The notes beneath the pieces are model-generated. The model was not told where the DNA came from and searched no databases. It saw nothing but the letters and a program-made list of their open reading frames with translations. From Antarctobacter sediminis (GTDB taxonomy: Bacteria > Pseudomonadota > Alphaproteobacteria > Rhodobacterales > Rhodobacteraceae): a DNA stretch of 64,000 bases. The number at the start of each line of letters is the position of its first letter. Position 1 is the first letter of the stretch. The stretch spans positions 372,001 through 436,000 of the forward strand of contig NZ_JAHUZG010000002.1 in the NCBI RefSeq assembly GCF_019218285.1. The letters are read 5' to 3'. Below are positions 1-64,000 of the stretch, piece by piece. Position numbers and translations under genes: made by a program.

Positions 1-1
1 C

Positions 2-2998
<2,997 letters not shown>

Positions 2999-3020
2999 TC
3001 CCGAGGCACCGACAGGAAAA

Positions 3021-3047
3021 GGCCCGGCGGCAACGCCGGGCCTTTTT
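3021..3047 (+). terminator. Rho-independent terminator after gltB
   Basis: A nine-base GC-rich stem (GGCCCGGCG paired with CGCCGGGCC, loop GCAA) is followed at once by five T. It lies 22 bases after the gltB stop and ahead of mtgA, which therefore needs its own promoter in the following 70 bases. Confidence 0.9.
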
Positions 3048-3118
3048 CGTGGGCAGAGGTGAACCGCGCGCCCGCGTCAGGCGTTGGCGATACGGCGGGA
3101 CTGGTCTAGGAAAGACCC

Positions 3119-3859
3119 ATGGCAGGCAAGGCAAAGAAACCGGCGCGCGGCAAGCGTTCCAAGTCCAGGAAATCTCAGCGCACCATCCGTCCGATGGTCT
3201 TTTTACGGCGCTGGCTGTTGCGGGCGGCGCTGGCGACAGCCGTTCTGGCGGTTGTGATGGTGGGCTTGTTCCGCGTCTTCAACCCGCCAACGACTCATAC
3301 CATCTGGTCCGAATCCCGGCGTCTTGGCGGGGTCGACCGAAATTGGGTTGCAGTGGATGCCATCGCCCCGGTCATGCTGCGGTCTGCCGTGGCCGCCGAG
3401 GATGCAAATTTCTGCATCCACTGGGGTTTTGACATGGGGGCGATCCGCGCCGCCATCGAGGAAGGCGCACAGCGCGGCGGCAGCACGATCAGCCAGCAAG
3501 TCGTCAAGAATGTCTACCTCTGGCAGGCGCGCAGCTATATCCGCAAGGCGATGGAGGCACTGCTGACGCCGCTGGTCGAAGCGCTCTGGCCCAAGCGGCG
3601 CATCCTTGAGGTCTATCTGAACGTCGCTGAATTCGATGAAGGCGTCTTTGGCATCGACGCCGCCGCTCGCCATTATTTCGGTGTCGCCCCGGATGCGCTC
3701 AGTGCCCGTCAGGCTGCGCTTTTGGCCTCTGTTCTGCCAAACCCCAAGAACCGCGATGCGGCCCGCCCCAGCGCCCGAATGAACCGCCGGGCGACGGCGA
3801 TCATGGATGGTGCAGCGCTGATCGAAAGCGACGGGCGCGCCGACTGTTTCCAGAAATAG
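3119..3859 (+). CDS. mtgA: Monofunctional biosynthetic peptidoglycan transglycosylase
   Basis: The 246-residue protein is a GT51 glycosyltransferase that polymerises lipid II into glycan strands at the periplasmic face of the inner membrane. The N-terminus is Lys/Arg-rich and is followed by one membrane helix (about residues 30-50). The GT51 hallmarks follow in order: EDANFCIHWGFD (around residue 94, with the catalytic Glu), GGSTISQQ (around 120), then a KRRILEVYLN-type motif and the RHYFG block. There is no transpeptidase domain, so this is MtgA and not a bifunctional PBP1. The length is normal. The ATG is preceded by an AGGA-type ribosome-binding site. The gene stands alone between two terminators. 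Confidence 0.95.
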   Translation: MAGKAKKPARGKRSKSRKSQRTIRPMVFLRRWLLRAALATAVLAVVMVGLFRVFNPPTTHTIWSESRRLGGVDRNWVAVDAIAPVMLRSAVAAEDANFCIHWGFDMGAIRAAIEEGAQRGGSTISQQVVKNVYLWQARSYIRKAMEALLTPLVEALWPKRRILEVYLNVAEFDEGVFGIDAAARHYFGVAPDALSARQAALLASVLPNPKNRDAARPSARMNRRATAIMDGAALIESDGRADCFQK

Positions 3860-3861
3860 CA

Positions 3862-3897
3862 ACGGCCCGGCGCTGAACGCCGGGCCGTCTGTCTTTT
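3862..3897. terminator. Bidirectional terminator between mtgA and the giant adhesin gene
   Basis: An eleven-base stem (ACGGCCCGGCG / CGCCGGGCCGT, loop CTGAA) lies between two convergent genes and is followed on the plus strand by a T-rich stretch. It can end mtgA transcription and, read from the other side, the end of the giant minus-strand gene. Confidence 0.85.
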
Positions 3898-3921
3898 TCT
3901 GTTCGGGCGCGGGAGCCGACC

Positions 3922-6900
3922 TCAGAAGTCGAGCGTCACGCCATGCTCCAGTTGCAGTGTCTGCTCTGTCGGCATCGACAGGCGGGTCACGACCGAGCCA
4001 AGCCCGTTGGCAAAGGGTCGCGCCCGCTTGATGTTGAAGGTGAAGCGGCGGCTTTCGTCGATCTTCTCGACATCCACTTCAAAGCCCCATGTCAGACCGC
4101 TGGCCACCTCGCGGCGCTCCCACGAAAAGGCCATGCCCACACCGCATTCCGCAGCATCATCATAAGACGACAGCGTACAGGACAGGCGCGGGGTAAAGGC
4201 CGTCTGCATCATGCTGGCCAGCGCTTCGGACCCGCCGGGTGCACCAAGGCTTTCGAACCGGATCTCTGCCGTGGCGCGAGCGCCCCGGAAGTCATCCATC
4301 TCGATCACGCCGGTGTGGGTCAGACCCAGTTGCTTGGCCGTCACATCAGAGTCCCCGGCCTTGGCATAGGCAAAGTCGATCCCGACGCGGGGCTTCATGA
4401 CAAAGGTGTCGAAAGTCCGCTCACCCGAAATCCCTGCCCCGGCAAAGCCAGCGATATAGCTGTAATTGCCGGTGGCATTGATCGGGGCCGTGGCCGTGTC
4501 GAAATCAATGTCATAGCTGTGACGTCCGAATGCCCCGGCAAGGTAGTAGTCGAGGAACAGACCCTGGCCAAAGCCGCGCGCACCATAGACACCGCCATTG
4601 ACGCCAAAGCCGTCGATTGCACCGTCACCCAGACCGCTGACATCCGTGCGGCTGTAATACCCGCCCAGGAAGTAGCCGGCGATCGACGTGTCGCTGGTAA
4701 ACCGCTCACGCTGCCACGCGAACTGGACCAGCGCCTGTAGGCCCGTGTCCTCGGTCTTGTTCAGCGAGAAGGTGCCGTCAAGGATTTCGCGGGTGTCGGT
4801 CGCACAGTTGTAGACATCGCTGCCAAAGGTCCCGCGCGCCGTGCCGCTGGCATCCTGAATTTGCAGGCTGCCATTGACGTCCAGCGCCTGAAGCGTGCCG
4901 CAGGGCAGGTCGCGACCCGCTTGCAGACGAGTAAGCGCCCCTTTCGCCATCCGGCTAAAGCTGCGGGTCTGGGCGTCGATGGTCTCGGCCAGATCCTCTT
5001 CGAGGATTTCGGTCAGGGGGTCACGTACCTGATCCACAAGGTCATCCGCAACCGTCACGGCGGCAAGCGCCAGCGGCGCGCCATCATAGCGCGTGTCCGC
5101 CGAAGACACGACCACCGTGGGCTGACAGCTGTGAGTGCCTTCAACCTTGTCGTCATCGATGGCCCGGATCGTCAGCGCCTGCGGTGTCGTATAGTTCGCC
5201 GCGGTGAAGGTCAGGCTGGCCGGGGCAACAGTACACTGGCTGTCCCCGGCAAAACTCAACGTGACCGGAGAGCTTGGCGAGCCAAGCAGCGCAAAGGTCA
5301 TCGTGGCGTCGTCATTGCCGCCCTCGTTGGTCACAAGGTCAACATTGACCACCGCGATGTCGGCGAAATCGTCATCGGTAATGGTGGCCGTCTGGGTCAG
5401 GGTCGTGCCCAGGATCGTCGTCAGATCCCCCGACACAACCGCGCCGAGCGTCAGTTCAACGGTTTCCGCGCCTTCGATGTCGCCATCTTCCAGCACCGGA
5501 ACAGTGATGGTGGCCGAAGTCGCCCCCGCCGGGATCGTCACCGTCCCCGACAGCGCGGTGAAGTCAGCGCCAGAGGTCGCGGTGCCGGCCACCGTGTAGC
5601 TGATTACCGTGTCCTGCGTCGAAATCCGCGCCTGCGTCACCGTAAAGGTGGCGTCGGTCGGAGTTCCGCCATTGGCCTCTGCCCCGTCGGTGGCCGCGCT
5701 CAGCGTCACCGCGTTTTCCGCGCATTGCGTCATGGGGATGTTGTTGGCGAGCACGAAAGGATCGCCCGGTTCGATCACAAAGCTGGTGTAGAAGACCGGG
5801 TTGGCCGCCAGCGAGGCATCGGCAAGGAACCCGGTCGAGCCAAACTCGGTCGAGCCGATCACCGCCGGGTTCGACGGCAACAGCGTGGTCAGGTCCAGCG
5901 CACCAGAAGACAGCCGCGACGTGCTGGGGATACCGACCGCGGTCGGATAGCTCAGCGACATGGTGTACGTGCCCGGACGCAGGGCGAACCACTGGATTTC
6001 ACCGGTCGACCCGTCGCGGGTGATGTTGATGAAATTCGCAGTTCCCAGCGAAGAGTTGGAACCCGTCGGCCCGGTGACGGTAAAGCCGCCGCCCGGAATG
6101 ATGCGGCCATCATCCTCGCAGTAGAAATACCCCTGCGGATCGAAATCCTCATCGTCCGGGATGCCATCGCCGTCACGATCGTTCCCGACTTCAAAGAGGT
6201 CGGGCACACCGTCGCCATCCGAATCCGGCAGCGGAACAGGGTTTGGCGTTCCGGTCAGATCCGCAGTCACGGTGATTGCAGCGGCTGCGGTCGATAGGTT
6301 CCCTGCCGCATCCGCTGCCGCGCCCGCATCCAGCGAGATCTCGACCGGGCCGTCATGATCCGGCGTCACGGTAAAGCTGTAGTCCGCCCCCGTACCGGTC
6401 AGCGCCGAAGCAGTGCCGTTCGTGATCTGGACAGTGGCAAGCGTCAGCCCGGTCACATCTTCCGAGAAGGTCAGCGTGACAAGGAAGGGGTCCGCCTGCG
6501 CCGTGGTCGGACCGGTCAGGACCGCCGTCGGCAGAACGGCATCCTTGGTCGCGGTTCCCGTGGCGGCCGCGCCGGTGTTGCCCGCCGGATCGGTCAAGGC
6601 AACGCTGATCGTCAGCGTGCCGTCGCCAAGGCCCGACAGGTCCAGCCCGGTCACTTGATCGGTGCCCGTGGCGATGGTGCCCGTACCCGTGACGGCGGCG
6701 CCGCCCCCGTCCGAGGTGATGCTGTAGGCAAATGTTGCCCCAACCTCGGCCCCGGAAAGGGTGAATCCGACAGCCGACTGGTTACCCGCATTTACCGGGT
6801 CCTGATCGAAGGCAACGCCATATCCCGAAGGCGCGGTCGCGTCCTTGGTCGCGCTGGCCGTCGCCTGCGGCGCGGGGTTGCCTGCCGCGTCAGATACATC

Positions 6901-9900
6901 CGCCGTGATCAACAGGACGCCGTCCGCCAGACCGGTCAGGTCGATGGACAGGTTCCAGACGCCGCCGCTGACGGCTGCCGTGCCAGTTGCCACAGCCGCG
7001 CCATCACTGACCTCGACCGTGACGACCGCACCATCGGCCAGATCGGTCGTTGTCCCCGAAAGGACCGTGGCCAATGCCTCTGCCGCGTTGATGACGTCAT
7101 CATCCTCGATCGGCGCATCAATGGCCACGCCGGGAATGGTGGCATCCTTGATCGCGGTATCGGTCGCATCGGCCCCGGTGTTGCCGGCCGGATCGGTCAG
7201 CGCCACGGTCAGCGTCAGCGTGCCGTCGCCAAGGCCCGACAGGTCCAGCCCGGTCACCTGATCAGTGGCCGTGACGATGGTGCCCGTGCCGGTGACGGCG
7301 GCGCCGCCCCCGTCCGAGGTGATGCTATAGGCAAATGTTGCCCCAACCTCGGCCCCGGCAAAGGTAAAGCCGGTCGCTGTCTGGTTGGCAAGGTTCACCG
7401 GATCGTCGTCAAGGCTGGCCGCGTAGCCCGCCGGGGCAACCGTATCCTTGGACGCGCTGGCGGTCGCCTGCGGTGCCGGGTTGCCCGCCGGATCGGTGGC
7501 ATCGGCGGTCACGCTCAGGGCGCCATCCGCAAGGGCGGACAGGTCCAGCGTCACGCTCCAGACCCCGCCCGAGACGGTCGCCGTGCCAGACACAAGCCCG
7601 CTGGCCCCATCTGCGACGTCGATGGTCACGCTGGTTGCATCAGGCAGATCGGTGGAGGTGCCCGAAATCACAACCGTTGCGACCTCGGCGGCGTTGACCA
7701 CATCGTCGCCCTCGATGGGTGCGTCGATGGCCAGCGTCGGAGCCGTGGCATCCTTGGTCGTGGTGGCCGTGGCCGCCGCGCCGGTGTTGCCCTTGAAGTC
7801 CGTCAGCGTGACGCTGAGCGTCAGCGTACCATCCGGCAGTCCGGACAGGTCTATGCCGGTCACTTGCTGGTCCGCCGCGGTGATCGTGCCGGTGCCTGTC
7901 ACACTGCCAGCCCCACCGTCAGAGGTGATGGTATAGGCAAAGGTCACATCGGTGCCAGAGATGCCCGGCCCGACCTCGGCATTGGCGAAGGTGAACCCGA
8001 TGGCAGTCTGGTTGGCGATGTTCACGGGATCTTCGTCAAAGCTGGCCGTGTAACCCGCAGGCGCGGTGGTGTCCTTGAGGAAACTGGTCGTCGCAGACGA
8101 ACCGTTACCCGAGGCATCCGTGATCTCGGCCGTCAGCGTGATCGTACCATCGGCAAGGCCAGAGATGTCCAGCGCGTCGGTCCAGCTATGCTGGGCGCCC
8201 GGACCGGCTGTCAGGCCCGTTGTGACAGAAACACTGCCCGCCGCCCCGTCGGTGGCCGTGATGACCACCTGAACGGCATCCGCCGCATTGGAGGCTACGC
8301 CCGAGGCGATGAAGCCTGCGGCCTCGGCCGCGTTGACCGCATTGGCATAAAGGCTGTTGGCCGCATTTGGATCCGGATCCTGAATTTCGATCGAGGGGGC
8401 CAGCGTATCCTTGGCAAAGGAGGCCACCACCTGAACCGCGGCATTGCCCGCCGCGTCCGACACATCGGCGGAAAGGTCGTAATCGCCATCCGCAAACGCC
8501 GAAAGATCGTAGGATGTGTTCCAGACACCGCCCGTCACCGTAACATTGCGCGTGTCGACGACCGCCGTAGAGGCATCGCGCAGGGTCAGCGTGACCAATG
8601 TGCCATCGGCGACACCGCCAGCGGTGCCAGACACGGCAACCGCAGACGCTTCGGCTGTGTTGACGATGTCATCACCCGCAATCGGCGTATCAATGCCGAC
8701 AACGGGAATGCCCGTGTCCTTGGTGGCCGAGGCCGTGACCTGGGTGGCCGGGTTGCCTGCCGCATCCGAAGCATCGGCTGCAAAGTCAAGCGTTCCGTCG
8801 GCCAGACCGGACAGGTCCAGTGTCGCCGACCACAGGCCGCCGGTCACTGTGGCCGTGCCCGTCACCGATCCTGCGCCGCTGTCACCGACCGAGATGGTGA
8901 CGATGGTGCCATCGGCCAGATCACTGGACGTGCCCGACAGGACAACGGTAGCGGCCTCACCCGCATTGATCACATCGTCGCCTTCAATCGGAGTGTCGAT
9001 GGTCAGGCTGGGTGCGAAGGCGTCCTTTGTCGCGGTATCTGTCACGGCGCTACCGGCATTCCCCGCGTCATCGGTCAGGATCACCGACAGCGTCAGTGTG
9101 CCATCGCCAAGGCCCGACAAATCCAGACCGGTCACCTGATCCGTGGCGGTGACGATGCTGCCGGTCCCGGTGACAGGCGCGCCGCCTCCGTCAGAGCTGA
9201 TCGTATAGGCAAAGGCCGTGCCGACCTCTGCCCCCGCAAAGGTAAAGCTGATCGCCGTCTGATTGGCGATGTTCACCGGATCCTGATCAAAGGTCGCGGC
9301 ATAACCCGTCGGCGCTGCCGTGTCCTTGGTGGCCGAGGCGCTGGCTTGCGGAGCGGGGTTGCCCGCCGCATCCGAGACATCTGCCGTCAGGGTCAACGGT
9401 CCGTCAGCCAGCCCCGAAAGGTCGATCACCAGCGACCATGCACCGCCAGCAACACCCGCAGTCCCCGTTGCGACGCCGGCACCGCCGTCGCTCACCGAAA
9501 CGCTGAGCACGAGGCCGTCCGCGACGCCCGAGGTGGTGCCTGTCAGGGCGACGGCACTAACGTTTGCAGCATTGACAAATCCCGTGCCCGCCACCGGCGT
9601 ATCAAAGGCAACGGCAGGGGCTGCGGTGTCCTTGGTCACGGTCGCCGTGGTATTCGCACCGGCGTTTCCTGCCGGGTCTGTCAGCAAAACCGTCAGAGTC
9701 AGCGTACCGTCCAGCAACCCACTGAGATCCAGACCGGTCACCGCGTCTGTTGCGGTTGCGATTGTCCCGGTTCCGGTCACAGGCGTGCCGCCGGCATCGG
9801 ACGTGATGCTATATGAGAAATCCGCGCCGACTTCGGCTGCTGCAAAGCTAAAGCTCATCGCCGCCGCGTTTGCCGCGTTCACCGGATCCTGATCGAAGGC

Positions 9901-12900
9901 CACGCTATAGCCCGCAGGGGCCGTTGCGTCCTTGGCCGCGGCCGCGGTCGCCTGCGGTGCCGGGTTGCCTGCCGCATCCGACGCATCGGCGGAAACGCTC
10001 AACGCCCCATCCGCCAGCGCCGTCAGGTCCAGCGTCACCGTCCAGATGCCGCCCGCCACGGTTGCCGTGTCGGTGACAAGGCCCATGCTGCTGTCGCCCA
10101 CATTGACTGTTACCACGGCTCCGTCTGCCAGGCCGTTGGACGTGCCCGAGATCACGACGGTCGATTGCTCGGCCGCGTTGACCACGCCATCGCCCTCGAT
10201 CGGAGTGTCGATGGTCAGGCTGGGCGCGGTGGCGTCCTTGGTCGTCGTATCGGTCTCACGCGGGCTGGCATTGCCAACCGGGTCGGTCAGCGCGACCGAC
10301 AAGGTCAGCGTGCCATCGGCCAGCGCCGACACATCGATGACGGTCACCTGATCCGTCGCCGTCAAGATGGTGCCGTTGCCTGCGACAAAGGCCGAATTGG
10401 CCGAGGATTCGATCCGGTAGGCAAAGGTTGCGCCCACTTCGGCCCCGGAGAAGGTAAAGCTGACCGCCGTCTGGTTGGCGATGTTCACCGGATCCTGATC
10501 AAAGGCCGCGCTGAACCCGGTCGGGGCAGTGGCATCTTTGGTCGTGGTATCGGTGGCATCTGCCCCGGTGTTGGTGGCGGCATCTGTCAGGGTAACGGTC
10601 AGCGTCAGCGTCCCATCGGGCAACGACGACAGGTCGATCCCGGTGATCTGGTCCGTGGCCGTCACAATGGTGCCACCGCCGGAGACGATCCCCGCCCCGC
10701 CGTCCGAGGTGATGCTGTAGGCATAAGTCGCGCCGACCTCGGCCCCGGCAAAGGTAAAGCTGGTCGCGGATTGATTGCCGGAGGTCACCGGATCCTGATC
10801 GAAGCTGACCGAATACCCCGACGGTGCGGTCCTGTCCTGTGCCGTGCCGCTGACCGTGATGTCATAGGGGTTTTCGTCCCGGTCGTCGTTGCCCAGCGAA
10901 AGGTCAAAGCTGAACGGGATCGAGGTGTTGGGATCGTCCACGATCCCTGCCCCGGGTGTGTACAGTACCGTGATCGTGGTGCTGCCCGAAACCGGGACCG
11001 ACGTGGCCAAAGGCCCGGTCACACTATCGACCACGACATTGGTTTCGCCAGAGATGACCGGAACTGCCGACAGGTTCAGCGGCGAGGTTCCCGAGTTCGC
11101 GACAGTCAGGACCAGACTGCGCTGTGCGCCTGCGTCGGGTGTGCCCTGATCCAACGTGCCGCCATCCGCGACTGCGCCGCCAATGCTGCCCACGACGCCG
11201 ATTTCAGGCGTCAACACAGTCAGCGTATCGGTTGCGCTGCCAAAGTTCCCGAAGGGCGAGGTCAGATCACCGGTGGTATTCACGAATGTGCCCGCATTGG
11301 CCGGTGTCACATCGACAGTCACGGTACAAACGGACGAGGCTGCAATCGCGGCGCCGGTGTAGGTGATGCTGCCTGCCCCCGAAGTGGCAGTCAACGTTCC
11401 CCCGGTACAGGTGGTCGACGCGTTTGACGGGGTCGCCACAACCAATCCGGACGGCAGGTTATCGGTGAAATCCAGCCCGCTGGTCGCGAAGGTCGCAGAA
11501 CTGTTGTCGATGGTGAAAGTCAGCGTCGAGTCTTGCCCCAGCAGGATACTGTCAGGTGCGAATACCTTGGTGAAAGTCGGCTTGGGCTGCACGGTCAGAG
11601 TGGCCAGAGCCGCCGCCGAGTCACCCAGTTCAGAGGTCAGCGTTGTCAGATTGCTGGCGAAGCTGCCAGTCGAAGGCGCAACCACGCTGACCTCGACAAG
11701 ACAGGCCGATGCCGCGGGGGCCGTGCCTCCGGTGTAGCTGAAGCTGCCTGCGCCGGGAACGGTGGTCAGCGTGCCGCTGCCACAGGTGGTGGAAGCGTTC
11801 GGCGTAGCCGCAATGACCAGTCCAGCCGGCAGCGAATGGTTGAAGGCCAGTCCCGACACCACGAAGGGCGCAGAGTTGCTGATGTCAAACCGCAGGACCG
11901 AAGCCTGATCCACATAGACCGTGGTCGGGGTAAAGGTCTGAACCGCGGTCAGCGGGTCATAGGCGGTCAGCGTGTCCGAGGCCGTCCCGGAGTTGCCGAT
12001 GCTGGAGGTCAGATCATAGCTGGTGTTGTTAAAGGTCGCCGGTCCGGTGACGGCCACATCCACGGACAGCGTACAGGTTGCCCCGGCCGCAAGGCTGCCG
12101 CCCGTGTAGGTGATCCCGCCATCGCCCGCGATCGCCGTCAGCGTACCGCCGGTACAGGTGGTCGAGGCATTGGCAGGCGACGCCACCTCCATGTCGGATA
12201 CCGAAGGCCCGACATGCGAGGGGAAGGAGTCGGTGAAATCAAGCGCGGTCGCGGCGAGAATAGAGGCGCTGTTGTCGATGGTGAAGGTCAGCGTGGTTGT
12301 CTGCCCGGTGCCAATATAGCTGTTGGCAAAGGCCTTGCTGAAACTGGGCGGCGCAACAACAGTCAGCGTGTCACTGGCCGTCAGCGAGTTGCCGAGCGAT
12401 GAGGTCAGATCACCGGTTGTGTTGACATGCACACCGGCGCTGACCCCAACGACGTTCGCCTGCACGGTACAGCTTGCCCCGGCGGCGATCACGCCACCTG
12501 TGTAGGAAATCGTTCCGGTGCCCGCGACAGCCGTCAGAGTGCCCCCTGTACAGGTGGTCGAGGCATTCGGCGTTGCCGCGACCTGCATCCCGGCGGGCAG
12601 CGTGTCGGTAAAGTCCAGCCCGCTGGCCGCAAGGATTGATCCGGTGTTGTCGATGGTAAAGGTCAGCGTGCTGGGCGCAGCGGCAATGCCGATGGCGTCC
12701 GGCCCGAACAGCTTGGTAAAGCCGGGGCGCGGCACGATGGTGATCGTATCGCTGGCCGAACCAGAGTTGCCAACCGACGAGGTCAGATCACCCGAGGTGT
12801 TCGCCTGTGCGCCAGTGCTGGCACCAAGGACATTCACCGTGACAGTACAGGTCGCCCCCGCCGAAATGGCTCCGCCGGTGTAGCTGATCGTGCCCGTTCC

Positions 12901-15900
12901 GGCCACGGCTGTCAGCGTACCGCCGGTACAGGTGGTCGAGGCACCGGACGGCGACGACACCAAAAGCCCCGCGGGCAGGTTGTCGGCGAAGTCAAGCGAG
13001 GTGGCCCCAAGGGTCGACCCGCTGTTGTCGATGGTAAAGGTCAGTGTCGTGGTCTGGGCCTCGGCCATGGCGGCAACCCCAAAAGCCTTGGCAAAGGTCG
13101 GCAGCGGCTCGGCATCCAGCGTATCAGAGGCCGAACCGGAATTGCCCGAGGAGGAAGTCAGATCGCCGGTCGTGTTGAGGAATGTGCCTGCGGAGACAGG
13201 AATGACATCGACAGACACGGTACAGCTTGCCCCGGCCGCAACGGTGCCCCCGCTATAGCTGATCGTTCCGGCCCCGCCGACGGCGGTCAACGTTCCTCCG
13301 GTACAGGTTGTCGACGCATTCGGTGCCGCCGCAACCTGAACCCCTGCGGGCAGGTTGTCGGTGAAATCAAGCGACGACGCCGCAAGGCTCGACGCGGCAT
13401 TGTCAACGGTGAAAGTCAGCGTCGACGTCTGACCAACCGCGACCACGTCGGGCGCAAAGACCTTGGCGAATGTGGGGGCCGGTTCCACGTTCAGCGTTGC
13501 CGAAGCCGCAACCACCGCAGGCAGACCGCCCGAAAACAACTGGCTGCTGACATTCGTATAGCTGCCCGCTGTGGCCGATGCTGGGATCTGAAGGTTCGCC
13601 GTCAGCGTACAGGTTTGCCCCGCCGCGATGCTGCCCCCGGTGAAATTCAGGAAAGAGGTGCCAGTCAGGTTGCCGCCGCCGCATTCGGCACTGGCCGACA
13701 GGCTCGTGGCGACCGTCCCGGACAGCATCGCGTCGAGATCGTCGGTGAAGCTGATATTCGTGGCCGACCCGCTGAGGCTGTTGTTGGTGATGTCGAACTG
13801 AAGGACAACCGCGCCGCCAGCAACCGTGTCACTTGCAAAGGATTTCGAAAAGCTCAGGTCAGCGCCAGAGCCGGTCACCAGGTTGTCCGTGGCGGCCGCC
13901 CCGGTGACAGGCAGGGAGGCAATGGTGCCGGTAACGCCGGAGGTCGTATTGGTGGCCGAGGCAAGCACCGGCGCACTGGCCGGAACGGTGACCGAAGTGC
14001 GGATGGTACAGCTGCCTGCCGCCGCGAGGGAGGCTCCGGTGACGGTGATCGTATCGGTGGTCGTTCCCGAAACCGTGGCGCCGCAATTATTCAGCAGGAC
14101 ACTGTCAAAAACCGTACCGCTGAGCATCGCGCCAAGGTCATCGGAAAAATCGATGCCGGTGGCCGCGCGGGTCGCGTCAAGGTTGGTCAGGGTGAACTCA
14201 AGCGTGACCGCATCGCCGGGCGACACGGGATCATCGGTAAAGTTTTTGGCCAGACCGATCCGCTCGCTCTGGACGACCAGCAAGTCGGATGCCGCCGGGG
14301 ACAGCCCCAGGCTGGAAACAAGTGTCCCCGAGAGGCTGGCAAAAGAGCCGTCAGCCGCCGCCGCAGGAACAAGCACATCCAGTTCGATCACACAGCTTGC
14401 GCCCGCAGCAACAGAGCCCCCCGAATAACTCACCGAAGACGGAAGAGGCACGGTTACGGTGCCGCCACAGGTGTTCAGTGTGGGTGTCGCCGTGACGGTC
14501 AGATCAGGCGATCCGGGCAAGACAGTCGCGAGGTTGTCGGAAAAGGAGATCGAGGAGGCATCGCCAGCCGGGCTGGTGCTGTTGGGGTTCGTGATCGTGT
14601 ACTGCAAGGTGATGGTGTCGCCGGCAATCGCAGGGCTGCCGACAAAGGCCTTGGCAAAAACCAGCAACTGGCTGTCCGTTCCGGTCAGATCGATGCTGTC
14701 GCTGGCCGGGGTGTTGACCAGAACAGCAGCGCTGGCGCCACCGATGCTGGCGGTCAGGTCAGAGGTGGTGTTGGTATAGGTTCCATCGCCCCCCGTCGCG
14801 CCCAGTTGGACGGCAATTGTGGTGGTACAGCTGTCATTGATCCCGACAGAGCCGCCAGTGAAGGTGACGGTCGACGTCCCAGTGATCGAACTGAACCCAC
14901 ACCCGTTCGACACCACCGACGAGAAGGTGGTGCCGGTGAGGAAGGTTTCGAGGTTGTCGGTAAAGCTGATGGTCGATGCGCTGACTTCGCCATTGGTCAG
15001 AATGAAGTCGATATTGACCGTGTCACCAAAGACCGCAGTTTCATCCTGAAAAGACTTCGCCAGGGCAAGACCGATTTCGCCCGCGCCCACGGTAAAGGTG
15101 GTCGAGGCCGGGCCGCCATCGGTGGTTTCGTTCGACGTAATGACCGAGCTGTCAACGGTATAGACTCCGTTCGGCAGCGCCGTGCCCACATCGTAAGTGA
15201 TGGTGAAGCTACAGCTTGCGCCACCGGCAAGCGCGCCCCCCGAATAGACAAAACCGGACGACGGCAACGCCGGGAACGGCGGGCTGGGCAAGGTCGAGTT
15301 CGGGATCGAAACATACTGTCCGCCACAGTTCGGCTCTGCCGTGGGTCCGCCCAGAACGCCCGTTCCCAGCCCTACATAGCCCGAGCTCGAGTCGCCAAGG
15401 ATCTGGCTATAATCCACGGTAAAGCCCAGACCGCTCAGCGCCGTTCCGCCATTGGGGTTGGTCAGCGTATAGACAACATCGACCGATCCGCCGGGGATCA
15501 GCGGATTGCTTTGAAACACATGCGTCAGAACCGGCGGCGACAGAACGGGCAGCGCCTCGACGGTCAGAGTGTCCTGCCCGAGCGAAGACCCGACAACCGA
15601 CACGCCACCAATCGTTGCGGTGGCCGCGCTGGTTGTATTGACATAGGTGCCTGCGGCAGCGGCGCCCGGAACATTGACCGTCACGCTAAAGCTACATGAC
15701 GCACCGGCGGCAAGTTCGCCTCCGGTGAAGGTAAGCAGGCCGGAGCCGCCCAGCGATGATCCCGCACCACAAGGCGTGGCCGGAAGCGCCGATGCGGTCG
15801 CTCCGGACAACATCGCATCCAGATCGTCAGTAAAGGTGATGCCGGTGGCCGACCCGCTGCGCGAGTAGTTGGTCAGCGTGAATTCAAGAGTGGTGGTTCC

Positions 15901-16803
15901 GCCTTGCAGGACCGGATCGGTGGCAAAGGACTTGACGATGCCAACGCCCGTGGGCGGGCTGACGGTCAGTTCTGCATAGCTCGCCCCTGCCTCCATCGAG
16001 ACAAATCCGGAACTATACGTCATAGTTCCCGACTTCAGTTCGAAATCGCCCGCGCCGGTGGCAACGATGTCAACCGACACGGTACATGTTGCGCCGGCGG
16101 CGATCCCGGCCGAGCTGAGCGACAGGCTGTTGCTGCCCGGCGTCGCCGTGATGTTCGGGACGGCCGCGTTGTTACATGTGGTGGTCGCGTTCGACGGAGA
16201 GGCCACCACAAGTCCGGTGGGCAAGGTTTCGGAAAAGGCAATAAAGGTCAGCGCCGAAGCGCCACCGCTGTTGTCGACCTCATAGGTTACAGTGATCGGC
16301 TGACCGATATTCGCCGTGGCGGAGGACAGGCTCTTGCTGAACCCGGGCTTCGTTGCATCGACGACAAGATCGGTGGCGAAGGAAAGAGAACTGCCGGCGG
16401 AGCTGTTGAGCGTGACCGCCGACAGCGTATGCGTGCCCGGCGTGTTGCTTGTTACGCTGACGGTGATCGCACAGACACCTCCGCTGCCGATTGCAGTGTC
16501 GGCAAGCGTCACGGTAGAGCCGCCGTCCGGCGCGGTCAGTGTGCCGAGGGAGCAACCGCCGCCAACGGTTGGCGATCCGACAAGAGACACACCAGCCGGC
16601 AGGGCCGACGTAAAGGCAAGGTCCGTCACCGGCACACCAGAGCCGTTCGTGATCGTGTAGTTCAGATCCGCAACGGCCCCCGGCCCAATCGTGGCAGGGT
16701 TGAATTGCGTGTCCAGGGTTGGCTGCGCCTGCGCTGCAACCGGCGCAAGAGTTGAAACCAGCCACACAAACGCACAGCCCAGAACCCGTTGAATCGCCGA
16801 CAT
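3922..16803 (-). CDS. Giant repeat-rich autotransporter adhesin (4,293 residues)
   Basis: The product is a very large cell-surface protein. A signal peptide (hydrophobic core, cleavage after AQA near residue 27) leads into fourteen repeats of roughly 110-130 residues up to about residue 1,860. These resemble DUF11/DUF7933-type beta-sandwich repeats, and each carries a Cys pair. Next come a choice-of-anchor-D-like segment (about 1,865-1,985) and about fifteen Ig-like repeats (about 1,990-3,520). A DxDGDG calcium-binding stretch (about 3,525-3,560) and a Calx-beta-like domain (about 3,690-3,820) follow. The last ~275 residues form an autotransporter beta-barrel that ends in GVTLDF, an outer-membrane assembly signal with terminal Phe. 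The ATG has a GAGGGG ribosome-binding site. The barrel implies type V self-export, although the type II secretion genes are adjacent. The exact family of the N-terminal repeats is uncertain, and a role in adhesion is inferred. Confidence 0.9.
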   Translation of the reverse strand: MSAIQRVLGCAFVWLVSTLAPVAAQAQPTLDTQFNPATIGPGAVADLNYTITNGSGVPVTDLAFTSALPAGVSLVGSPTVGGGCSLGTLTAPDGGSTVTLADTAIGSGGVCAITVSVTSNTPGTHTLSAVTLNSSAGSSLSFATDLVVDATKPGFSKSLSSATANIGQPITVTYEVDNSGGASALTFIAFSETLPTGLVVASPSNATTTCNNAAVPNITATPGSNSLSLSSAGIAAGATCTVSVDIVATGAGDFELKSGTMTYSSGFVSMEAGASYAELTVSPPTGVGIVKSFATDPVLQGGTTTLEFTLTNYSRSGSATGITFTDDLDAMLSGATASALPATPCGAGSSLGGSGLLTFTGGELAAGASCSFSVTVNVPGAAAAGTYVNTTSAATATIGGVSVVGSSLGQDTLTVEALPVLSPPVLTHVFQSNPLIPGGSVDVVYTLTNPNGGTALSGLGFTVDYSQILGDSSSGYVGLGTGVLGGPTAEPNCGGQYVSIPNSTLPSPPFPALPSSGFVYSGGALAGGASCSFTITYDVGTALPNGVYTVDSSVITSNETTDGGPASTTFTVGAGEIGLALAKSFQDETAVFGDTVNIDFILTNGEVSASTISFTDNLETFLTGTTFSSVVSNGCGFSSITGTSTVTFTGGSVGINDSCTTTIAVQLGATGGDGTYTNTTSDLTASIGGASAAVLVNTPASDSIDLTGTDSQLLVFAKAFVGSPAIAGDTITLQYTITNPNSTSPAGDASSISFSDNLATVLPGSPDLTVTATPTLNTCGGTVTVPLPSSVSYSGGSVAAGASCVIELDVLVPAAAADGSFASLSGTLVSSLGLSPAASDLLVVQSERIGLAKNFTDDPVSPGDAVTLEFTLTNLDATRAATGIDFSDDLGAMLSGTVFDSVLLNNCGATVSGTTTDTITVTGASLAAAGSCTIRTSVTVPASAPVLASATNTTSGVTGTIASLPVTGAAATDNLVTGSGADLSFSKSFASDTVAGGAVVLQFDITNNSLSGSATNISFTDDLDAMLSGTVATSLSASAECGGGNLTGTSFLNFTGGSIAAGQTCTLTANLQIPASATAGSYTNVSSQLFSGGLPAVVAASATLNVEPAPTFAKVFAPDVVAVGQTSTLTFTVDNAASSLAASSLDFTDNLPAGVQVAAAPNASTTCTGGTLTAVGGAGTISYSGGTVAAGASCTVSVDVIPVSAGTFLNTTGDLTSSSGNSGSASDTLDAEPLPTFAKAFGVAAMAEAQTTTLTFTIDNSGSTLGATSLDFADNLPAGLLVSSPSGASTTCTGGTLTAVAGTGTISYTGGAISAGATCTVTVNVLGASTGAQANTSGDLTSSVGNSGSASDTITIVPRPGFTKLFGPDAIGIAAAPSTLTFTIDNTGSILAASGLDFTDTLPAGMQVAATPNASTTCTGGTLTAVAGTGTISYTGGVIAAGASCTVQANVVGVSAGVHVNTTGDLTSSLGNSLTASDTLTVVAPPSFSKAFANSYIGTGQTTTLTFTIDNSASILAATALDFTDSFPSHVGPSVSDMEVASPANASTTCTGGTLTAIAGDGGITYTGGSLAAGATCTLSVDVAVTGPATFNNTSYDLTSSIGNSGTASDTLTAYDPLTAVQTFTPTTVYVDQASVLRFDISNSAPFVVSGLAFNHSLPAGLVIAATPNASTTCGSGTLTTVPGAGSFSYTGGTAPAASACLVEVSVVAPSTGSFASNLTTLTSELGDSAAALATLTVQPKPTFTKVFAPDSILLGQDSTLTFTIDNSSATFATSGLDFTDNLPSGLVVATPSNASTTCTGGTLTATSGAGSITYTGAAIAASSVCTVTVDVTPANAGTFVNTTGDLTSPFGNFGSATDTLTVLTPEIGVVGSIGGAVADGGTLDQGTPDAGAQRSLVLTVANSGTSPLNLSAVPVISGETNVVVDSVTGPLATSVPVSGSTTITVLYTPGAGIVDDPNTSIPFSFDLSLGNDDRDENPYDITVSGTAQDRTAPSGYSVSFDQDPVTSGNQSATSFTFAGAEVGATYAYSITSDGGAGIVSGGGTIVTATDQITGIDLSSLPDGTLTLTVTLTDAATNTGADATDTTTKDATAPTGFSAAFDQDPVNIANQTAVSFTFSGAEVGATFAYRIESSANSAFVAGNGTILTATDQVTVIDVSALADGTLTLSVALTDPVGNASPRETDTTTKDATAPSLTIDTPIEGDGVVNAAEQSTVVISGTSNGLADGAVVTVNVGDSSMGLVTDTATVAGGIWTVTLDLTALADGALSVSADASDAAGNPAPQATAAAAKDATAPAGYSVAFDQDPVNAANAAAMSFSFAAAEVGADFSYSITSDAGGTPVTGTGTIATATDAVTGLDLSGLLDGTLTLTVLLTDPAGNAGANTTATVTKDTAAPAVAFDTPVAGTGFVNAANVSAVALTGTTSGVADGLVLSVSVSDGGAGVATGTAGVAGGAWSLVIDLSGLADGPLTLTADVSDAAGNPAPQASASATKDTAAPTGYAATFDQDPVNIANQTAISFTFAGAEVGTAFAYTISSDGGGAPVTGTGSIVTATDQVTGLDLSGLGDGTLTLSVILTDDAGNAGSAVTDTATKDAFAPSLTIDTPIEGDDVINAGEAATVVLSGTSSDLADGTIVTISVGDSGAGSVTGTATVTGGLWSATLDLSGLADGTLDFAADASDAAGNPATQVTASATKDTGIPVVGIDTPIAGDDIVNTAEASAVAVSGTAGGVADGTLVTLTLRDASTAVVDTRNVTVTGGVWNTSYDLSAFADGDYDLSADVSDAAGNAAVQVVASFAKDTLAPSIEIQDPDPNAANSLYANAVNAAEAAGFIASGVASNAADAVQVVITATDGAAGSVSVTTGLTAGPGAQHSWTDALDISGLADGTITLTAEITDASGNGSSATTSFLKDTTAPAGYTASFDEDPVNIANQTAIGFTFANAEVGPGISGTDVTFAYTITSDGGAGSVTGTGTITAADQQVTGIDLSGLPDGTLTLSVTLTDFKGNTGAAATATTTKDATAPTLAIDAPIEGDDVVNAAEVATVVISGTSTDLPDATSVTIDVADGASGLVSGTATVSGGVWSVTLDLSALADGALSVTADATDPAGNPAPQATASASKDTVAPAGYAASLDDDPVNLANQTATGFTFAGAEVGATFAYSITSDGGGAAVTGTGTIVTATDQVTGLDLSGLGDGTLTLTVALTDPAGNTGADATDTAIKDATIPGVAIDAPIEDDDVINAAEALATVLSGTTTDLADGAVVTVEVSDGAAVATGTAAVSGGVWNLSIDLTGLADGVLLITADVSDAAGNPAPQATASATKDATAPSGYGVAFDQDPVNAGNQSAVGFTLSGAEVGATFAYSITSDGGGAAVTGTGTIATGTDQVTGLDLSGLGDGTLTISVALTDPAGNTGAAATGTATKDAVLPTAVLTGPTTAQADPFLVTLTFSEDVTGLTLATVQITNGTASALTGTGADYSFTVTPDHDGPVEISLDAGAAADAAGNLSTAAAAITVTADLTGTPNPVPLPDSDGDGVPDLFEVGNDRDGDGIPDDEDFDPQGYFYCEDDGRIIPGGGFTVTGPTGSNSSLGTANFINITRDGSTGEIQWFALRPGTYTMSLSYPTAVGIPSTSRLSSGALDLTTLLPSNPAVIGSTEFGSTGFLADASLAANPVFYTSFVIEPGDPFVLANNIPMTQCAENAVTLSAATDGAEANGGTPTDATFTVTQARISTQDTVISYTVAGTATSGADFTALSGTVTIPAGATSATITVPVLEDGDIEGAETVELTLGAVVSGDLTTILGTTLTQTATITDDDFADIAVVNVDLVTNEGGNDDATMTFALLGSPSSPVTLSFAGDSQCTVAPASLTFTAANYTTPQALTIRAIDDDKVEGTHSCQPTVVVSSADTRYDGAPLALAAVTVADDLVDQVRDPLTEILEEDLAETIDAQTRSFSRMAKGALTRLQAGRDLPCGTLQALDVNGSLQIQDASGTARGTFGSDVYNCATDTREILDGTFSLNKTEDTGLQALVQFAWQRERFTSDTSIAGYFLGGYYSRTDVSGLGDGAIDGFGVNGGVYGARGFGQGLFLDYYLAGAFGRHSYDIDFDTATAPINATGNYSYIAGFAGAGISGERTFDTFVMKPRVGIDFAYAKAGDSDVTAKQLGLTHTGVIEMDDFRGARATAEIRFESLGAPGGSEALASMMQTAFTPRLSCTLSSYDDAAECGVGMAFSWERREVASGLTWGFEVDVEKIDESRRFTFNIKRARPFANGLGSVVTRLSMPTEQTLQLEHGVTLDF
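6240..10835 (-). repeat. Tandem Ig-like repeat block with two alternating repeat types
   Basis: Within the giant gene, two ~100-residue Ig-like types recur. Type A begins near FDQDPV and carries GAEVGATFAYSITSDGG. Type B begins near TIDTPIEGDDV and carries ADGxxVTVxVGD. Type-A starts fall near 10800, 10490, 9885, 9280, 8025, 7400 and 6800, and type B is interleaved, so most of the block repeats as an A-B module of about 605 bases. A divergent type-B copy near 8385 (PDPNAANSLYANAV) and a final Bap-like repeat near 6240-6510 complete the block. Some copies are almost identical at the DNA level, for example 6711-6756 against 7311-7356. Confidence 0.85.
11220..16720 (-). repeat. Fourteen cysteine-paired beta-sandwich repeats in the giant passenger
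   Basis: Fourteen divergent tandem repeats make up the N-terminal part of the giant protein. Each has a F(S/A)K-F start, a TLTFTIDN-type strand, a DNLPAG or DDLDAML turn, then one Cys (typically ASTTCTGGTLTA) and a second Cys about 25-35 residues later (typically AAGASCTVSV). The copies nearest the Ig block (about 11300-13300) are the most alike, and those near the N-terminus are more divergent. The spacing suggests one disulfide per repeat. Confidence 0.8.
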
Positions 16804-17016
16804 GCCGAAAAACCCCTCGTCTCAAACCTGCCGGATCTCAGAGAACCTCTTTGAATACAGAAGTCGTCGAGTCACGGCTGCCTTTATCCCCATGACTGCG
16901 TAGCCGAGCGATTTACGTCGGGAAAGGCTGTCGTCAGTCTGGCGCTTGGATTCCGGGCAGGTGACGCCGATGTGCGACATTCCGGCGACACCGGGAGGAG
17001 GCGCGCAGACAGGGCA

Positions 17017-17031
17017 TTACCAAAAAGTTAA
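17017..17031. promoter_or_regulatory. Possible CtrA-like site (TTAC-N7-TTAA)
   Basis: The 289-base gap between gspF and the giant gene contains TTAC, seven bases, then TTAA, one mismatch from the CtrA consensus TTAA-N7-TTAA known from Caulobacter and used in Rhodobacteraceae. It lies about 215 bases upstream of the giant gene's ATG. It is an isolated short match and so only suggestive. The rest of the gap shows no gene. Confidence 0.25.
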
Positions 17032-17092
17032 CGCAGACAGCCCGTTGCCAGACGGATTTGACATGCCACGTGAACCCGCTCAAGCCGCGCGT

Positions 17093-18304
17093 TCAGGGCG
17101 CGACAAGGGTTTGCAGATCAAAGATCGGAAGCAGAACCGACAGGACAATGACCAAGACCATCGCCCCGACCAGCATCATCAGCGCCGGCTCCATCAGGGC
17201 CGCAATTCGCTTGCGCTGGGTCGACAGGCCATTTTCCACCAGCGCCGCCGCCCGCCCCGCCATCCGCGCCAGCCGGGCAGACACTTCGCCTGCGCCGATC
17301 AACTGACGCGCGACTGGTGGCACAAAACTCAGCGCCGCCAAGGCATTGGACAGTGACTCGCCCGCGCGCACCGCTGTTGCAACCTGTTTCGCCTCGGCCT
17401 TGAACGCCGCGATGGTCAGGACCGATCCCGCGCTGTCCACTGCGATGGGCACCGTGTGCCGGGCCTCCAGCACCAATGCCAGCGTCCTCAGATACTGAAC
17501 GGCCGCCGCCGTTCGGATCAGCCCGCCAACCACCGGCAGACGCAGCAAAAGCCTGTCCCGCGCTGCCCTCAGGGCAGACAGCCGTCCGCTGGCCAACCCC
17601 AGCAGGATCAGACCCATCGCACCGATCCCCAACGCCACCATATGCCGCTCGATCCAGCGGGCCAGCGCCATCATCACCCGTGTCAGATCCGGCAATGGCC
17701 GCCCCGAGGTCTCGAACAGGGCGACGATCTCTGGCGCCACCGTCACAAAGAGCACCCCAGCCACCAGAACCGAAACCACCGCCACGAAGGCCGGGTAGAC
17801 CAGCGCCGAGCCAAGCTGCGCCCGGTCGCTGCGCGCGGTTTCCAAATGGTCGGCAAGGCTGTTGAATACGCTGGACAATTCCCCCGCCTTCTCTCCGGCC
17901 TGCACGGCGGCCAGGTAGTAGCGTGGAAAGCCTGCCCCGCTGGTCTCCAGCGCGACGGATAGCGGCTCCCCCTCCAGCAGCGCCGCCTGTGCGCGCGCCA
18001 CCACAAGGTCCAGCGCCGCCGTGCTGCCGGCGCTTTTCAGCGTGCCCAGCGCCTCGTCCACCGCCATCTCGGCACCCAGCAGCACCGCCATCTGGCGCGT
18101 GAACACCGCTTGCAGATCGCGCGACAGCCGCGCCCGGCCCAGCCGCGCCCCCCGCGAGCGCGCCCGCGCCCGCGCGGTCAGTTCGGACACATAAAGCCCC
18201 TGCGCCTTGAGCTGTTCCGAGGCATGGGCCTCGGTCTCGGCCACCAAAGTGCCCGCCTTGCGCCGCCCCTCGGCGGTATAGGCGACATAGGCAAAGGCCC
18301 TCAC
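17093..18304 (-). CDS. gspF: Type II secretion inner-membrane platform protein GspF
   Basis: This 403-residue protein is the polytopic inner-membrane platform of the type II secretion system. It couples the ATPase GspE to growth of the pseudopilus. It has the usual architecture: a short N-terminal cytoplasmic segment, two T2SSF domains (about 65-190 and 265-390) and membrane helices after each domain plus a central one. Motifs include FTRQMAVLLGAEM and GEKAGELSSVF in the first domain and IGAGEVSARL in the second. The start is GTG and overlaps the gspE stop as GTGA, which indicates translational coupling. It is the last gene of the C-D-E-F block. Confidence 0.93.
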   Translation of the reverse strand: MRAFAYVAYTAEGRRKAGTLVAETEAHASEQLKAQGLYVSELTARARARSRGARLGRARLSRDLQAVFTRQMAVLLGAEMAVDEALGTLKSAGSTAALDLVVARAQAALLEGEPLSVALETSGAGFPRYYLAAVQAGEKAGELSSVFNSLADHLETARSDRAQLGSALVYPAFVAVVSVLVAGVLFVTVAPEIVALFETSGRPLPDLTRVMMALARWIERHMVALGIGAMGLILLGLASGRLSALRAARDRLLLRLPVVGGLIRTAAAVQYLRTLALVLEARHTVPIAVDSAGSVLTIAAFKAEAKQVATAVRAGESLSNALAALSFVPPVARQLIGAGEVSARLARMAGRAAALVENGLSTQRKRIAALMEPALMMLVGAMVLVIVLSVLLPIFDLQTLVAP

Positions 18305-19770
18305 GCGCCGTCTCCGACCACGCGCAGCGCCTCGGCCAGACTGGTCTGCCCCGTGGCCACCGCCCGCAAGGCCTGCCCGATCAGCCGGTCACGCGGCGGC
18401 AGCGCCTTGGCCCAAAGCGCGGCCTCGCCCGCGCCGTGGTTGATCTGCTCGCGCAGCGCCTCGCCCACTTCGAGGATCTCGAAGATACCGACGCGCCCGG
18501 CGTAGCCCGACCCGTTGCAGGCGTCGCACCCCTTGGCTTCGTGCAGCATCGTCGGCAGTGGCACCCCCGCCCGGTCGAACTGTGCCGCCTCGCTGACCGA
18601 GGGCGCATGTGGCGCACGGCATTCCGGGCACAACCGCCGCAACAACCGCTGCGCGATCACCCCGCGCAGGGTGGCCGCGATCAGGAAATTCTCCAGCCCG
18701 AGGTCGCGCAGCCGTACCACCGCCGCGACCGAGCTGTTGGCATGCAGCGACGAAAACACAAGGTGCCCGGTCAGCGCCGCCTGCGCCGCCGTGCTGGCGG
18801 TTTCCGTGTCGCGGATCTCGCCCACAAGGATCACATCCGGATCCTGCCGCAGCGTCGCCCGCAGCCCGGCCGCAAAGGTCATGCCGATCTCGGCGTTGAT
18901 CTGGGTCTGCGAGATGCCGGTCAGGTCATATTCGATCGGATCCTCGACCGTGACGATGTTGCGCTCTTCGCGGTCCGCCAGTTTCAACAGCGAATACAGC
19001 GTCGTCGTCTTGCCCGCGCCGGTCGGTCCGGTGGCAAGGATGATCCCGTTCGGCGTGGCGGCCAGCCGTTCGAGCAGGGCGATCTGACTGCCATCCAGCC
19101 CCAGCCGGTCCAGCGGCATCAGCCCCGCCGCCCGGTCGAGGATCCGCAGGACGATCCGTTCGCCATAGTTGCCCGGCAACGAGCTGACCCGCGTGTCGAT
19201 CATCCGCCCGCCCAGCCGCAGCGGGATGCGCCCGTCCTGCGGCAGGCGCGTTTCGGCGATGTCCAGACCGGCCATGACTTTCAGACGCGACACCACGCGT
19301 TTCACCGGCACGTCGGCGCGGTCCATAACCGTTTGCAGGAAGCCGTCGATGCGCATTCTTGCGCGCAACCCGCCCTCATGCGGCTCGATATGCAGGTCCG
19401 AGGCCCCGTCCAGCACCGCCTGCCGCAAAAGCTGGTTCACCAACTGGATGACAGGTGCCTCTTCGGCGTCTTCCAGCAGGTCGCGGCCCCGCGACTTGCC
19501 GCCCTCCTCGACAAGGTCAAAGCTGACCCCCTGCGCCTCGCCTCCGCCGCCCTTGTGGTAAAGCCGCGCCAGCACCGCTTCGAAACCGGCCTCGTCCAGC
19601 ACCTCCAGCGGCACGTCCAGCCCGGCCCGCCGCTGCGCCTCGCGCAGGCCGTTGGGCGTTGCGCCGGGGCCTGCCACGACACGCGCGCCATCCAGCGCCA
19701 CGCAATGATCGCGCGCAAGGGCATAGGGCAGGCTGCCGGGCCGATCAGGTGTCGGGAGGTCATCGGGCAT
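18301..19770 (-). CDS. gspE: Type II secretion ATPase GspE
   Basis: This is the cytoplasmic ATPase that powers pseudopilus assembly. From the chosen ATG it is 489 residues long. It carries Walker A GPTGAGKTTT (about 247), an Asp box around VEDPIEY, Walker B ILVGEIRD, a His box TGHLVFSSLHAN, and a zinc-binding tetracysteine motif CPEC (about 379) and CDAC (about 413). These separate GspE from PilT-type ATPases. A TTG codon 20 codons upstream (base 19830) is an alternative start. The ATG was preferred because the extra residues look non-conserved, although its ribosome-binding site is weak. Confidence 0.94.
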   Translation of the reverse strand: MPDDLPTPDRPGSLPYALARDHCVALDGARVVAGPGATPNGLREAQRRAGLDVPLEVLDEAGFEAVLARLYHKGGGGEAQGVSFDLVEEGGKSRGRDLLEDAEEAPVIQLVNQLLRQAVLDGASDLHIEPHEGGLRARMRIDGFLQTVMDRADVPVKRVVSRLKVMAGLDIAETRLPQDGRIPLRLGGRMIDTRVSSLPGNYGERIVLRILDRAAGLMPLDRLGLDGSQIALLERLAATPNGIILATGPTGAGKTTTLYSLLKLADREERNIVTVEDPIEYDLTGISQTQINAEIGMTFAAGLRATLRQDPDVILVGEIRDTETASTAAQAALTGHLVFSSLHANSSVAAVVRLRDLGLENFLIAATLRGVIAQRLLRRLCPECRAPHAPSVSEAAQFDRAGVPLPTMLHEAKGCDACNGSGYAGRVGIFEILEVGEALREQINHGAGEAALWAKALPPRDRLIGQALRAVATGQTSLAEALRVVGDGA

Positions 19771-19857
19771 TCGGGCTTCGCAGTCCTTGGTCTTTTGACC
19801 TTTGTGCCCGCAATCCCGCCATCCCCGCAAGCCTGTGGCCGTCCGGCGGCGCTTGCC

Positions 19858-21792
19858 TCAATACTTGCCGTTGAATTTCAACCGGCTGGGCAGCGGAGGA
19901 TAATTCCGCGTCCGCGCCGCATTGTCGATGAAGGTTTCGTCGAACGGCTGGTTCAGATCCGCCCCGTCAAATGGCAGAGCGCCCAGCGGCGTCTGCGGAA
20001 AGCGCGTGCTGTCCTCGGGCTGAATTGCAAGGCTTGCGCGCTTTGCCTCACGCGCCAGTTCGCGGGTCAGGCGCGTGGCTTCCTGATCGGAATTGACGAT
20101 CCGGGGCCGCAGCATGACCAGAAGAACCCGCTGGTTCTTGGTCCCTGACTTGCCACGGAACAGCCCCCCCACCAGCGGCAGCTTGGAGACGCCCGGCACC
20201 CTTTGCGAATTCGACCCAAAGCCATTTTCCAGCAGGCCGCCCAACATGATAACGTTGCCATCCCGCACCAGAACCGTGGTCGACAGGGCGCGTTTCGCGG
20301 TGATTTCCCCCCCGGCGGAAGAGGTGGCATTGGTCAGGTTCGACACTTCTTGTTTGATGACCAGCCGGACGGTGCCATCGGCGTTGATCTGAGGCGTCAC
20401 GTTCAGGGTCAGGCCCACGTCCTGCCGTTCGATTGTCTGGAACGGTTCCGAGACCGCGCCCTGCCCCACCTGACTGAACTGCCCGGTGACAAAGGGCACG
20501 TTTTGCGCGACGACGATTTCGGCCTCCTGCCCGTTCAGGGTCAGGATCGACGGGGTCGACAACAGACGCGTGCTGCGGGTTTCCGCGATGGCCGTCAGCA
20601 GGCCCGCGATCCCGGTTTGCGCATCGCCGGACCGTCCGCCGATCACACCACCGTTGCCCGGGTTGGCCACATCACCGTTCAGAACGGTGGACACCAGACT
20701 GGTCAGGCTGGGCCGCCCTTCCAAGGCGAATTGCACGCCACCGATAATCGCATCGTTCAGGATCGCGCCGAATTGCACCGAGAGATCGGCGAAACCGTCC
20801 ACGGACATTTCAAAGATCACTGCCTCGACCAGAACCTGTGTCGGGCGGCGATCAAGATGATGCACCATGGCAACAATTTCATGCATCCGGTCAGCGGGCG
20901 CCGAGATCAGCAACGAATTGGTGCCCGGTTCCGGGACGATGCGGATCTGGCCCGATGCCCCGCCGCCTTCACCTTGAAAGCTGCGCAAGACCACATCCGC
21001 CAGAGTTGCCGCCTGCGCGTAGTTCACCTGTACCACGCGGCTTTGCTGGCTGTTCTGCTGCGCGTCCAGCCGCCCGGCCAGCACGCGGATCTGTTCCCGC
21101 AGCGATTGCGGCCCCAGCACCAACAGAGCGTTCGACCGGGCGTCGACGCTGATGCTGGCCCCATCGGGAACGATGCCCATGGACTGGATCACCTGCAACA
21201 CCTCGCGCGCGTCGGCATTGCGCAGGCGGATCATCTCGATCGGTTCGGAACGCGGCTGATCCAGTTCGGCAATGAGCGCTTGAATGCGGCGGTGATTTCC
21301 TGCCCGGTCCGACAGGATGATCAGCCGTGCATCGGGCACGGTCGAGATCACCGCTTCGGACGGCAAAAGTGGGCGCACCACGTCAACGACCTCGTTCACC
21401 GGAATATGGCGAACCGGGATAACCCGGGTTTCATAGACACCGGAACCGGCGGCCCCCGGGGACAATTCCCGCGCCGCGTTCAACGGAACGATCCGGTCCG
21501 CATCCACGCCCTTGACGATGGTCAGGCGGTTCACCTCCAGCACGTTGAGAAAGATTTCGTACAACGAGGCGGGGCCGACGTTTTGCGGCGCCAGAACGGT
21601 TACCGTCCCGCGTACACCCGGATCGATCACGAAGTTGCGGTTCGTCGCCTCGGACACGATCTGGACAAAGCTGCGCAGGTCCGCATCGCGCAGGTCAAGC
21701 GCCCCCTGTGCGCGGCCAAAGCCCGGGATCACCGTCAGAATTGCCAGAAACAGTGCAACGCACCACGCACGCCCCCATCCGGGGCCGGCCAT
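19858..21792 (-). CDS. gspD: Type II secretion outer-membrane secretin GspD
   Basis: This secretin forms the outer-membrane exit pore for folded substrates. From the chosen ATG it is 644 residues, with a signal peptide ending near GFGRAQG. It then has an N0 domain (starting LDLRDADLRSF), N1-N3 repeats (ARxVIPVRHIP..., MIRLRNADAREV..., VVQVNYAQAATLADV...) and the secretin core with VPGVSKLPLVGGLF and VLLVMLRPRIV. The ATG has AGGAA upstream. A GTG eight codons earlier (base 21816) is also possible. The C-terminal tail after the core is long and may carry an S-domain, but no pilotin gene was recognised. Confidence 0.95.
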   Translation of the reverse strand: MAGPGWGRAWCVALFLAILTVIPGFGRAQGALDLRDADLRSFVQIVSEATNRNFVIDPGVRGTVTVLAPQNVGPASLYEIFLNVLEVNRLTIVKGVDADRIVPLNAARELSPGAAGSGVYETRVIPVRHIPVNEVVDVVRPLLPSEAVISTVPDARLIILSDRAGNHRRIQALIAELDQPRSEPIEMIRLRNADAREVLQVIQSMGIVPDGASISVDARSNALLVLGPQSLREQIRVLAGRLDAQQNSQQSRVVQVNYAQAATLADVVLRSFQGEGGGASGQIRIVPEPGTNSLLISAPADRMHEIVAMVHHLDRRPTQVLVEAVIFEMSVDGFADLSVQFGAILNDAIIGGVQFALEGRPSLTSLVSTVLNGDVANPGNGGVIGGRSGDAQTGIAGLLTAIAETRSTRLLSTPSILTLNGQEAEIVVAQNVPFVTGQFSQVGQGAVSEPFQTIERQDVGLTLNVTPQINADGTVRLVIKQEVSNLTNATSSAGGEITAKRALSTTVLVRDGNVIMLGGLLENGFGSNSQRVPGVSKLPLVGGLFRGKSGTKNQRVLLVMLRPRIVNSDQEATRLTRELAREAKRASLAIQPEDSTRFPQTPLGALPFDGADLNQPFDETFIDNAARTRNYPPLPSRLKFNGKY

Positions 21793-21924
21793 GTCGACCG
21801 AAATTCCTGCCCGCACTTTCGTGCCCTCTCGATTATGTTCTCGCCGCGTGTTTCGCGGTCATTGGCGCCAACATACAAGGAAACGGGCGGCTTGTCTCCC
21901 CCGGCTGTTCCGTGACGGCAGGGC

Positions 21925-22410
21925 CTAGTCCGGGAAGGCCAGAAAGGCCTCTTGGCCGTGGTTGTCCAAACGGATGCCCCCCTGTTCGATGGCGGTGACG
22001 ACAACACCCTCCGCAAGGCTTTCGCCGACGCGGATCAGACGTTCGCCGGTGGGATGAGACACGATGGCCCAGCGGCTGTCGCCGCTGTTGACCACACCTT
22101 TCAGGGCGTAGCCAAGGCTGTCAAGCGGTGGTGCGGGCGGCTGAGGTTCGACCACGACCGGCGGCGTCGGGGGTTTTGGCGGCTGCGGCTCGGGCGGCTC
22201 ATAGGTGCCGAAAAGCGAGGGCCAGCGCATCGGCGGCTGCGGCTGAGGCAGGTCCAGCACAAGGCTTTCGTCCGGCACCGCCGGGGCCGGTGCGGCAAGG
22301 TCTGGCAACGGGTCCTGCATGACCCGGTACAGGTCATTTCCCGCCCAGATCGCGGCGGCCAGCGTCAGAGGGGTCAGCAGCCATGCAAGCCAGCGCATCA
22401 CGGTTCGCAT
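21925..22410 (-). CDS. gspC: GspC-like inner-membrane component of type II secretion
   Basis: The 161-residue protein has one N-terminal membrane helix (about residues 8-26), a proline-rich linker with repeated PEPQPP/KPPTPP, and a C-terminal domain (about 105-161) that matches the homology region of GspC/PulC: SLGYALKGVVNSGD, an RLIRVGESL turn and a final beta strand. GspC links the inner-membrane platform to the secretin through this domain. No PDZ domain follows, so it is a short GspC. The ATG at 22410 has AGGA eight bases upstream. A TTG at 22482 would add 24 low-complexity residues. It is first in the C-D-E-F block, 132 bases from gspD. Confidence 0.82.
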   Translation of the reverse strand: MRTVMRWLAWLLTPLTLAAAIWAGNDLYRVMQDPLPDLAAPAPAVPDESLVLDLPQPQPPMRWPSLFGTYEPPEPQPPKPPTPPVVVEPQPPAPPLDSLGYALKGVVNSGDSRWAIVSHPTGERLIRVGESLAEGVVVTAIEQGGIRLDNHGQEAFLAFPD

Positions 22411-22514
22411 CCTATCCTGCGGGCGGTCTTGGGTTTTCGTGGACGCCGCCCCCGGTAAAGTGGTATCATCCCTGTCGATCAAGGCAAACCTTGGCGACGT
22501 TGAGGACAGAGCAG

Positions 22515-23027
22515 ATGATTTTGGGACGGGTGATGCCGGCGCTGGTTGCGCTTGCTGCTATGTTGCCGTTGGCGGCCTGCGATACGGCAAAAGGCAATGC
22601 TTCGGGCTTTCGCAAGAATTATTTCGTGGCGCGGTCGGCGCTGGAAGAAGGCGAATACGTGCAGGCCAACCGGCAATACGCCAAGCTGATCGGCAGCGCG
22701 GGCCCTTTCCTGCCCCGGATTCAGTTGGAGTACGCCCATAGCCTGTTGCGCGCCGGCGATTACGCGCAGGCCGCCGATATGGCCGAAGCCATGGCGCTGA
22801 GCAGTCAGGGCGCGGCCAGCGCCGCCGCGCTGGCAGTGGCGGGCACGGCGCGGCACGAACTGGGGTTGGCTGCGCTGGCGCAGGGCGACCGGCAAGGCGG
22901 CAAGGCGCAGTTGCAGCGCGCACAAACCGCCATGGCACAGGTGCTGGACACCCACCCCGAACTTGACCCGCTGGGCGCGCTGGCCGGACGTCAGGCCAGC
23001 ATCTCGGTCCGGCTGAAATCGCTTTGA
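22515..23027 (+). CDS. TPR-repeat lipoprotein divergent from gspC
   Basis: The 170-residue protein starts with a lipoprotein signal peptide whose lipobox is LAAC at about residues 19-22, so the mature protein should be lipid-anchored. The rest is alpha-helical with TPR-like repeats (SALEEGEYVQANRQYAKLI, HSLLRAGDYAQAADMAEAM, GLAALAQGDRQGGKAQLQRA). No enzymatic motif is seen. The ATG has a GAGGA ribosome-binding site. It is divergent from gspC, about 100 bases away, so a role in secretion-system assembly, as with TadD- or PilF-type TPR lipoproteins, is possible but unproven. Confidence 0.75.
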   Translation: MILGRVMPALVALAAMLPLAACDTAKGNASGFRKNYFVARSALEEGEYVQANRQYAKLIGSAGPFLPRIQLEYAHSLLRAGDYAQAADMAEAMALSSQGAASAAALAVAGTARHELGLAALAQGDRQGGKAQLQRAQTAMAQVLDTHPELDPLGALAGRQASISVRLKSL

Positions 23028-23034
23028 TCGCGGT

Positions 23035-24009
23035 CTAGCGCCGCCCCCACCGCGACCGGCGCCCCGGCGCCGGCTGTGCCTTGGCCTGTTCGCGCAGGAA
23101 GACAAAGATCCCCGCCCCGATGATCAGCACACAGCCGGCCCAGGTCGCCGGCACCGGCCATTCGCCAAAGATCATCCACCCCCAGAGGATCGCCAGCGGC
23201 AGACCGATGTATTCAAACGGTGCGATCGTCGCCGCATCGGCCAACCGGTAAGCCGCGCTGAGGCAATAGCCCACGACGCCCGAACACAGGCCCAGCCCCA
23301 GAAAGATCAGCCAGTCGTTCGGCGCGGGCCAACTCCACGCGCGCAACAGGAAGATCAGGCTTTCGTTTTCCACCCCCTCGGCAAACCGACCGTCCCCCGC
23401 GACAAGGAAAAACACCGACGACACGATCAAAAAGGTGCCTTGAATATAGACCGCCAGCGCCGAGGCCCGCGTCGTCATGCCCAGTCGCCGCGTCAGAACC
23501 TGCATCAGCGCATAGAACGCCGCCGCGATTACCGGCAAGGACAGCACCAACCGCGAGACCGACAGATCGGCCTTCCACGGTTCCTGCATGACGATGACAC
23601 CGATCAGGCCGACCACCACGGCCCCGATCCGCAAGGGGCCGACCTTTTCCCCAAGGATCGGGATCGACAGCAGCGTGATCATCAGGGGCGCGACAAAGAA
23701 CATCGCCGTCGCCTGTCCCAGCGGCAGAACCGCGAGGGCGCAAAAATAGGTCATGTTGGACAGGACAACCAACAAACCGCGCAGCAGGTGCAGCCAGGGG
23801 GTACTGGTCTTCAGCAAACCAAGCCCCCCTTCGGCAAAGACAAATCCGAAGGTAAACACAAGCCCGATGGCAGACCGCGTGAACACCATCTGATGCAGGG
23901 GATAGCCGCCCGACAGCAGCTTGATCAGCATATCATTCAGGGAAATCGCGAAGATTCCGATGCAGATGAAAAGGATGCCCAAACCGGGCCGGTTCAATGC
24001 AGAAGTCAT
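23035..24009 (-). CDS. DMT-superfamily (EamA-type) membrane transporter
   Basis: This 324-residue protein has about ten hydrophobic helices arranged as two EamA repeats, the layout of drug/metabolite transporters that export or import small solutes. The first repeat starts MLIKLLSGGYPLHQMVFTR, and the second includes APFEYIGLPLAILWGWMIFGE, the typical second-repeat signature. The C-terminus is basic. The substrate cannot be read from sequence. The gene converges on the TPR lipoprotein gene with an eight-base gap and diverges from the ABC exporter genes, so it is not part of the secretion operons. Confidence 0.88.
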   Translation of the reverse strand: MTSALNRPGLGILFICIGIFAISLNDMLIKLLSGGYPLHQMVFTRSAIGLVFTFGFVFAEGGLGLLKTSTPWLHLLRGLLVVLSNMTYFCALAVLPLGQATAMFFVAPLMITLLSIPILGEKVGPLRIGAVVVGLIGVIVMQEPWKADLSVSRLVLSLPVIAAAFYALMQVLTRRLGMTTRASALAVYIQGTFLIVSSVFFLVAGDGRFAEGVENESLIFLLRAWSWPAPNDWLIFLGLGLCSGVVGYCLSAAYRLADAATIAPFEYIGLPLAILWGWMIFGEWPVPATWAGCVLIIGAGIFVFLREQAKAQPAPGRRSRWGRR

Positions 24010-24142
24010 GCGTATCGCTTAGGTTGTGCCCTGCGACACCGCCCGTCTGTTTGCGACATGCATGGGCACTATGCATTTCTGCTCAATTGCGCATCGCGCC
24101 AAGAAAGTTAGATACCGCGCGTGCGAACAAGGAGGGCGGATC

Positions 24143-25081
24143 ATGCCCATGGTAGACATCCGCGACGTGCGGAAGAAATATGACGGCGGGTTCGAGGCGC
24201 TCAAAGGCGTTTCACTTGCCATTGAAGAAGGTGAAATTCTTGCGCTGCTGGGCCCGAACGGGGCCGGCAAGACGACGCTTATCACCGCCATTTGCGGGAT
24301 CACCCGGATCACCGGCGGCAGCATCGCCGTCGGCGGTCATGACGTGGCCGACAACTATCGGCAGGCACGCAGCCTTGTCGGGCTGGTGCCGCAGGAATTG
24401 AACCTCGAACCTTTCCAGAAGGTCGCCGACGCCGTGCGCTTTTCGCGCGGGTTGTTCGGCAAAAAGGGCGACGAGGCCGTGGTGGAACGCATCCTGCGGC
24501 GGCTGTCGCTGTGGGACAAGCGCGACTCCAAGGTGATCGAACTGTCCGGCGGGATGAAACGCCGCGTTCTGATCGCCAAGGCGCTGGCGCATGAACCGCG
24601 CGTGCTGTTCCTTGACGAACCCACCGCAGGGGTCGACGTCGAGCTGCGCCGCGACATGTGGGACACCGTGCGCGAACTGAAACAGGACGGCGTGACCATC
24701 ATCCTGACCACCCATTACATCGAAGAGGCCGAAGCCATGGCCGACCGCGTAGGTGTCATCAACAAGGGTGAGATCCTGCTGGTCGAGGACAAGGCCAGCC
24801 TGATGGCCCGCATGGGCAAGAAGGAACTGACCATCGATCTGGCCGACCCGGTGGATGCCATCCCCGAAACGATGTCGGACTACGCCCTCAGCCTGTCCGA
24901 GGACGGCACCCGGCTGACCTACAGCTATGACACCGGCGCCGATCGCACCGGCATTGGCCGGCTCATGGGGCTTCTGACCGAAAGCGGGCTGCGGGTGCGC
25001 GACGTGCACACGGCCCAGAACTCTCTCGAAGACATCTTCGTCGATCTCGTCGCCGCACAGGAACAGGAGGCCCGGGCATGA
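24143..25081 (+). CDS. ABC-2 type exporter, ATP-binding protein
   Basis: This 312-residue ATPase energises export by the following permease. Motifs in order: Walker [10 protein letters not shown] (about residue 38), Q-loop [13 protein letters not shown] signature LSGGMKRR, Walker [12 protein letters not shown] and the switch His in [10 protein letters not shown]. The C-terminal ~85-residue extension is typical of the DrrA/CcmA-like exporter ATPases. The ATG was chosen for its perfect AGGAGG ribosome-binding site. It overlaps the permease start as ATGA. The substrate is unknown: a drug, lipid or polysaccharide are all possible. Confidence 0.93.
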
Positions 25082-25839
25082 ATCTTCCCGCTGTCCTAGC
25101 CATCTACCGCTTTGAAATGGTGCGGTTCTTCCGCACCATCCTGCAAAGTTTCGTTTCGCCGGTGATTTCGACCTCGCTGTATTTCGTCGTCTTCGGCGCG
25201 GCCATCGGTTCGCGCATCGACGAGGTCGAGGGGGTCAGCTATGGTGCCTTCATCGTGCCCGGTCTTGTTATGCTCTCGGTCATGACGCAGGCGATCTCGA
25301 ACGCCAGTTTCGCGATCTATTTTCCCAAGTTCATTGGCACCATCTACGAACTGCTCTCGGCCCCGATCAACTTCCTTGAGATCGTGCTGGGCTATGTCGG
25401 CGCGGCGGCGACCAAGGCGCTGTTCATCGGGATCGTGATCCTTGGCACCTCGGCCTTTTTCGTCGACCTCGAAATCCAGCACCCCGGCGCGATGCTGGCT
25501 TTTCTTGTGCTGACCTGCATCAGCTTTTCGCTGTTGGGCTTTATCATCGGCATCTGGGCGCGCAGTTTTGAGCAGTTGCAGCTTGTGCCGCTTCTGGTGG
25601 TGACGCCGCTGGTCTTTCTTGGTGGCAGCTTTTACTCGATCAACATGCTGCCGCCGGCCTGGCAGACGGTGGCCTATTTCAACCCGGTGGTCTACCTGGT
25701 GTCCGGTTTCCGCTGGTCCTTCTTTGGCCTGTCGGATGTGCCAATCGCGGTCAGCCTGCTGGCGATTGCCGGGTTCACTGCAATCTGTCTGGCGGCGATC
25801 TGGTGGATCTTCCGCACTGGCTGGCGCATCCGGTCGTAA
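25078..25839 (+). CDS. ABC-2 type exporter, permease protein
   Basis: This 253-residue protein has six predicted membrane helices and the ABC-2 permease signature around the last three ([22 protein letters not shown], then [15 protein letters not shown]). It forms the membrane channel for the preceding ATPase and is translationally coupled to it. Together they form a two-gene exporter sitting between the two halves of the type II secretion locus. A hairpin that overlaps the end of gspM follows. Confidence 0.93.
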
Positions 25840-25846
25840 TACTGCG

Positions 25847-25871
25847 GCCCGGGGGCGATCAGCCCTCGGGC
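25847..25871. terminator. Hairpin between convergent ABC permease and gspM genes
   Basis: GCCCGGGGGC and GCCCTCGGGC pair over ten bases (one G-T wobble or mismatch) around the loop GATCA. The arm includes the gspM stop codon. It lacks a T tract, so it may be a weak bidirectional terminator or simply an mRNA 3'-end stabiliser. Confidence 0.45.
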
Positions 25872-26347
25872 ACCACCTCGATCCGCGCGTCTACAAGGCC
25901 TTCTTCAGCGCCCCGATCGATGCGGAAGGCCGCGAACCGGTAGCCCCAGACCGGTTCAATCTGCGTCAGCCATGCAATCAACCGGTCAAAGCTGACGCCT
26001 TCGAACCGCATCTCGATCCCTTCACCCTGTCGCGCCGACAGCGTGGCGACCCGGTCCGCCAGCCCGGCCCCGGCAAGGCTGCGCTGCACCGCTGCCAAGC
26101 CGATCGGGGCGACCGGCTCCGGCCCCGAGGCATTGCGCAGCATCTGGGCATCCCCGGCCCGCGCCGTGACCCAAGCCTCAAGTGCGCGCGCCTCGATCAG
26201 CGCGGCTTCGGCCCCGGCCCGCCGTTCGGAAAGGGGCCACAACAGGCCCACCCCGGCACCGCAGATCAACACCAGCGCCATGACCAGCAACAGGCCGCGT
26301 TCGCGCGCGGTCAGCCGCAGCAGCTGTTCCACGATCCCGCCCGTCAT
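25859..26347 (-). CDS. gspM: Type II secretion protein GspM
   Basis: The 162-residue protein has a short cytoplasmic start, one membrane helix (about residues 18-38, LLLVMALVLICGAGVGLLW) and a periplasmic ferredoxin-like domain, the layout of GspM, which stabilises GspL and the assembly platform. The RLTARERGLLLVM start is characteristic. It is last in the G-to-M block, and its ATG overlaps the gspL stop as ATGA. The sequence family is poorly conserved, so the call rests strongly on position. Confidence 0.88.
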   Translation of the reverse strand: MTGGIVEQLLRLTARERGLLLVMALVLICGAGVGLLWPLSERRAGAEAALIEARALEAWVTARAGDAQMLRNASGPEPVAPIGLAAVQRSLAGAGLADRVATLSARQGEGIEMRFEGVSFDRLIAWLTQIEPVWGYRFAAFRIDRGAEEGLVDARIEVVPEG

Positions 26348-27507
26348 CCGCCCTGCTCCGGTTCCGCGACGGTCAGATCCGCCTCAACGCTGCCACCGCT
26401 GCCCAGCCGTGCGTCGCGGATAGAAACCCGCAAGCCCCCGGCGGCAAGCGCCTCGACCAACGCATCCACAGCAGCGAAATCGCCCATTTCCACCCCAAGG
26501 CGCAGACCTTCGCCCGGCGTCCAGTCCACGGATTGCAGGCGCGCCTCCGCCCCGGACAACACCGGCGCCGCGTCGGCAAACAGGTCAAGCGGCGATGCCT
26601 GCCCGCTGTCGGCACGCAATTGGCCACGCTGTTCCGCCAGTGCGCGCGCCACCTGCACCCGCAAGTCAAGGATCGGGCCGGCGGGCAGGAATTCGGCCCT
26701 TGTGATCTCGACCGACCGCGCCGTCAGCGCCACTGTCTCTTGTTCGACGGCCCGGATCACCGTCATCTGCGCCGCAGCCCAAAGCGCCGCCGCGACGGCC
26801 CCTGTCAGCACGGGCCATTGCCAGACACGCACTTGCCGACGCAACCGTGTCCGCGAGGCCTGCGGATCGGCGCGCAGGTCCAACGCCGCCTCGCCCCGCG
26901 CAAAGGCCCGCGCATCAGGGTCCGGCTGTGTTTGCCATTCAATGCCTTTATCGGCCAGCAAAGCCTCGAAGGCAGGCAAAGGCGGACCAAGACGCACGAC
27001 CTTGCCCGGCACGTTTCCGTCCGCAATGATACGGGTCGCTTGCAGGCACAAAGCGGCCTCGGTGGTGGTCACACCGTCGTGCGGGCCAAACCGGGCCCGA
27101 ACCCGGGACGGAGAACCGCTGACGCTCCAGTCGCCCTTGGCTACCGGCAGGGCAAGATAGTCCGGCAAGATCGCAACGCAACGCCCCCCTGCTTTGGCGC
27201 GCCATTGGTCCAGAACGTCGCGCTCCGTCACCAAAACGCGCGTCCAGCTTTCTGCCTCTCCCTCCAGCGCGAAAGGCCGCATCTGCGTTGCCCCGGCGCG
27301 CGCGCCCATCACGTCTGCCAGTTGCCGTTGCGCCACCTGTTCGCGTGCCGCCCCACGGACACCCGGTGGCAAATCCAGCAGCAACAGCGGCACTTGTTCG
27401 CCCGGCACCAAAGCCACGTACCGCCCACGCGGCTGCGGCCCGGAAATGGGCGCCGTGGGCAGGCCGGGATCGGTCGGCAGGAATGCAGGGTCCGCGCGTT
27501 CAGTCAT
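26344..27507 (-). CDS. gspL: Type II secretion protein GspL
   Basis: This 387-residue bitopic protein recruits GspE to the membrane. It has an N-terminal cytoplasmic actin-like domain (about 1-225, with RYVALVPGEQVPLLLLDLP and a VAILPDYLALP strand), one membrane helix (about 245-265) and a periplasmic ferredoxin-like domain. The ATG overlaps the gspK stop by eight bases. In-frame codons upstream lie inside gspK and are not part of this gene. Confidence 0.9.
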   Translation of the reverse strand: MTERADPAFLPTDPGLPTAPISGPQPRGRYVALVPGEQVPLLLLDLPPGVRGAAREQVAQRQLADVMGARAGATQMRPFALEGEAESWTRVLVTERDVLDQWRAKAGGRCVAILPDYLALPVAKGDWSVSGSPSRVRARFGPHDGVTTTEAALCLQATRIIADGNVPGKVVRLGPPLPAFEALLADKGIEWQTQPDPDARAFARGEAALDLRADPQASRTRLRRQVRVWQWPVLTGAVAAALWAAAQMTVIRAVEQETVALTARSVEITRAEFLPAGPILDLRVQVARALAEQRGQLRADSGQASPLDLFADAAPVLSGAEARLQSVDWTPGEGLRLGVEMGDFAAVDALVEALAAGGLRVSIRDARLGSGGSVEADLTVAEPEQGG

Positions 27508-28381
27508 CGGGCCGACGATAATCGACCCGCACACCAACGGGAAGCGGTTGCCGGAAAAGGATGCTTTGCCGCGCAAGCTGCCGTCCTTCGAACTCGACCC
27601 TCGCACGGGCAAGGAACCAGTCGCTGCCGGTGCCCAGACGGGTGTCATCCAAATCGGCCGCGACCGCGGGCGGCAGGGCCAAAAGGAAATCGGACACCGA
27701 GGCAAAGGGCCGCCGCGCCCGTTCCGCCGCCAGGGCCTGCGCCTGCGCGACCGAAAGGCCCGGCACCCATGCGGCAAGAACCTCGGGCGGGGCGGTGTTT
27801 ACATTCAGGCGGCTGTCGCTTGGCAGGGCCGCCATCAAGGGTTCTAACCGTTGGAACTGACGATCCGTCAGTCCCGGCAGGGCGCGAAGCTGGCGCAAAT
27901 CCTTGACCGGCCCTCCCCTCGGCAAGACATCACCGAAACCGGCGGTGCCGACTGGCCCACCCGGCGACAGAAAGGCCCGGATCGCTGCGGCACCGTCCTG
28001 CGACAGGCCCAAGGTTGCAAGAAGACGGGCAAAAGCCTCTTGCGCCTGCGCATCCTCCGGCACCGCCAGCCAGTTGACATTGAACCGGCCTTGCAGGTCC
28101 TCCACTCCGCCGGAAATCCTGCTGCGGTCCAACGTGGCCTGCACGATTGGCTGCGCCCATGTTTCGCCAAGGTGGTCGGTGGGTCCGGGGTCGGCCTCCA
28201 GCAGCGTAGCCGCCAACGCATCAAACGCATCAAGATAGGCCTCGCCCTGCCCTGTCCCCTGCCATGCCAACTGGCGCTGTACGCTCATCTCTGCCCTCAC
28301 CAAAAGGACCAGAGCCGCCGCGGCAAGCGCCCCCACAAGAACCAGAGCATTCACCAGAACAAAGCCGCGCTGCGCCCTCAT
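27500..28381 (-). CDS. gspK: Type II secretion minor pseudopilin GspK
   Basis: GspK is the large minor pseudopilin at the pseudopilus tip. The 293-residue protein begins with a short positively charged leader (MRAQRG) followed by FVLVNALVLVGALAAAALVLLVRAE. The usual +5 Glu is missing, as is typical of GspK. A large alpha-helical domain with an SRLNVNTAPPEVLAAW helix-hairpin-helix-like motif follows. Its ATG overlaps the gspJ stop (ATGA). Confidence 0.93.
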   Translation of the reverse strand: MRAQRGFVLVNALVLVGALAAAALVLLVRAEMSVQRQLAWQGTGQGEAYLDAFDALAATLLEADPGPTDHLGETWAQPIVQATLDRSRISGGVEDLQGRFNVNWLAVPEDAQAQEAFARLLATLGLSQDGAAAIRAFLSPGGPVGTAGFGDVLPRGGPVKDLRQLRALPGLTDRQFQRLEPLMAALPSDSRLNVNTAPPEVLAAWVPGLSVAQAQALAAERARRPFASVSDFLLALPPAVAADLDDTRLGTGSDWFLARARVEFEGRQLARQSILFRQPLPVGVRVDYRRPDD

Positions 28382-29025
28382 GGCAGGACCTCCAGCAGGC
28401 GGATCTCGCCCAGAGTCTCGATCGAAAACAGCAATTCTACCGCGGTGGGCAGCCCGTCGCCGTAGCGGTTCGCCACCAGCGCAAAACTGCGGTCTTCGTC
28501 CCCCGGTGCGGTGCCAGTCACAGGAACGGGCGCGCCTGCTTCGATCCCGTCGATCCATCCCTGCCCTTTGCGGAAACTGCGCAGGCGGAAGGCCGAGACC
28601 CCGGTCAACAGGATCCGATCCGAACTGCGCAAACCGGCCTGCGACGGTTCCGTTACCGGCCATGCGGCGCGCGACAGCGTGCCCGCCGCCCGGTCAAAGC
28701 GCCACTCGACACGCTGAAACGGTGCAGCGTCCGGGGCCAGCGCCGAAACCGTCAGCCCCATGCGCGCACCTCCGGCGTCCAGCGACAGCGCCGATTGCGG
28801 CGGACCATCCGGCGGGTAGAACAGGACCGGCGCGGCCCGGTCCAGATCCGTTCGCAACAGTGCCAGCGTCACCGCAAGCGCACGGTCGCGATCATCCCGC
28901 CCGGTCAAAGCGTCACGGGTGCGGATGGTCCCGTTCAGGGTCTGCATCCCCATCACTGCGACCAAGGAAAACAGCGCCATTGCGACGACCAGTTCGATCA
29001 GGGACAATCCGCGTGTTCCCCTCAT
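28378..29025 (-). CDS. gspJ: Type II secretion minor pseudopilin GspJ
   Basis: This is a 215-residue minor pseudopilin of the tip complex with GspI and GspK. The prepilin motif is MRGTRG followed by LSLIELVVAMALFSLVAVMG, with cleavage expected after the Gly and a Glu at mature position 5. A beta-rich C-terminal domain follows. It starts by overlapping the gspI stop as ATGA and ends by overlapping gspK, consistent with a single operon transcript. Confidence 0.92.
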   Translation of the reverse strand: MRGTRGLSLIELVVAMALFSLVAVMGMQTLNGTIRTRDALTGRDDRDRALAVTLALLRTDLDRAAPVLFYPPDGPPQSALSLDAGGARMGLTVSALAPDAAPFQRVEWRFDRAAGTLSRAAWPVTEPSQAGLRSSDRILLTGVSAFRLRSFRKGQGWIDGIEAGAPVPVTGTAPGDEDRSFALVANRYGDGLPTAVELLFSIETLGEIRLLEVLP

Positions 29026-29390
29026 CGCACGCCCCCTCCTGCGGGCAGGAACGTGACCAGCACCGCGCCCGGCCCCTCGGAAGAGGTCACGACAATGTCG
29101 GCCCGGATCAGGCCCGCCGCCGTTGTCCGGCGGCGTGTTTCGATGCGGAAATCATAGGGGCCAAGCCGCACCGTATCCGGCAAGCTCCCGGCTTCGGGCA
29201 GGCGCAAGGCTTCGGCGCGGTTTTCGGCGGCAAGCTGCGCCAGAACGCGCGGGCCCGCCCCGCCCAGCACCAGCCGCGCTTGCCCGGTGGCCTTTAGCGT
29301 TGCCAGTGTCCCAAGCGACAAGACGGCAATGGCAATCACCAGTTCCAGCAGGGTCAGCCCCCGCGTCGCGCGGCCTACCCTTCGGCGCAT
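29022..29390 (-). CDS. gspI: Type II secretion minor pseudopilin GspI
   Basis: The short 122-residue pseudopilin has leader MRRRVGRATRG and the prepilin stretch LTLLELVIAIAVLSLGTLA with Glu at +5. Its length and the RAEALRLP segment (compare the ANRAEALR-type sequences) fit GspI, the core of the minor pseudopilin complex. The chosen ATG lies 16 bases inside the end of gspH. Confidence 0.9.
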   Translation of the reverse strand: MRRRVGRATRGLTLLELVIAIAVLSLGTLATLKATGQARLVLGGAGPRVLAQLAAENRAEALRLPEAGSLPDTVRLGPYDFRIETRRRTTAAGLIRADIVVTSSEGPGAVLVTFLPAGGGVR

Positions 29391-29830
29391 GTCAAATCGC
29401 TCCAGCCGTCGCTGATGCAGCGCCACGTGGTGCCGCGCGTCCGAAAGGTGACCGCAAAGGCGCTGGCCCGGCCATCGGCACCCAGTCGGATCGGCGGTCC
29501 TTGCAAGGGGAGCGGCTCGGACAGCACAAGGCTTGCCCGTCCGCGCCATTCATGCAGAAGCTGGCCCGGCTCCCAGCCCTCGGGACCGCGCCGTGACAGG
29601 CGAACCTCCGTGGGTGTGACCTCCAGCCCGTGTTCGGCCCGCGCCATCACCGCCAAAGCCCAGGTCTGTTGAAACGCCTGCCGAAATCTCTGGGCATCAC
29701 GTTCGGCCCCCGTAACCGCCCCGCCGGTCGACAGGCCTACGCCAACGGCAAGCACCGCCAGAACAGCCACCGAGACCATGACTTCAAGCAGGCTGAACCC
29801 CGCGTCGCCGGATCTCAGCCCTGCGTCCAC
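29375..29830 (-). CDS. gspH: Type II secretion minor pseudopilin GspH
   Basis: This 151-residue minor pseudopilin has the cleavage motif DAG followed by FSLLEVMVSVAVLAVLAVGVG, then a beta-rich domain ending in WRCISDGWSDLTC. No ATG precedes the prepilin motif in a sensible place. The best start is a GTG (VDAGLRSGDAG) that overlaps the gspG stop by 16 bases, with a weak ribosome-binding site, so translation is probably coupled to gspG. The two C-terminal Cys may form a disulfide. Confidence 0.86.
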   Translation of the reverse strand: MDAGLRSGDAGFSLLEVMVSVAVLAVLAVGVGLSTGGAVTGAERDAQRFRQAFQQTWALAVMARAEHGLEVTPTEVRLSRRGPEGWEPGQLLHEWRGRASLVLSEPLPLQGPPIRLGADGRASAFAVTFRTRGTTWRCISDGWSDLTCAEG

Positions 29831-30270
29831 GAGCCGATGTCCGCATCCGCGCCCGTCCCGCCGGGCACACCATCCGCTCCGTAGGTGAAGACGTCGAAAT
29901 CGCCGTGAACTCCGGGCTGAAGATACTGATACGGACGCCCCCATGGATCCTGCGGCACCCGATCCATGTACCCGCCCGTGGCCCAGTTCTGCGGCACCGG
30001 CTCGGACGCGGGCCGCGTCACCAGCGCCGCCAGCCCCTGATCGGTGGTCGGATAGCGGAAATTGTCCAGACGGTAGAGGTTGATGGCGGCCTGTATGGCT
30101 GCGATGTCCGATTGCGCGCGGGCGGCGCGGGCCTGATCCGGCCGGTCGATCACACGCGGCACGATGACCAGCGCGAGGATCGACAGGATCACCACCACGA
30201 CCATCAGTTCCAGCAGGGAAAACCCCGCGTCGGCGGGGCGGCGCGGCATGGCCTGTGATGTTTCGCTCAT
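29815..30270 (-). CDS. gspG: Type II secretion major pseudopilin GspG
   Basis: GspG is the major subunit of the pseudopilus piston. The 151-residue protein has leader MSETSQAMPRRPADAG and the prepilin helix FSLLELMVVVVILSILALV, then the diagnostic block LDNFRYPTTDQGLAALV and PWGRPYQYLQPG near the calcium-binding loop (YGADGVPGG). It is first in the G-H-I-J-K-L-M block and diverges from the prepilin peptidase gene, so the 118-base gap should hold promoters for both. Confidence 0.96.
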   Translation of the reverse strand: MSETSQAMPRRPADAGFSLLELMVVVVILSILALVIVPRVIDRPDQARAARAQSDIAAIQAAINLYRLDNFRYPTTDQGLAALVTRPASEPVPQNWATGGYMDRVPQDPWGRPYQYLQPGVHGDFDVFTYGADGVPGGTGADADIGSWTQG

Positions 30271-30388
30271 ATGCTCCCCTGCGCCGCTGACGTGGCGCCC
30301 TCTTGACGTTTTGGCGTGATCCTAGACAGAAACCCCGGGTCAGACAATCGCCGCCGCACGCAGGGCGGGTGGGGCGCGGAGGACCGGC

Positions 30389-31123
30389 ATGACAGGGTTC
30401 TGGACAGTGTTTCTTTTGCTGGTCTCACCGGCCATCGGCTCCTTTCTAGGTGTGCTGGTGGATCGACTACCGCGCGGGGAGAATGTGATCCTGTCGCCAT
30501 CGCGCTGCCGATCCTGCAAGACGCGGCTGAGCCTGCGGGACCTTGTGCCGCTGCTGTCCTACCCGCTTTTGCGGGGGCGCTGCCGCCATTGCGATGCCGC
30601 CATCCCCGGTTGGCTTTGGTTGATGGAACTCGCCGCGACCGGTCTTGCCGGTCTTGCCATCCTGCGCGGCGGCACGGCGTGGGACATCTGGTGCGCGGCG
30701 GCTTTGCTGTGGTTGCTGCTGGCTCTTGCGGTTTCAGACCTCCGCAGTTTCCGCCTGCCGGATGCATTGACTGCCGCGCTGGCCGCGCTGTGCCTTGGCG
30801 CGGCGCTGGCCCAAGGTGTCTTTCTTCTGGCGCTCGCGGGCGGGCTGATCGGTGCGGGCAGCTTTTTGGCCCTCCGGATCGCCTATCACAGCTTGCGCGG
30901 CCGCGAGGGGCTGGGCCTTGGCGACGTCAAGTTGATGGCCGGTCTGGGCGCGCTGACCGGCCCGTTCGACCTGCCATTGCTGGTGCTGATTGCCGCGCTG
31001 ACCGCGCTGGCCGCCGCCGTGATCCGGGTCGGAAAACTCAACCGACAGGTGGCGCTGCCCTTTGGAGCGGCACTGGCTGTGTCGGGCGCTTTCCTCTGGC
31101 TGTTTGAAAAAACGCTGCTCTAG
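30389..31123 (+). CDS. gspO: Prepilin peptidase / N-methyltransferase GspO (A24 aspartyl protease)
   Basis: The 244-residue polytopic membrane enzyme cleaves the leaders of GspG-K and N-methylates the new N-termini. It has the two zinc-binding CxxC pairs (CRSC near residue 41, CRHC near 65), the first catalytic Asp in VSDLRSFRLPD (about 117) and the second in GLGLGDVKLMAGLG (about 180). The N-terminal part SPAIGSFLGVLVDRLPRG is typical. It is transcribed divergently from gspG and completes the secretion locus. Confidence 0.95.
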   Translation: MTGFWTVFLLLVSPAIGSFLGVLVDRLPRGENVILSPSRCRSCKTRLSLRDLVPLLSYPLLRGRCRHCDAAIPGWLWLMELAATGLAGLAILRGGTAWDIWCAAALLWLLLALAVSDLRSFRLPDALTAALAALCLGAALAQGVFLLALAGGLIGAGSFLALRIAYHSLRGREGLGLGDVKLMAGLGALTGPFDLPLLVLIAALTALAAAVIRVGKLNRQVALPFGAALAVSGAFLWLFEKTLL

Positions 31124-31203
31124 GCGCGCTTCTCCTCTCGCACATCGCGTCAGGATCGCTAGGATCGCCCCACCCCGACACTGATCGCGACAACGGAGCC
31201 GCC

Positions 31204-32781
31204 ATGACGTCCTTTAGCCGCCCAGTCCTTTCCGCAGCGCTGGCCTCGTTGCTGGCGGTTGCGCCTGTTGCCGCCGCCGCACAGGACGCCGGAACACCGC
31301 CCGCCGCGACCAAGGACCTGCCAGACATGGCCGAAATCGAACAGGCGTGGAACCGGGGGGATTTCGTCACCGTGCGGCAGGGGCTCAGGACGCTGGCCGA
31401 AGAGACCGGCACGCCGCTGGCGCAATACCGCTATGGCCGTGTGTTGATCGAGGGGCGCGGCGGCCCGCGTGATCCCGAAGGCGCCGTTCTGTGGCTGGGT
31501 CGCGCGGTTGACCAGAACCACGCCGAGGCCGCGACGCTTCTGGCGCGGATCTATCTCAGCGAGGTCCCGGGCGGCCCGGGCCGCGATCCCGCCAAGGCCG
31601 CCGGCCTGCTGACACGCGCCGCCACCCGGGGCGACGCCCCGGCGCAGTACCTGCTGGGCCTGCAATACCAGAATGGCGACGGGGTCGAACGCGACACCGA
31701 GGCCGCGTTCAACTGGCTTCTGGCCGCCGCCGAACAACGCCACGCAGAGGCGCAATTCGCGCTGGCCGCGCTGTATTTCGGAACGCCTGACGGCGATCAG
31801 ACCGAAGGGATGCGCTGGCTTCGCGCCGCCGCGAAACAGGGCGTGACAGAGGCGCAGGTCCAACTGGCCACGCTGCTGGATGTGCCCGACACCGCCGTCA
31901 CCAACCGGTCCGAGGCGCTGGACTGGTATCGCCGCGCGGCCGAAGCCGGCCACGTCATGGCGCAACGAACCCTTGGCACGCGCTACCTGACCGGCGATGG
32001 CGTCCCTGTCGATGCCCAAGAAGCTCTGCGCTGGCTGAGCCGCGCCGCCAAGGCCGGAGACGCCGCCGCCATGAGCAACCTTGGCTACGCTTTTGCCAGC
32101 GGGCAGGCCGTGGATCAGGACATGGCGCAGGCCGCGCGCTGGTATCGAATGGCATCCGAACACGGGTTGGGCCGGGCCATGGTGGCCCTCGCCCACCAAT
32201 TTGAAACGGGATCTGGCGTTGCACTGGATTTCGATGCCGCGCTGGCGTGGTACGTGCAAGCGCTCAAGACGCGCGACGCCGCACAGGCGCGAATCGAGCT
32301 GGGCCGGCTGGCCGCCGAAGGCCGATTGGACGGCAAGGTCGCGCCACAACGGGCCGTACCATGGGTTCTTGCATCGGCCCGTCAGGGCAACGCCAATGCG
32401 CTGATCTGGCTTGAAGCGCAGGCCGAGGCGGAAGAACCGCGCGCGCAAGCCGCGCTTGGCCGTCATTTGCTGGACACAGATCCCGACCGGCGCGATCAGG
32501 CCGTGGCCCTGTTGCGCGCCGCTGCCGAACAGGCAGAGGAATCCGCGCAATTTGCCCTGGCCGAAGTTCTGGCCCGCGGCGATCATGGCGGGGCCCCTGA
32601 CTATGTCGAAGCGCACAAGTGGTACAATATCGCCGCCACTTTTGGCCATGCGGAGGCTGCGAAACAGCGCGAGGTTCTGGGCAACCTGATGACCCCCGAA
32701 CAGCTGGCGCAGGCCCAGACCGCCGCCCGCGACTGGTTCGAGGCGGACGCCCTGCGCGGACCCCGGCTTGGGGGGAACTGA
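31204..32781 (+). CDS. Secreted Sel1-repeat protein (first of two)
   Basis: The 525-residue protein has a signal peptide (MTSFSRPVLSAALASLLAV, cleavage near AAAAQ) followed by about eleven Sel1-type alpha-alpha repeats of 36 residues, such as YLLGLQYQNGDGVERDTEAAFNWLLAAAEQ and the final YVEAHKWYNIAATFGHAEA. Sel1 repeats are protein-binding solenoids, and the signal peptide puts this one in the periplasm or outside. No catalytic domain is seen. It is two bases upstream of a second Sel1 gene, so they form an operon. A scaffold role, perhaps for the downstream fusion protein, is inference. Confidence 0.85.
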   Translation: MTSFSRPVLSAALASLLAVAPVAAAAQDAGTPPAATKDLPDMAEIEQAWNRGDFVTVRQGLRTLAEETGTPLAQYRYGRVLIEGRGGPRDPEGAVLWLGRAVDQNHAEAATLLARIYLSEVPGGPGRDPAKAAGLLTRAATRGDAPAQYLLGLQYQNGDGVERDTEAAFNWLLAAAEQRHAEAQFALAALYFGTPDGDQTEGMRWLRAAAKQGVTEAQVQLATLLDVPDTAVTNRSEALDWYRRAAEAGHVMAQRTLGTRYLTGDGVPVDAQEALRWLSRAAKAGDAAAMSNLGYAFASGQAVDQDMAQAARWYRMASEHGLGRAMVALAHQFETGSGVALDFDAALAWYVQALKTRDAAQARIELGRLAAEGRLDGKVAPQRAVPWVLASARQGNANALIWLEAQAEAEEPRAQAALGRHLLDTDPDRRDQAVALLRAAAEQAEESAQFALAEVLARGDHGGAPDYVEAHKWYNIAATFGHAEAAKQREVLGNLMTPEQLAQAQTAARDWFEADALRGPRLGGN

Positions 32782-32783
32782 CC

Positions 32784-33983
32784 ATGCGCGCCTCAGCCGT
32801 TCTGGCGCTGATCGTGACGCTGGGGCTTGGTCCGCAAACGGTGTCGGCACAAACCGATCCTCTGGCCGCGCTGCGGGCGGCGGCTGAGGCCGGCGATGTC
32901 CCTGCGCAACTGGCACTGGCCGAACGGCTGGAAACCGGGGACGGCGTGTTGCAGAACTATGCGCGTGCTGCGCAATGGTATGCGCGCGCCGCCGAGGCCG
33001 GAGACCTGACCGCCACCAACAAGCTGGGACGATTGTATCACGCGGGTCTTGGCGTCCCCCGTGACCCCGAACGCGCACTGGCACTGTTGGAACGGGCAGC
33101 GGACAGCGGCGCGGCCGAGGATCTGTACGACCTTGCGCTGGTGTTGGAAACCGCCCGCTCTGACGACGCATCGCTTGCCCGGGCAGCCGAACTGTACCGT
33201 CGGGCCGCCGAGGCAGGTCACCTTGATGCGGCTGTCAGCCTTGGCGTGCTCTTGCAGGACGGAAAAGGGGTTCCACAGGATTTTGCCGCAGCCGCCGAGC
33301 TGTATCGCAGCGCCGCCGACAAAGGGCATCCCAAAGCCCTGAACAACCTCGGTCTGCTTTACGTGCGCGGCGACGGAGTGGCGCAGGATTACGAACGCGC
33401 CGCCCAGTTGTTCAAGGCCGCGGCGGAACAGGGTCTGCCACAGGCGATGACCAATCTGGGCGTGCTGTATGACAACGGGTTCGGCGTACCGCAAAGTGAC
33501 GAACTGGCTGCCTTGTACTATCGGCAGGGCGGACAGGCGGGGGCCAGCGACGGCAAGGCTCCGCAGATCGTCTATGACCCCCGGCTGGCCCCGCCCGCCG
33601 CCGACACCGAAAGCCTGCGTGCACTGGAACGCGCCGCCCGCGCCGGCGATCCTGTGGCCGAGTTTCAGGTCGCCTACCTGATGCTGAACGCGCATCCACT
33701 TGACCCGCGCCGCGCGGTGCAGGCCGCGCAACTGATGCGCCGCGCCGCCGAGGCAGGGCATGCCCCGGCCATGGCCAACACCGGCCTGCTGTATTTCAGC
33801 GGAACGGGGGTGCCACAGGATTATGTCATGGGACAGATGTGGCTGCTGCTGGCGAGCTCCAGCGGATTTGACGAGGCGTCCGGCTTCGCCGTTTTCTGGA
33901 ACAGCCGGATGACCCCCGAACAGATCAACGAGGCACAAACGCGGGCCGAGGCAAAATGGGCGGAATGGCGCAACCGTCCCTAG
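32784..33983 (+). CDS. Secreted Sel1-repeat protein (second of two)
   Basis: The 399-residue protein has a signal peptide (MRASAVLALIVTLGLGPQTVSAQ) and about nine Sel1 repeats, for example AQWYARAAEAGDLTATNKLGRLYHAG and MTNLGVLYDNGFGVPQSDELAALYY, ending with DYVMGQMWLLLASSSG. It resembles the preceding protein, though not closely, and probably arose by an old duplication. The ATG was chosen at the signal peptide, two bases after the upstream stop. A conserved function is unknown. Confidence 0.85.
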   Translation: MRASAVLALIVTLGLGPQTVSAQTDPLAALRAAAEAGDVPAQLALAERLETGDGVLQNYARAAQWYARAAEAGDLTATNKLGRLYHAGLGVPRDPERALALLERAADSGAAEDLYDLALVLETARSDDASLARAAELYRRAAEAGHLDAAVSLGVLLQDGKGVPQDFAAAAELYRSAADKGHPKALNNLGLLYVRGDGVAQDYERAAQLFKAAAEQGLPQAMTNLGVLYDNGFGVPQSDELAALYYRQGGQAGASDGKAPQIVYDPRLAPPAADTESLRALERAARAGDPVAEFQVAYLMLNAHPLDPRRAVQAAQLMRRAAEAGHAPAMANTGLLYFSGTGVPQDYVMGQMWLLLASSSGFDEASGFAVFWNSRMTPEQINEAQTRAEAKWAEWRNRP

Positions 33984-34068
33984 ACGCTGCCCAGCCGACC
34001 TTGACCGCGCCTGCTGCGCCAAGCAGAGTTACGGCATTCCCCTGCCGCCACCAAAGACAGGAACCGTC

Positions 34069-34491
34069 ATGCGCATCTTTCGCCACGCCCCGATCCTTGC
34101 AACTGCGTTGTGCCTTGGCCTGACCGGCATGGCGCAGGCCGCCGATCCGGTGGCCCAGCACAATTCGACAGCCTTCTGGTTCGTCAACTGGTTCGGCCTG
34201 AACAACGCGACGCTGGACGTGGTTTCGCCCGATGGCGAAATCACGACCGTCTTTGCCGCCTCCGGCACCCCGGTCTATGAACTGGACCGCGCCAAGGCGA
34301 TGGACGGCGTCTATCGCTACGAGCTGTCTGCCGCCACGGAAAACAAGGTCAAGATCGCCAATCCGCAGAACAACGGTCGTGGCGATCTGGCGTCCGATAT
34401 GGCGCCGGAAGCCTTCTACCTGTCCGGCCAGTTCGTCGTCTCTCGCGGGGTCATCACCACGCCAGACGATATTTCCGAAGAAGACGGCTGA
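34069..34491 (+). CDS. Small secreted protein of unknown function
   Basis: The 140-residue protein has a clear signal peptide with cleavage after AQA (near residue 24), then a beta-rich mature region of about 116 residues with no cysteine: STAFWFVNWFGLNNATLDVVSPDG, VYELDRAKAMDGVYRYELSA and FVVSRGVITTPDDISEEDG. The pattern suggests an Ig- or carbohydrate-binding-like sandwich, but no family was recognised. It sits between the Sel1 pair and the large permease fusion, in the same direction, and probably works in the same periplasmic process. Confidence 0.72.
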   Translation: MRIFRHAPILATALCLGLTGMAQAADPVAQHNSTAFWFVNWFGLNNATLDVVSPDGEITTVFAASGTPVYELDRAKAMDGVYRYELSAATENKVKIANPQNNGRGDLASDMAPEAFYLSGQFVVSRGVITTPDDISEEDG

Positions 34492-34635
34492 ACCCGCGCC
34501 GCAATCGCGCGGCGCTTCCGCAAGGTCAACAAATCCTCCTGAACCGGGCCGATCCCCGGTCCTTCCGCTTGTGTTTCATACCGGGGCTGACGAATAGTGG
34601 TCATGCCCATCCGCCGGCAAGAACAAGAGGGACCG

Positions 34636-37600
34636 ATGATCCTGGACAGCAATACCCCCCGCACCGATTGGCTCCGTCTTGCAATTGCTTCGGCGATCGT
34701 GGTCGTGCTGGCCTATCTTTTCTGGACCGGATCGCGCTATCCGGCGCTTGAGGAAAAGGCCATCATGTCCGGCGGCATCCAGTTGGAGGATCCGCTGGGG
34801 TTCGAGGCGAAATTCGCGCTGACCGAGGACATGACCGTTCTGGAACGCATGTTTTGGTCGACGCTGAACTGGATCAACACCAACAAGAAGGGCATGACCT
34901 TCGGGGTGCTTTTCGCCGCCGCCTTCCTGACCGCCGCGCCCTATGTCCGCCGCAAGAGCTTCAAGGGCGGGTTCGCCAACAGCGCGCTGGGGTTGGCCAT
35001 CGGCACCCCTCTGGGTGTCTGCGTCAACTGCGCCGCCCCCATCGCACGCGGCATGTATTCCGGTGGTCTGCGGGCAGAAACCACGCTGTCCGCCATGATC
35101 GCCTCACCGACGCTGAACGTGGTGGTGCTGACCATGCTGTTCAGCCTGCTGCCGGTTTACATGGCGGTGACCAAGGTGGCGCTGAGCCTGCTGGTGATCC
35201 TTGTCATCGTGCCGCTGATCTGCCGCCACCTGCCGGAAACCGAACTGCCCCCGGCCAAGCGCGTCGCCACCGTGCCCCCTGCCCCGCTGCCGGGCGTGCA
35301 TCACGCGCTGAAGGATGTGCTGGTCAGCTACGTCAAGAACCTCTGGTACATTTTCAAGATGACCGTGCCGCTGATGCTGCTGGCGGGGATCCTTGGCGCC
35401 GTGGTCGCCACGCTGCTGCCCCAGGACCTGATCACCGGGCTGGCCTTCAGCCTGATCGGTCTTGTGCTGATCGCCCTTGTTGGTGTCTTCCTCCCGGTTC
35501 CCATCGCCTTTGACGTGGTCGTCACCGGCGCTCTTCTGGGGATCGGCCTCAGCCATGGTTACGTCATGGCGCTTCTCTTCACGCTTGGGAGCTTCAGCAT
35601 CTATTCCTTCTTCATCGTGACCCAATCCGTCGGCCTTCGTGCCGGGCTTTGGCTGGCTGCCAGTGTTGCGGGCCTTGGCGTCCTGTCTGGCGCCGGCGCG
35701 CATTATTACCACGAATGGCAAACCGACCGCGCCCTGCGCCTGCTGACCAGCGAGGCCGACACCCCGCCGCGCCTGCTCTGGGCCGCCGAAGCGGCCGAAG
35801 GCGACCCCTGGCAAGTCACCAGCGCCGATGCGGCCCGCATCATCGTCGAACCGCGCCCCTTCGCGGCACCCTCCGCCGCCGCACCGCGCGGCTTTACCCG
35901 GTTGGAAGGCTGGGAAATCGGGCTGGACCAGCCGATCGAATTCACCATGGCCGACATGTGGCCGCCCTTCTGGGAGGGCCGCAGCCTCGCCTCTGGCGAC
36001 ATCGACAATGACGGCGACATCGACCTTGCGGTCGCCTCGACAGAGGTCGGCCTGCGCCTGTTCGCCAATGACGGCAGCGGCCAGTTCACACCGTTGGAGA
36101 TCGACCTTGGCCCCCTTGCCACCGCGCAGGTCTTTAACGCGGCCATCGTCGACATCAACAACGACGGGCACCGCGACCTCTTCCTTGCCACCTACCGGGG
36201 CGGCAACTTCCTGATCCTGAACGGGCCGGACGGTTTCGGCGCACCGCAGCCGGTCAAGAACACCGAAGGCACCTTCCTCACCATGGCGCTCAGCTTTGGC
36301 GATGCCGACCGTGACGGCGACCTTGACCTTGGCCTCGGCAACTGGGCCGCTGGCTGGTATCGCCGCATCCCGGGCGAGGAATCCCGCAACCGGGTGATCT
36401 GGAACGAGGATGGCGCGCTGACCGGCGATGCCTTCACCGTCCTGCCCGGCATCCCCGGCGAAACGCTGTCCATGCTGTTCACCGACCTCGACCGCGACGG
36501 CAATCAGGACCTGCTGCTGGGCAATGACTTCGAGATCCCGGATTATTACTACATGGGCGATGGTCAGGGCGGCTTTCGGGCGATCACCTTCCAGGACGGG
36601 AAGATGCCGCACACCACCACCACGACCATGGCGATCAAGACCGCCGACCTGATGAACGATGGCACGCCCGAACTGTACCTTGCGCAGATCGCGGGCCGCT
36701 CCTCGGGGGTGTCCAACATCCTCAAGATGCAGCCGCTCGAAGATTACTGCAACGTCATCAAGCGCGACGACCTGCGCGCCACCTGCGAAAAGAACATGGC
36801 CATCAAGACATGGTACAAGTCGGGCAACAGCTTTGACCCGACCTATGCCAGCCGCTGCCAGGAACTGACCGGGCGAGACCACGTCGAATGCAAGGCCATG
36901 CTCATCAAGGATCTGGCGATCCAGCGCAAGGATGCCGCGATCTGCGACATGATCCCCAAGGATCAGACCAAGGCGCATTCCTACTGCGTTGTGCACTTCA
37001 AACCGCCGCGCGCCATCACCGCCACCGAGGCGGACGAAGCGCTGCCGCAGATCCAGAATTTCAACGTGCTGCTGACGCAAGGGTCGGATGGCGTCTATAC
37101 CGACGTAGCCAAAGATTGGGGTCTGCATATCGGCGGCTGGAGCTGGGACACCAAGATCGCCGATTTCGACGAAGACGGCTGGAAAGATGTCTATATCGTC
37201 AACGGCACTTGGGTCCCGAACGAGGTCAGCCCCTCGAACCTCTATTTCCAGAACACCGGGCGCGGTTTTGTCGAGGCCTCCGGTCCCTTCGGTCTGGAAG
37301 ATTACCTGATGACCGCCGCCGCCACCCAGTTCGACATGGACGGGGACGGCGATCTGGATATCGTGACCTACACGGTAAACGGCCCGCTGACGGTCTTTCG
37401 CAACAATACGCAGGACGCCCGCGCACTGGTGGTCAGCTTCGAGGATCTGGCCGGCAACCGGGACGGCATCGGGGTTGAGGTCACGGTGACGGACACCGAC
37501 GGCGTGACCCGGATGCAGGAAATCCAGCTGGGCGGCGGCTTTATGTCCTTCGACGCGCCGGTGGCGCATTTCGGACTGGGCGGCGCAAGTGGCGCCACCC

Positions 37601-37695
37601 GCATCGCGGTGCGTTGGCCCACGGGCGAGGAAACGGTGATCGAAGGCGATTTTGCCGCCGAGGTGCATTACCGCATCCGCCGGGGTGCCGAATAG
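34636..37695 (+). CDS. Permease / FG-GAP propeller / ASPIC-UnbV fusion protein
   Basis: This is an unusual 1,019-residue membrane protein. Residues about 10-375 form a polytopic permease of the DUF318/ArsP type (PF03773-like), with the signature GVCVNCAAPIARGMYSGG and LSAMIASPTLNVVVLTMLF. A large extracytoplasmic part follows with FG-GAP/VCBS-like propeller repeats carrying calcium loops DIDNDGDID, DINNDGHRD, DADRDGDLD, DLDRDGNQD, DFDEDGWKD and DMDGDGDLD. A six-cysteine insert (about 700-800) interrupts the propeller. The last ~75 residues (GIGVEVTVTDTDG ... LGGGFMSFDAPVAHFGLGG) match the ASPIC/UnbV domain of CRTAC1-type proteins. The ATG with AAGAGGG upstream was preferred to one 13 codons earlier. 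The transported substrate is unknown. Confidence 0.85.
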   Translation: MILDSNTPRTDWLRLAIASAIVVVLAYLFWTGSRYPALEEKAIMSGGIQLEDPLGFEAKFALTEDMTVLERMFWSTLNWINTNKKGMTFGVLFAAAFLTAAPYVRRKSFKGGFANSALGLAIGTPLGVCVNCAAPIARGMYSGGLRAETTLSAMIASPTLNVVVLTMLFSLLPVYMAVTKVALSLLVILVIVPLICRHLPETELPPAKRVATVPPAPLPGVHHALKDVLVSYVKNLWYIFKMTVPLMLLAGILGAVVATLLPQDLITGLAFSLIGLVLIALVGVFLPVPIAFDVVVTGALLGIGLSHGYVMALLFTLGSFSIYSFFIVTQSVGLRAGLWLAASVAGLGVLSGAGAHYYHEWQTDRALRLLTSEADTPPRLLWAAEAAEGDPWQVTSADAARIIVEPRPFAAPSAAAPRGFTRLEGWEIGLDQPIEFTMADMWPPFWEGRSLASGDIDNDGDIDLAVASTEVGLRLFANDGSGQFTPLEIDLGPLATAQVFNAAIVDINNDGHRDLFLATYRGGNFLILNGPDGFGAPQPVKNTEGTFLTMALSFGDADRDGDLDLGLGNWAAGWYRRIPGEESRNRVIWNEDGALTGDAFTVLPGIPGETLSMLFTDLDRDGNQDLLLGNDFEIPDYYYMGDGQGGFRAITFQDGKMPHTTTTTMAIKTADLMNDGTPELYLAQIAGRSSGVSNILKMQPLEDYCNVIKRDDLRATCEKNMAIKTWYKSGNSFDPTYASRCQELTGRDHVECKAMLIKDLAIQRKDAAICDMIPKDQTKAHSYCVVHFKPPRAITATEADEALPQIQNFNVLLTQGSDGVYTDVAKDWGLHIGGWSWDTKIADFDEDGWKDVYIVNGTWVPNEVSPSNLYFQNTGRGFVEASGPFGLEDYLMTAAATQFDMDGDGDLDIVTYTVNGPLTVFRNNTQDARALVVSFEDLAGNRDGIGVEVTVTDTDGVTRMQEIQLGGGFMSFDAPVAHFGLGGASGATRIAVRWPTGEETVIEGDFAAEVHYRIRRGAE

Positions 37696-37799
37696 TCAAT
37701 GGTCCCGCACAGGCAGGCTTTGGGCCAGGTCGTTTCCCTCTGGCCCGAAGCAGGACCTGCCGGTTTCTAAGATTTTTCCAATAAGTTACGGAGCACCAG

Positions 37800-38186
37800 A
37801 TGATTGATCACATGACCTTTGGCGTGACCGAGTTTTCCCGCTCGGTTGCCTTTTATGACCGCGCCTTTGCACCGCTGGGGGTTACCCGCCTTTTCACGGT
37901 GCCGCCGGAACACACCAACGGGGTCAAAGTCACCGGTTACGGCGATGACCGCCCATGGTTCTGGATCGCCGAAGAAGACGCCACGAAAGGCAAATTGCAC
38001 ATCGCATTGACAGCCAAGGACCGCGCCAGCGTCGATGCTTTCTACAAGGCCGCGCTTGAGGCGGGCGGCAAGGACAATGGCGCCCCGGGGCCAAGGCCGC
38101 ATTATCACCCCGATTACTACGGTGCTTTTGTCCTTGATCCCGACGGGCACAATATCGAGGCCGTCTGCCACAAGCCCGCAGGCTAG
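37800..38186 (+). CDS. VOC-family (glyoxalase/bleomycin-resistance fold) protein
   Basis: The 128-residue single-module VOC protein starts MIDHMTFGVTEFSRSVAFYDRAFAPLG and ends with YGAFVLDPDGHNIEAVCH. These are the usual metal-ligand strands: His near the start and Glu near the end, with HIAL in the middle. Such proteins dimerise to form a metal site for isomerase, dioxygenase or thiol-transfer chemistry, and the substrate cannot be told. It stands alone, about 100 bases after the permease fusion. Confidence 0.88.
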   Translation: MIDHMTFGVTEFSRSVAFYDRAFAPLGVTRLFTVPPEHTNGVKVTGYGDDRPWFWIAEEDATKGKLHIALTAKDRASVDAFYKAALEAGGKDNGAPGPRPHYHPDYYGAFVLDPDGHNIEAVCHKPAG

Positions 38187-38233
38187 GCCCGCGTTCACTT
38201 GCCAGAAAGGCCGGACAGGCCCCTGCCCGCGGC

Positions 38234-38851
38234 TCAGTCAGGGACCGCCTGCAACGGCTTGACCATCAGCACCCAATGGTGCCCCGGCCCGTCCCAATCG
38301 CCTTTGACCATCGCGCGACGGGCCTTTTCGGCAAAGCCGCAGCGTTGATACAGCCGGATGGCCCCGGCATTTGCCTCGGCCACCACAAGGGCCAATTGCC
38401 CGTGTCCGCCTGCGCGGGCGATGTCCTCGGCCAGCGCCATCAGGCGGGCCGCATGACCTTGCCCGCGACGCTCGGGCAAGGTGGCAATCACGTTCAGGCA
38501 CCATGCCCCAGGAACCATGTTTTCCAGTTCGACCAGCGGAGCCCATTCCGGATCGACGCTTTCCACCGGCACCGGTTCAACCGGGTGCGGTTGCCCCATC
38601 AGGACAGCCTCGACCCCGGCGCCCCGATCCAGCACGGCCATGACCCAGCCGCTGTTCATCTGTTCGACCTGTTGCAGTCGACCTTCTTCCCAGGGATCTC
38701 CGCCCGGCCCCACCTTCCTGTTCCAGACCGACAGCAGAATGCCGCCCGAGGCCATGTCATTCAACCGCGCCACCGTTGCGGCGTCATCGACGTGGAAAGC
38801 GCGCAGCGGCGGGGCAAGGGGGACGGGAACAACGGCTTTGGTCTGCGGCAT
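38234..38851 (-). CDS. GNAT-family N-acetyltransferase
   Basis: This 205-residue GNAT acetyltransferase uses acetyl-CoA to acetylate an amine. The acetyl-CoA loop is LPERRGQGHAARLMALAEDIA (the Q/RxxGxG/A motif), followed by ALVVAEANAGAIRLYQRCGF, the classic C-terminal motif B. The N-terminal part RAFHVDDAATVARLNDMA is typical of RimI-like members. The ATG at 38851 has GAGG upstream, and another at 38869 would add six residues. It converges on the VOC gene. The substrate is unknown. Confidence 0.85.
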   Translation of the reverse strand: MPQTKAVVPVPLAPPLRAFHVDDAATVARLNDMASGGILLSVWNRKVGPGGDPWEEGRLQQVEQMNSGWVMAVLDRGAGVEAVLMGQPHPVEPVPVESVDPEWAPLVELENMVPGAWCLNVIATLPERRGQGHAARLMALAEDIARAGGHGQLALVVAEANAGAIRLYQRCGFAEKARRAMVKGDWDGPGHHWVLMVKPLQAVPD

Positions 38852-39191
38852 GGTCAACCTCGACGACATGATGCGAACTGCCTTGCCGGCAGCCGCCGGA
38901 ATAGCGCCTGTGCAGGGTCGCTTTGGGCCCGGCACGCGCGAATGCTAGCAACACGCCTGATCGCAAGCCAGCTTGCAGGACGCCATAGTCTGCTCAGAGT
39001 CGCCCGCCGACACCTCTAGTGGTCGCGGGCACCGCGCAGTTTCCACCCGCAAGCCGCTGACTTTATGTCATTTTATGACACCAACCCGACGAACAGGCAA
39101 AATCTCGCGGGTCAGGTGGCCGCAATTCCGTTGAACCCCGCCCCTTTTCACGGCAAGTAGAGGGGGTTTCCCCCAACCCGCGCGGAAGGCC
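38852..39191. other. 340-base intergenic region upstream of the GST gene
   Basis: No gene or clear RNA is visible here. It must hold the promoters for the divergent GNAT and GST genes. The only structured element is the short palindrome listed separately. A GC-rich stretch follows before the GST start. Confidence 0.6.
39066..39080. promoter_or_regulatory. Perfect 6-3-6 palindrome, possible operator
   Basis: TGTCAT-TTT-ATGACA is a perfect inverted repeat in the intergenic region 112 bases upstream of the GST start and about 215 bases upstream of the GNAT start. The size fits a dimeric regulator site, but no regulator is known for it and chance is possible. Confidence 0.25.
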
Positions 39192-39857
39192 ATGGCCAAG
39201 CTCTATCACGTCCCCCTCTCTCCTTTCTGCCGCAAAGTGCGGCTCAGCCTCGCCGAGAAGAAGATCGAATGTGAGCTGATCGAGGAGCGATACTGGGAAA
39301 AAGACCCGGATTTCATGCGACGCAATCCGGCCGCCAAAGTGCCGGTCCTGAAGATCGACGGCAAGACCATGGCCGAAAGCGCGGCCATCTGCGAATGGAT
39401 CGAAGAGAAATACCCCGAACCCGCGCTGATGCCCCGGTCTGCCGATGCCCGCTACGAAGTACGGCGTCTGGTGGGCTGGTTCGATGATAAGTTCCACAAC
39501 GAAGTGACGTCGAAACTGTTGTATGAACGGGTGAACAAGAAGGTCATGAAGGCCGGGTTTCCCGACAGCGGCAATGTCAAATCGGGCGCGCGGGCGATCA
39601 AGTATCACCTCGACTATATGGCCTGGCTGCTGGATCACCGCCGCTGGCTGGCCGGTGACAACATGACGCTCGCCGATTTCACCGCCGCCGCGCATCTGTC
39701 GGCGCTGGATTATATCTCGGACGTGGATTGGAACCGATCGAGCGTGGTCAAGGACTGGTATGCCAAGATCAAGTCCCGCCCGGCCTTTCGTGCGATCCTT
39801 GCCGATCAGGTCCCCGGTTTTCCGCCGCCCGCCCATTATGCCGATCTCGATTTCTGA
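39192..39857 (+). CDS. Glutathione S-transferase-like protein, probable FzlA orthologue
   Basis: The 221-residue protein has an N-terminal thioredoxin-fold domain (about 1-78: KLYHVPLSPFCRKVRLSLAEKK, KVPVLKIDGKTMAESAAICEWIEE) and a helical C-terminal domain. The Ser-Pro-Phe-Cys segment replaces a classical GST active site. The stretch CELIEERYWEKDPDFMRRNPA and its place next to queG resemble FzlA, the GST-like protein that binds FtsZ and is required for constriction in Caulobacter. The orthology is from memory and not tested by alignment. An ordinary GST is the alternative. Confidence 0.8.
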   Translation: MAKLYHVPLSPFCRKVRLSLAEKKIECELIEERYWEKDPDFMRRNPAAKVPVLKIDGKTMAESAAICEWIEEKYPEPALMPRSADARYEVRRLVGWFDDKFHNEVTSKLLYERVNKKVMKAGFPDSGNVKSGARAIKYHLDYMAWLLDHRRWLAGDNMTLADFTAAAHLSALDYISDVDWNRSSVVKDWYAKIKSRPAFRAILADQVPGFPPPAHYADLDF

Positions 39858-39864
39858 GGCGGCG

Positions 39865-39946
39865 GCGATCTTTCTGCGAAAGATCGCAGGGGGCGCTGCC
39901 CCCGTCCCTGCGGGACTCCCCCGGGATATTTCCGGACAGAAGAAAC
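39865..39946 (+). repeat. Structured intergenic repeat between the GST and queG (copy 1)
   Basis: Three hairpins in a row: GCGATCTTTC/GAAAGATCGC (ten bases, 3-base loop), GGGGGC/GCCCCC and GTCCC/GGGAC. They are followed by CCCCCGGGATATTTCCGG and ACAGAAGAA. The tail closely resembles that of the minus-strand element near 50436-50486, and elements of this type (gggatatttt-ggcca-agaagaa) are common between genes in Rhodobacteraceae. Here it separates the GST from queG and may act as a terminator or RNA-stability element. Confidence 0.7.
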
Positions 39947-39956
39947 AGGCGGGCGC

Positions 39957-40988
39957 ATGTCCGGGCTGACGGCGCGTGTGAAGACCAAGGCGCGCGAGAT
40001 CGGCTTTGCCGAGGCGCGCATCTGTGGTCCCGGTGATGTGCCGCAGGTCATGGAGCGGCTTAGGAGTTTTCTGGACCGCGGCTATCACGGGCAAATGGGA
40101 TGGCTGGCAGATCGGGTACATTGGCGCGGCGCCCCGGATGTGCTGTGGCCCGAAGCGCGGTCGGTGATCATGCTGGCCGAGAACTATGGACCCGATCAGG
40201 ACCCGCTGGCGGTACTGGAGGCGCGCGACCGGGCCGCGATCAGTGTCTATGCGCAGAACCGTGACTATCACGACGTTGTCAAGAAACGGCTGAAGCGGCT
40301 GGCGCGCTGGTTGATCGCCGAAGCCGGAGGTGAGGTGAAGGTCTTTGTCGACACCGCCCCGGTGCCCGAGAAACCGCTGGCGCAGGCCGCGGGGCTTGGC
40401 TGGCAGGGAAAACACACCAATCTGGTCAGCCGCAGACTGGGCAGTTGGGTGTTTCTGGGCTGTGTCTTTACCACGCTGGAGCTGGAACGCGACGCGCCGG
40501 AGCGCGATCACTGTGGGTCTTGCCGTGCCTGTCTGGACATCTGTCCGACCGACGCCTTTCCCGCGCCTTACCAGTTGGATGCCCGGCGCTGCATTTCCTA
40601 CCTGACCATTGAACACAAGGGACCGGTGGATGAAGACCTGCGCCCTGCCCTTGGCAACCGCATCTACGGGTGTGACGATTGTCTGGCGATCTGCCCCTGG
40701 AACAAGTTCGCGCGCCGCGCGGAAGAGGTAAAATACCATGCGCGCCCGGATCTGTTGGCGCCGCCGCTGAACGAACTGGCCGCGCTGGACGATGCCGGGT
40801 TCCGTGCACGGTTTTCCGGATCGCCGATCAAGCGCATCGGGCGGGACCGATTTGTGCGCAATACCTGCTATGCCATCGGAAATTCGGGACGGGCCGACCT
40901 GCGTCCTGCCGTGCAGGCGCTGTGCGAAGACGCGGATGAAACCGTGCGGGATGCGGCGCGGTGGGCCGTGACCCGGTTGGGGTCTTGA
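39957..40988 (+). CDS. queG: Epoxyqueuosine reductase
   Basis: QueG reduces epoxyqueuosine to queuosine in tRNA wobble positions, using cobalamin and two 4Fe-4S clusters in the cytoplasm. The 343-residue protein shows both cluster motifs, [12 protein letters not shown] (about residue 185) and [11 protein letters not shown] (about 238). It also shows the N-terminal cobalamin-binding region with [25 protein letters not shown], whose conserved Asp lies in DTAP. The C-terminal HEAT-like tail is shorter than in longer relatives. It starts at an ATG just after the structured repeat. Confidence 0.96.
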
Positions 40989-41014
40989 AATACGGCCCGA
41001 ACCGCGGCGAAAAT

Positions 41015-41041
41015 GGGCGCTGAGCTGCCATCTCAGCGCCC
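41015..41041 (+). terminator. Hairpin terminator after queG
   Basis: A perfect ten-base stem (GGGCGCTGAG / CTCAGCGCCC) with a seven-base loop sits 26 bases after the queG stop. There is no T tract immediately after it, so strength is uncertain. It clearly marks the end of the queG unit ahead of msrB. Confidence 0.55.
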
Positions 41042-41225
41042 CGAGCGACACCAGATTTTCTTGGGAGAAAATTACTGTCACTCGGCCGTTACATGGCAGC
41101 CGCACCGGTTTCGCGCAAGAGGCACGCAAGGCAACGTGAGAACCGTGTCATCCCGCTTTGATTTGGCGCGCTACACCCCATGTTATGCCATACCATCGGA
41201 CGGCGCGATCCGAGAGGAGGACAAG

Positions 41226-41675
41226 ATGCCAAAATATGAACGAAGACCAGAGGTTATCCACAGCCTGACGCCCGAGCAGTTCCACGTCACCCAAGAGAGC
41301 GGGACAGAGCGCCCGGGGACCGGCGAATATCTGCACACGAAGGAACCCGGGATCTACGTGGACGTGGTTTCGGGAGAGCCGCTGTTTGCCAGCGCCGCGA
41401 AATACGAATCGGGCTGTGGCTGGCCAAGCTTTGTCAAACCCATTGAACCGGACAATATCGTCGAGCTGCGCGACACCACGCACGGGATGATCCGCACCGA
41501 AGTGCGCTCGCGCCATGGTGACAGCCATCTGGGGCATGTTTTCCCCGACGGCCCCATGGACCGGGGTGGCCTGCGATATTGCATCAACTCGGCCTCGCTG
41601 CGGTTCATCCATCGCGACGAAATGGAGGCCGAGGGCTACGCTGATTACATCGACCAGGTGGAGGAAATCGAATGA
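41226..41675 (+). CDS. msrB: Peptide methionine-R-sulfoxide reductase
   Basis: MsrB reduces the R-form of methionine sulfoxide in proteins. The 149-residue protein has the catalytic Cys in [11 protein letters not shown], the SGCGWPSF block (with a second Cys that could be resolving) and [14 protein letters not shown]. The two CxxC pairs that bind structural zinc in many MsrB proteins are absent: [13 protein letters not shown] stands where the first would be. This is therefore the zinc-free subtype. The ATG has a strong GAGGAGG site. It overlaps msrA as ATGA, so the two stereospecific repair enzymes are translationally coupled. Confidence 0.95.
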
Positions 41676-42178
41676 CCGAACGTGCCGTTCTGGCGGGGGG
41701 CTGCTTTTGGGGTATGGAAGAGCTGATCCGCAAGCTGCCCGGCGTGGAAAAGACCCGCGTGGGCTATACCGGCGGGGATGTGCCAAACGCCACCTATCGC
41801 AACCACGGCACCCATGCCGAAGGGATCGAGATCCTGTTTGATCCGGCGAAGATCAGCTATCGGCGCCTGTTGGAGTTCTTTTTCCAGATCCACGATCCGA
41901 CCACGCTGAACCGGCAGGGCAATGACCTTGGGATGAGCTATCGCTCGGCCATCTACTACGTGGACGAGGATCAGCGACAATGCGCGCTGGATACGATCGC
42001 CGATGTCGAAGCCTCGGGGCTATGGCCCGGCAAGGTCGTCACAGAGGTGGAGCCGGTGGGTGATTTCTGGGAGGCCGAGCCTGAACATCAGGACTACTTG
42101 CAACGCTATCCGGGCGGCTATACCTGCCACTTCCCGCGGGCAGACTGGATCTTGCCCAAACGCGACGCGGCGGAGTAG
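41672..42178 (+). CDS. msrA: Peptide methionine-S-sulfoxide reductase
   Basis: MsrA reduces the S-form of methionine sulfoxide. The 168-residue protein has the catalytic motif [10 protein letters not shown] (Cys near residue 11), the substrate-binding [14 protein letters not shown] region and a Tyr-rich [12 protein letters not shown] segment. Further Cys (RQCALD and [10 protein letters not shown]) could serve as recycling residues. It is coupled to msrB. A hairpin follows the stop codon. Confidence 0.96.
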
Positions 42179-42191
42179 CCCCGACAAAACC

Positions 42192-42221
42192 GGGCAGCCA
42201 TGCGAAACCGTATGGCTGCCC
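42192..42221 (+). terminator. Hairpin after msrA
   Basis: A perfect ten-base inverted repeat (GGGCAGCCAT / ATGGCTGCCC) with a ten-base loop lies 13 bases after the msrA stop. No T run follows, so it may be a weak terminator or a 3'-end stabiliser. Confidence 0.5.
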
Positions 42222-42295
42222 TGCCACATTCGGCAATCCCTTTCTGAGCGTCTGCACCGTATATGCCGACCAGGTCAGGCGAATGGAGCGCAGAG

Positions 42296-42907
42296 ATGAC
42301 GGCGGCGGCTTTCTGGGACGGGATTGCAGAGAAATACTCAAGACAACCGATCAGCAACATCGAGGCCTATGAGGCCACATTAAAGCGGGTGCGGCATTGG
42401 CTGCGACCCGAGATGTCGGTGTTGGAAATCGGCTGCGGCACCGGGTCGACGGCGTTGAAACTGGCAGATGGGGTGGCCCGATATCTTGGCACCGACCTGT
42501 CCGGTGAAATGGTGCGGATCGGCAATGAAAAAGCCGCCGATGTCGACCATGTCTCGTTTCAGGTGGCCGCGGCCGAGGACGCCGGAGCGGGCCAGCGGTT
42601 CGAAGCGGTGCTGGCCTTCAACCTGCTGCATCTGGTGGAGGATCCGGCACGGGTGATGGGGCATGTGCGCAGTCTGCTGCCCGAAGGCGGGCTATTCATT
42701 TCCAAGACACCCTGCCTTGGTGGCAAACCCTGGTTCCGCCCGCTGATCTGGATCCTGCAAAAGATCGGCAAGGCCCCCGGCCCGGTTCATTCGTTGCGTC
42801 CGGCCCAGATCGAAGCTGCACTAAAGGCCTCCGGGTTCGAGATCGTCGAAACCGGCGGCTATCCGCGAAAACTGCCCAACTGGCTGGTGGTGGCCCGGGC
42901 GATCTGA
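42296..42907 (+). CDS. SAM-dependent class I methyltransferase
   Basis: This 203-residue methyltransferase has motif I VLEIGCGTGSTAL (about residue 43), an acidic end of beta-2 in LGTDLSGEM, and post-motif strands FEAVLAFNLLHLVEDP and GGLFISKTP, the order of the Methyltransf_11/25 fold. The C-terminal part (PLIWILQKIGKAPGPVHSL) suggests a small-molecule or lipid substrate. The ATG at 42296 was preferred because the upstream in-frame codons look like leader sequence. It ends three bases before the convergent LysR gene. The substrate is unknown. Confidence 0.88.
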   Translation: MTAAAFWDGIAEKYSRQPISNIEAYEATLKRVRHWLRPEMSVLEIGCGTGSTALKLADGVARYLGTDLSGEMVRIGNEKAADVDHVSFQVAAAEDAGAGQRFEAVLAFNLLHLVEDPARVMGHVRSLLPEGGLFISKTPCLGGKPWFRPLIWILQKIGKAPGPVHSLRPAQIEAALKASGFEIVETGGYPRKLPNWLVVARAI

Positions 42908-42910
42908 GCC

Positions 42911-43798
42911 TCAGCCCCCTGCCTGAAATGCGGCCAGTTCGGCCCGCAGCCAGCCCTCGAAAGCGCGCGAGGCCGGCGTGGCGGCATGATCGGCAGGCGG
43001 AAGCAGAAAATACGCCTCTGTCAGGTCGGGGCAGTGATCGAAGGGCCGCACAAGGCGTCCGTCCGCCAGCATATCCCCGGCCAGCGTATCGTGCGCCATG
43101 GCCATGCCCGCCCCGTGTTTGGCGGCTTCGATGGCGATCACGAACGTGGAGGTCAGCATAACGCTGCCCTCACGATCAAAGGGTTTGCCCTGTGACGTGA
43201 ACCACGCGCCCCACGTCCCCGTCAGCCCGGCGCAATCCATCAAAACGGCCTCATCGGGATTGGGGCGCCCCTCCTGAAAGGTTGGGGCACAGACCGGGAA
43301 AAACCTTTCCTGCGTCAGACGTTCGGCGGCGGCCGACATATCCTCGGGGCGCCCGAAACGGATCTCCATCGCCGCATTGGCCGAGTGACGCTCGGGATCC
43401 CAGATCGGCGTCACGATATTCAGAACAAGCCACGGATGTTGTCGCAGCAGACGGGACAGCCGCGGTGCCAGCCAGATCACCGAAAACGCCATGTTGCATT
43501 GAAGGATCAGGTGCCGCCCCCGGTCCCCCCCGGTGAAGGCACGTGTGCCGCTGGCCAGCAGGTCGAAGGCTTCGCGCAGCACCGGCAGATAGTTTGCCCC
43601 CGCTTCGGTCAGGTCAATGGCGCGCGTCCGCCGGACAAATAGTTCCCGCCCGAGAAAAGCCTCAAGACTGCGGACGTGCTGGCTGACCGCCGATTGGGTC
43701 AGGTTCAGCTCTGCCGCCGCCCGCGTGAACGACAGGTGCCGGGCGCTGGCCTCGAAGGCCCGCAGCCAGGTCAGGGGAGGCAAACCATCGGTCGTCAT
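42911..43798 (-). CDS. LysR-family regulator (GcvA-like)
   Basis: The 295-residue regulator has an N-terminal winged helix-turn-helix (LTWLRAFEASARHLSFTRAAAELNLTQSAVSQHVRSLEAFLG) and a LysR substrate-binding domain. The PPLTWLRAFEASARHLSF start and the HGAGMAMAHDTL block are typical of the GcvA subgroup. It diverges from the class II aldolase/desaturase/PanB-like/Rieske operon and most likely controls it in response to a pathway ligand. An ATG four codons upstream (MIYA) is an alternative start. A palindromic site lies in the shared promoter. Confidence 0.92.
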   Translation of the reverse strand: MTTDGLPPLTWLRAFEASARHLSFTRAAAELNLTQSAVSQHVRSLEAFLGRELFVRRTRAIDLTEAGANYLPVLREAFDLLASGTRAFTGGDRGRHLILQCNMAFSVIWLAPRLSRLLRQHPWLVLNIVTPIWDPERHSANAAMEIRFGRPEDMSAAAERLTQERFFPVCAPTFQEGRPNPDEAVLMDCAGLTGTWGAWFTSQGKPFDREGSVMLTSTFVIAIEAAKHGAGMAMAHDTLAGDMLADGRLVRPFDHCPDLTEAYFLLPPADHAATPASRAFEGWLRAELAAFQAGG

Positions 43799-43812
43799 CG
43801 CATATATCATCC

Positions 43813-43835
43813 ATGCATAAGCTTGTTTAATGTAT
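43813..43835. promoter_or_regulatory. Interrupted palindrome in LysR/operon divergent promoter
   Basis: ATGCAT and ATGTAT flank an 11-base centre with further symmetry (the left arm reads ATGCATAA, the right TTTAATGTAT). LysR regulators usually bind such AT-rich interrupted dyads near the promoter of their divergent target. It lies 15 bases upstream of the regulator's ATG and about 75 bases upstream of the operon's first gene. Inference only. Confidence 0.45.
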
Positions 43836-43910
43836 AGGCGCGGAATCCATCGTTTGTCAGGTTTTCTGCCGCCAATTATCCCTTTGGCAGTCAAAAAGGG
43901 AGGCGGCGTC

Positions 43911-44666
43911 ATGCTGGACAGACACGGACAGGAAAATCTTACCTTCTGGGACGAACGCGTGGACATGGCCGCGGCCTTTCGCTGGACCGCGCGGTTGAAC
44001 ATGCACGAGGCGGTGGCCAATCACTTCAGCCTCGCGGTCAATCCCGAAGGCACCCGGTTTCTTATGAATCCGAACCAGCGTCATTTCGCACGGATCAAGG
44101 CTTCGGACCTGTTGCTGCTGGACGCAAATGATCCGACGACAATGCAGCGCCCCGGTGCGCCCGATCCCACCGCGTGGGGGTTGCACGGGTCCATCCACCG
44201 GCTGTGCCCGCACGCCCGCTGTGTCATGCATGTGCATTCGATCCACGCCACCGTTCTGGCCAGTCTTGCAGACAGCAGCCTACCGCCGATCGACCAGAAC
44301 ACCGCCACATTTTACAACCGGGTGGTGATCGACGACGCCTTTGGCGGGCTGGCCTTCGAAGAGGAGGGCATGCGCTGTGCCGGGATGCTGACCGACCCCA
44401 AGAAAAAGGTCATGGTCATGGGCAACCACGGCGTGCTGGTGATCGGGGACAGCGTCGCGGACACGTTCAACCGCCTCTACTATTTCGAACGCGCGGCCGA
44501 AACCTATATCCGCGCGCTTCAGACCGGCAAACCTCTGCGCGTGCTACCCGCTGAAATCGCAGAAAAAACCGCGCAGGAGCTTGAGGATTACCCCGATCAG
44601 GCTGAACACCATCTGGCCGAGCTGAAAGCAATCCTCGACGACGAAGGCCTCAACTACGCGAGCTGA
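43911..44666 (+). CDS. Class II aldolase/adducin-family protein
   Basis: The 251-residue protein has the AraD/FucA fold. Zinc ligands are visible as HVHS (about residues 107-109) and the later NHGVLVIG (about 172). The position that holds the catalytic Glu in classical fuculose aldolase reads TAWGLH here, so the usual Glu seems absent, as in many adducin-like members. It begins at an ATG with AGGGAGG upstream and is first in a four-gene operon with a desaturase, a PanB-like protein and a Rieske ferredoxin. It may act as a lyase, decarboxylase or hydratase in that pathway. The substrate is unknown. Confidence 0.85.
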   Translation: MLDRHGQENLTFWDERVDMAAAFRWTARLNMHEAVANHFSLAVNPEGTRFLMNPNQRHFARIKASDLLLLDANDPTTMQRPGAPDPTAWGLHGSIHRLCPHARCVMHVHSIHATVLASLADSSLPPIDQNTATFYNRVVIDDAFGGLAFEEEGMRCAGMLTDPKKKVMVMGNHGVLVIGDSVADTFNRLYYFERAAETYIRALQTGKPLRVLPAEIAEKTAQELEDYPDQAEHHLAELKAILDDEGLNYAS

Positions 44667-44669
44667 CCC

Positions 44670-45698
44670 ATGCCCGATTACCAGCCCACAAATGCCGCGT
44701 CTTCCGGTGTCAAACTCGACAAGAAGACCCTCAAGACCATCGCCGCGCGCAGCGACCGCCCCGGGGTGATCTGGCTGGCGCAATGGACCGTAGCCCTGAT
44801 CGTCACCGGATCGCTGGTCTGGATCTTGATCGGGTCGCCCTGGGTCTGGCCCGCGATGATGCTGCACGGCATCTTTCTGTCGGTGCCAGCCTATTCCGCC
44901 AGCCACGAAACCGCACATGGGACGGCCTTTCGCACCCGTTGGCTGAACGAAGCCGTGCTGTGGGTCACATCCCTGATCTACATGGAAGAGCCGCTGCACC
45001 GGCGGTATACGCACACCAATCACCACACCCATACCTGGCACGTGGGCAAAGACAGCCAGATGCCTTTCGACACGCCGATGGGCTTTGGCGGCTGGCTGGC
45101 CGAGATCACAGGCTTTGCGCTGTTGCGCTTTCACCTTCAGGTTTTCTGGCACCTGTCCATCGGTCACTACACCGACACCATGCGCATGGTCACACCCGAG
45201 CAGGAATTCCCCAAGATGACCCGAAATGCCCGGATCATGGTGGCGATCTATCTTGTCGTCCTGCTGGCCCCGGCGGTCGGCATCTGGTGGCCGCTGTGGC
45301 TGATTGTTCTGCCCAGAATCCTTGGTGCGCCGATCATGTTGCTGTTCACGCTGATCCAGCACGTCGAGTTACAGGAAAACTCTCCTTCGATCCTTGAAAG
45401 CACGCGGTCGTTCCGCACCGGGCCGCTGGCCGCATTCCTGTACATGAACATGAACAACCACGTGGAACACCATCTGTATCCGCAGGTCCCCTTTCACGCG
45501 TTGCCGCAACTGGCCGAAGCGGTGAAGGATCAGGTGCCCGCCCCGGACAACGGCTTTTTCCGCAGCAACTGGGAGGTTGCCGTGGTGGTGCTGCGCCGGT
45601 CCATCGGGTTGTCGACCAAGGCGCCCACGCTGCGGCAAGCTCCGCACATGATCACAGAGGGCGGCCCGGTCAAGCGCATTGCGCAGAGGACGATGTAG
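44670..45698 (+). CDS. Membrane di-iron fatty-acid desaturase/hydroxylase-family protein
   Basis: This 342-residue integral membrane protein carries the three His boxes of membrane non-haem di-iron enzymes: SHETAHG (H79, H83), HTNHHTHTW (H115, H118, H119) and HVEHHLYP (about 265-269). About four to five membrane helices separate the boxes. These enzymes use O2 and electrons to desaturate, hydroxylate or monooxygenate substrates. The Rieske ferredoxin gene in the same operon is a likely electron donor. The setting with aldolase-like and PanB-like enzymes and a LysR regulator points to a small-molecule hydroxylase in catabolism rather than lipid modification. Confidence 0.9.
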   Translation: MPDYQPTNAASSGVKLDKKTLKTIAARSDRPGVIWLAQWTVALIVTGSLVWILIGSPWVWPAMMLHGIFLSVPAYSASHETAHGTAFRTRWLNEAVLWVTSLIYMEEPLHRRYTHTNHHTHTWHVGKDSQMPFDTPMGFGGWLAEITGFALLRFHLQVFWHLSIGHYTDTMRMVTPEQEFPKMTRNARIMVAIYLVVLLAPAVGIWWPLWLIVLPRILGAPIMLLFTLIQHVELQENSPSILESTRSFRTGPLAAFLYMNMNNHVEHHLYPQVPFHALPQLAEAVKDQVPAPDNGFFRSNWEVAVVVLRRSIGLSTKAPTLRQAPHMITEGGPVKRIAQRTM

Positions 45699-45699
45699 G

Positions 45700-46548
45700 A
45701 TGAAACGCATCTATGATTTCAGCCGCAAACCGGCCACCCGCAACTATACCATTGCAGACCTGAAGGCGTTGAAGGGATCCGGGCGCAAGCTGTCCATGGC
45801 AAACCCGGCAGACAACGACCAGATCCGCGCCTGCGTCGAAGCCGGGATTGACCTCTTTGTTGTTGGCACCGACCAGATGGAGGACCTGCGGCGGCTGGCC
45901 CCGTCGCATTTCGCCGGGGCAGGATCGACATGGGCGCAATTCGGATCTGATGACGACATCGTGGCCCATGCCTTCGAGGCGATGCGGCGCGGTGCGGACA
46001 TGTATTACACGCTGCGGTCCTTCGATGTGATGGAACGCATGGCGCGCGAGGGCATCCCCGTACAAAGCCACATCGGCCTGATCCCCACGTTCAGCCACCA
46101 TTGCGGCGGGTTGCGCGCCTTTGGCCGTACCGCCGCCGAAGCCATGCAGATCTGGGAAACGCTGAAGCGGATGGAAGACGTGGGCGTTTTTGCCGTCGAG
46201 GCGGAATGCATCGCCGAGGAAGTCCTGCAAGCCGTGAACGAAAAAACCGCTGTCGTGACTTTTTCTCTGGGGTCCGGGCCGCATGGAGATGCGATCTTTT
46301 CCTTCGTTGCCGACGTCTGCGGCGAGGCCAGCGAAGAGGAAAAGCCCCCCAAACATGCCCATGCCTTTGGCAACGTGGGGCGTCTGCACCGGCAGATCCA
46401 TGAGGAACGCGTTGCGGCCTTGGCGACCTTTCACAACGAGGTGGCGGGCGGGACCTTTCCCTATGCCCGAACCAATATCGGCATGTTGCCGAACCAAGAG
46501 GAGATGTTCCTCGAAGCGCTCGACAAATGGGTTCCGGCCCACCGCTGA
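45700..46548 (+). CDS. PanB-like (ketopantoate hydroxymethyltransferase fold) protein, atypical active site
   Basis: This 282-residue TIM-barrel protein is recognisably related to PanB: EAGIDLFVVGTDQ, REGIPVQSHIGLIP and GGLRAFGRTAAEA match PanB's GLNVMLVGDS, HLGLTPQS and GGYKVQGR regions. The residues that bind Mg and substrate in PanB seem changed: VGDS reads VGTD, and the KIE after the barrel strand reads YTL. Only a Glu in VEAECIA is clearly kept. It probably does different chemistry (lyase or C-C bond chemistry of the PEP mutase/PanB superfamily) and is not the pantothenate enzyme. Its start lies one base after the desaturase stop. Confidence 0.8.
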   Translation: MKRIYDFSRKPATRNYTIADLKALKGSGRKLSMANPADNDQIRACVEAGIDLFVVGTDQMEDLRRLAPSHFAGAGSTWAQFGSDDDIVAHAFEAMRRGADMYYTLRSFDVMERMAREGIPVQSHIGLIPTFSHHCGGLRAFGRTAAEAMQIWETLKRMEDVGVFAVEAECIAEEVLQAVNEKTAVVTFSLGSGPHGDAIFSFVADVCGEASEEEKPPKHAHAFGNVGRLHRQIHEERVAALATFHNEVAGGTFPYARTNIGMLPNQEEMFLEALDKWVPAHR

Positions 46549-46567
46549 CCGAAGGAAGGAAAGACAT

Positions 46568-46882
46568 ATGGGGAATTGGATCGACGCCTGTGCCACGACG
46601 GACGTGGACGACGAAGACCTGATCGCATGGGAGTACGCGGGACGGTCCTACGCGATTTACAACACGGAAAAAGGGTTCTTTGCCTCGGACCTGATGTGCA
46701 CGCATGAAGAGCAGAGCCTTGAGGACGGCATGGTCATCGACTGTGTAATCGAATGCCCCCTGCATGGCGGCCGCTTTGACATTTGCACGGGCAAAGCACT
46801 GTCTTCACCGGCCTCGGTCGATCTGAGGACTTACCCCGTCAGGATCGAAGGCGGTCGCGTCCTTGTCGACCTGCCCGGCTAG
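46568..46882 (+). CDS. Rieske-type [2Fe-2S] ferredoxin
   Basis: The 104-residue soluble Rieske ferredoxin has ligands in LMCTHEEQ (C44, H46) and IECPLHGGRFD (C63, H66), the C-x-H / C-x2-H pattern of electron carriers for ring oxygenases and related monooxygenases. The start is an ATG after AAGGAAGGAAAG. As last gene of the operon it probably feeds electrons to the membrane di-iron protein. No reductase gene is nearby, so a shared reductase must serve it. Its stop codon overlaps the stop of the convergent VOC gene. Confidence 0.92.
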   Translation: MGNWIDACATTDVDDEDLIAWEYAGRSYAIYNTEKGFFASDLMCTHEEQSLEDGMVIDCVIECPLHGGRFDICTGKALSSPASVDLRTYPVRIEGGRVLVDLPG

Positions 46883-47301
46883 GCCGGGTGCCGCTCCGGC
46901 GCGGCAAAGGGCACCGATTCATAAAGCTCCAGCGGCAGGTCATCCGGGTCGCGGAAAAAAGTGAACCGGTGCCCGGTGTATTCATCGACGCGCAGATCTT
47001 CGACCGGCACGCCGGCCGCTGTCAGGCCCGCCATGGTCGCCTCGATATCATCGACCGTAAAGGCAAGGTGGCGCAGGCCCTGCGCCTCGGGCCGCGATGG
47101 CCGCCGGGGCGGTTCGGGAAATGAGAAAAGCTCGATCTGCGCACCGTTCGGCAGGGCAAGGTCCAGCTTCCATGACTGCCGCTCGGCCCGGTAGTTTTCG
47201 GCCAGAACCGTCAGGCCAAGCGTGTCCACATAGAAAGTTTTGGAGCGTTGATAATCGGAACAGATGATCGCCGCGTGGTGGATTGCCTTCAGACCTGCCA
47301 T
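46879..47301 (-). CDS. VOC-family protein (YaeR/GloA2-like)
   Basis: This 140-residue single-module VOC protein has the N-terminal metal strand AIHHAAIICSDYQRSKTFYVDTLGL, a middle IELFSFP strand, HLAFTVDDIEATM, and the C-terminal FFRDPDDLPLELYE with its ligand Glu. This resembles the YaeR/GloA2 group of glyoxalase-like proteins, whose function is not settled. The start has an AGGAGG site. Its stop codon and that of the convergent ferredoxin share CTAG. Confidence 0.88.
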   Translation of the reverse strand: MAGLKAIHHAAIICSDYQRSKTFYVDTLGLTVLAENYRAERQSWKLDLALPNGAQIELFSFPEPPRRPSRPEAQGLRHLAFTVDDIEATMAGLTAAGVPVEDLRVDEYTGHRFTFFRDPDDLPLELYESVPFAAPERHPA

Positions 47302-47395
47302 TCCCCGATCCTCCTGTTCGCCTGCGCGCCCCTTGTAGCGATACAAGACAAACCGCGCGGCAACATCAAGCCATGGCCGCACAACCGATCCGCAT

Positions 47396-50389
47396 TCATC
47401 GCCGCCCAACCGGGCTGGGCAGATCCCGCGGATGCTGTCCCCGGTTGCGCGCCAGTTCGGCGCGCAGGTCAGCCGGAGAGGAATCGCCCGCCGAGGGCAC
47501 GCCCTGCCCGGCCTCCGGCGTCAGGATATGCCGCAACAGGGCCACCGGATGCGCACGCAGGGTCAAACGCATGGCGACGTAATCCTCGACCACCTGTTCG
47601 CCTTCGCTCATCTGGGGCAGCGCGGCGGCCACCTCAGAGATCGCCTCGCCATCCAGATCGCGGGCGAAAAGGGGCAGTTCGCCGCCCTTGTTCAGCGCCT
47701 TGGCCTCCCACAGCGCCTCGCGCCGGGCAAGGCCGAGGGCGGCAAAGGCATCGGCCTCGGCCAGCCGTTCCAGCACCCTGGGGGCCAACCCCGCGCGGCG
47801 CCAGACATCCGCCACCCGCGTATAACCGTTGCCGCGCGCGGTGGTCAGCCAGGTGGCGTCCTCCTCACCCAGCCCCTTGATCTGGCGGAACCCCAGCCGC
47901 AGCGCCAGCCCGCCGCGGCCGTCCGGCTCCATCACGTTGTCCCAGTAGCTGGCGTTGACGCAGACGGGCCGCACCATGACCCCGTGTTCACGCGCATCGC
48001 GCACGATCTGTGAAGGCGCGTAAAAGCCCATGGGCTGCGAGTTCAGCAGCGCACAGGCAAAAATCCCCGGGTGATGGCATTTCAACCAGGCCGAGGCATA
48101 GACCAGCAGGGCAAAGCTGGCGGCGTGGCTTTCCGGGAACCCGTAAGAGCCAAAGCCCTCGATCTGGCTGAAACAGCGTTCGGCAAAGTCGCGGTCATAG
48201 CCCTTGGCCGCCATGCCGCGCAGGAACAGGCTGCGGAATTCGCTGACATTGCCGTGTTTCTTGAAGGTCGCCAGCGAACGGCGCAGGCGGTCGGCCTGTT
48301 CCGGGGTGAATCCCGCGCCGACGATGGCGATCTGCATGGCCTGTTCCTGAAACAGCGGCACGCCCAGCGTCTTGCCCAGCACCTCTCCCAACTCGTCCGA
48401 GGGGAATTCGACGCGTTCCTCGCCGTTGCGGCGGCGGATATAGGGGTGGACCATGTCGCCCTGGATCGGACCGGGCCGAATGATGGCGACCTCGATCACC
48501 AGATCATAGAAGGACCGCGGTCGCATCCGGGGCAGAAAGTTCATCTGCGCACGGGATTCCACCTGGAAGACGCCGACACTGTCCGCCTTGCAGAGCATGT
48601 CATAGACCTCCGGATCTTCGGGCGGCAGGGTGGCCAGCGTGTGCCGGGCGCCGTGATGCCGCGCCACAAGGTCAAAGGCCTTGCGGATGCAGGTGAGCAT
48701 CCCGAGGCTCAGCACATCCACCTTGAGAATGCCCAACGCGTCGATGTCATCCTTGTCCCAGCAGATGACGGTGCGCCCCTCCATCGCGGCGTTTTCAACC
48801 GGCACCAGCTCGTCCAGCCGCCCCTCGGTGATGATGAAGCCCCCCACGTGCTGCGACAGGTGGCGGGGAAAGCCGATGATCTCGTAGATCAGCTCCATCG
48901 TCAGTTGCAGGCGGCGGTCGTCCGGATCGAGACCGATCTCCGCCATACGCTGACGCTCCAACCCTTTGGTGGAAAAGAACCCCCACAACTGCGAGGACAG
49001 CGCCCCGATGGTGTCCTGGCTCAGGCCCATGGCGGCGCCCACCTCGCGGATGGCGCGTTTGCCGCGATAGTGGATCACGGTGGCGCAAAGACCCGCGCGA
49101 TGGCGACCGTAGGTCTCGTAGATGTGCTGGATCACCTCCTCGCGCCGCTCATGTTCGAAATCGACGTCGATGTCGGGCGGCTCATCCCGCGCCTCGCTGA
49201 CAAAGCGTTCGAACACCATGGTGCCGATCTCGGGACTGACCGAGGTGACGCCAAGGCAATAGCAGACCACCGAATTGGCGGCGGAACCGCGCCCCTGGCA
49301 CAGGATCCCGCGAGACCGGGCAAAGGCCACGATGTCACGCACGGTCAGGAAATAGGGCTCAAACTTCAGCTTGGCGATCAGCGTCAGCTCATGCGCCAGC
49401 AGGCGCTGCACCTTCTCCGGCGCGCCATGCGGATAGCGCCAGCGCAACCCCTCATGCGCCAGCCGCGACAGGCGCGCCTGCGCCGTTTCGCCCTGCGCAA
49501 TCTCCGACGGGTATTCATACCGCAACGAAGCAATGTCAAAGCTACAGCGCGCGGCCAGCGCGATGGCCCGGTCCACCGCCTCGGCATGACGCCCCAAAAG
49601 GCGACGCATCTCGCCTTCGCTGCGCAACCGCTGCTCACCATTGGCCAGCGCCGAACGGCCCAGCCGGTCAACCCGCGTGCCAAGACGAATGGCGGTCAGC
49701 ACATCCGCCAGCCGCCGCCGCCGCCCATGATGCATGACCGGCAAGGCGGTGGCCACGGTGGGCAGGTCCAGCTCTCTGGCCAGCCGCACCAATGCATCGA
49801 TCCGCTGCCCGTCCTCACCGTCATACGACGGTGCCAGCGCCAGATGCATCCGCCCGCGATGCGCCGTCAACAGGCCCGCCACGTGACGCCGCCACCCCGC
49901 ATCCATCCGCCCCGGCACCTGCAGGATAAACTCCAGCCCCTCCGCCGCATCGGGCAGATCCGACAGGGACAGGTGACAGGATCCCTTCTCCGCCCGCCGC
50001 CGTCCGGCGGTCAGCATCCGGCACAAAAGCGCCCACCCCCCGCGTGAGGCCGCCAGCGCAACCATCTCCACCCCTTCGGTGAACACCAGCCGCGCGGCAG
50101 GGATCAACCGGGGCACATTGCGAACCGGCGCCCGTGGCGGGTCGGGCAGGCCCGGCGGCGCAGGCGGCCCGATCACGCCCCCCTCAGCCTCCAACCGCTC
50201 CAGTTCCGCCACCTGCCGCGCGATCTCGCGGCCCGCCGTATGCGCCCGCACGATCCCCGCAACCGAATTCACATCCGCCACGGCAATCGCCGCCAGCCCC
50301 GCAAGCGCGGCCCGCTCCATGTATTCCTCCGGATGCGAGGCCCCGGTCAGGAAGGTGAAATTCGAGGTGATACAAAGCTCGGCGAACAT
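47396..50389 (-). CDS. dnaE2: Error-prone DNA polymerase DnaE2 (ImuC), short C-terminus
   Basis: DnaE2 is the SOS-induced translesion alpha subunit (ImuC). From the ATG it is 997 residues, shorter than the usual ~1,050-1,150. The PHP domain (FAELCITSNFTFLTGASHPEEY) and polymerase palm are intact: PDIDVDFEHERREE (about 405) and the third Asp in VDVLSLGML (about 555), then SVGVFQVESRAQMN and FGSYGFPESHAASFA. After RLTLRAHPVALLRHIL the C-terminal OB-fold region is missing, and the protein ends shortly after an HPRD motif that normally lies beyond that domain. A TTG three codons upstream is an alternative start. No imuA or imuB is adjacent. A LexA-like box lies just upstream. Confidence 0.93.
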   Translation of the reverse strand: MFAELCITSNFTFLTGASHPEEYMERAALAGLAAIAVADVNSVAGIVRAHTAGREIARQVAELERLEAEGGVIGPPAPPGLPDPPRAPVRNVPRLIPAARLVFTEGVEMVALAASRGGWALLCRMLTAGRRRAEKGSCHLSLSDLPDAAEGLEFILQVPGRMDAGWRRHVAGLLTAHRGRMHLALAPSYDGEDGQRIDALVRLARELDLPTVATALPVMHHGRRRRLADVLTAIRLGTRVDRLGRSALANGEQRLRSEGEMRRLLGRHAEAVDRAIALAARCSFDIASLRYEYPSEIAQGETAQARLSRLAHEGLRWRYPHGAPEKVQRLLAHELTLIAKLKFEPYFLTVRDIVAFARSRGILCQGRGSAANSVVCYCLGVTSVSPEIGTMVFERFVSEARDEPPDIDVDFEHERREEVIQHIYETYGRHRAGLCATVIHYRGKRAIREVGAAMGLSQDTIGALSSQLWGFFSTKGLERQRMAEIGLDPDDRRLQLTMELIYEIIGFPRHLSQHVGGFIITEGRLDELVPVENAAMEGRTVICWDKDDIDALGILKVDVLSLGMLTCIRKAFDLVARHHGARHTLATLPPEDPEVYDMLCKADSVGVFQVESRAQMNFLPRMRPRSFYDLVIEVAIIRPGPIQGDMVHPYIRRRNGEERVEFPSDELGEVLGKTLGVPLFQEQAMQIAIVGAGFTPEQADRLRRSLATFKKHGNVSEFRSLFLRGMAAKGYDRDFAERCFSQIEGFGSYGFPESHAASFALLVYASAWLKCHHPGIFACALLNSQPMGFYAPSQIVRDAREHGVMVRPVCVNASYWDNVMEPDGRGGLALRLGFRQIKGLGEEDATWLTTARGNGYTRVADVWRRAGLAPRVLERLAEADAFAALGLARREALWEAKALNKGGELPLFARDLDGEAISEVAAALPQMSEGEQVVEDYVAMRLTLRAHPVALLRHILTPEAGQGVPSAGDSSPADLRAELARNRGQHPRDLPSPVGRR

Positions 50390-50401
50390 GCGGGACAATA
50401 T

Positions 50402-50416
50402 ATTCCCGTTTTGTTC
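50402..50416 (-). promoter_or_regulatory. Probable LexA (SOS) box upstream of dnaE2
   Basis: ATTC-N7-GTTC on the plus strand (GAAC-N7-GAAT on the gene strand) is one base from the alphaproteobacterial LexA direct repeat GTTC-N7-GTTC. It lies 13-27 bases before the chosen ATG, a suitable place to block transcription. DnaE2 genes in this class are usually under LexA control, which supports the reading. Confidence 0.65.
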
Positions 50417-50435
50417 TCATTTCGAGTCCGTGAAA

Positions 50436-50545
50436 GACCCCACCCCGGCTTCTTCTTGGCCAAAATACTCCCGCCGGAGGCAGGCCCGTGGCCACCGCCA
50501 AAGGCGGGTGCCACGGAAAACAAGCGCGGGCCCCAAAGGGCCCGC
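50436..50545 (-). repeat. Terminator plus structured intergenic repeat between the aminotransferase and dnaE2 (copy 2)
   Basis: Downstream of the minus-strand aminotransferase gene lies a terminator hairpin (GCGGGCCC / GGGCCCGC, loop of four) followed on that strand by TTGTTTT. Next come a long imperfect stem (CCGTGGCACCCGCC / GGCGGTGGCCACGG, loop TTT) and then GGCGGGAGTATTTTGGCC and AAGAAGAA. The last part closely resembles the tail of the repeat between the GST gene and queG (GGGATATTTCCGG, ACAGAAGAA), so it is a second, inverted copy. Confidence 0.7.
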
Positions 50546-50554
50546 TCATCTGGA

Positions 50555-51739
50555 TCAGACGCCGGATTTCACGATGGCTTCGGCCAGGATCGGCACCGTC
50601 TCGGCATTCAGCCCGGCGATGTTCATCCGCGAATCGCCCACCATATAGACACCGTGATCGCGGCGCAGGGCCTCGACCTGCTCCGGGTCGGCGCCAAGGC
50701 GCGAGAACATGCCGCGGTGCTGCGCCAGGAAACCGAAACGGTCCGATCCCGACAGGCGCTGCAATTCGCCGGCCAGTTGCTCGCGCAGACCCAACATGCC
50801 GTTGCGCATCTCTTCCAGTTCCGCCTGCCAATCGGCACGCAGCGCGTCGTCGGTCAGCACCATGGTCACCAGCCGCGCGCCATGGTCCGGCGGGAAGGAA
50901 AAGTTCTGCCGGTTGAGATAGTTCAGCGTTCCCTGGTTCAGCTTTTTCGCGCCACCGTCCTGTGCCACCGCCATCAACAGGCCAGTACGCTCACGGTAGA
51001 TGCCAAAGTTCTTCGAACAGGAGGCCGCGATCAGGCATTCCGGCACCGACGAGGCGATCAGGCGCACCGCAGCCGCATCTTCTTCCAACCCGTCACCAAA
51101 ACCCTGGTAGGCGATATCGACCATGGGCGTCGCGCCGGTCTTGAGCAGCAGGTCGATCAGCGCCTGCCACTGGGTCAGGTTCAGGTTGGCGCCGGTCGGG
51201 TTGTGGCAGCAGCCATGCACCAGAACGATGTCACCCGGCCCGGCCTGTGCCAGATCCGCCATCATGCCATCGAAATTGACGCCCCGCGTTTCGCTGTCGA
51301 AATAGCGGTACATCACGGTCTCGATGCCCATGTGTTTGAGGATCGACAGGTGGTTGGGCCATGTCGGATCGCTGACAAAGACGCGCGCCTTGGGATTGGC
51401 CATCTTGACCATGTCAAAGGCCTGACGCACGGCGCCGGTGCCGCCCGGGGTCGCTGCCGCGGCCACATTGTCGCGCGCCACCGCATCCCCCAGCACCAGC
51501 GCGATCATCGCATCGGAAAAGCCGGGATCGCCCGCAAGGCCGGTATAGGCCTTGGTCTGTTCCGCTTCCCAGAGTTTCTGCTCGGCCGCCTTGATCGCGC
51601 GCATGATCGGCGTATTCCCCGAGGCATCCTTGTAGACGCCGACACCGAGGTCGATCTTGGCCTCGCGCGGGTCCTCGCGGAAGGCCTGCATCAGCATCAG
51701 GATCTTGTCGGCGGGTTGTTCCTTGATGGTCTCGAACAT
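50555..51739 (-). CDS. Aromatic/aspartate aminotransferase (class I, AspC/TyrB type)
   Basis: This 394-residue PLP enzyme is of the subgroup Ia aminotransferases. It has KIDLGVGVYKDASGNTPIM near the N-terminus, the PLP-stacking region, HGCCHNPTGANLN, an Asp for the pyridine nitrogen in VDIAYQGFGDG, the Schiff-base Lys in SCSKNFGIYRERTG (about residue 242) and the carboxylate-binding Arg near the C-terminus. It exchanges amino groups between aspartate or aromatic amino acids and 2-oxoglutarate. Sequence alone does not decide between AspC and TyrB. The ATG has a GGAGA site, and sseA lies just upstream. Confidence 0.93.
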   Translation of the reverse strand: MFETIKEQPADKILMLMQAFREDPREAKIDLGVGVYKDASGNTPIMRAIKAAEQKLWEAEQTKAYTGLAGDPGFSDAMIALVLGDAVARDNVAAAATPGGTGAVRQAFDMVKMANPKARVFVSDPTWPNHLSILKHMGIETVMYRYFDSETRGVNFDGMMADLAQAGPGDIVLVHGCCHNPTGANLNLTQWQALIDLLLKTGATPMVDIAYQGFGDGLEEDAAAVRLIASSVPECLIAASCSKNFGIYRERTGLLMAVAQDGGAKKLNQGTLNYLNRQNFSFPPDHGARLVTMVLTDDALRADWQAELEEMRNGMLGLREQLAGELQRLSGSDRFGFLAQHRGMFSRLGADPEQVEALRRDHGVYMVGDSRMNIAGLNAETVPILAEAIVKSGV

Positions 51740-51751
51740 CTCTGTCTCCGG

Positions 51752-52609
51752 TTATTCGGCGCCCGTGGCGACGGGCAGCGTCGGGAAGGCACCCCATTCC
51801 GCCCAGGAACCGTCGTAAAGTGAATGGTCGCTCTTGCCCATGCGCTGCATGGCAAGGCTCAGGATCGCGGCGGTCACGCCCGATCCGCAGGTGGTGATCG
51901 CCGGTTTCGACAGGTCCACCCCGGCGGCCTCGAAAACCGCGCGCAGGCTGTCATTGTCCTTCAGCGTGCCGTCCCCGGTCAGCAGGTCGCGGTAGTAGAC
52001 ATTCTTCGACCCCGGGATATGGCCGGACCGCAGCCCCTCGCGCGGCTCCGGCGCCTCGCCCGCAAAGCGCGAGGGCGACCTTGCGTCTATCACCTCGGTG
52101 TTCTTCAGCTTGGTCGCGGCGGACACCTGGGTCACATCGCGCACCAGATGCGCCTGACGGCGGACGGTCATGTGCCGGTCGCGCACGATCGGATCCATGT
52201 CCTCGACCTCGCGGCCCTCGGCCTGCCACTTGGCAAAGCCGCCGTCCAGCACGGCGATGTCATCCTTGCCCATCAGCTTGAACAGCCACCAGACCCGCGC
52301 GGCGGAAAAGATCCCCGCACCGTCGTAGACCACAACCTGATGTCCGTCGCCCACGCCCATCGCGCGCATCCGCGACATGAACTTTTCCGGCGGCGGGGCC
52401 ATGTGCGGCAGGTCCGACCGGGCATCGGAAATCTCGTCGATGTCGAAGTAGCGCGCCCCCGGGATATGCGCGGCGGTGTATTCCGCGCGACCGTCCCGCC
52501 CCATATCGGGCAGATACCAGCTGGCATCCAGCACCCGCAGGTCGGGATCGTTCAGGTGTTTTGCCAGCCACTCGGTCGAGACGAGCGTCTTGGGATCGTC
52601 GACGAACAT
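51752..52609 (-). CDS. sseA: 3-mercaptopyruvate sulfurtransferase
   Basis: The 285-residue protein has two rhodanese domains: the N-terminal one starting VSTEWLAKHLNDPDLRVLDASWYLP, and the C-terminal one with the active-site loop TTCGSGVTAA (Cys about residue 241). CGSGVT is the loop of 3-mercaptopyruvate sulfurtransferases; thiosulfate sulfurtransferases carry CRKGVT. It transfers sulfur from 3-mercaptopyruvate to acceptors such as thioredoxin. The aminotransferase gene follows 12 bases later, which fits cysteine catabolism, because transamination of cysteine yields 3-mercaptopyruvate. Confidence 0.93.
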   Translation of the reverse strand: MFVDDPKTLVSTEWLAKHLNDPDLRVLDASWYLPDMGRDGRAEYTAAHIPGARYFDIDEISDARSDLPHMAPPPEKFMSRMRAMGVGDGHQVVVYDGAGIFSAARVWWLFKLMGKDDIAVLDGGFAKWQAEGREVEDMDPIVRDRHMTVRRQAHLVRDVTQVSAATKLKNTEVIDARSPSRFAGEAPEPREGLRSGHIPGSKNVYYRDLLTGDGTLKDNDSLRAVFEAAGVDLSKPAITTCGSGVTAAILSLAMQRMGKSDHSLYDGSWAEWGAFPTLPVATGAE

Positions 52610-52675
52610 GGTGCCCCCTCAGCGGTCAATCCCCCCGTGCTTAGGCAAGAGGGGAGCGGCTTGCAAGCGCAGACC

Positions 52676-53935
52676 TCAGCGGGTGTGGCGCAGAAAGAAG
52701 GCTTCGACCATGTCCAGCGCCATGTTCCGTTCCCGGTCCCGCTCCTTGTAGATCTCGTGGAAAGCGCCGTTGATCGCAGAGAACTGGCAGACATAGCCCT
52801 TGTCCGCGGCAAGGCTGGCCGCATTCAGATCGTCGCAAAAAGCCGCGTGGCGGGAAAGGTCCGGGGTCGCTTCAAGAAAGCGCGCGTATTGACGATAGGC
52901 ACGAAGATCGCGGGTACCGCTCAGCAGCATCACCGGCACATGCACCATCCGCGACAAGTTTTTATCCCGCCGAATTTCCCGCAAATAGCGCACGGACTCG
53001 CGCGCCCAAAGCGTGGTCGACCCGCCGATCTGCGGCCCCTCCCAATGCTCGCCCGCATATTCCCTCGCGCGGATCCCGGACCAGTCGAACGCATCCCACA
53101 TGCGGGTGCGCAGGTCATATCGCGCCCGGCTTTGCGTCATCATCGACTCGCAGCCCGGTTTGAAACTGCGCGTGCAGCTTTCATAGGCTCCGAAGGTCCG
53201 CTCCGAGGCGTAACCCCGGCATTTCCCCGCATCCCAAATCCAGGCGACGTCGCACCGCCACCATCCCTGAAGGGCAACGCCGGTTTCCGAATAGATCCGC
53301 AGGTTCAGCCAACTGGCCGGTTTATCGGTAAAGCTGATGTAGTTCACATGGATCATGGCGCTGACCAGAACCGCCGCGTCAAACGGGTTGTCCGCACCAA
53401 GCTTTTGAAAGTACCCCGCCGCAATCGCTCCGCCCATGGAATTCGATGTCAGGTACAGCGGGGCATCCGGCACGCCCAGTGCCACAAGATCCTCCTGAAC
53501 CGCCTCGACGAAAACCGCGAAATCCCGCAGGTAATCGTCGAAATCCTCGACGTGGCTCTTGTCGACATCCGGCAGCAGGCGCGGCGACAACCCCTGCCCC
53601 CGGTGATCGACCACGTAAACCGGGCCAAATCCACGTGCGATGAAATCCAACGCGGTCTCGGCATATTCATAAGAAGGCTCGCTGCGGCCGGGGGATATGA
53701 CGATCGCCCCCTTCGCCCCGGGCACACAGCCAAAGCGGCTATAGCGCAGACGGTAGCCATCTCCCGGCATTTCCAGAACGCGCCGTTCCCAGCCGGGCGC
53801 GGCATTGGCCGCAGCGCAATCCGCATCCGCGCGCAAATAGGCGGTCACCGTTTCCAGCACATCGGTTTCATCCAGCGCGGCCACCGGGGCCGCCACCAGC
53901 ATCATCAGCCCGATCAAGGCCCGTTTCAGGATCAT
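52676..53935 (-). CDS. Secreted lysophospholipase-like alpha/beta hydrolase
   Basis: This 419-residue alpha/beta hydrolase has a signal peptide (MILKRALIGLMMLVAAPVAA). The hydrolase core resembles PldB-type lysophospholipases: YVVDHRGQGLSPR, nucleophile elbow SNSMGG (a Ser stands where the first Gly of GxSxG is usual), an Asp in SGTRDLRAY, and the catalytic His in NGAFHEIYKERDRERN followed by an amphipathic C-terminal helix. Six Cys lie in the insert before the C-terminal half, likely disulfides in the periplasm. The ATG with GAGAGGA was preferred over one 18 codons upstream. The substrate is probably a lipid ester or glyceride but is not proven. Confidence 0.82.
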   Translation of the reverse strand: MILKRALIGLMMLVAAPVAALDETDVLETVTAYLRADADCAAANAAPGWERRVLEMPGDGYRLRYSRFGCVPGAKGAIVISPGRSEPSYEYAETALDFIARGFGPVYVVDHRGQGLSPRLLPDVDKSHVEDFDDYLRDFAVFVEAVQEDLVALGVPDAPLYLTSNSMGGAIAAGYFQKLGADNPFDAAVLVSAMIHVNYISFTDKPASWLNLRIYSETGVALQGWWRCDVAWIWDAGKCRGYASERTFGAYESCTRSFKPGCESMMTQSRARYDLRTRMWDAFDWSGIRAREYAGEHWEGPQIGGSTTLWARESVRYLREIRRDKNLSRMVHVPVMLLSGTRDLRAYRQYARFLEATPDLSRHAAFCDDLNAASLAADKGYVCQFSAINGAFHEIYKERDRERNMALDMVEAFFLRHTR

Positions 53936-54002
53936 GGGGAACGTCCTCTCTTGCGTGCCAAAGGATCTGCGAACCAATGGGCCGTTCAAGAGGTCAAGAC
54001 GC

Positions 54003-54479
54003 TCAGCCGCCTTGTTTCAGCAACCGCTGTTTCTGCCGGTTCCAGTCGCGCTTGGCCTCGGTCTCGCGTTTGTCGACGTTCTTTTTGCCCTTGGCGATGC
54101 CGATCTTGATCTTGGCGATACCCTTGTGGTTGAAATACATCACCAGAGGCACAAGCGTCATACCCTTGCGCTGGGTCTCATTCCACAGGCGTGCCAATTC
54201 CCGCTTGGAGCACAAGAGTTTGCGGCGCCGCCGCTCTTCGTGGCCGAACATGGCGCGTTCGTAGGGGGCGATATAGCTGTTGACCAGCCACAGTTCGCCG
54301 TCCTCCACCGCCGCATAGCTTTCGGCGATGTTGGATGTGTTCTCACGCAGGGATTTCACCTCGGACCCGCTCAGCACGACGCCACATTCAAGATCATCCT
54401 CGATGGCATAGTCAAAGCGTGCGCGCCGGTTTTCGGCGATCACCTTGTAGTTCGGATTGCTGTCGGGTTTCTTGGCCAT
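54003..54479 (-). CDS. smpB: SsrA-binding protein
   Basis: SmpB binds tmRNA and guides it into stalled ribosomes for trans-translation. The 158-residue protein has the usual oligonucleotide-binding core: [30 protein letters not shown], a [11 protein letters not shown] region, [13 protein letters not shown] and [12 protein letters not shown]. The basic tail [23 protein letters not shown] is the helix that mimics the codon-anticodon region. Its length is normal. The tmRNA gene was not found in the window. Confidence 0.98.
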
Positions 54480-54526
54480 GGTGCGCCTAGATAGTCACTC
54501 ACACCCGGCCTGTCCAGTTCCGCGCC

Positions 54527-54883
54527 TCAACTGCCGCGATAGGTCGAATAGCCATAGGGCGACAGCAGCAACGGCACATGGTAATGCGCCTCTTCGCTCA
54601 TCCCGAAACGGATCGGCACCTGATCCAGAAACAGCGGATCAACGCCCGCCTGCCCGCTGGCACGCAGGTAATCGCCAGCACAGAAGATCAGCTCGTAACT
54701 GCCGGTTTTGAACTTGTCGGCGGGCAGGATCGGCGCATCGGTGCGCCCGTCGGCATTGGTCACCGCCTCGGCGATCTTGCGATGCGAATTGCCGGATACA
54801 CGATACAGCATGATCCTGATGCCCTCCGCGGGGCAGCCCCGTGCCGTGTCCAGCACATGTGTCGTCAGAAAACCGTCGCTCAT
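54527..54883 (-). CDS. uraH: 5-hydroxyisourate hydrolase
   Basis: UraH, a transthyretin-like hydrolase, converts 5-hydroxyisourate to OHCU in urate breakdown. The 118-residue protein shows the signatures TTHVLDTARGCPAEGIRI (catalytic His), GRTDAPIL and HYHVPLLLSPYGYSTYRGS, with the conserved C-terminal YRGS. It is divergent from the puuE-uraD fusion, about 90 bases away, so regulation may be shared. Confidence 0.97.
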   Translation of the reverse strand: MSDGFLTTHVLDTARGCPAEGIRIMLYRVSGNSHRKIAEAVTNADGRTDAPILPADKFKTGSYELIFCAGDYLRASGQAGVDPLFLDQVPIRFGMSEEAHYHVPLLLSPYGYSTYRGS

Positions 54884-54972
54884 CGCTCTGCCCTTTCGCC
54901 GTGCCGCGGGGTTGACATTGGCGCCTGCCCGCAGTGGCTCTATGACAGAGGCAAAGCCAAAGGCAGGTCAAG

Positions 54973-56385
54973 ATGAACCGTTACCCCCGCGACATGATTG
55001 GCCACGGCCCCAACCGCCCCGATCCGCAATGGCCCGGCGGCGCAAGGATCGCCGTGCAATTTGTTCTGAACTACGAAGAAGGCGGCGAAAACAACCTTCT
55101 GCATGGCGATGCCGGGTCCGAGGGGTTTCTATCCGACATCCCCGGTGCCGCCCCTTGGCCGGGGCAACGCCATTGGAACATGGAATCGATCTATGAATAC
55201 GGCGCCCGTGCCGGGTTCTGGCGTCTGCACCGGCTGTTTACCGGCGCGGATATCCCGGTGACGATCTACGGCGTCGCCACGGCACTGGCGCGGTCCCCCG
55301 AACAGGTCGAGGCGATGAAAGAGGCCAGCTGGGAAATCGCCAGCCACGGGTTGAAGTGGATCGAACACCGCGACATGCCCGAGGACGAAGAGCGCGCCCA
55401 GATCGCAGAGGCCATCGCCCTGCACACCGAGGTGGTCGGAGAGCCGCCGCGCGGCTGGTACACCGGGCGCTGCTCGATGAACACGGTGCGCCTGACCGCC
55501 GAAACCGAGCAATTCGCCTATGTTTCGGACACCTATGACGACGACCTGCCTTATTGGCGCAAGATCGGAGATCATCATCAACTGGTGATCCCATACACGC
55601 TGGAGGCCAATGACATGCGCTTTGCGGGTGCTCCGGGCTGGGTCACCGGGCAGGATTTCGGCCAATACCTGATCGACGCTTTCGACACTCTTTATGCTGA
55701 AGGCATGCAGGGACGCCCGGCGATGATGAGCGTCGGGCTGCATTGCCGCCTGATCGGCCGCCCCGGCAAAATTGCCGGTCTGGAACGTTTCCTGAACCAT
55801 ATCGCCGCGCACCCCGGCGTCTGGACACCGACCCGCTTGCAAATCGCCGAACATTGGGCCGCCACACATCCGCCAACCACCGAAGAACGCCCCTCGCAGA
55901 TGGACCGCGACAGGTTCGTGGCCCGTTTCGGCGGCGTCTACGAACACAGCCCATGGGTGGCGGAACGCGCATGGGACATGGAACTGGGCCCCGCCCATGA
56001 CCGCCCTGCCGGTTTGTCCAATGCACTGGCCCGCGCATTCCGCCGCGCCACACCCGAAGAGCGGCTGGCCGTCCTGCGCGCCCACCCCGACCTTGCCGGG
56101 AAACTGGCCGCCGCCAAGCGCCTGACCGCAGACAGCACCGCCGAACAGGCCAGTGCCGGTCTGGATGCGCTGACCGATGAAGAACGCGCCCGCTTTACCG
56201 ACCTGAACAGCGCCTACACCGAAAAACACGGCCACCCCTTTATCATCGCCGTGCGTGACCACGACAAACAAGGCATCCTTGATGCCTTCACACGCCGCCT
56301 GGAAAACGACAGCGCCCAAGAATTCGACGAGGCTTGCCGGCAGGTCGAACGCATTGCGCGCCTGCGGCTGGACGCGCTTCTGTGA
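54973..56385 (+). CDS. puuE: Bifunctional allantoinase (PuuE) / OHCU decarboxylase (UraD) fusion
   Basis: The 470-residue protein joins two activities of the urate pathway. Residues about 1-300 are a polysaccharide-deacetylase-fold allantoinase of the PuuE type (YPRDMIGHGPNRPDPQWPGGARIAVQFVLNYEEG, WEIASHGLKW, SVGLHCRLIGRPGKI). Residues about 305-470 are an OHCU decarboxylase (FGGVYEHSPWVAERAW, LRAHPDLAGKLA, NSAYTEKHGHPFIIAVRD). One polypeptide thus makes allantoin from OHCU and then opens it to allantoate. UraH supplies the first step, and AllA, 29 bases downstream, acts later. Confidence 0.94.
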   Translation: MNRYPRDMIGHGPNRPDPQWPGGARIAVQFVLNYEEGGENNLLHGDAGSEGFLSDIPGAAPWPGQRHWNMESIYEYGARAGFWRLHRLFTGADIPVTIYGVATALARSPEQVEAMKEASWEIASHGLKWIEHRDMPEDEERAQIAEAIALHTEVVGEPPRGWYTGRCSMNTVRLTAETEQFAYVSDTYDDDLPYWRKIGDHHQLVIPYTLEANDMRFAGAPGWVTGQDFGQYLIDAFDTLYAEGMQGRPAMMSVGLHCRLIGRPGKIAGLERFLNHIAAHPGVWTPTRLQIAEHWAATHPPTTEERPSQMDRDRFVARFGGVYEHSPWVAERAWDMELGPAHDRPAGLSNALARAFRRATPEERLAVLRAHPDLAGKLAAAKRLTADSTAEQASAGLDALTDEERARFTDLNSAYTEKHGHPFIIAVRDHDKQGILDAFTRRLENDSAQEFDEACRQVERIARLRLDALL

Positions 56386-56414
56386 CGTCTCTTTCAACGA
56401 AGGCCGAAAGCCCC

Positions 56415-56924
56415 ATGACCCAGATCACCACCCAACCACTGACCCCGGCCGCCTTTGCCCCGTTCGGCGAGGTGCTGGAGGTCTCCGGCCCGCCGGACAA
56501 GCTGATCAACGCGGGCAAATGCGGGCGGCATCACGATCTGGCGCAGTTGGATTTCGGCCCCGGCGGCCGCGCCGGGATCAGCCTGTTCGACGCCGAACCG
56601 CGCAGCCTGCCCTACCGGCTGGACCTTGTCGAACGCCACCCGGAAGGCAGTCAGGCCTTTTTGCCGATGCACCGTAATCCATGGCTGGTGATCGTGGCCG
56701 AACCGGGCGACACGCCCGGACCGATCCACGCCTTTCTGGCGGCCCCCGGACAGGGGGTGAATTTTCACCGGGGCACATGGCACGGAGTGCTGACGCCTCT
56801 TTCTGCGCCGGGGTTGTTCGCGGTCATCGACCGGATCGGCGAGACCGCCAACCTCGAAGAGGTCACGCTGGATCCGGCAGTCGAAATCGTATTGCCCCAA
56901 GCGCAAATGCGAAGGGACCCCTGA
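56415..56924 (+). CDS. allA: Ureidoglycolate lyase
   Basis: AllA cleaves ureidoglycolate to glyoxylate and urea, the last step of the ureide route. The 169-residue cupin-like protein begins TQPLTPAAFAPFGEVLE, shows SLFDAEPRSLPYRLDLVERHPEGSQAFLPM and ends with the conserved GVNFHRGTWHG and IDRIGETANLEEV blocks. It follows the puuE-uraD fusion by 29 bases and is probably cotranscribed. Allantoicase, the step between them, was not found in the window. Confidence 0.95.
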   Translation: MTQITTQPLTPAAFAPFGEVLEVSGPPDKLINAGKCGRHHDLAQLDFGPGGRAGISLFDAEPRSLPYRLDLVERHPEGSQAFLPMHRNPWLVIVAEPGDTPGPIHAFLAAPGQGVNFHRGTWHGVLTPLSAPGLFAVIDRIGETANLEEVTLDPAVEIVLPQAQMRRDP

Positions 56925-56956
56925 CGAGATCCCTTCTGACACCGGTTGCGCCGGTG
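56911..56956 (+). terminator. Hairpins at the end of allA
   Basis: GAAGGGA and TCCCTTC pair across the allA stop codon, and CACCGG/CCGGTG forms a second hairpin right after it. There is no T tract, so a termination role is only likely. They lie in the 65-base space before the convergent small secreted protein gene. Confidence 0.4.
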
Positions 56957-56989
56957 CTCCCCTTTATGTCGGGGCTGCTCGACTGAGAT

Positions 56990-57289
56990 TTACCAGCAGC
57001 GCTGGCCGTGGCGGTTCCAACCATTGTGGCCACCGTGACGACCGCAGCTCTTTTGCTGCCAGCGCTTCTTTTTCCACTTGCCGTGGTGATGGCGCTGCGG
57101 GTGGCGCTGGATGATGACCCGCTTGCGATGATTGTTGTCGATCGCCTGTCCAAGGATGTACAGGCCGATGGCGGCGCCGAGGAATCTCTTGACGTCGTCG
57201 TTATGTCCGGCCTGAACCGGCGAAGCCGACCCAAGCGTTACGGCAAGGGCCGCAGCGGTGACGATGCTGGTAATGATGCGTGCAGACAT
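56990..57289 (-). CDS. Small secreted His/Lys/Arg-rich protein of unknown function
   Basis: The 99-residue protein has a signal peptide (MSARIITSIVTAAALAVTLG, cleavage near VQA at residue 27) and a short hydrophobic patch FLGAAIGLYILGQAIDN. The C-terminal half is strongly basic and rich in His (HPQRHHHGKWKKKRWQQ) and carries two Cys (KSCGRHGG and the final RCW). The composition suggests metal or polyanion binding. No family was recognised. The ATG has a GGAGA site and the gene stands alone. Confidence 0.72.
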   Translation of the reverse strand: MSARIITSIVTAAALAVTLGSASPVQAGHNDDVKRFLGAAIGLYILGQAIDNNHRKRVIIQRHPQRHHHGKWKKKRWQQKSCGRHGGHNGWNRHGQRCW

Positions 57290-57463
57290 GAGGTAATCTC
57301 CTCTCGCAGGGATGGGCGGGGGCCGCGTCAAGTCCGCAACTCCCGACCTCAGCCTTCCGCCGGCCCCGTGGTGGCGCAATATCACCCCGTCGCTATCGGA
57401 TAACCGCCACGCCAGCCCCCTCTCGTTATTGAATTTCTCGGGCTGGCGGCGCAATTTGGGATC

Positions 57464-57781
57464 ATGTCCAGAACCCGGCGCACCATCATGACCCCAGCCC
57501 TTGCCCGCCTGATTTCCGCTGCCTTCGTGCTGTTGGCAATGTCCCTGCCCGGCGCCGCCGCGGCGGATTGCTATATCCACTACAAGGCCAAGCGCGACGC
57601 ACCCTATGCCCTGCACTACGGGATCGTTCGCGTGTCGGGCAGCTGTCCCTCTTCGCCCGAAGGCATCGTCCGGTCGCGTATTTCCGGCGGCGGCTGGAGC
57701 CTGCTGGGCCTTGTCAAGGTCACGACCTCCCCCCCCACGGCATCGGAAATCGAATTTGCAAAACCACACTATTACCGCTAG
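57464..57781 (+). CDS. Small secreted protein of unknown function
   Basis: The 105-residue protein has a signal peptide (LISAAFVLLAMSLPGAAAA) and a mature domain of about 70 residues with two Cys (DCYIHYKAK and VSGSCPSSP) that could form one disulfide. It has a beta-rich look (YGIVRVSGSC, IVRSRISGGGWSLLGLVKV). A second ATG eight codons in (MTPALARL) is an alternative start. It overlaps the next gene by 26 bases. Its function is unknown. Confidence 0.7.
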   Translation: MSRTRRTIMTPALARLISAAFVLLAMSLPGAAAADCYIHYKAKRDAPYALHYGIVRVSGSCPSSPEGIVRSRISGGGWSLLGLVKVTTSPPTASEIEFAKPHYYR

Positions 57782-58460
57782 CGAAAGCCGCCGTTCCGGC
57801 ACCCGTATCGTCACGCTGGGCATTATCGCCATCGTGGCGATCCTTGCGGTGGCCGGTGCGGTGTTGATGCTGACCCTGCCCGATGCCAATGCGTTCAACG
57901 CGCGCGTCGAACGGATCTTTCTGGAAAACGACAACCTCGCCAGCCAGGCGGAAATCAAGTTGCTGGAAATCCTCGCCCAGTCCGGCACCGCCTTTTCGGA
58001 CACGCTGGCCAGTTACCGCATGGTGATCTTTGTCCTGCTGGTCTTTGCCGCCGCGATGCTGGTGGCGGCGCTGGTTTTCCTTGTCATGCTGGTGTCGCTG
58101 AACCGCCGCATGGCCCAGATCGAACGGTCCGGGATCGAAGTGTCCAGCCTCATCATCTCGCGCGAGGAAAACACCGTCTACCTGAACACCATGGGGTTCA
58201 AGCTGACGGATGCCATGATGGAAACGCTGGCCGTTCTGGCCGAGGCGCGGCTGGACGACGAAATGCTGAGCGGCGCCCAGATCGAGGCGATGATCTCGGG
58301 CAAGGCCGAAGCGGATTGCGACGAAGCCTCGGGGGCAACGCGGATCAAGCGGCTTCGCGACGGTCTGGGCAACCAGATGGTCAGCGAATTGCTGGTCAAG
58401 AACATCGCGCGGCGCGGCTATATGCTGGCCATCGACAAGGGCGTGATCGAGGTGGTCTGA
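57756..58460 (+). CDS. Membrane-anchored protein with C-terminal winged-helix-like domain
   Basis: The 234-residue protein has two membrane helices (about residues 18-40, RIVTLGIIAIVAILAVAGAVLML, and about 95-118, MVIFVLLVFAAAMLVAALVFLVML). A cytoplasmic part follows that ends in a segment like an OmpR-type winged helix: FKLTDAMMETLAVLAEARLDDEMLSG, then RIKRLRDGLG and LLVKNIARRGYML. In ToxR/CadC proteins the DNA-binding domain precedes the single membrane helix. Here it follows two helices. No ATG precedes the first helix, and a TTG overlapping the upstream gene by 26 bases was chosen. The regulatory role is inferred. Confidence 0.72.
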   Translation: MQNHTITASESRRSGTRIVTLGIIAIVAILAVAGAVLMLTLPDANAFNARVERIFLENDNLASQAEIKLLEILAQSGTAFSDTLASYRMVIFVLLVFAAAMLVAALVFLVMLVSLNRRMAQIERSGIEVSSLIISREENTVYLNTMGFKLTDAMMETLAVLAEARLDDEMLSGAQIEAMISGKAEADCDEASGATRIKRLRDGLGNQMVSELLVKNIARRGYMLAIDKGVIEVV

Positions 58461-58471
58461 CCTGCCCCGGG

Positions 58472-60082
58472 TCAGAACAGCACCGGTTCGAACGCCCCGC
58501 CCTGCGTGACCTCCCCCAAATGCGCGCCGGGGGCCGCGGCCTTGTTCAACTCGCCCCGGAAAAACAGCAAGGTGCGCCGGTGGTCTGCCTTGTACTCGAC
58601 CACCGCCCGGTTCCGAGCCGCAGATTTCCGCAGGAACTCTTTCCACAGCTTTTCCGACATGGCGAAGGAATGGTTCAGTTTGTCGGCCCCATAGCCCGTT
58701 TCGTAGGACCGTTTCCCCAGCAGGACCGCCGTAAAGACCTGATGTGAGAACAGGTAGGAAAAGGGCACATCCTGAAAGGTCGGCAACTGGTATTGCCACA
58801 GGTCCAGCAGGTGGTCTAACCGGTCCGAAATCTTCAACTGCGTGCGGGCGTCGATCCAATAGGGATCATCGGTCCGGTTGCCCAACCGATAGTGCAGGCA
58901 GATGAAATCGCGCACTTCGTTAAACAGGTTGTCCGAAACCTTGTTGAAGGCATTGCGCGTCGGCTCTTCGTAATCCTGACTTGGAAAGTACTCCAACAGC
59001 CAGCGCAGGCCCATGTCGATCATGTGGATGGCGGTGGATTCCAATGGCTCGATGAACCCACCCGACAGGCCCAGCGCGACGCAGTTCTTGACCCATGCGC
59101 GGCGTGACCGGCCAATTCGCATGGGGATCACGCGCGGCTCTGCCCCCTTGGGTGCGGTGTCGCCAAGATGGGCAAGGAATTCTTCGGCCGCCTGTTCGTC
59201 TGTCCGATGAGCCGAGGAAAACACGTAGCCGGTGCCAATCCGGTTGAACAGCGGCACGGCCCAGCTCCACCCGGCGCCCAGCGCGGTGGACTGTGTTGCG
59301 GCGCGGATTTTCATCGGGTCGGGATGCGGGATTGGCATCGCCATGGCCCGGTCGTTGCCAAGGTAGTCGGAATAGTCGACAAAGGGTTCGCCCAGCGCCT
59401 TCTGGATGATCAGCCCGCGAAAACCCGTGCAGTCGATCACAAGCTGAACCGCGTGTCGCCCTGTCTCACGCAGCTTTAGCGCTGCGACAAAACCCCGATC
59501 GTCCAATTCAACATCATCGACATCGTCAAGGATATGCTCAACACCACGCGCCACGCCCAGCTCGGCCAGCAGGCCCGCGAATTTCACGGCATCCAGATGA
59601 TAGGCATAGCCGGCACGCGGCATCGGGTCGTTCTCTGCCCCCTTGAGCGAGAACGGTCCCTTCCAATGTTCGAAGAGATCGACCATTGGTGAATAGCTTT
59701 GGACAAAATCCCGTTTACCCGCGCCAAAGGCTTGAAAATACTGACTGACCTCCACGCCATCAATCCGTGGTGGGGTCGAAAACGGGTTCATGTAGGAAAT
59801 GAACCGGCCCTTGCGGTCGACGTTCCAGTTATTGAACATCACGCCCATTTTGAAAGAGGCGTTGCAGCGGCGCATGAAATCCTGATCGTCGATGCCCATC
59901 TCGCGCAGCGTGACCGGCATGTGCGGCACCGTCGCCTCTCCCACGCCGACGGTGGGAATGTTCGGCGACTCGATCAGCGTCACCTTGATCTTTGGCGAAA
60001 CCTTGGACCGCAGGAACGTGGCCGCAAGCCACCCGGCTGTGCCGCCTCCCACCACCGTGATGGATGAAACCGGGTTTCCCAT
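58472..60082 (-). CDS. FAD-dependent halogenase-family protein (tryptophan halogenase-like)
   Basis: The 536-residue protein belongs to the flavin-dependent halogenase family. It has the FAD motif VVGGGTAGWLAATFL (about 10-24), GVGEATVPHMP, a Lys in SFKMGVMFNNW where PrnA-type enzymes have the catalytic Lys, and GWSWAVPLFNRIGTGYVFSS (about 268-287) for the WxWxIP motif, with Val in place of Ile. It also has SGGFIEPLESTAIHM, which carries the conserved Glu, and a C-terminal helical part. The substrate may be tryptophan, a pyrrole or a peptide. The ATG has a GGGAGG site, and an ATG five codons upstream is less likely. A 2OG-Fe(II) oxygenase gene precedes it in the same direction. Confidence 0.9.
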   Translation of the reverse strand: MGNPVSSITVVGGGTAGWLAATFLRSKVSPKIKVTLIESPNIPTVGVGEATVPHMPVTLREMGIDDQDFMRRCNASFKMGVMFNNWNVDRKGRFISYMNPFSTPPRIDGVEVSQYFQAFGAGKRDFVQSYSPMVDLFEHWKGPFSLKGAENDPMPRAGYAYHLDAVKFAGLLAELGVARGVEHILDDVDDVELDDRGFVAALKLRETGRHAVQLVIDCTGFRGLIIQKALGEPFVDYSDYLGNDRAMAMPIPHPDPMKIRAATQSTALGAGWSWAVPLFNRIGTGYVFSSAHRTDEQAAEEFLAHLGDTAPKGAEPRVIPMRIGRSRRAWVKNCVALGLSGGFIEPLESTAIHMIDMGLRWLLEYFPSQDYEEPTRNAFNKVSDNLFNEVRDFICLHYRLGNRTDDPYWIDARTQLKISDRLDHLLDLWQYQLPTFQDVPFSYLFSHQVFTAVLLGKRSYETGYGADKLNHSFAMSEKLWKEFLRKSAARNRAVVEYKADHRRTLLFFRGELNKAAAPGAHLGEVTQGGAFEPVLF

Positions 60083-60146
60083 GCGCCTGCCTCCCAAACT
60101 TTCCCCTAGGGAAGCCTAGCGACACAGACCCGTTTCGCAAAGCCTG

Positions 60147-60698
60147 TCAGGTAAACTCTGGTCCGTGAACCCATGTGGTCAGCGAATACCGCCGCCCGCG
60201 CGTGACCGGCGTGACGCGGTGCAGGACAAAACTGGGAAACAGGGTCGCGCCGCCGCGTTTTGTTCCGGCGCTATCGATCTGGCCATTGGCGTTGAGCTCC
60301 AACAGGCCACCGTCATAGTCGGCAGCGCCGCTGAGCTGGGCGACCAGCGTCAACTTGCGTTTCTGGGCAAACGGACCGTGCCCGATGTCCGAATGCCAGT
60401 CGAAATGCCCGCCCGCGTCGGCTTCATAAACAGCCACCTGCGCCCGTTCCGCGAACTCTGTCAGGGAAAAGCCGAAATGCGCGCGGTTCACCTCGCGCAC
60501 CGTGTCGACAACGCGGCGAAAGATCCAGCCGGCCTCTCCCTCTTCGTCCAGCCAGACGATACGGGCGACACGGATGCTTTCATTCTGGCGTCCCCGCACC
60601 AGTCCAGCTTCGGCAAAGTCATCCGCATGGGCAAGCTGGATGATGCGGTCACATTCGGAAGTCGAGAACATGGAATCAACTGAGTAAGGCGCAAGCAT
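60147..60698 (-). CDS. 2-oxoglutarate/Fe(II)-dependent oxygenase (PKHD/prolyl-hydroxylase-like)
   Basis: The 183-residue protein has the jelly-roll 2OG-Fe(II) oxygenase fold with facial-triad motif HFDWHSD (HxD: the second His with its Asp) and the distal His in FVLHRVTPVTRGRRYSL, whose Arg should bind 2-oxoglutarate. LNANGQIDSAGTKRGGATLFPSF completes the fold. It resembles PKHD-type hydroxylases. In other bacteria such genes often neighbour halogenase-family genes, as here, where the halogenase gene follows 64 bases later. The ATG at 60698 was chosen, and upstream in-frame starts look non-conserved. The substrate is unknown. Confidence 0.88.
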   Translation of the reverse strand: MLAPYSVDSMFSTSECDRIIQLAHADDFAEAGLVRGRQNESIRVARIVWLDEEGEAGWIFRRVVDTVREVNRAHFGFSLTEFAERAQVAVYEADAGGHFDWHSDIGHGPFAQKRKLTLVAQLSGAADYDGGLLELNANGQIDSAGTKRGGATLFPSFVLHRVTPVTRGRRYSLTTWVHGPEFT

Positions 60699-60833
60699 GC
60701 GATGGGGCGTCCTGAAGCAAGGGATCGCGCATTTTCCCGATCCCCGCCCCACAGTCCGGCCAAATGGCGACATCACAGTCTGAATGCGTCACCAAAATGA
60801 ATGGGTCGCCCCCGTTCTAGTTGCCGGCCCGGT

Positions 60834-61739
60834 TCATGTCCGGGCACCGATCACGTCCCTCAACATCTCGCGCTCTTCGCCGGTCAGGTCAGTCAGAGGC
60901 GAACGCACCGGACCGGTGTCGAATCCACGCAGGGCCACGCCCGCCTTGATGGCCGAGACGGCATAGCCGGTCTTGCGGTCCCGCACCTTGGCGAAAGGAT
61001 AGTAGAAGTCGCGCAGCATCTGCTCGCAGGTCGCATCATCCCCTGCCGCGAACGCCGCGTGGAAAGCGAGCGCAGTTTCGGGGACAAAATTGAACACCGC
61101 CGAGGAATATGTATCCACGCCCGCGCCCCGGAAAGCCTGCGCAAAGAGCTCATGCGTGGGCATTCCGCCAATATAGGCCAGCCGGTCGCCCAGCCCCACG
61201 GTGATGCGTTTGACCGTGTCGATGTCCCCGGTGCCGTCCTTGAAGCCGATCAGGTTCGGGCATTCCTCGACCAGCCGTGCCAGTGTCTCGGCCGAACAGA
61301 CGGATTGTCCCCGGTTGTAGACGATCACCCCCATGTTGGTGGATTTGCAGACGGCGCGGATATGCGCCTCGATCCCGTCTTGCGGCGCGCCGATCAGGTA
61401 ATGCGGCAACAGCAGGATGCCGTCGCCACCCGCCGCCTCGATCCCGCGCGCCATCTCGCAGGCAAGCTTGGTGCCATAGCCGCACCCGGCAATCACAGGC
61501 TGGCCCGGCTGGGCGGCACGGGCGGTTTTCACCACCTCGATGACCTCGGACGGGGTGAGCGAGAACAACTCTCCGGTGCCGCCTGCCACGATCAGCCCGG
61601 CAATCTTGTGCGGGCTGAGCCATTCCAGATGCGCGGAAAAGGCGGCCGGGTTGAAACGGTCCTCGCCATCAAAGGGTGTGACGGGAAAGGACAGCAGGCC
61701 GGAACGGATGATGTCGCGCAGCGCATTCGGTTCGATCAT
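60834..61739 (-). CDS. kdgD: 5-dehydro-4-deoxyglucarate dehydratase
   Basis: KdgD, a DapA-family aldolase-fold enzyme, dehydrates and decarboxylates 5-dehydro-4-deoxyglucarate to 2-oxoglutarate semialdehyde in oxidative uronate breakdown. The 301-residue protein shows SGLLSFPVTPFDGEDRFN, GGTGELFSLTPSE and the Schiff-base Lys in IGFKDGTGD (about residue 165), with the Tyr of the proton relay in VIVYNRGQS. It is last in a four-gene operon and starts at an ATG with AAGGA upstream. Confidence 0.94.
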   Translation of the reverse strand: MIEPNALRDIIRSGLLSFPVTPFDGEDRFNPAAFSAHLEWLSPHKIAGLIVAGGTGELFSLTPSEVIEVVKTARAAQPGQPVIAGCGYGTKLACEMARGIEAAGGDGILLLPHYLIGAPQDGIEAHIRAVCKSTNMGVIVYNRGQSVCSAETLARLVEECPNLIGFKDGTGDIDTVKRITVGLGDRLAYIGGMPTHELFAQAFRGAGVDTYSSAVFNFVPETALAFHAAFAAGDDATCEQMLRDFYYPFAKVRDRKTGYAVSAIKAGVALRGFDTGPVRSPLTDLTGEEREMLRDVIGART

Positions 61740-61757
61740 TTGGATTTCCTTGTTTTG

Positions 61758-62564
61758 TCACTTTTCGTGGATACCGTCGGCGCAGAAGGCCCCGCCGTGA
61801 TAGACCGCGCGGGCGTCATCGGCTGCGGGCGGATCCATGCTGGCGTCCAATTGCGCGCGAAAGATCTCGGCATCGTCCTGCGGTTGCCAGCCAAGGTAGC
61901 CGACCTCGCGGTTGTCCCAAAGCTGTGCCCCGTTGGCCGAGGCGCCATAGACGACAGGGCAGCCCAGACGCGGCACGGCAAAGATGCGTTCGATCATGCG
62001 GATGAAGTCATCAGGGCTGAGCCATGTGGACAGCATCCGGTGGTCACGCGGTTCTGGAAAGCAGGAGCCGATGCGGATGCTGGCGGTCTCGATGCCGAAC
62101 TTGTCGTGGTACATGCTGGCCATCGCCTCGCCAAAGACCTTGGACACGCCATAAAGCCCGTCAGGCCGGGGCGTGACATTGGCATCCAGCCGCTGGGTCT
62201 GCTTGTAAAAGCCGATGGCGTGGTTGGAACTGGCAAAGATGATGCGCGGCGTGACCGACGATTTGCGCGCCGCCTCGTACAGGTGAAAGACACCGTCGAT
62301 ATTGGCGTGGCGCACCGTGTCCCAATCGGCCTCGGTCGACTGGCCGCCCATGTGGACGATGCCGTCACAGCCTTCGACCAATGCCTCGACCGCCTGCTTG
62401 TCCCCCAGATCGCAGGGTAGGATTTCTTCATGCGGGGCGGCCTGCCCCATATCAGCCCCCGGCAGATCGCTGAGGCGGATGGTTTCGGCGATGGGTTTCA
62501 GCCGCGTGCGGCATACCGCACCAAGGTTGCCAGTGGCCCCTGTGATCAGCAATTTCTTCAGCAT
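61758..62564 (-). CDS. udh: Uronate dehydrogenase
   Basis: Udh oxidises glucuronate or galacturonate with NAD+ to the aldarolactone. The 268-residue short-chain dehydrogenase has the Rossmann motif TGATGNLG, HMGGQSTEADWDTV, an active-site segment IIFASSNHAIGFYKQ and the Tyr-Lys pair in YGVSKVFGE. RIGSCFPEPRDHRMLSTWLSPDD matches the diagnostic region of the Agrobacterium enzyme. It lies 18 bases before kdgD. The aldarate dehydratase that links the two steps was not seen. Confidence 0.94.
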   Translation of the reverse strand: MLKKLLITGATGNLGAVCRTRLKPIAETIRLSDLPGADMGQAAPHEEILPCDLGDKQAVEALVEGCDGIVHMGGQSTEADWDTVRHANIDGVFHLYEAARKSSVTPRIIFASSNHAIGFYKQTQRLDANVTPRPDGLYGVSKVFGEAMASMYHDKFGIETASIRIGSCFPEPRDHRMLSTWLSPDDFIRMIERIFAVPRLGCPVVYGASANGAQLWDNREVGYLGWQPQDDAEIFRAQLDASMDPPAADDARAVYHGGAFCADGIHEK

Positions 62565-62609
62565 GGTATCCTCTCGTTCAAAATCCGATGCAAAATCCGC
62601 GCGGCGGGA

Positions 62610-63491
62610 TCATCCCTGAAAGCGGGTTTGCGGCAGGCCCTTGATGCCCAGACCGGTGATCGCGAACAGGCCTCCGGCCTGTGGTTGGGCGCGCGTCTCA
62701 TCCAGACCAACGCCCAGCGATGTGACATACAGCGTGTCCAGCCCGCGACCGCCGAACATCGGCTTGCTGGGCTTTTCGACCGGCATGTCGATGGTCAGAA
62801 GGACCTCGCCCTCGGGCGACAGACGGTACAACTGCCAACCCGAAACGCCCGCCTGCCAGTAACACCCTTCGGCATCTACCGTGCCGCCGTCAGGCCGGCC
62901 CGCAACGTCCCGCGTGTCAAAGAACAATTCCGGGACGCCCGGCGTGCCCGTATCGATGTCATAGTCACAGACCCAGATCTTGCGCACGCCGGCATAGCTG
63001 TCGGACAGGTACATGCGCCCGCCATCAGGTGAAAACGCCAGACCATTGGTGGTGTAAAACCCGCCCCGCCAAAAAGTGACGCTTCCGTCCGAATCCAGCC
63101 GGTAAAAGCTGCCCTGAGGTTCGGGATCGCCGCCGTCCTTCATTGTCCCGGCCCAGAACCGGCCCTGCGCATCGGTCGCGCCGTCGTTGAAACGGTTTTC
63201 GGGCAGCTGCGCCTCCGGGTCGTGGATCGGCCTGCGCGCACCGGTTTCGGGATCAAAGAACCAGAACCCCGATTTCAGGGCCAGAACCAGCCCGCCCGCC
63301 TCGCGCAGGGCAAGGCAGCCAACAGGTTCGCCCATGTCGTAGGACAGGTTCTGCCCGGTGGCCGGATCAAAGCGATGCACCAGTCCGGCGGGAATATCGA
63401 CCCACCAAAGGCACTGGGCGCGGTCGTCCCAAACCGCGCCTTCGCCTACCTGGCTGTGCGTGTCCGCGACGCAGGTGATCTCAATCGCCAT
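62610..63491 (-). CDS. SMP-30/gluconolactonase-family lactonase
   Basis: The 293-residue beta-propeller has the SMP-30/GluL pattern: VGEGAVWDDRAQCLWWVDIPAG (Glu metal ligand), ENRFNDGATDAQGRFWAGTMKDGG (Asn and Asp ligands) and TTNGLAFSPDGGRMYLSDSYA (Asp). It needs a divalent metal ion and hydrolyses sugar lactones. In this operon it most likely opens the aldarolactone made by uronate dehydrogenase. The ATG has an AGGAAAG site and overlaps the regulator's end by 11 bases. Confidence 0.92.
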   Translation of the reverse strand: MAIEITCVADTHSQVGEGAVWDDRAQCLWWVDIPAGLVHRFDPATGQNLSYDMGEPVGCLALREAGGLVLALKSGFWFFDPETGARRPIHDPEAQLPENRFNDGATDAQGRFWAGTMKDGGDPEPQGSFYRLDSDGSVTFWRGGFYTTNGLAFSPDGGRMYLSDSYAGVRKIWVCDYDIDTGTPGVPELFFDTRDVAGRPDGGTVDAEGCYWQAGVSGWQLYRLSPEGEVLLTIDMPVEKPSKPMFGGRGLDTLYVTSLGVGLDETRAQPQAGGLFAITGLGIKGLPQTRFQG

Positions 63492-63999
63492 CCATCTTTC
63501 CTTTGAAAACGCGCCGTTCCGATCCGTCGACATGGGCCAACATGGCCGCTCGGGCACCTTCGGCGTTCCTCGCGGCGATGGCATCGGCAATGGCCTGATG
63601 TTCTTCGATCATGCTGCCGCCCGTCCGGGTGCCTGCCCAGCCAAGGCTTTTCACGAAATTGCCCACGAAGATCCAACTGGGGCGCAGCATGTCGATGGTT
63701 TCAACGAGGAACCGGTTGCCGGACAATTCAGCAATGGCGGTGTGAAACCGGATGTCCTCTCCGACCGCATCTTCTCCGCGTGCCAGCAGGTCCTGCATGT
63801 CGCGGATGATCGCGTGCAACCGCGCCGCCCCGTCCGGGGTGCCGTTCAGCGCAGCCTGTGCGGCGCACTCGGCCTCGATCAAGCGGCGAAACCTGAAATA
63901 GCTGGCAATGTCGGAAACGCTGCCCAGCGCGGAAAAGCCCCGCACCTCTTGCAACGTGCCGCTGTTGACGAAAGATCCCGCCCCCTGCCGCGAGACGAT
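63481..63999 (-). CDS. GntR/FadR-family regulator, 5'-truncated by the window edge
   Basis: Only the last 173 residues are inside the window. The sequence opens in the wing of the GntR winged helix (IVSRQGAGSFV) and continues into an FCD ligand-binding domain: YFRFRRLIEAECAAQAA, GEDIRFHTAIAELSGNRFLVETID (Asp and His metal ligands) and a final EEHQAIADAIAARNAEGARAAMLAHVDGSERR. It heads the uronate operon and most likely represses it in response to a uronate or aldarate. The start and DNA-contact helix lie outside. Confidence 0.9.
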   Translation of the reverse strand: MVSRQGAGSFVNSGTLQEVRGFSALGSVSDIASYFRFRRLIEAECAAQAALNGTPDGAARLHAIIRDMQDLLARGEDAVGEDIRFHTAIAELSGNRFLVETIDMLRPSWIFVGNFVKSLGWAGTRTGGSMIEEHQAIADAIAARNAEGARAAMLAHVDGSERRVFKGKMDGD

Positions 64000-64000
64000 C

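Follow-up and report, generated by a model that had tools for sequence, protein, structure and literature searches.

The window, a stretch of 64,000 nucleotides from Antarctobacter sediminis, contains at positions 43911-46882 four genes on one strand, separated by gaps of 3, 1 and 19 bases and divergent from the gene for a LysR-type regulator. The features of the locus are:

42911..43798, minus strand: GcvA-like regulator of the LysR type, oriented divergently to the operon (HTH_1 and LysR_substrate)
43817..43831, no strand assigned: conserved LysR box ATAAGCTTGTTTAAT, a T-N11-A palindrome (pattern ATHAR-N5-HTWAT)
43911..44666, plus strand: class II aldolase-like metal enzyme, 251 aa (Aldolase_II 1.4e-40; NF005689/PRK07490)
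44670..45698, plus strand: membrane desaturase-fold di-iron oxygenase, 342 aa (FA_desaturase 7e-31; nine invariant His)
45700..46548, plus strand: 282-aa PanB-fold protein, altered at metal-site positions and proposed as the one-carbon partner (Pantoate_transf 6.5e-29, partial coverage; AF2 fold; neighbourhoods)
46568..46882, plus strand: Rieske [2Fe-2S] ferredoxin, MocE-like, 104 aa, likely electron donor (Rieske 2.3e-17)

Coordinates and Pfam families agree with the first-pass annotation, which had described a near-touching four-gene cluster divergent from a LysR gene. The span of that gene assumes an ATG start, and longer alternative starts exist; the best NCBIfam match of its product is GcvA, at 224 bits under a cut-off of 288. 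A PHROGs search returned no match.

Conservation of the gene order in other genomes was run as a refuting test of the first-pass reading, which survived: the gene set recurs elsewhere, and the association of the four genes is therefore more than chance. Gene order was counted by tblastn because the gene caller misses genes, the exception being the M24 count, which comes from gene calls. Among the 36 loci with sufficient flank, window included, the ferredoxin gene lies downstream of the oxygenase gene in 34 and a divergent LysR gene is present in 28, while the PanB-like gene is found in 22 (with no match in the other 14) and the aldolase-like gene in 20. All of these partners occur together in 13 of the 36. 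In the window, the intergenic region between the LysR gene and the operon spans 43799-43910. Of 34 LysR intergenic regions, 30 contain the conserved box in the form ATHAR-N5-HTWAT, as against a mean of 0.4 and a maximum of 3 in mononucleotide shuffles; three patterns were tried, which matched 30, 20 and 30 of the 34 regions. The operon itself is patchy, being present in 12 of 394 family genomes and in 5 of 54 genomes of one genus. Cultured carriers include Leisingera aquimarina DSM 24565, whose cluster lacks the PanB-like gene, and Roseovarius albus CECT 7450, whose cluster contains it. The fullest cluster in relatives consists of aldolase-like, desaturase-like, PanB-like, M24 and ferredoxin genes plus LysR, with the M24 gene called in 19 of 50 related loci. 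No M24 gene lies in the window cluster, and the best match in a search of its own genome, at 32%, was rejected as a counterpart, this protein being DddP (877 bits against a cut-off of 600).

This distribution bears on the suggestion, made in the first pass, of a link to homarine. Ferrer-Gonzalez et al. reportedly described in 2026 a homarine operon, homABCDER, of five genes and a regulator. If the operon were this pathway, the oxygenase would attack the N-methylpyridinium ring, and the fullest relative cluster, likewise five genes and a LysR gene, may be of similar size. The window genome also has a soxB-type gene about 16 kb from a gmaS-type gene, here taken as mgdA, and Mgd is reported, in an excerpt of PMC13390433, to participate in homarine catabolism. 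However, co-occurrence with mgd gives no support: at a self-chosen threshold of E 1e-170, an MgdA-like gene is found in 39 of 49 operon genomes, many of which are incomplete MAGs, and in 299 of 394 family genomes, which is not an enrichment. Excerpted text of PMC12817926 has Ruegeria pomeroyi drawing down homarine fast, yet this user is not among the 50 related loci, in a scan that detects close relatives only. With the patchiness of the operon and the missing M24 gene also against it, we consider the identity with the homarine pathway quite unlikely.

The oxygenase retains, as had been claimed, all three His boxes of the desaturase family (HETAH at 79, HTNHH at 115 and HVEHH at 264), together with H231, and its nine His are invariant across an alignment of 81 rows (73 distinct). 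Its AF2 model has a pLDDT of 92.4. A PDB sequence search gave no match; by fold, the hits were confined to a chain, unnamed, from a chloroplast motor complex and to a desaturase that matched weakly. In a tree from which S. meliloti MocD itself was left out, the window oxygenase falls in a separate clade of 55 rows (support 100/99) with the residues Q130/S244/S247, where Moc-type proteins mostly have E/N/T. Membership of Pfam FA_desaturase, and the label 'fatty acid desaturase' that related genes carry in public records, would suit an enzyme that desaturates or hydroxylates membrane lipids, fatty acids or carotenoids and has unrelated neighbours. We regard such a role as highly improbable: the recurring set is of catabolic type and includes a Rieske donor and a LysR box of its own, the clade is a separate one, and few genomes of the family have the operon.

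A closer parallel is found in MocDEF of Sinorhizobium meliloti, from the catabolism of the rhizopine 3-O-methyl-scyllo-inosamine, in which MocD is described as the rhizopine oxygenase that converts 3-O-MSI to SI (PMC2593844, in excerpt). Both systems pair a membrane oxygenase of the desaturase family with a Rieske ferredoxin that follows it, and in the window this ferredoxin has the Rieske motif (CTH at 44, CPLH at 63). Moc-type genes also appear in a clade next to that of the window oxygenase, where their neighbours are inositol-type transporter genes and MocA-like and IolE-like genes. A PanB-like gene is present, too, in the S. meliloti RCAM1115 moc-like cluster, and one relative of the window operon, L070, has in addition a Reductase_C-type reductase directly 3' of its ferredoxin. 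By tblastn, L070 is the only one of the 50 related loci with a MocF-type reductase, and there is none in the window operon. The recurring set, the L070 reductase and the MocDEF parallel support the Rieske protein as a plausible electron donor and, more broadly, the oxidative small-molecule module that was first proposed. To call this module 'complete' was an overstatement, because the reductase is absent from the operon; the M24 gene of some relatives is missing as well.

There are also clear differences from MocDEF. The window oxygenase lies outside the Moc-type clade, with the residue differences given above, and the ferredoxin scores 115.6 bits against the MocE family model TIGR02377, under the cut-off of 136.15, which two other modules of the same genome clear (146.9 and 147.4 bits). 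The window operon has a LysR regulator and an aldolase-like gene, and has neither inositol genes nor a reductase. It appears to work like the MocDEF rhizopine O-demethylase, yet belongs to a separate clade with other partners. O-demethylation of a methyl-sugar or methyl-inositol, as in the true moc clusters, seems very unlikely. Related modules do sit in inositol or sugar clusters; however, no inositol or sugar genes are found in the window operon, the clade-specific residues differ, and some related loci have DmdA-like or DddP-like neighbours instead.

Compared with the PDB, the AF2 model of the PanB-like protein (pLDDT 86.2) comes closest to ketopantoate hydroxymethyltransferase (TM 0.66) and more weakly resembles lyases of the PEP mutase/isocitrate lyase superfamily. 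Against the curated PanB models the protein scores 85.2 and 61.8 bits, under the cut-offs of 272 and 207.55. The metal-site residues of PanB, which we take in role and numbering to be Asp45, Asp84 and Glu114, align with Thr, Gly and Leu in the window protein, the Asp45 position coming from a weak local alignment. Over 56 PanB-like rows, Asp is retained at the 45 position in 17 and at the 84 position in five, the Glu114 equivalent is found in none, and Lys112 is replaced by Tyr in 50, while the equivalents of His136 and Glu181 are kept in all 56. The protein therefore shares with PanB its fold and this His/Glu pair, and differs in most of the metal-site residues. The 'altered active sites' noted earlier for both carbon-chemistry enzymes hold for the PanB-like protein; the aldolase-like protein retains His 92, 96 and 109, which are kept in 43 of 43 rows.

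What is new here is that a PanB-fold protein without most of the PanB metal-site residues accompanies oxidative enzymes. In 61 genomes there are 10 intact PanB-like genes above 300 bits, a line drawn once the scores had shown a gap from 313.7 down to 192.0 bits, and for nine of them a gene for a membrane di-iron oxygenase lies no more than 3 kb away. Eight of these oxygenases belong to the desaturase or the FA_hydroxylase family and are found in clusters on the PanB-like gene's own strand or close by, and one is a desaturase fragment only, at a contig end. For the tenth gene (G019:C60), the oxygenase is 6.7 kb off on the opposite strand, with no ferredoxin near. As a control, none of 10 ordinary panB regions has such an oxygenase, a MocE-type ferredoxin or a MocF-type reductase. 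Between 135 and 192 bits, L213, L214 and L215 represent a more PanB-like group near VanA-type oxygenases or pieces of them, L216, a disrupted PanB-like copy, lies next to a MocE-type ferredoxin but no oxygenase was found there, and L217 resembles ordinary PanB. Members of this second group (L056, L213, L214) adjoin VanA_C-type Rieske oxygenases, L214 with an additional DmdA-like gene.

On plasmids, 288 records match the window PanB-like protein at E 1e-10, possibly including real PanB. In every one of the 13 regions viewed, a gene of the desaturase or sterol-desaturase family lies no more than 6 kb from the PanB-like gene; by tblastn, nine have a MocE-type ferredoxin (four do not), six a reductase, two purU (11 do not) and one folD. 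In these two, purU comes next, adjacent to the PanB-like gene. By tblastn, neither purU nor folD lies beside the window operon or any of the 50 related loci. The set purU-mabO-folD is known to handle methylene-THF in nicotine breakdown (PMC3891541, in excerpt). Viewed from the oxygenase side, two plasmid relatives (L197, L198) have the ferredoxin with no PanB-like gene alongside. We found no account of the PanB-like/MocE link in the open-licence literature searched. PMC10949508, considered as a possible report of it, was set aside, its subject in the excerpted text being VanAB and formaldehyde in Pseudomonas.

The aldolase-like protein scores 412.3 bits against NF005689/PRK07490 (cut-off 260), and its nearest PDB sequences are NovR, a class II aldolase/adducin protein and TqaM, at a best E of 4.4e-19. 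Enzymes of the NovR/TqaM type carry out O2-dependent decarboxylation; the similarity to them is modest, and the chemistry was compared by sequence alone. Close relatives of the protein occur in 26 of 61 genomes, mostly without the four-gene operon, and outside the operon the family frequently neighbours what was judged by eye to be an AMP-nucleosidase-like gene, which offers no clue to the substrate. The kinship with the decarboxylases raises the alternative that the oxygenase hydroxylates without demethylation and that the PanB-fold and aldolase-like proteins then cleave C-C bonds of the product. The lost metal residues could indeed mean a C-C lyase, or else a non-catalytic role, and the lyase resemblance of the PanB-like model, a weak match of the oxygenase to an arginine hydroxylase (29.5 bits against a cut-off of 380) and a thiamine-diphosphate enzyme gene upstream of the oxygenase on plasmid CP081100 (L139 and L198 being one record) all point the same way. 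Against this, PanB-like genes accompany oxygenases in varied substrate contexts, in two cases beside purU, so that a released one-carbon unit fits better than a substrate-specific lyase. We therefore judge this alternative unlikely.

The best explanation, which we hold with even confidence, is a catabolic module of the MocDEF type, under LysR control, that would demethylate or hydroxylate a small methylated metabolite, with the PanB-fold protein handling the one-carbon unit. The recurring set, the His boxes, the Rieske motif, the LysR box, the separate clade and the association of PanB-fold proteins with di-iron oxygenases were all observed and support it. A reductase presumably encoded elsewhere would hand electrons from NAD(P)H to the Rieske ferredoxin, which would relay them to the oxygenase. 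The oxygenase may hydroxylate a metabolite that is small, polar and methylated, the methyl group being the most likely site. The methyl would then be lost as formaldehyde. This demethylation is taken from the case of MocD; the window oxygenase shares only 28-31% identity with the Moc-type proteins of its own genome. Judging from its neighbours, the PanB-fold protein, which has kept the His and Glu of PanB and lost most of the metal site that enolises the keto acid, may move the one-carbon unit onto tetrahydrofolate, and the aldolase-like protein would act on the demethylated product.

More tentatively, at somewhat less than even confidence, the PanB-fold proteins beside Rieske-fed membrane di-iron oxygenases (of two Pfam families), which public annotation names ketopantoate hydroxymethyltransferase, may form a separate enzyme family that transfers formaldehyde from the demethylase to tetrahydrofolate, with FolD and PurU carrying the oxidation on to formate; the window operon would be a marine branch of it aimed at a methylated metabolite. 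If so, many 'panB' genes on rhizobial and marine plasmids are misnamed and serve one-carbon handling in oxidative demethylation, rhizopine catabolism gains a step, and the operon would be a marker for a methylated compound used by marine Alphaproteobacteria.

Reading frames and Pfam and NCBIfam profiles, from which the gene names are taken, bear out the four-gene set that the first-pass annotation had described on one strand beside a divergent LysR gene. The four genes nearly touch, with gaps of 3, 1 and 19 bases (reading frames and sequence). The host genome is 5.1 Mb, and the window lies at G000:C2:372001-436000 (genome:contig).

Window operon and flanking genes
42911-43798, opposite direction to the operon: LysR gene; closest NCBIfam family GcvA, below cut-off
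43911-44666, + strand: aldolase-like protein, 251 aa; Aldolase_II, NCBIfam PRK07490 above cut-off
44670-45698, + strand: membrane di-iron oxygenase, 342 aa; FA_desaturase (Pfam)
45700-46548, + strand: PanB-like protein, 282 aa; partial Pantoate_transf, under both PanB cut-offs
46568-46882, + strand: Rieske ferredoxin, 104 aa; MocE family below cut-off
46879-47304, other strand, next after the ferredoxin: YaeR-type glyoxalase-like gene; 200 bits against a cut-off of 140

The YaeR-type and ferredoxin genes converge, and their stop ends share 4 bases.

Close relatives of the oxygenase turned up at 50 loci in the scanned genome contigs (identity in the best segment 56 to 81%), and partner genes were checked by tblastn in 51 loci, the window among them. 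Counts were taken over the 36 loci, window included, with at least 2.5 kb upstream and at least 3 kb downstream; the 15 shorter ones were excluded. The ferredoxin follows the oxygenase in 34 loci, a divergent LysR gene is present in 28, the PanB-like gene in 22 and the aldolase-like gene in 20. The gene order had been expected to be kept in other genomes; the partner set does recur, and it is complete in 13 of the 36. At one locus, L055, tblastn found none of the three operon partners beside the oxygenase relative. The distribution is patchy: 12 of the family's 394 genomes and 9 of the 385 from the class contain an orthologue at E 1e-90, the window's own genome being counted in each. Five of the 54 genomes in the genus of locus L040 have one at E 1e-100, and in the window's genus the other five genomes have distant family members only (best 8e-40).

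Nineteen of the 50 loci have an M24 peptidase-fold gene, which at 13 of them lies between the PanB-like and ferredoxin genes (the count omits a twentieth occurrence, on a duplicate of the L055 contig). The M24 protein of locus L034 is nearest DddP in NCBIfam, far under the cut-off (275 against 600 bits). Five loci (L064, L065, L069, L071 and L138) form one clade, flanked upstream by an IlvD/EDD-type dehydratase and downstream by a TRAP transporter, as assigned by Pfam on L064 alone and by clustering or length for the others. In a variant operon (L137, 132-6349; G299:C17), genes for a ring-hydroxylating Rieske oxygenase and an FA_hydroxylase-family protein separate the aldolase-like gene from the desaturase-like one; it also has a PanB-like gene (42%).

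Nine His residues are invariant across 81 aligned oxygenase-family rows (73 distinct sequences), comprising 55 rows of the window clade and 26 others. The 55 group together in the tree (support 100/99) and are distinguished by Q130/S244/S247 (one row QST); the other rows have mostly E/N/T at these positions (one QNT, one ENS). The AF2 model has high confidence (pLDDT 92.4); the only solved structures that match it are one unnamed chain from a chloroplast complex (TM 0.68) and, weakly, stearoyl-CoA desaturase. The window's own genome has four further family members. Two of these belong to modules of oxygenase, MocE-type ferredoxin and PanB-like gene on its contig C8 (L091, 5599-9646; L092, 5670-8769), the former near a heparinase-like gene and the latter adjoining inositol-type ABC transporter, MocA-like and IolE-like genes in a rhizopine/inositol-like cluster.

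The model of the PanB-like protein matches ketopantoate hydroxymethyltransferases (TM 0.66). In alignment with E. coli PanB, Asp84 is replaced by Gly, Lys112 by Tyr and Glu114 by Leu, and His136 and Glu181 are retained; Asp45 aligns with Thr, as judged from weak local alignments to other PanBs. We take these six PanB residues to have the roles commonly ascribed to them. Across 56 rows (identical contigs retained, rows below 241 aa or with stops removed, L056 treated separately), the His136 and Glu181 equivalents are invariant and the Glu114 equivalent is found in none. The Lys112 position is Tyr in 50, Asp stands at position 84 in five and, where the alignment is uncertain, at position 45 in 17.

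A profile search of 61 genomes gave 10 intact PanB-like genes above 300 bits, a line chosen after the table had been inspected, and for nine of these a gene for a membrane di-iron oxygenase lies no more than 3 kb away. Seven of these oxygenases belong to the desaturase family, one of the seven being a fragment at the end of a contig, and two to the FA_hydroxylase family, at G019:C40, which has a desaturase-family gene at 5.6 kb as well, and G004:C42, where none was found in the cluster. For the tenth (G019:C60), which has no ferredoxin nearby, the nearest desaturase-family gene is on the opposite strand, 6.7 kb off. As a control, none of 10 ordinary panB regions of ~16 kb had a membrane di-iron oxygenase, MocE-type ferredoxin or reductase. 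The G004:C42 cluster (L192, 7228-11843) comprises the PanB-like gene, a Reductase_C-type reductase, a Rieske ferredoxin, a MocA-like gene and the FA_hydroxylase-family membrane protein.

In PLSDB, 288 plasmid records, mostly Rhizobium and Sinorhizobium, have a match to the window's PanB-like protein at E 1e-10. In all 13 plasmid regions viewed, a non-random selection from the listed rows, a gene of the desaturase or sterol-desaturase family lies no further than 6 kb away (one spans the record start, and the unannotated S. meliloti gene was detected by tblastn); tblastn found a MocE-type ferredoxin in nine and a reductase in six. The annotation of these 13 PanB-like genes as ketopantoate hydroxymethyltransferase is probably wrong. 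Plasmid NZ_CP069371.1 (L201, 3020-9078; L212, 6309-8137) has two PanB-like copies, one followed by folD, purU and iolG. Members of another group, closer to PanB itself, at L213 (6880-8816), L214 (5538-8689) and L056 (9390-11383), each adjoin a VanA_C-type Rieske oxygenase; the L213 member exceeds the PanB cut-offs, and L214 also has a DmdA-like gene (375 against 410 bits). Apparent broken pieces of such a set lie 3 kb past the window (L215, G000:C2:431000-447500).

The most likely mechanism is oxidative demethylation like that of MocDEF, the rhizopine O-demethylase. Because of the neighbours of the PanB-like genes, we propose that the PanB-fold protein would take formaldehyde from the oxygenase and load it onto tetrahydrofolate. 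This half-reaction of PanB does not need enolisation of a keto acid, so it would fit the lost metal site. Such a one-carbon partner may be the most interesting new element of the operon. Against this role, tblastn found purU/folD beside none of the 50 related loci and not at the window, purU lies beside just two of the 13 plasmid PanB-like genes (one of them also with folD), and the PanB-like gene was not found by tblastn in 14 of the 36 oxygenase loci. The end product of PurU is formate. In nicotine breakdown, purU-mabO-folD deals with methylene-tetrahydrofolate, and the review describing this gives the PurU end product as formaldehyde (PMC3891541).

The earlier reading of the operon as a small-molecule oxidative module is supported; its suggested link to homarine is not: 39 of the 49 operon genomes have an MgdA-like gene, as do 299 of the 394 family genomes, so there is no enrichment. 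Evidence for a methylated substrate is indirect. The described role of MocD points this way (PMC2593844), as do the DddP-like M24 genes, the ring-hydroxylating-type Rieske oxygenase of L137 and a GcvT-type gene immediately downstream of the ferredoxin at L031 (10295-11404; DmdA-like, 355 against 410 bits, below cut-off) and L072 (9187-10290). Another substrate is suggested by the dehydratase and TRAP transporter of the L064-type loci and by a gene at L198 annotated as 5-guanidino-2-oxopentanoate decarboxylase.

A T-N11-A LysR box, ATHAR-N5-HTWAT, is present in 30 of 34 LysR intergenic regions (mononucleotide shuffles: mean 0.4, maximum 3, out of 34), and the stricter ATTAR-N5-YTAAT in 20 (0.025 in shuffles). 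Because the patterns came from aligning 23 of the 34 regions, these numbers show how conserved the box is and do not test it independently. The box is also found in nine of the 11 regions where LysR faces the oxygenase and the aldolase-like gene was not found. The aldolase-like family has matches at E 1e-40 in 26 of 61 genomes, most lacking a window-type operon. One locus (L177, G036:C9:43000-58000) has the divergent LysR and aldolase-like pair with no oxygenase, so these two genes may work by themselves. NovR and TqaM are among the closest solved relatives of the aldolase-like protein, and its His 92, 96 and 109 are conserved in all 43 rows.
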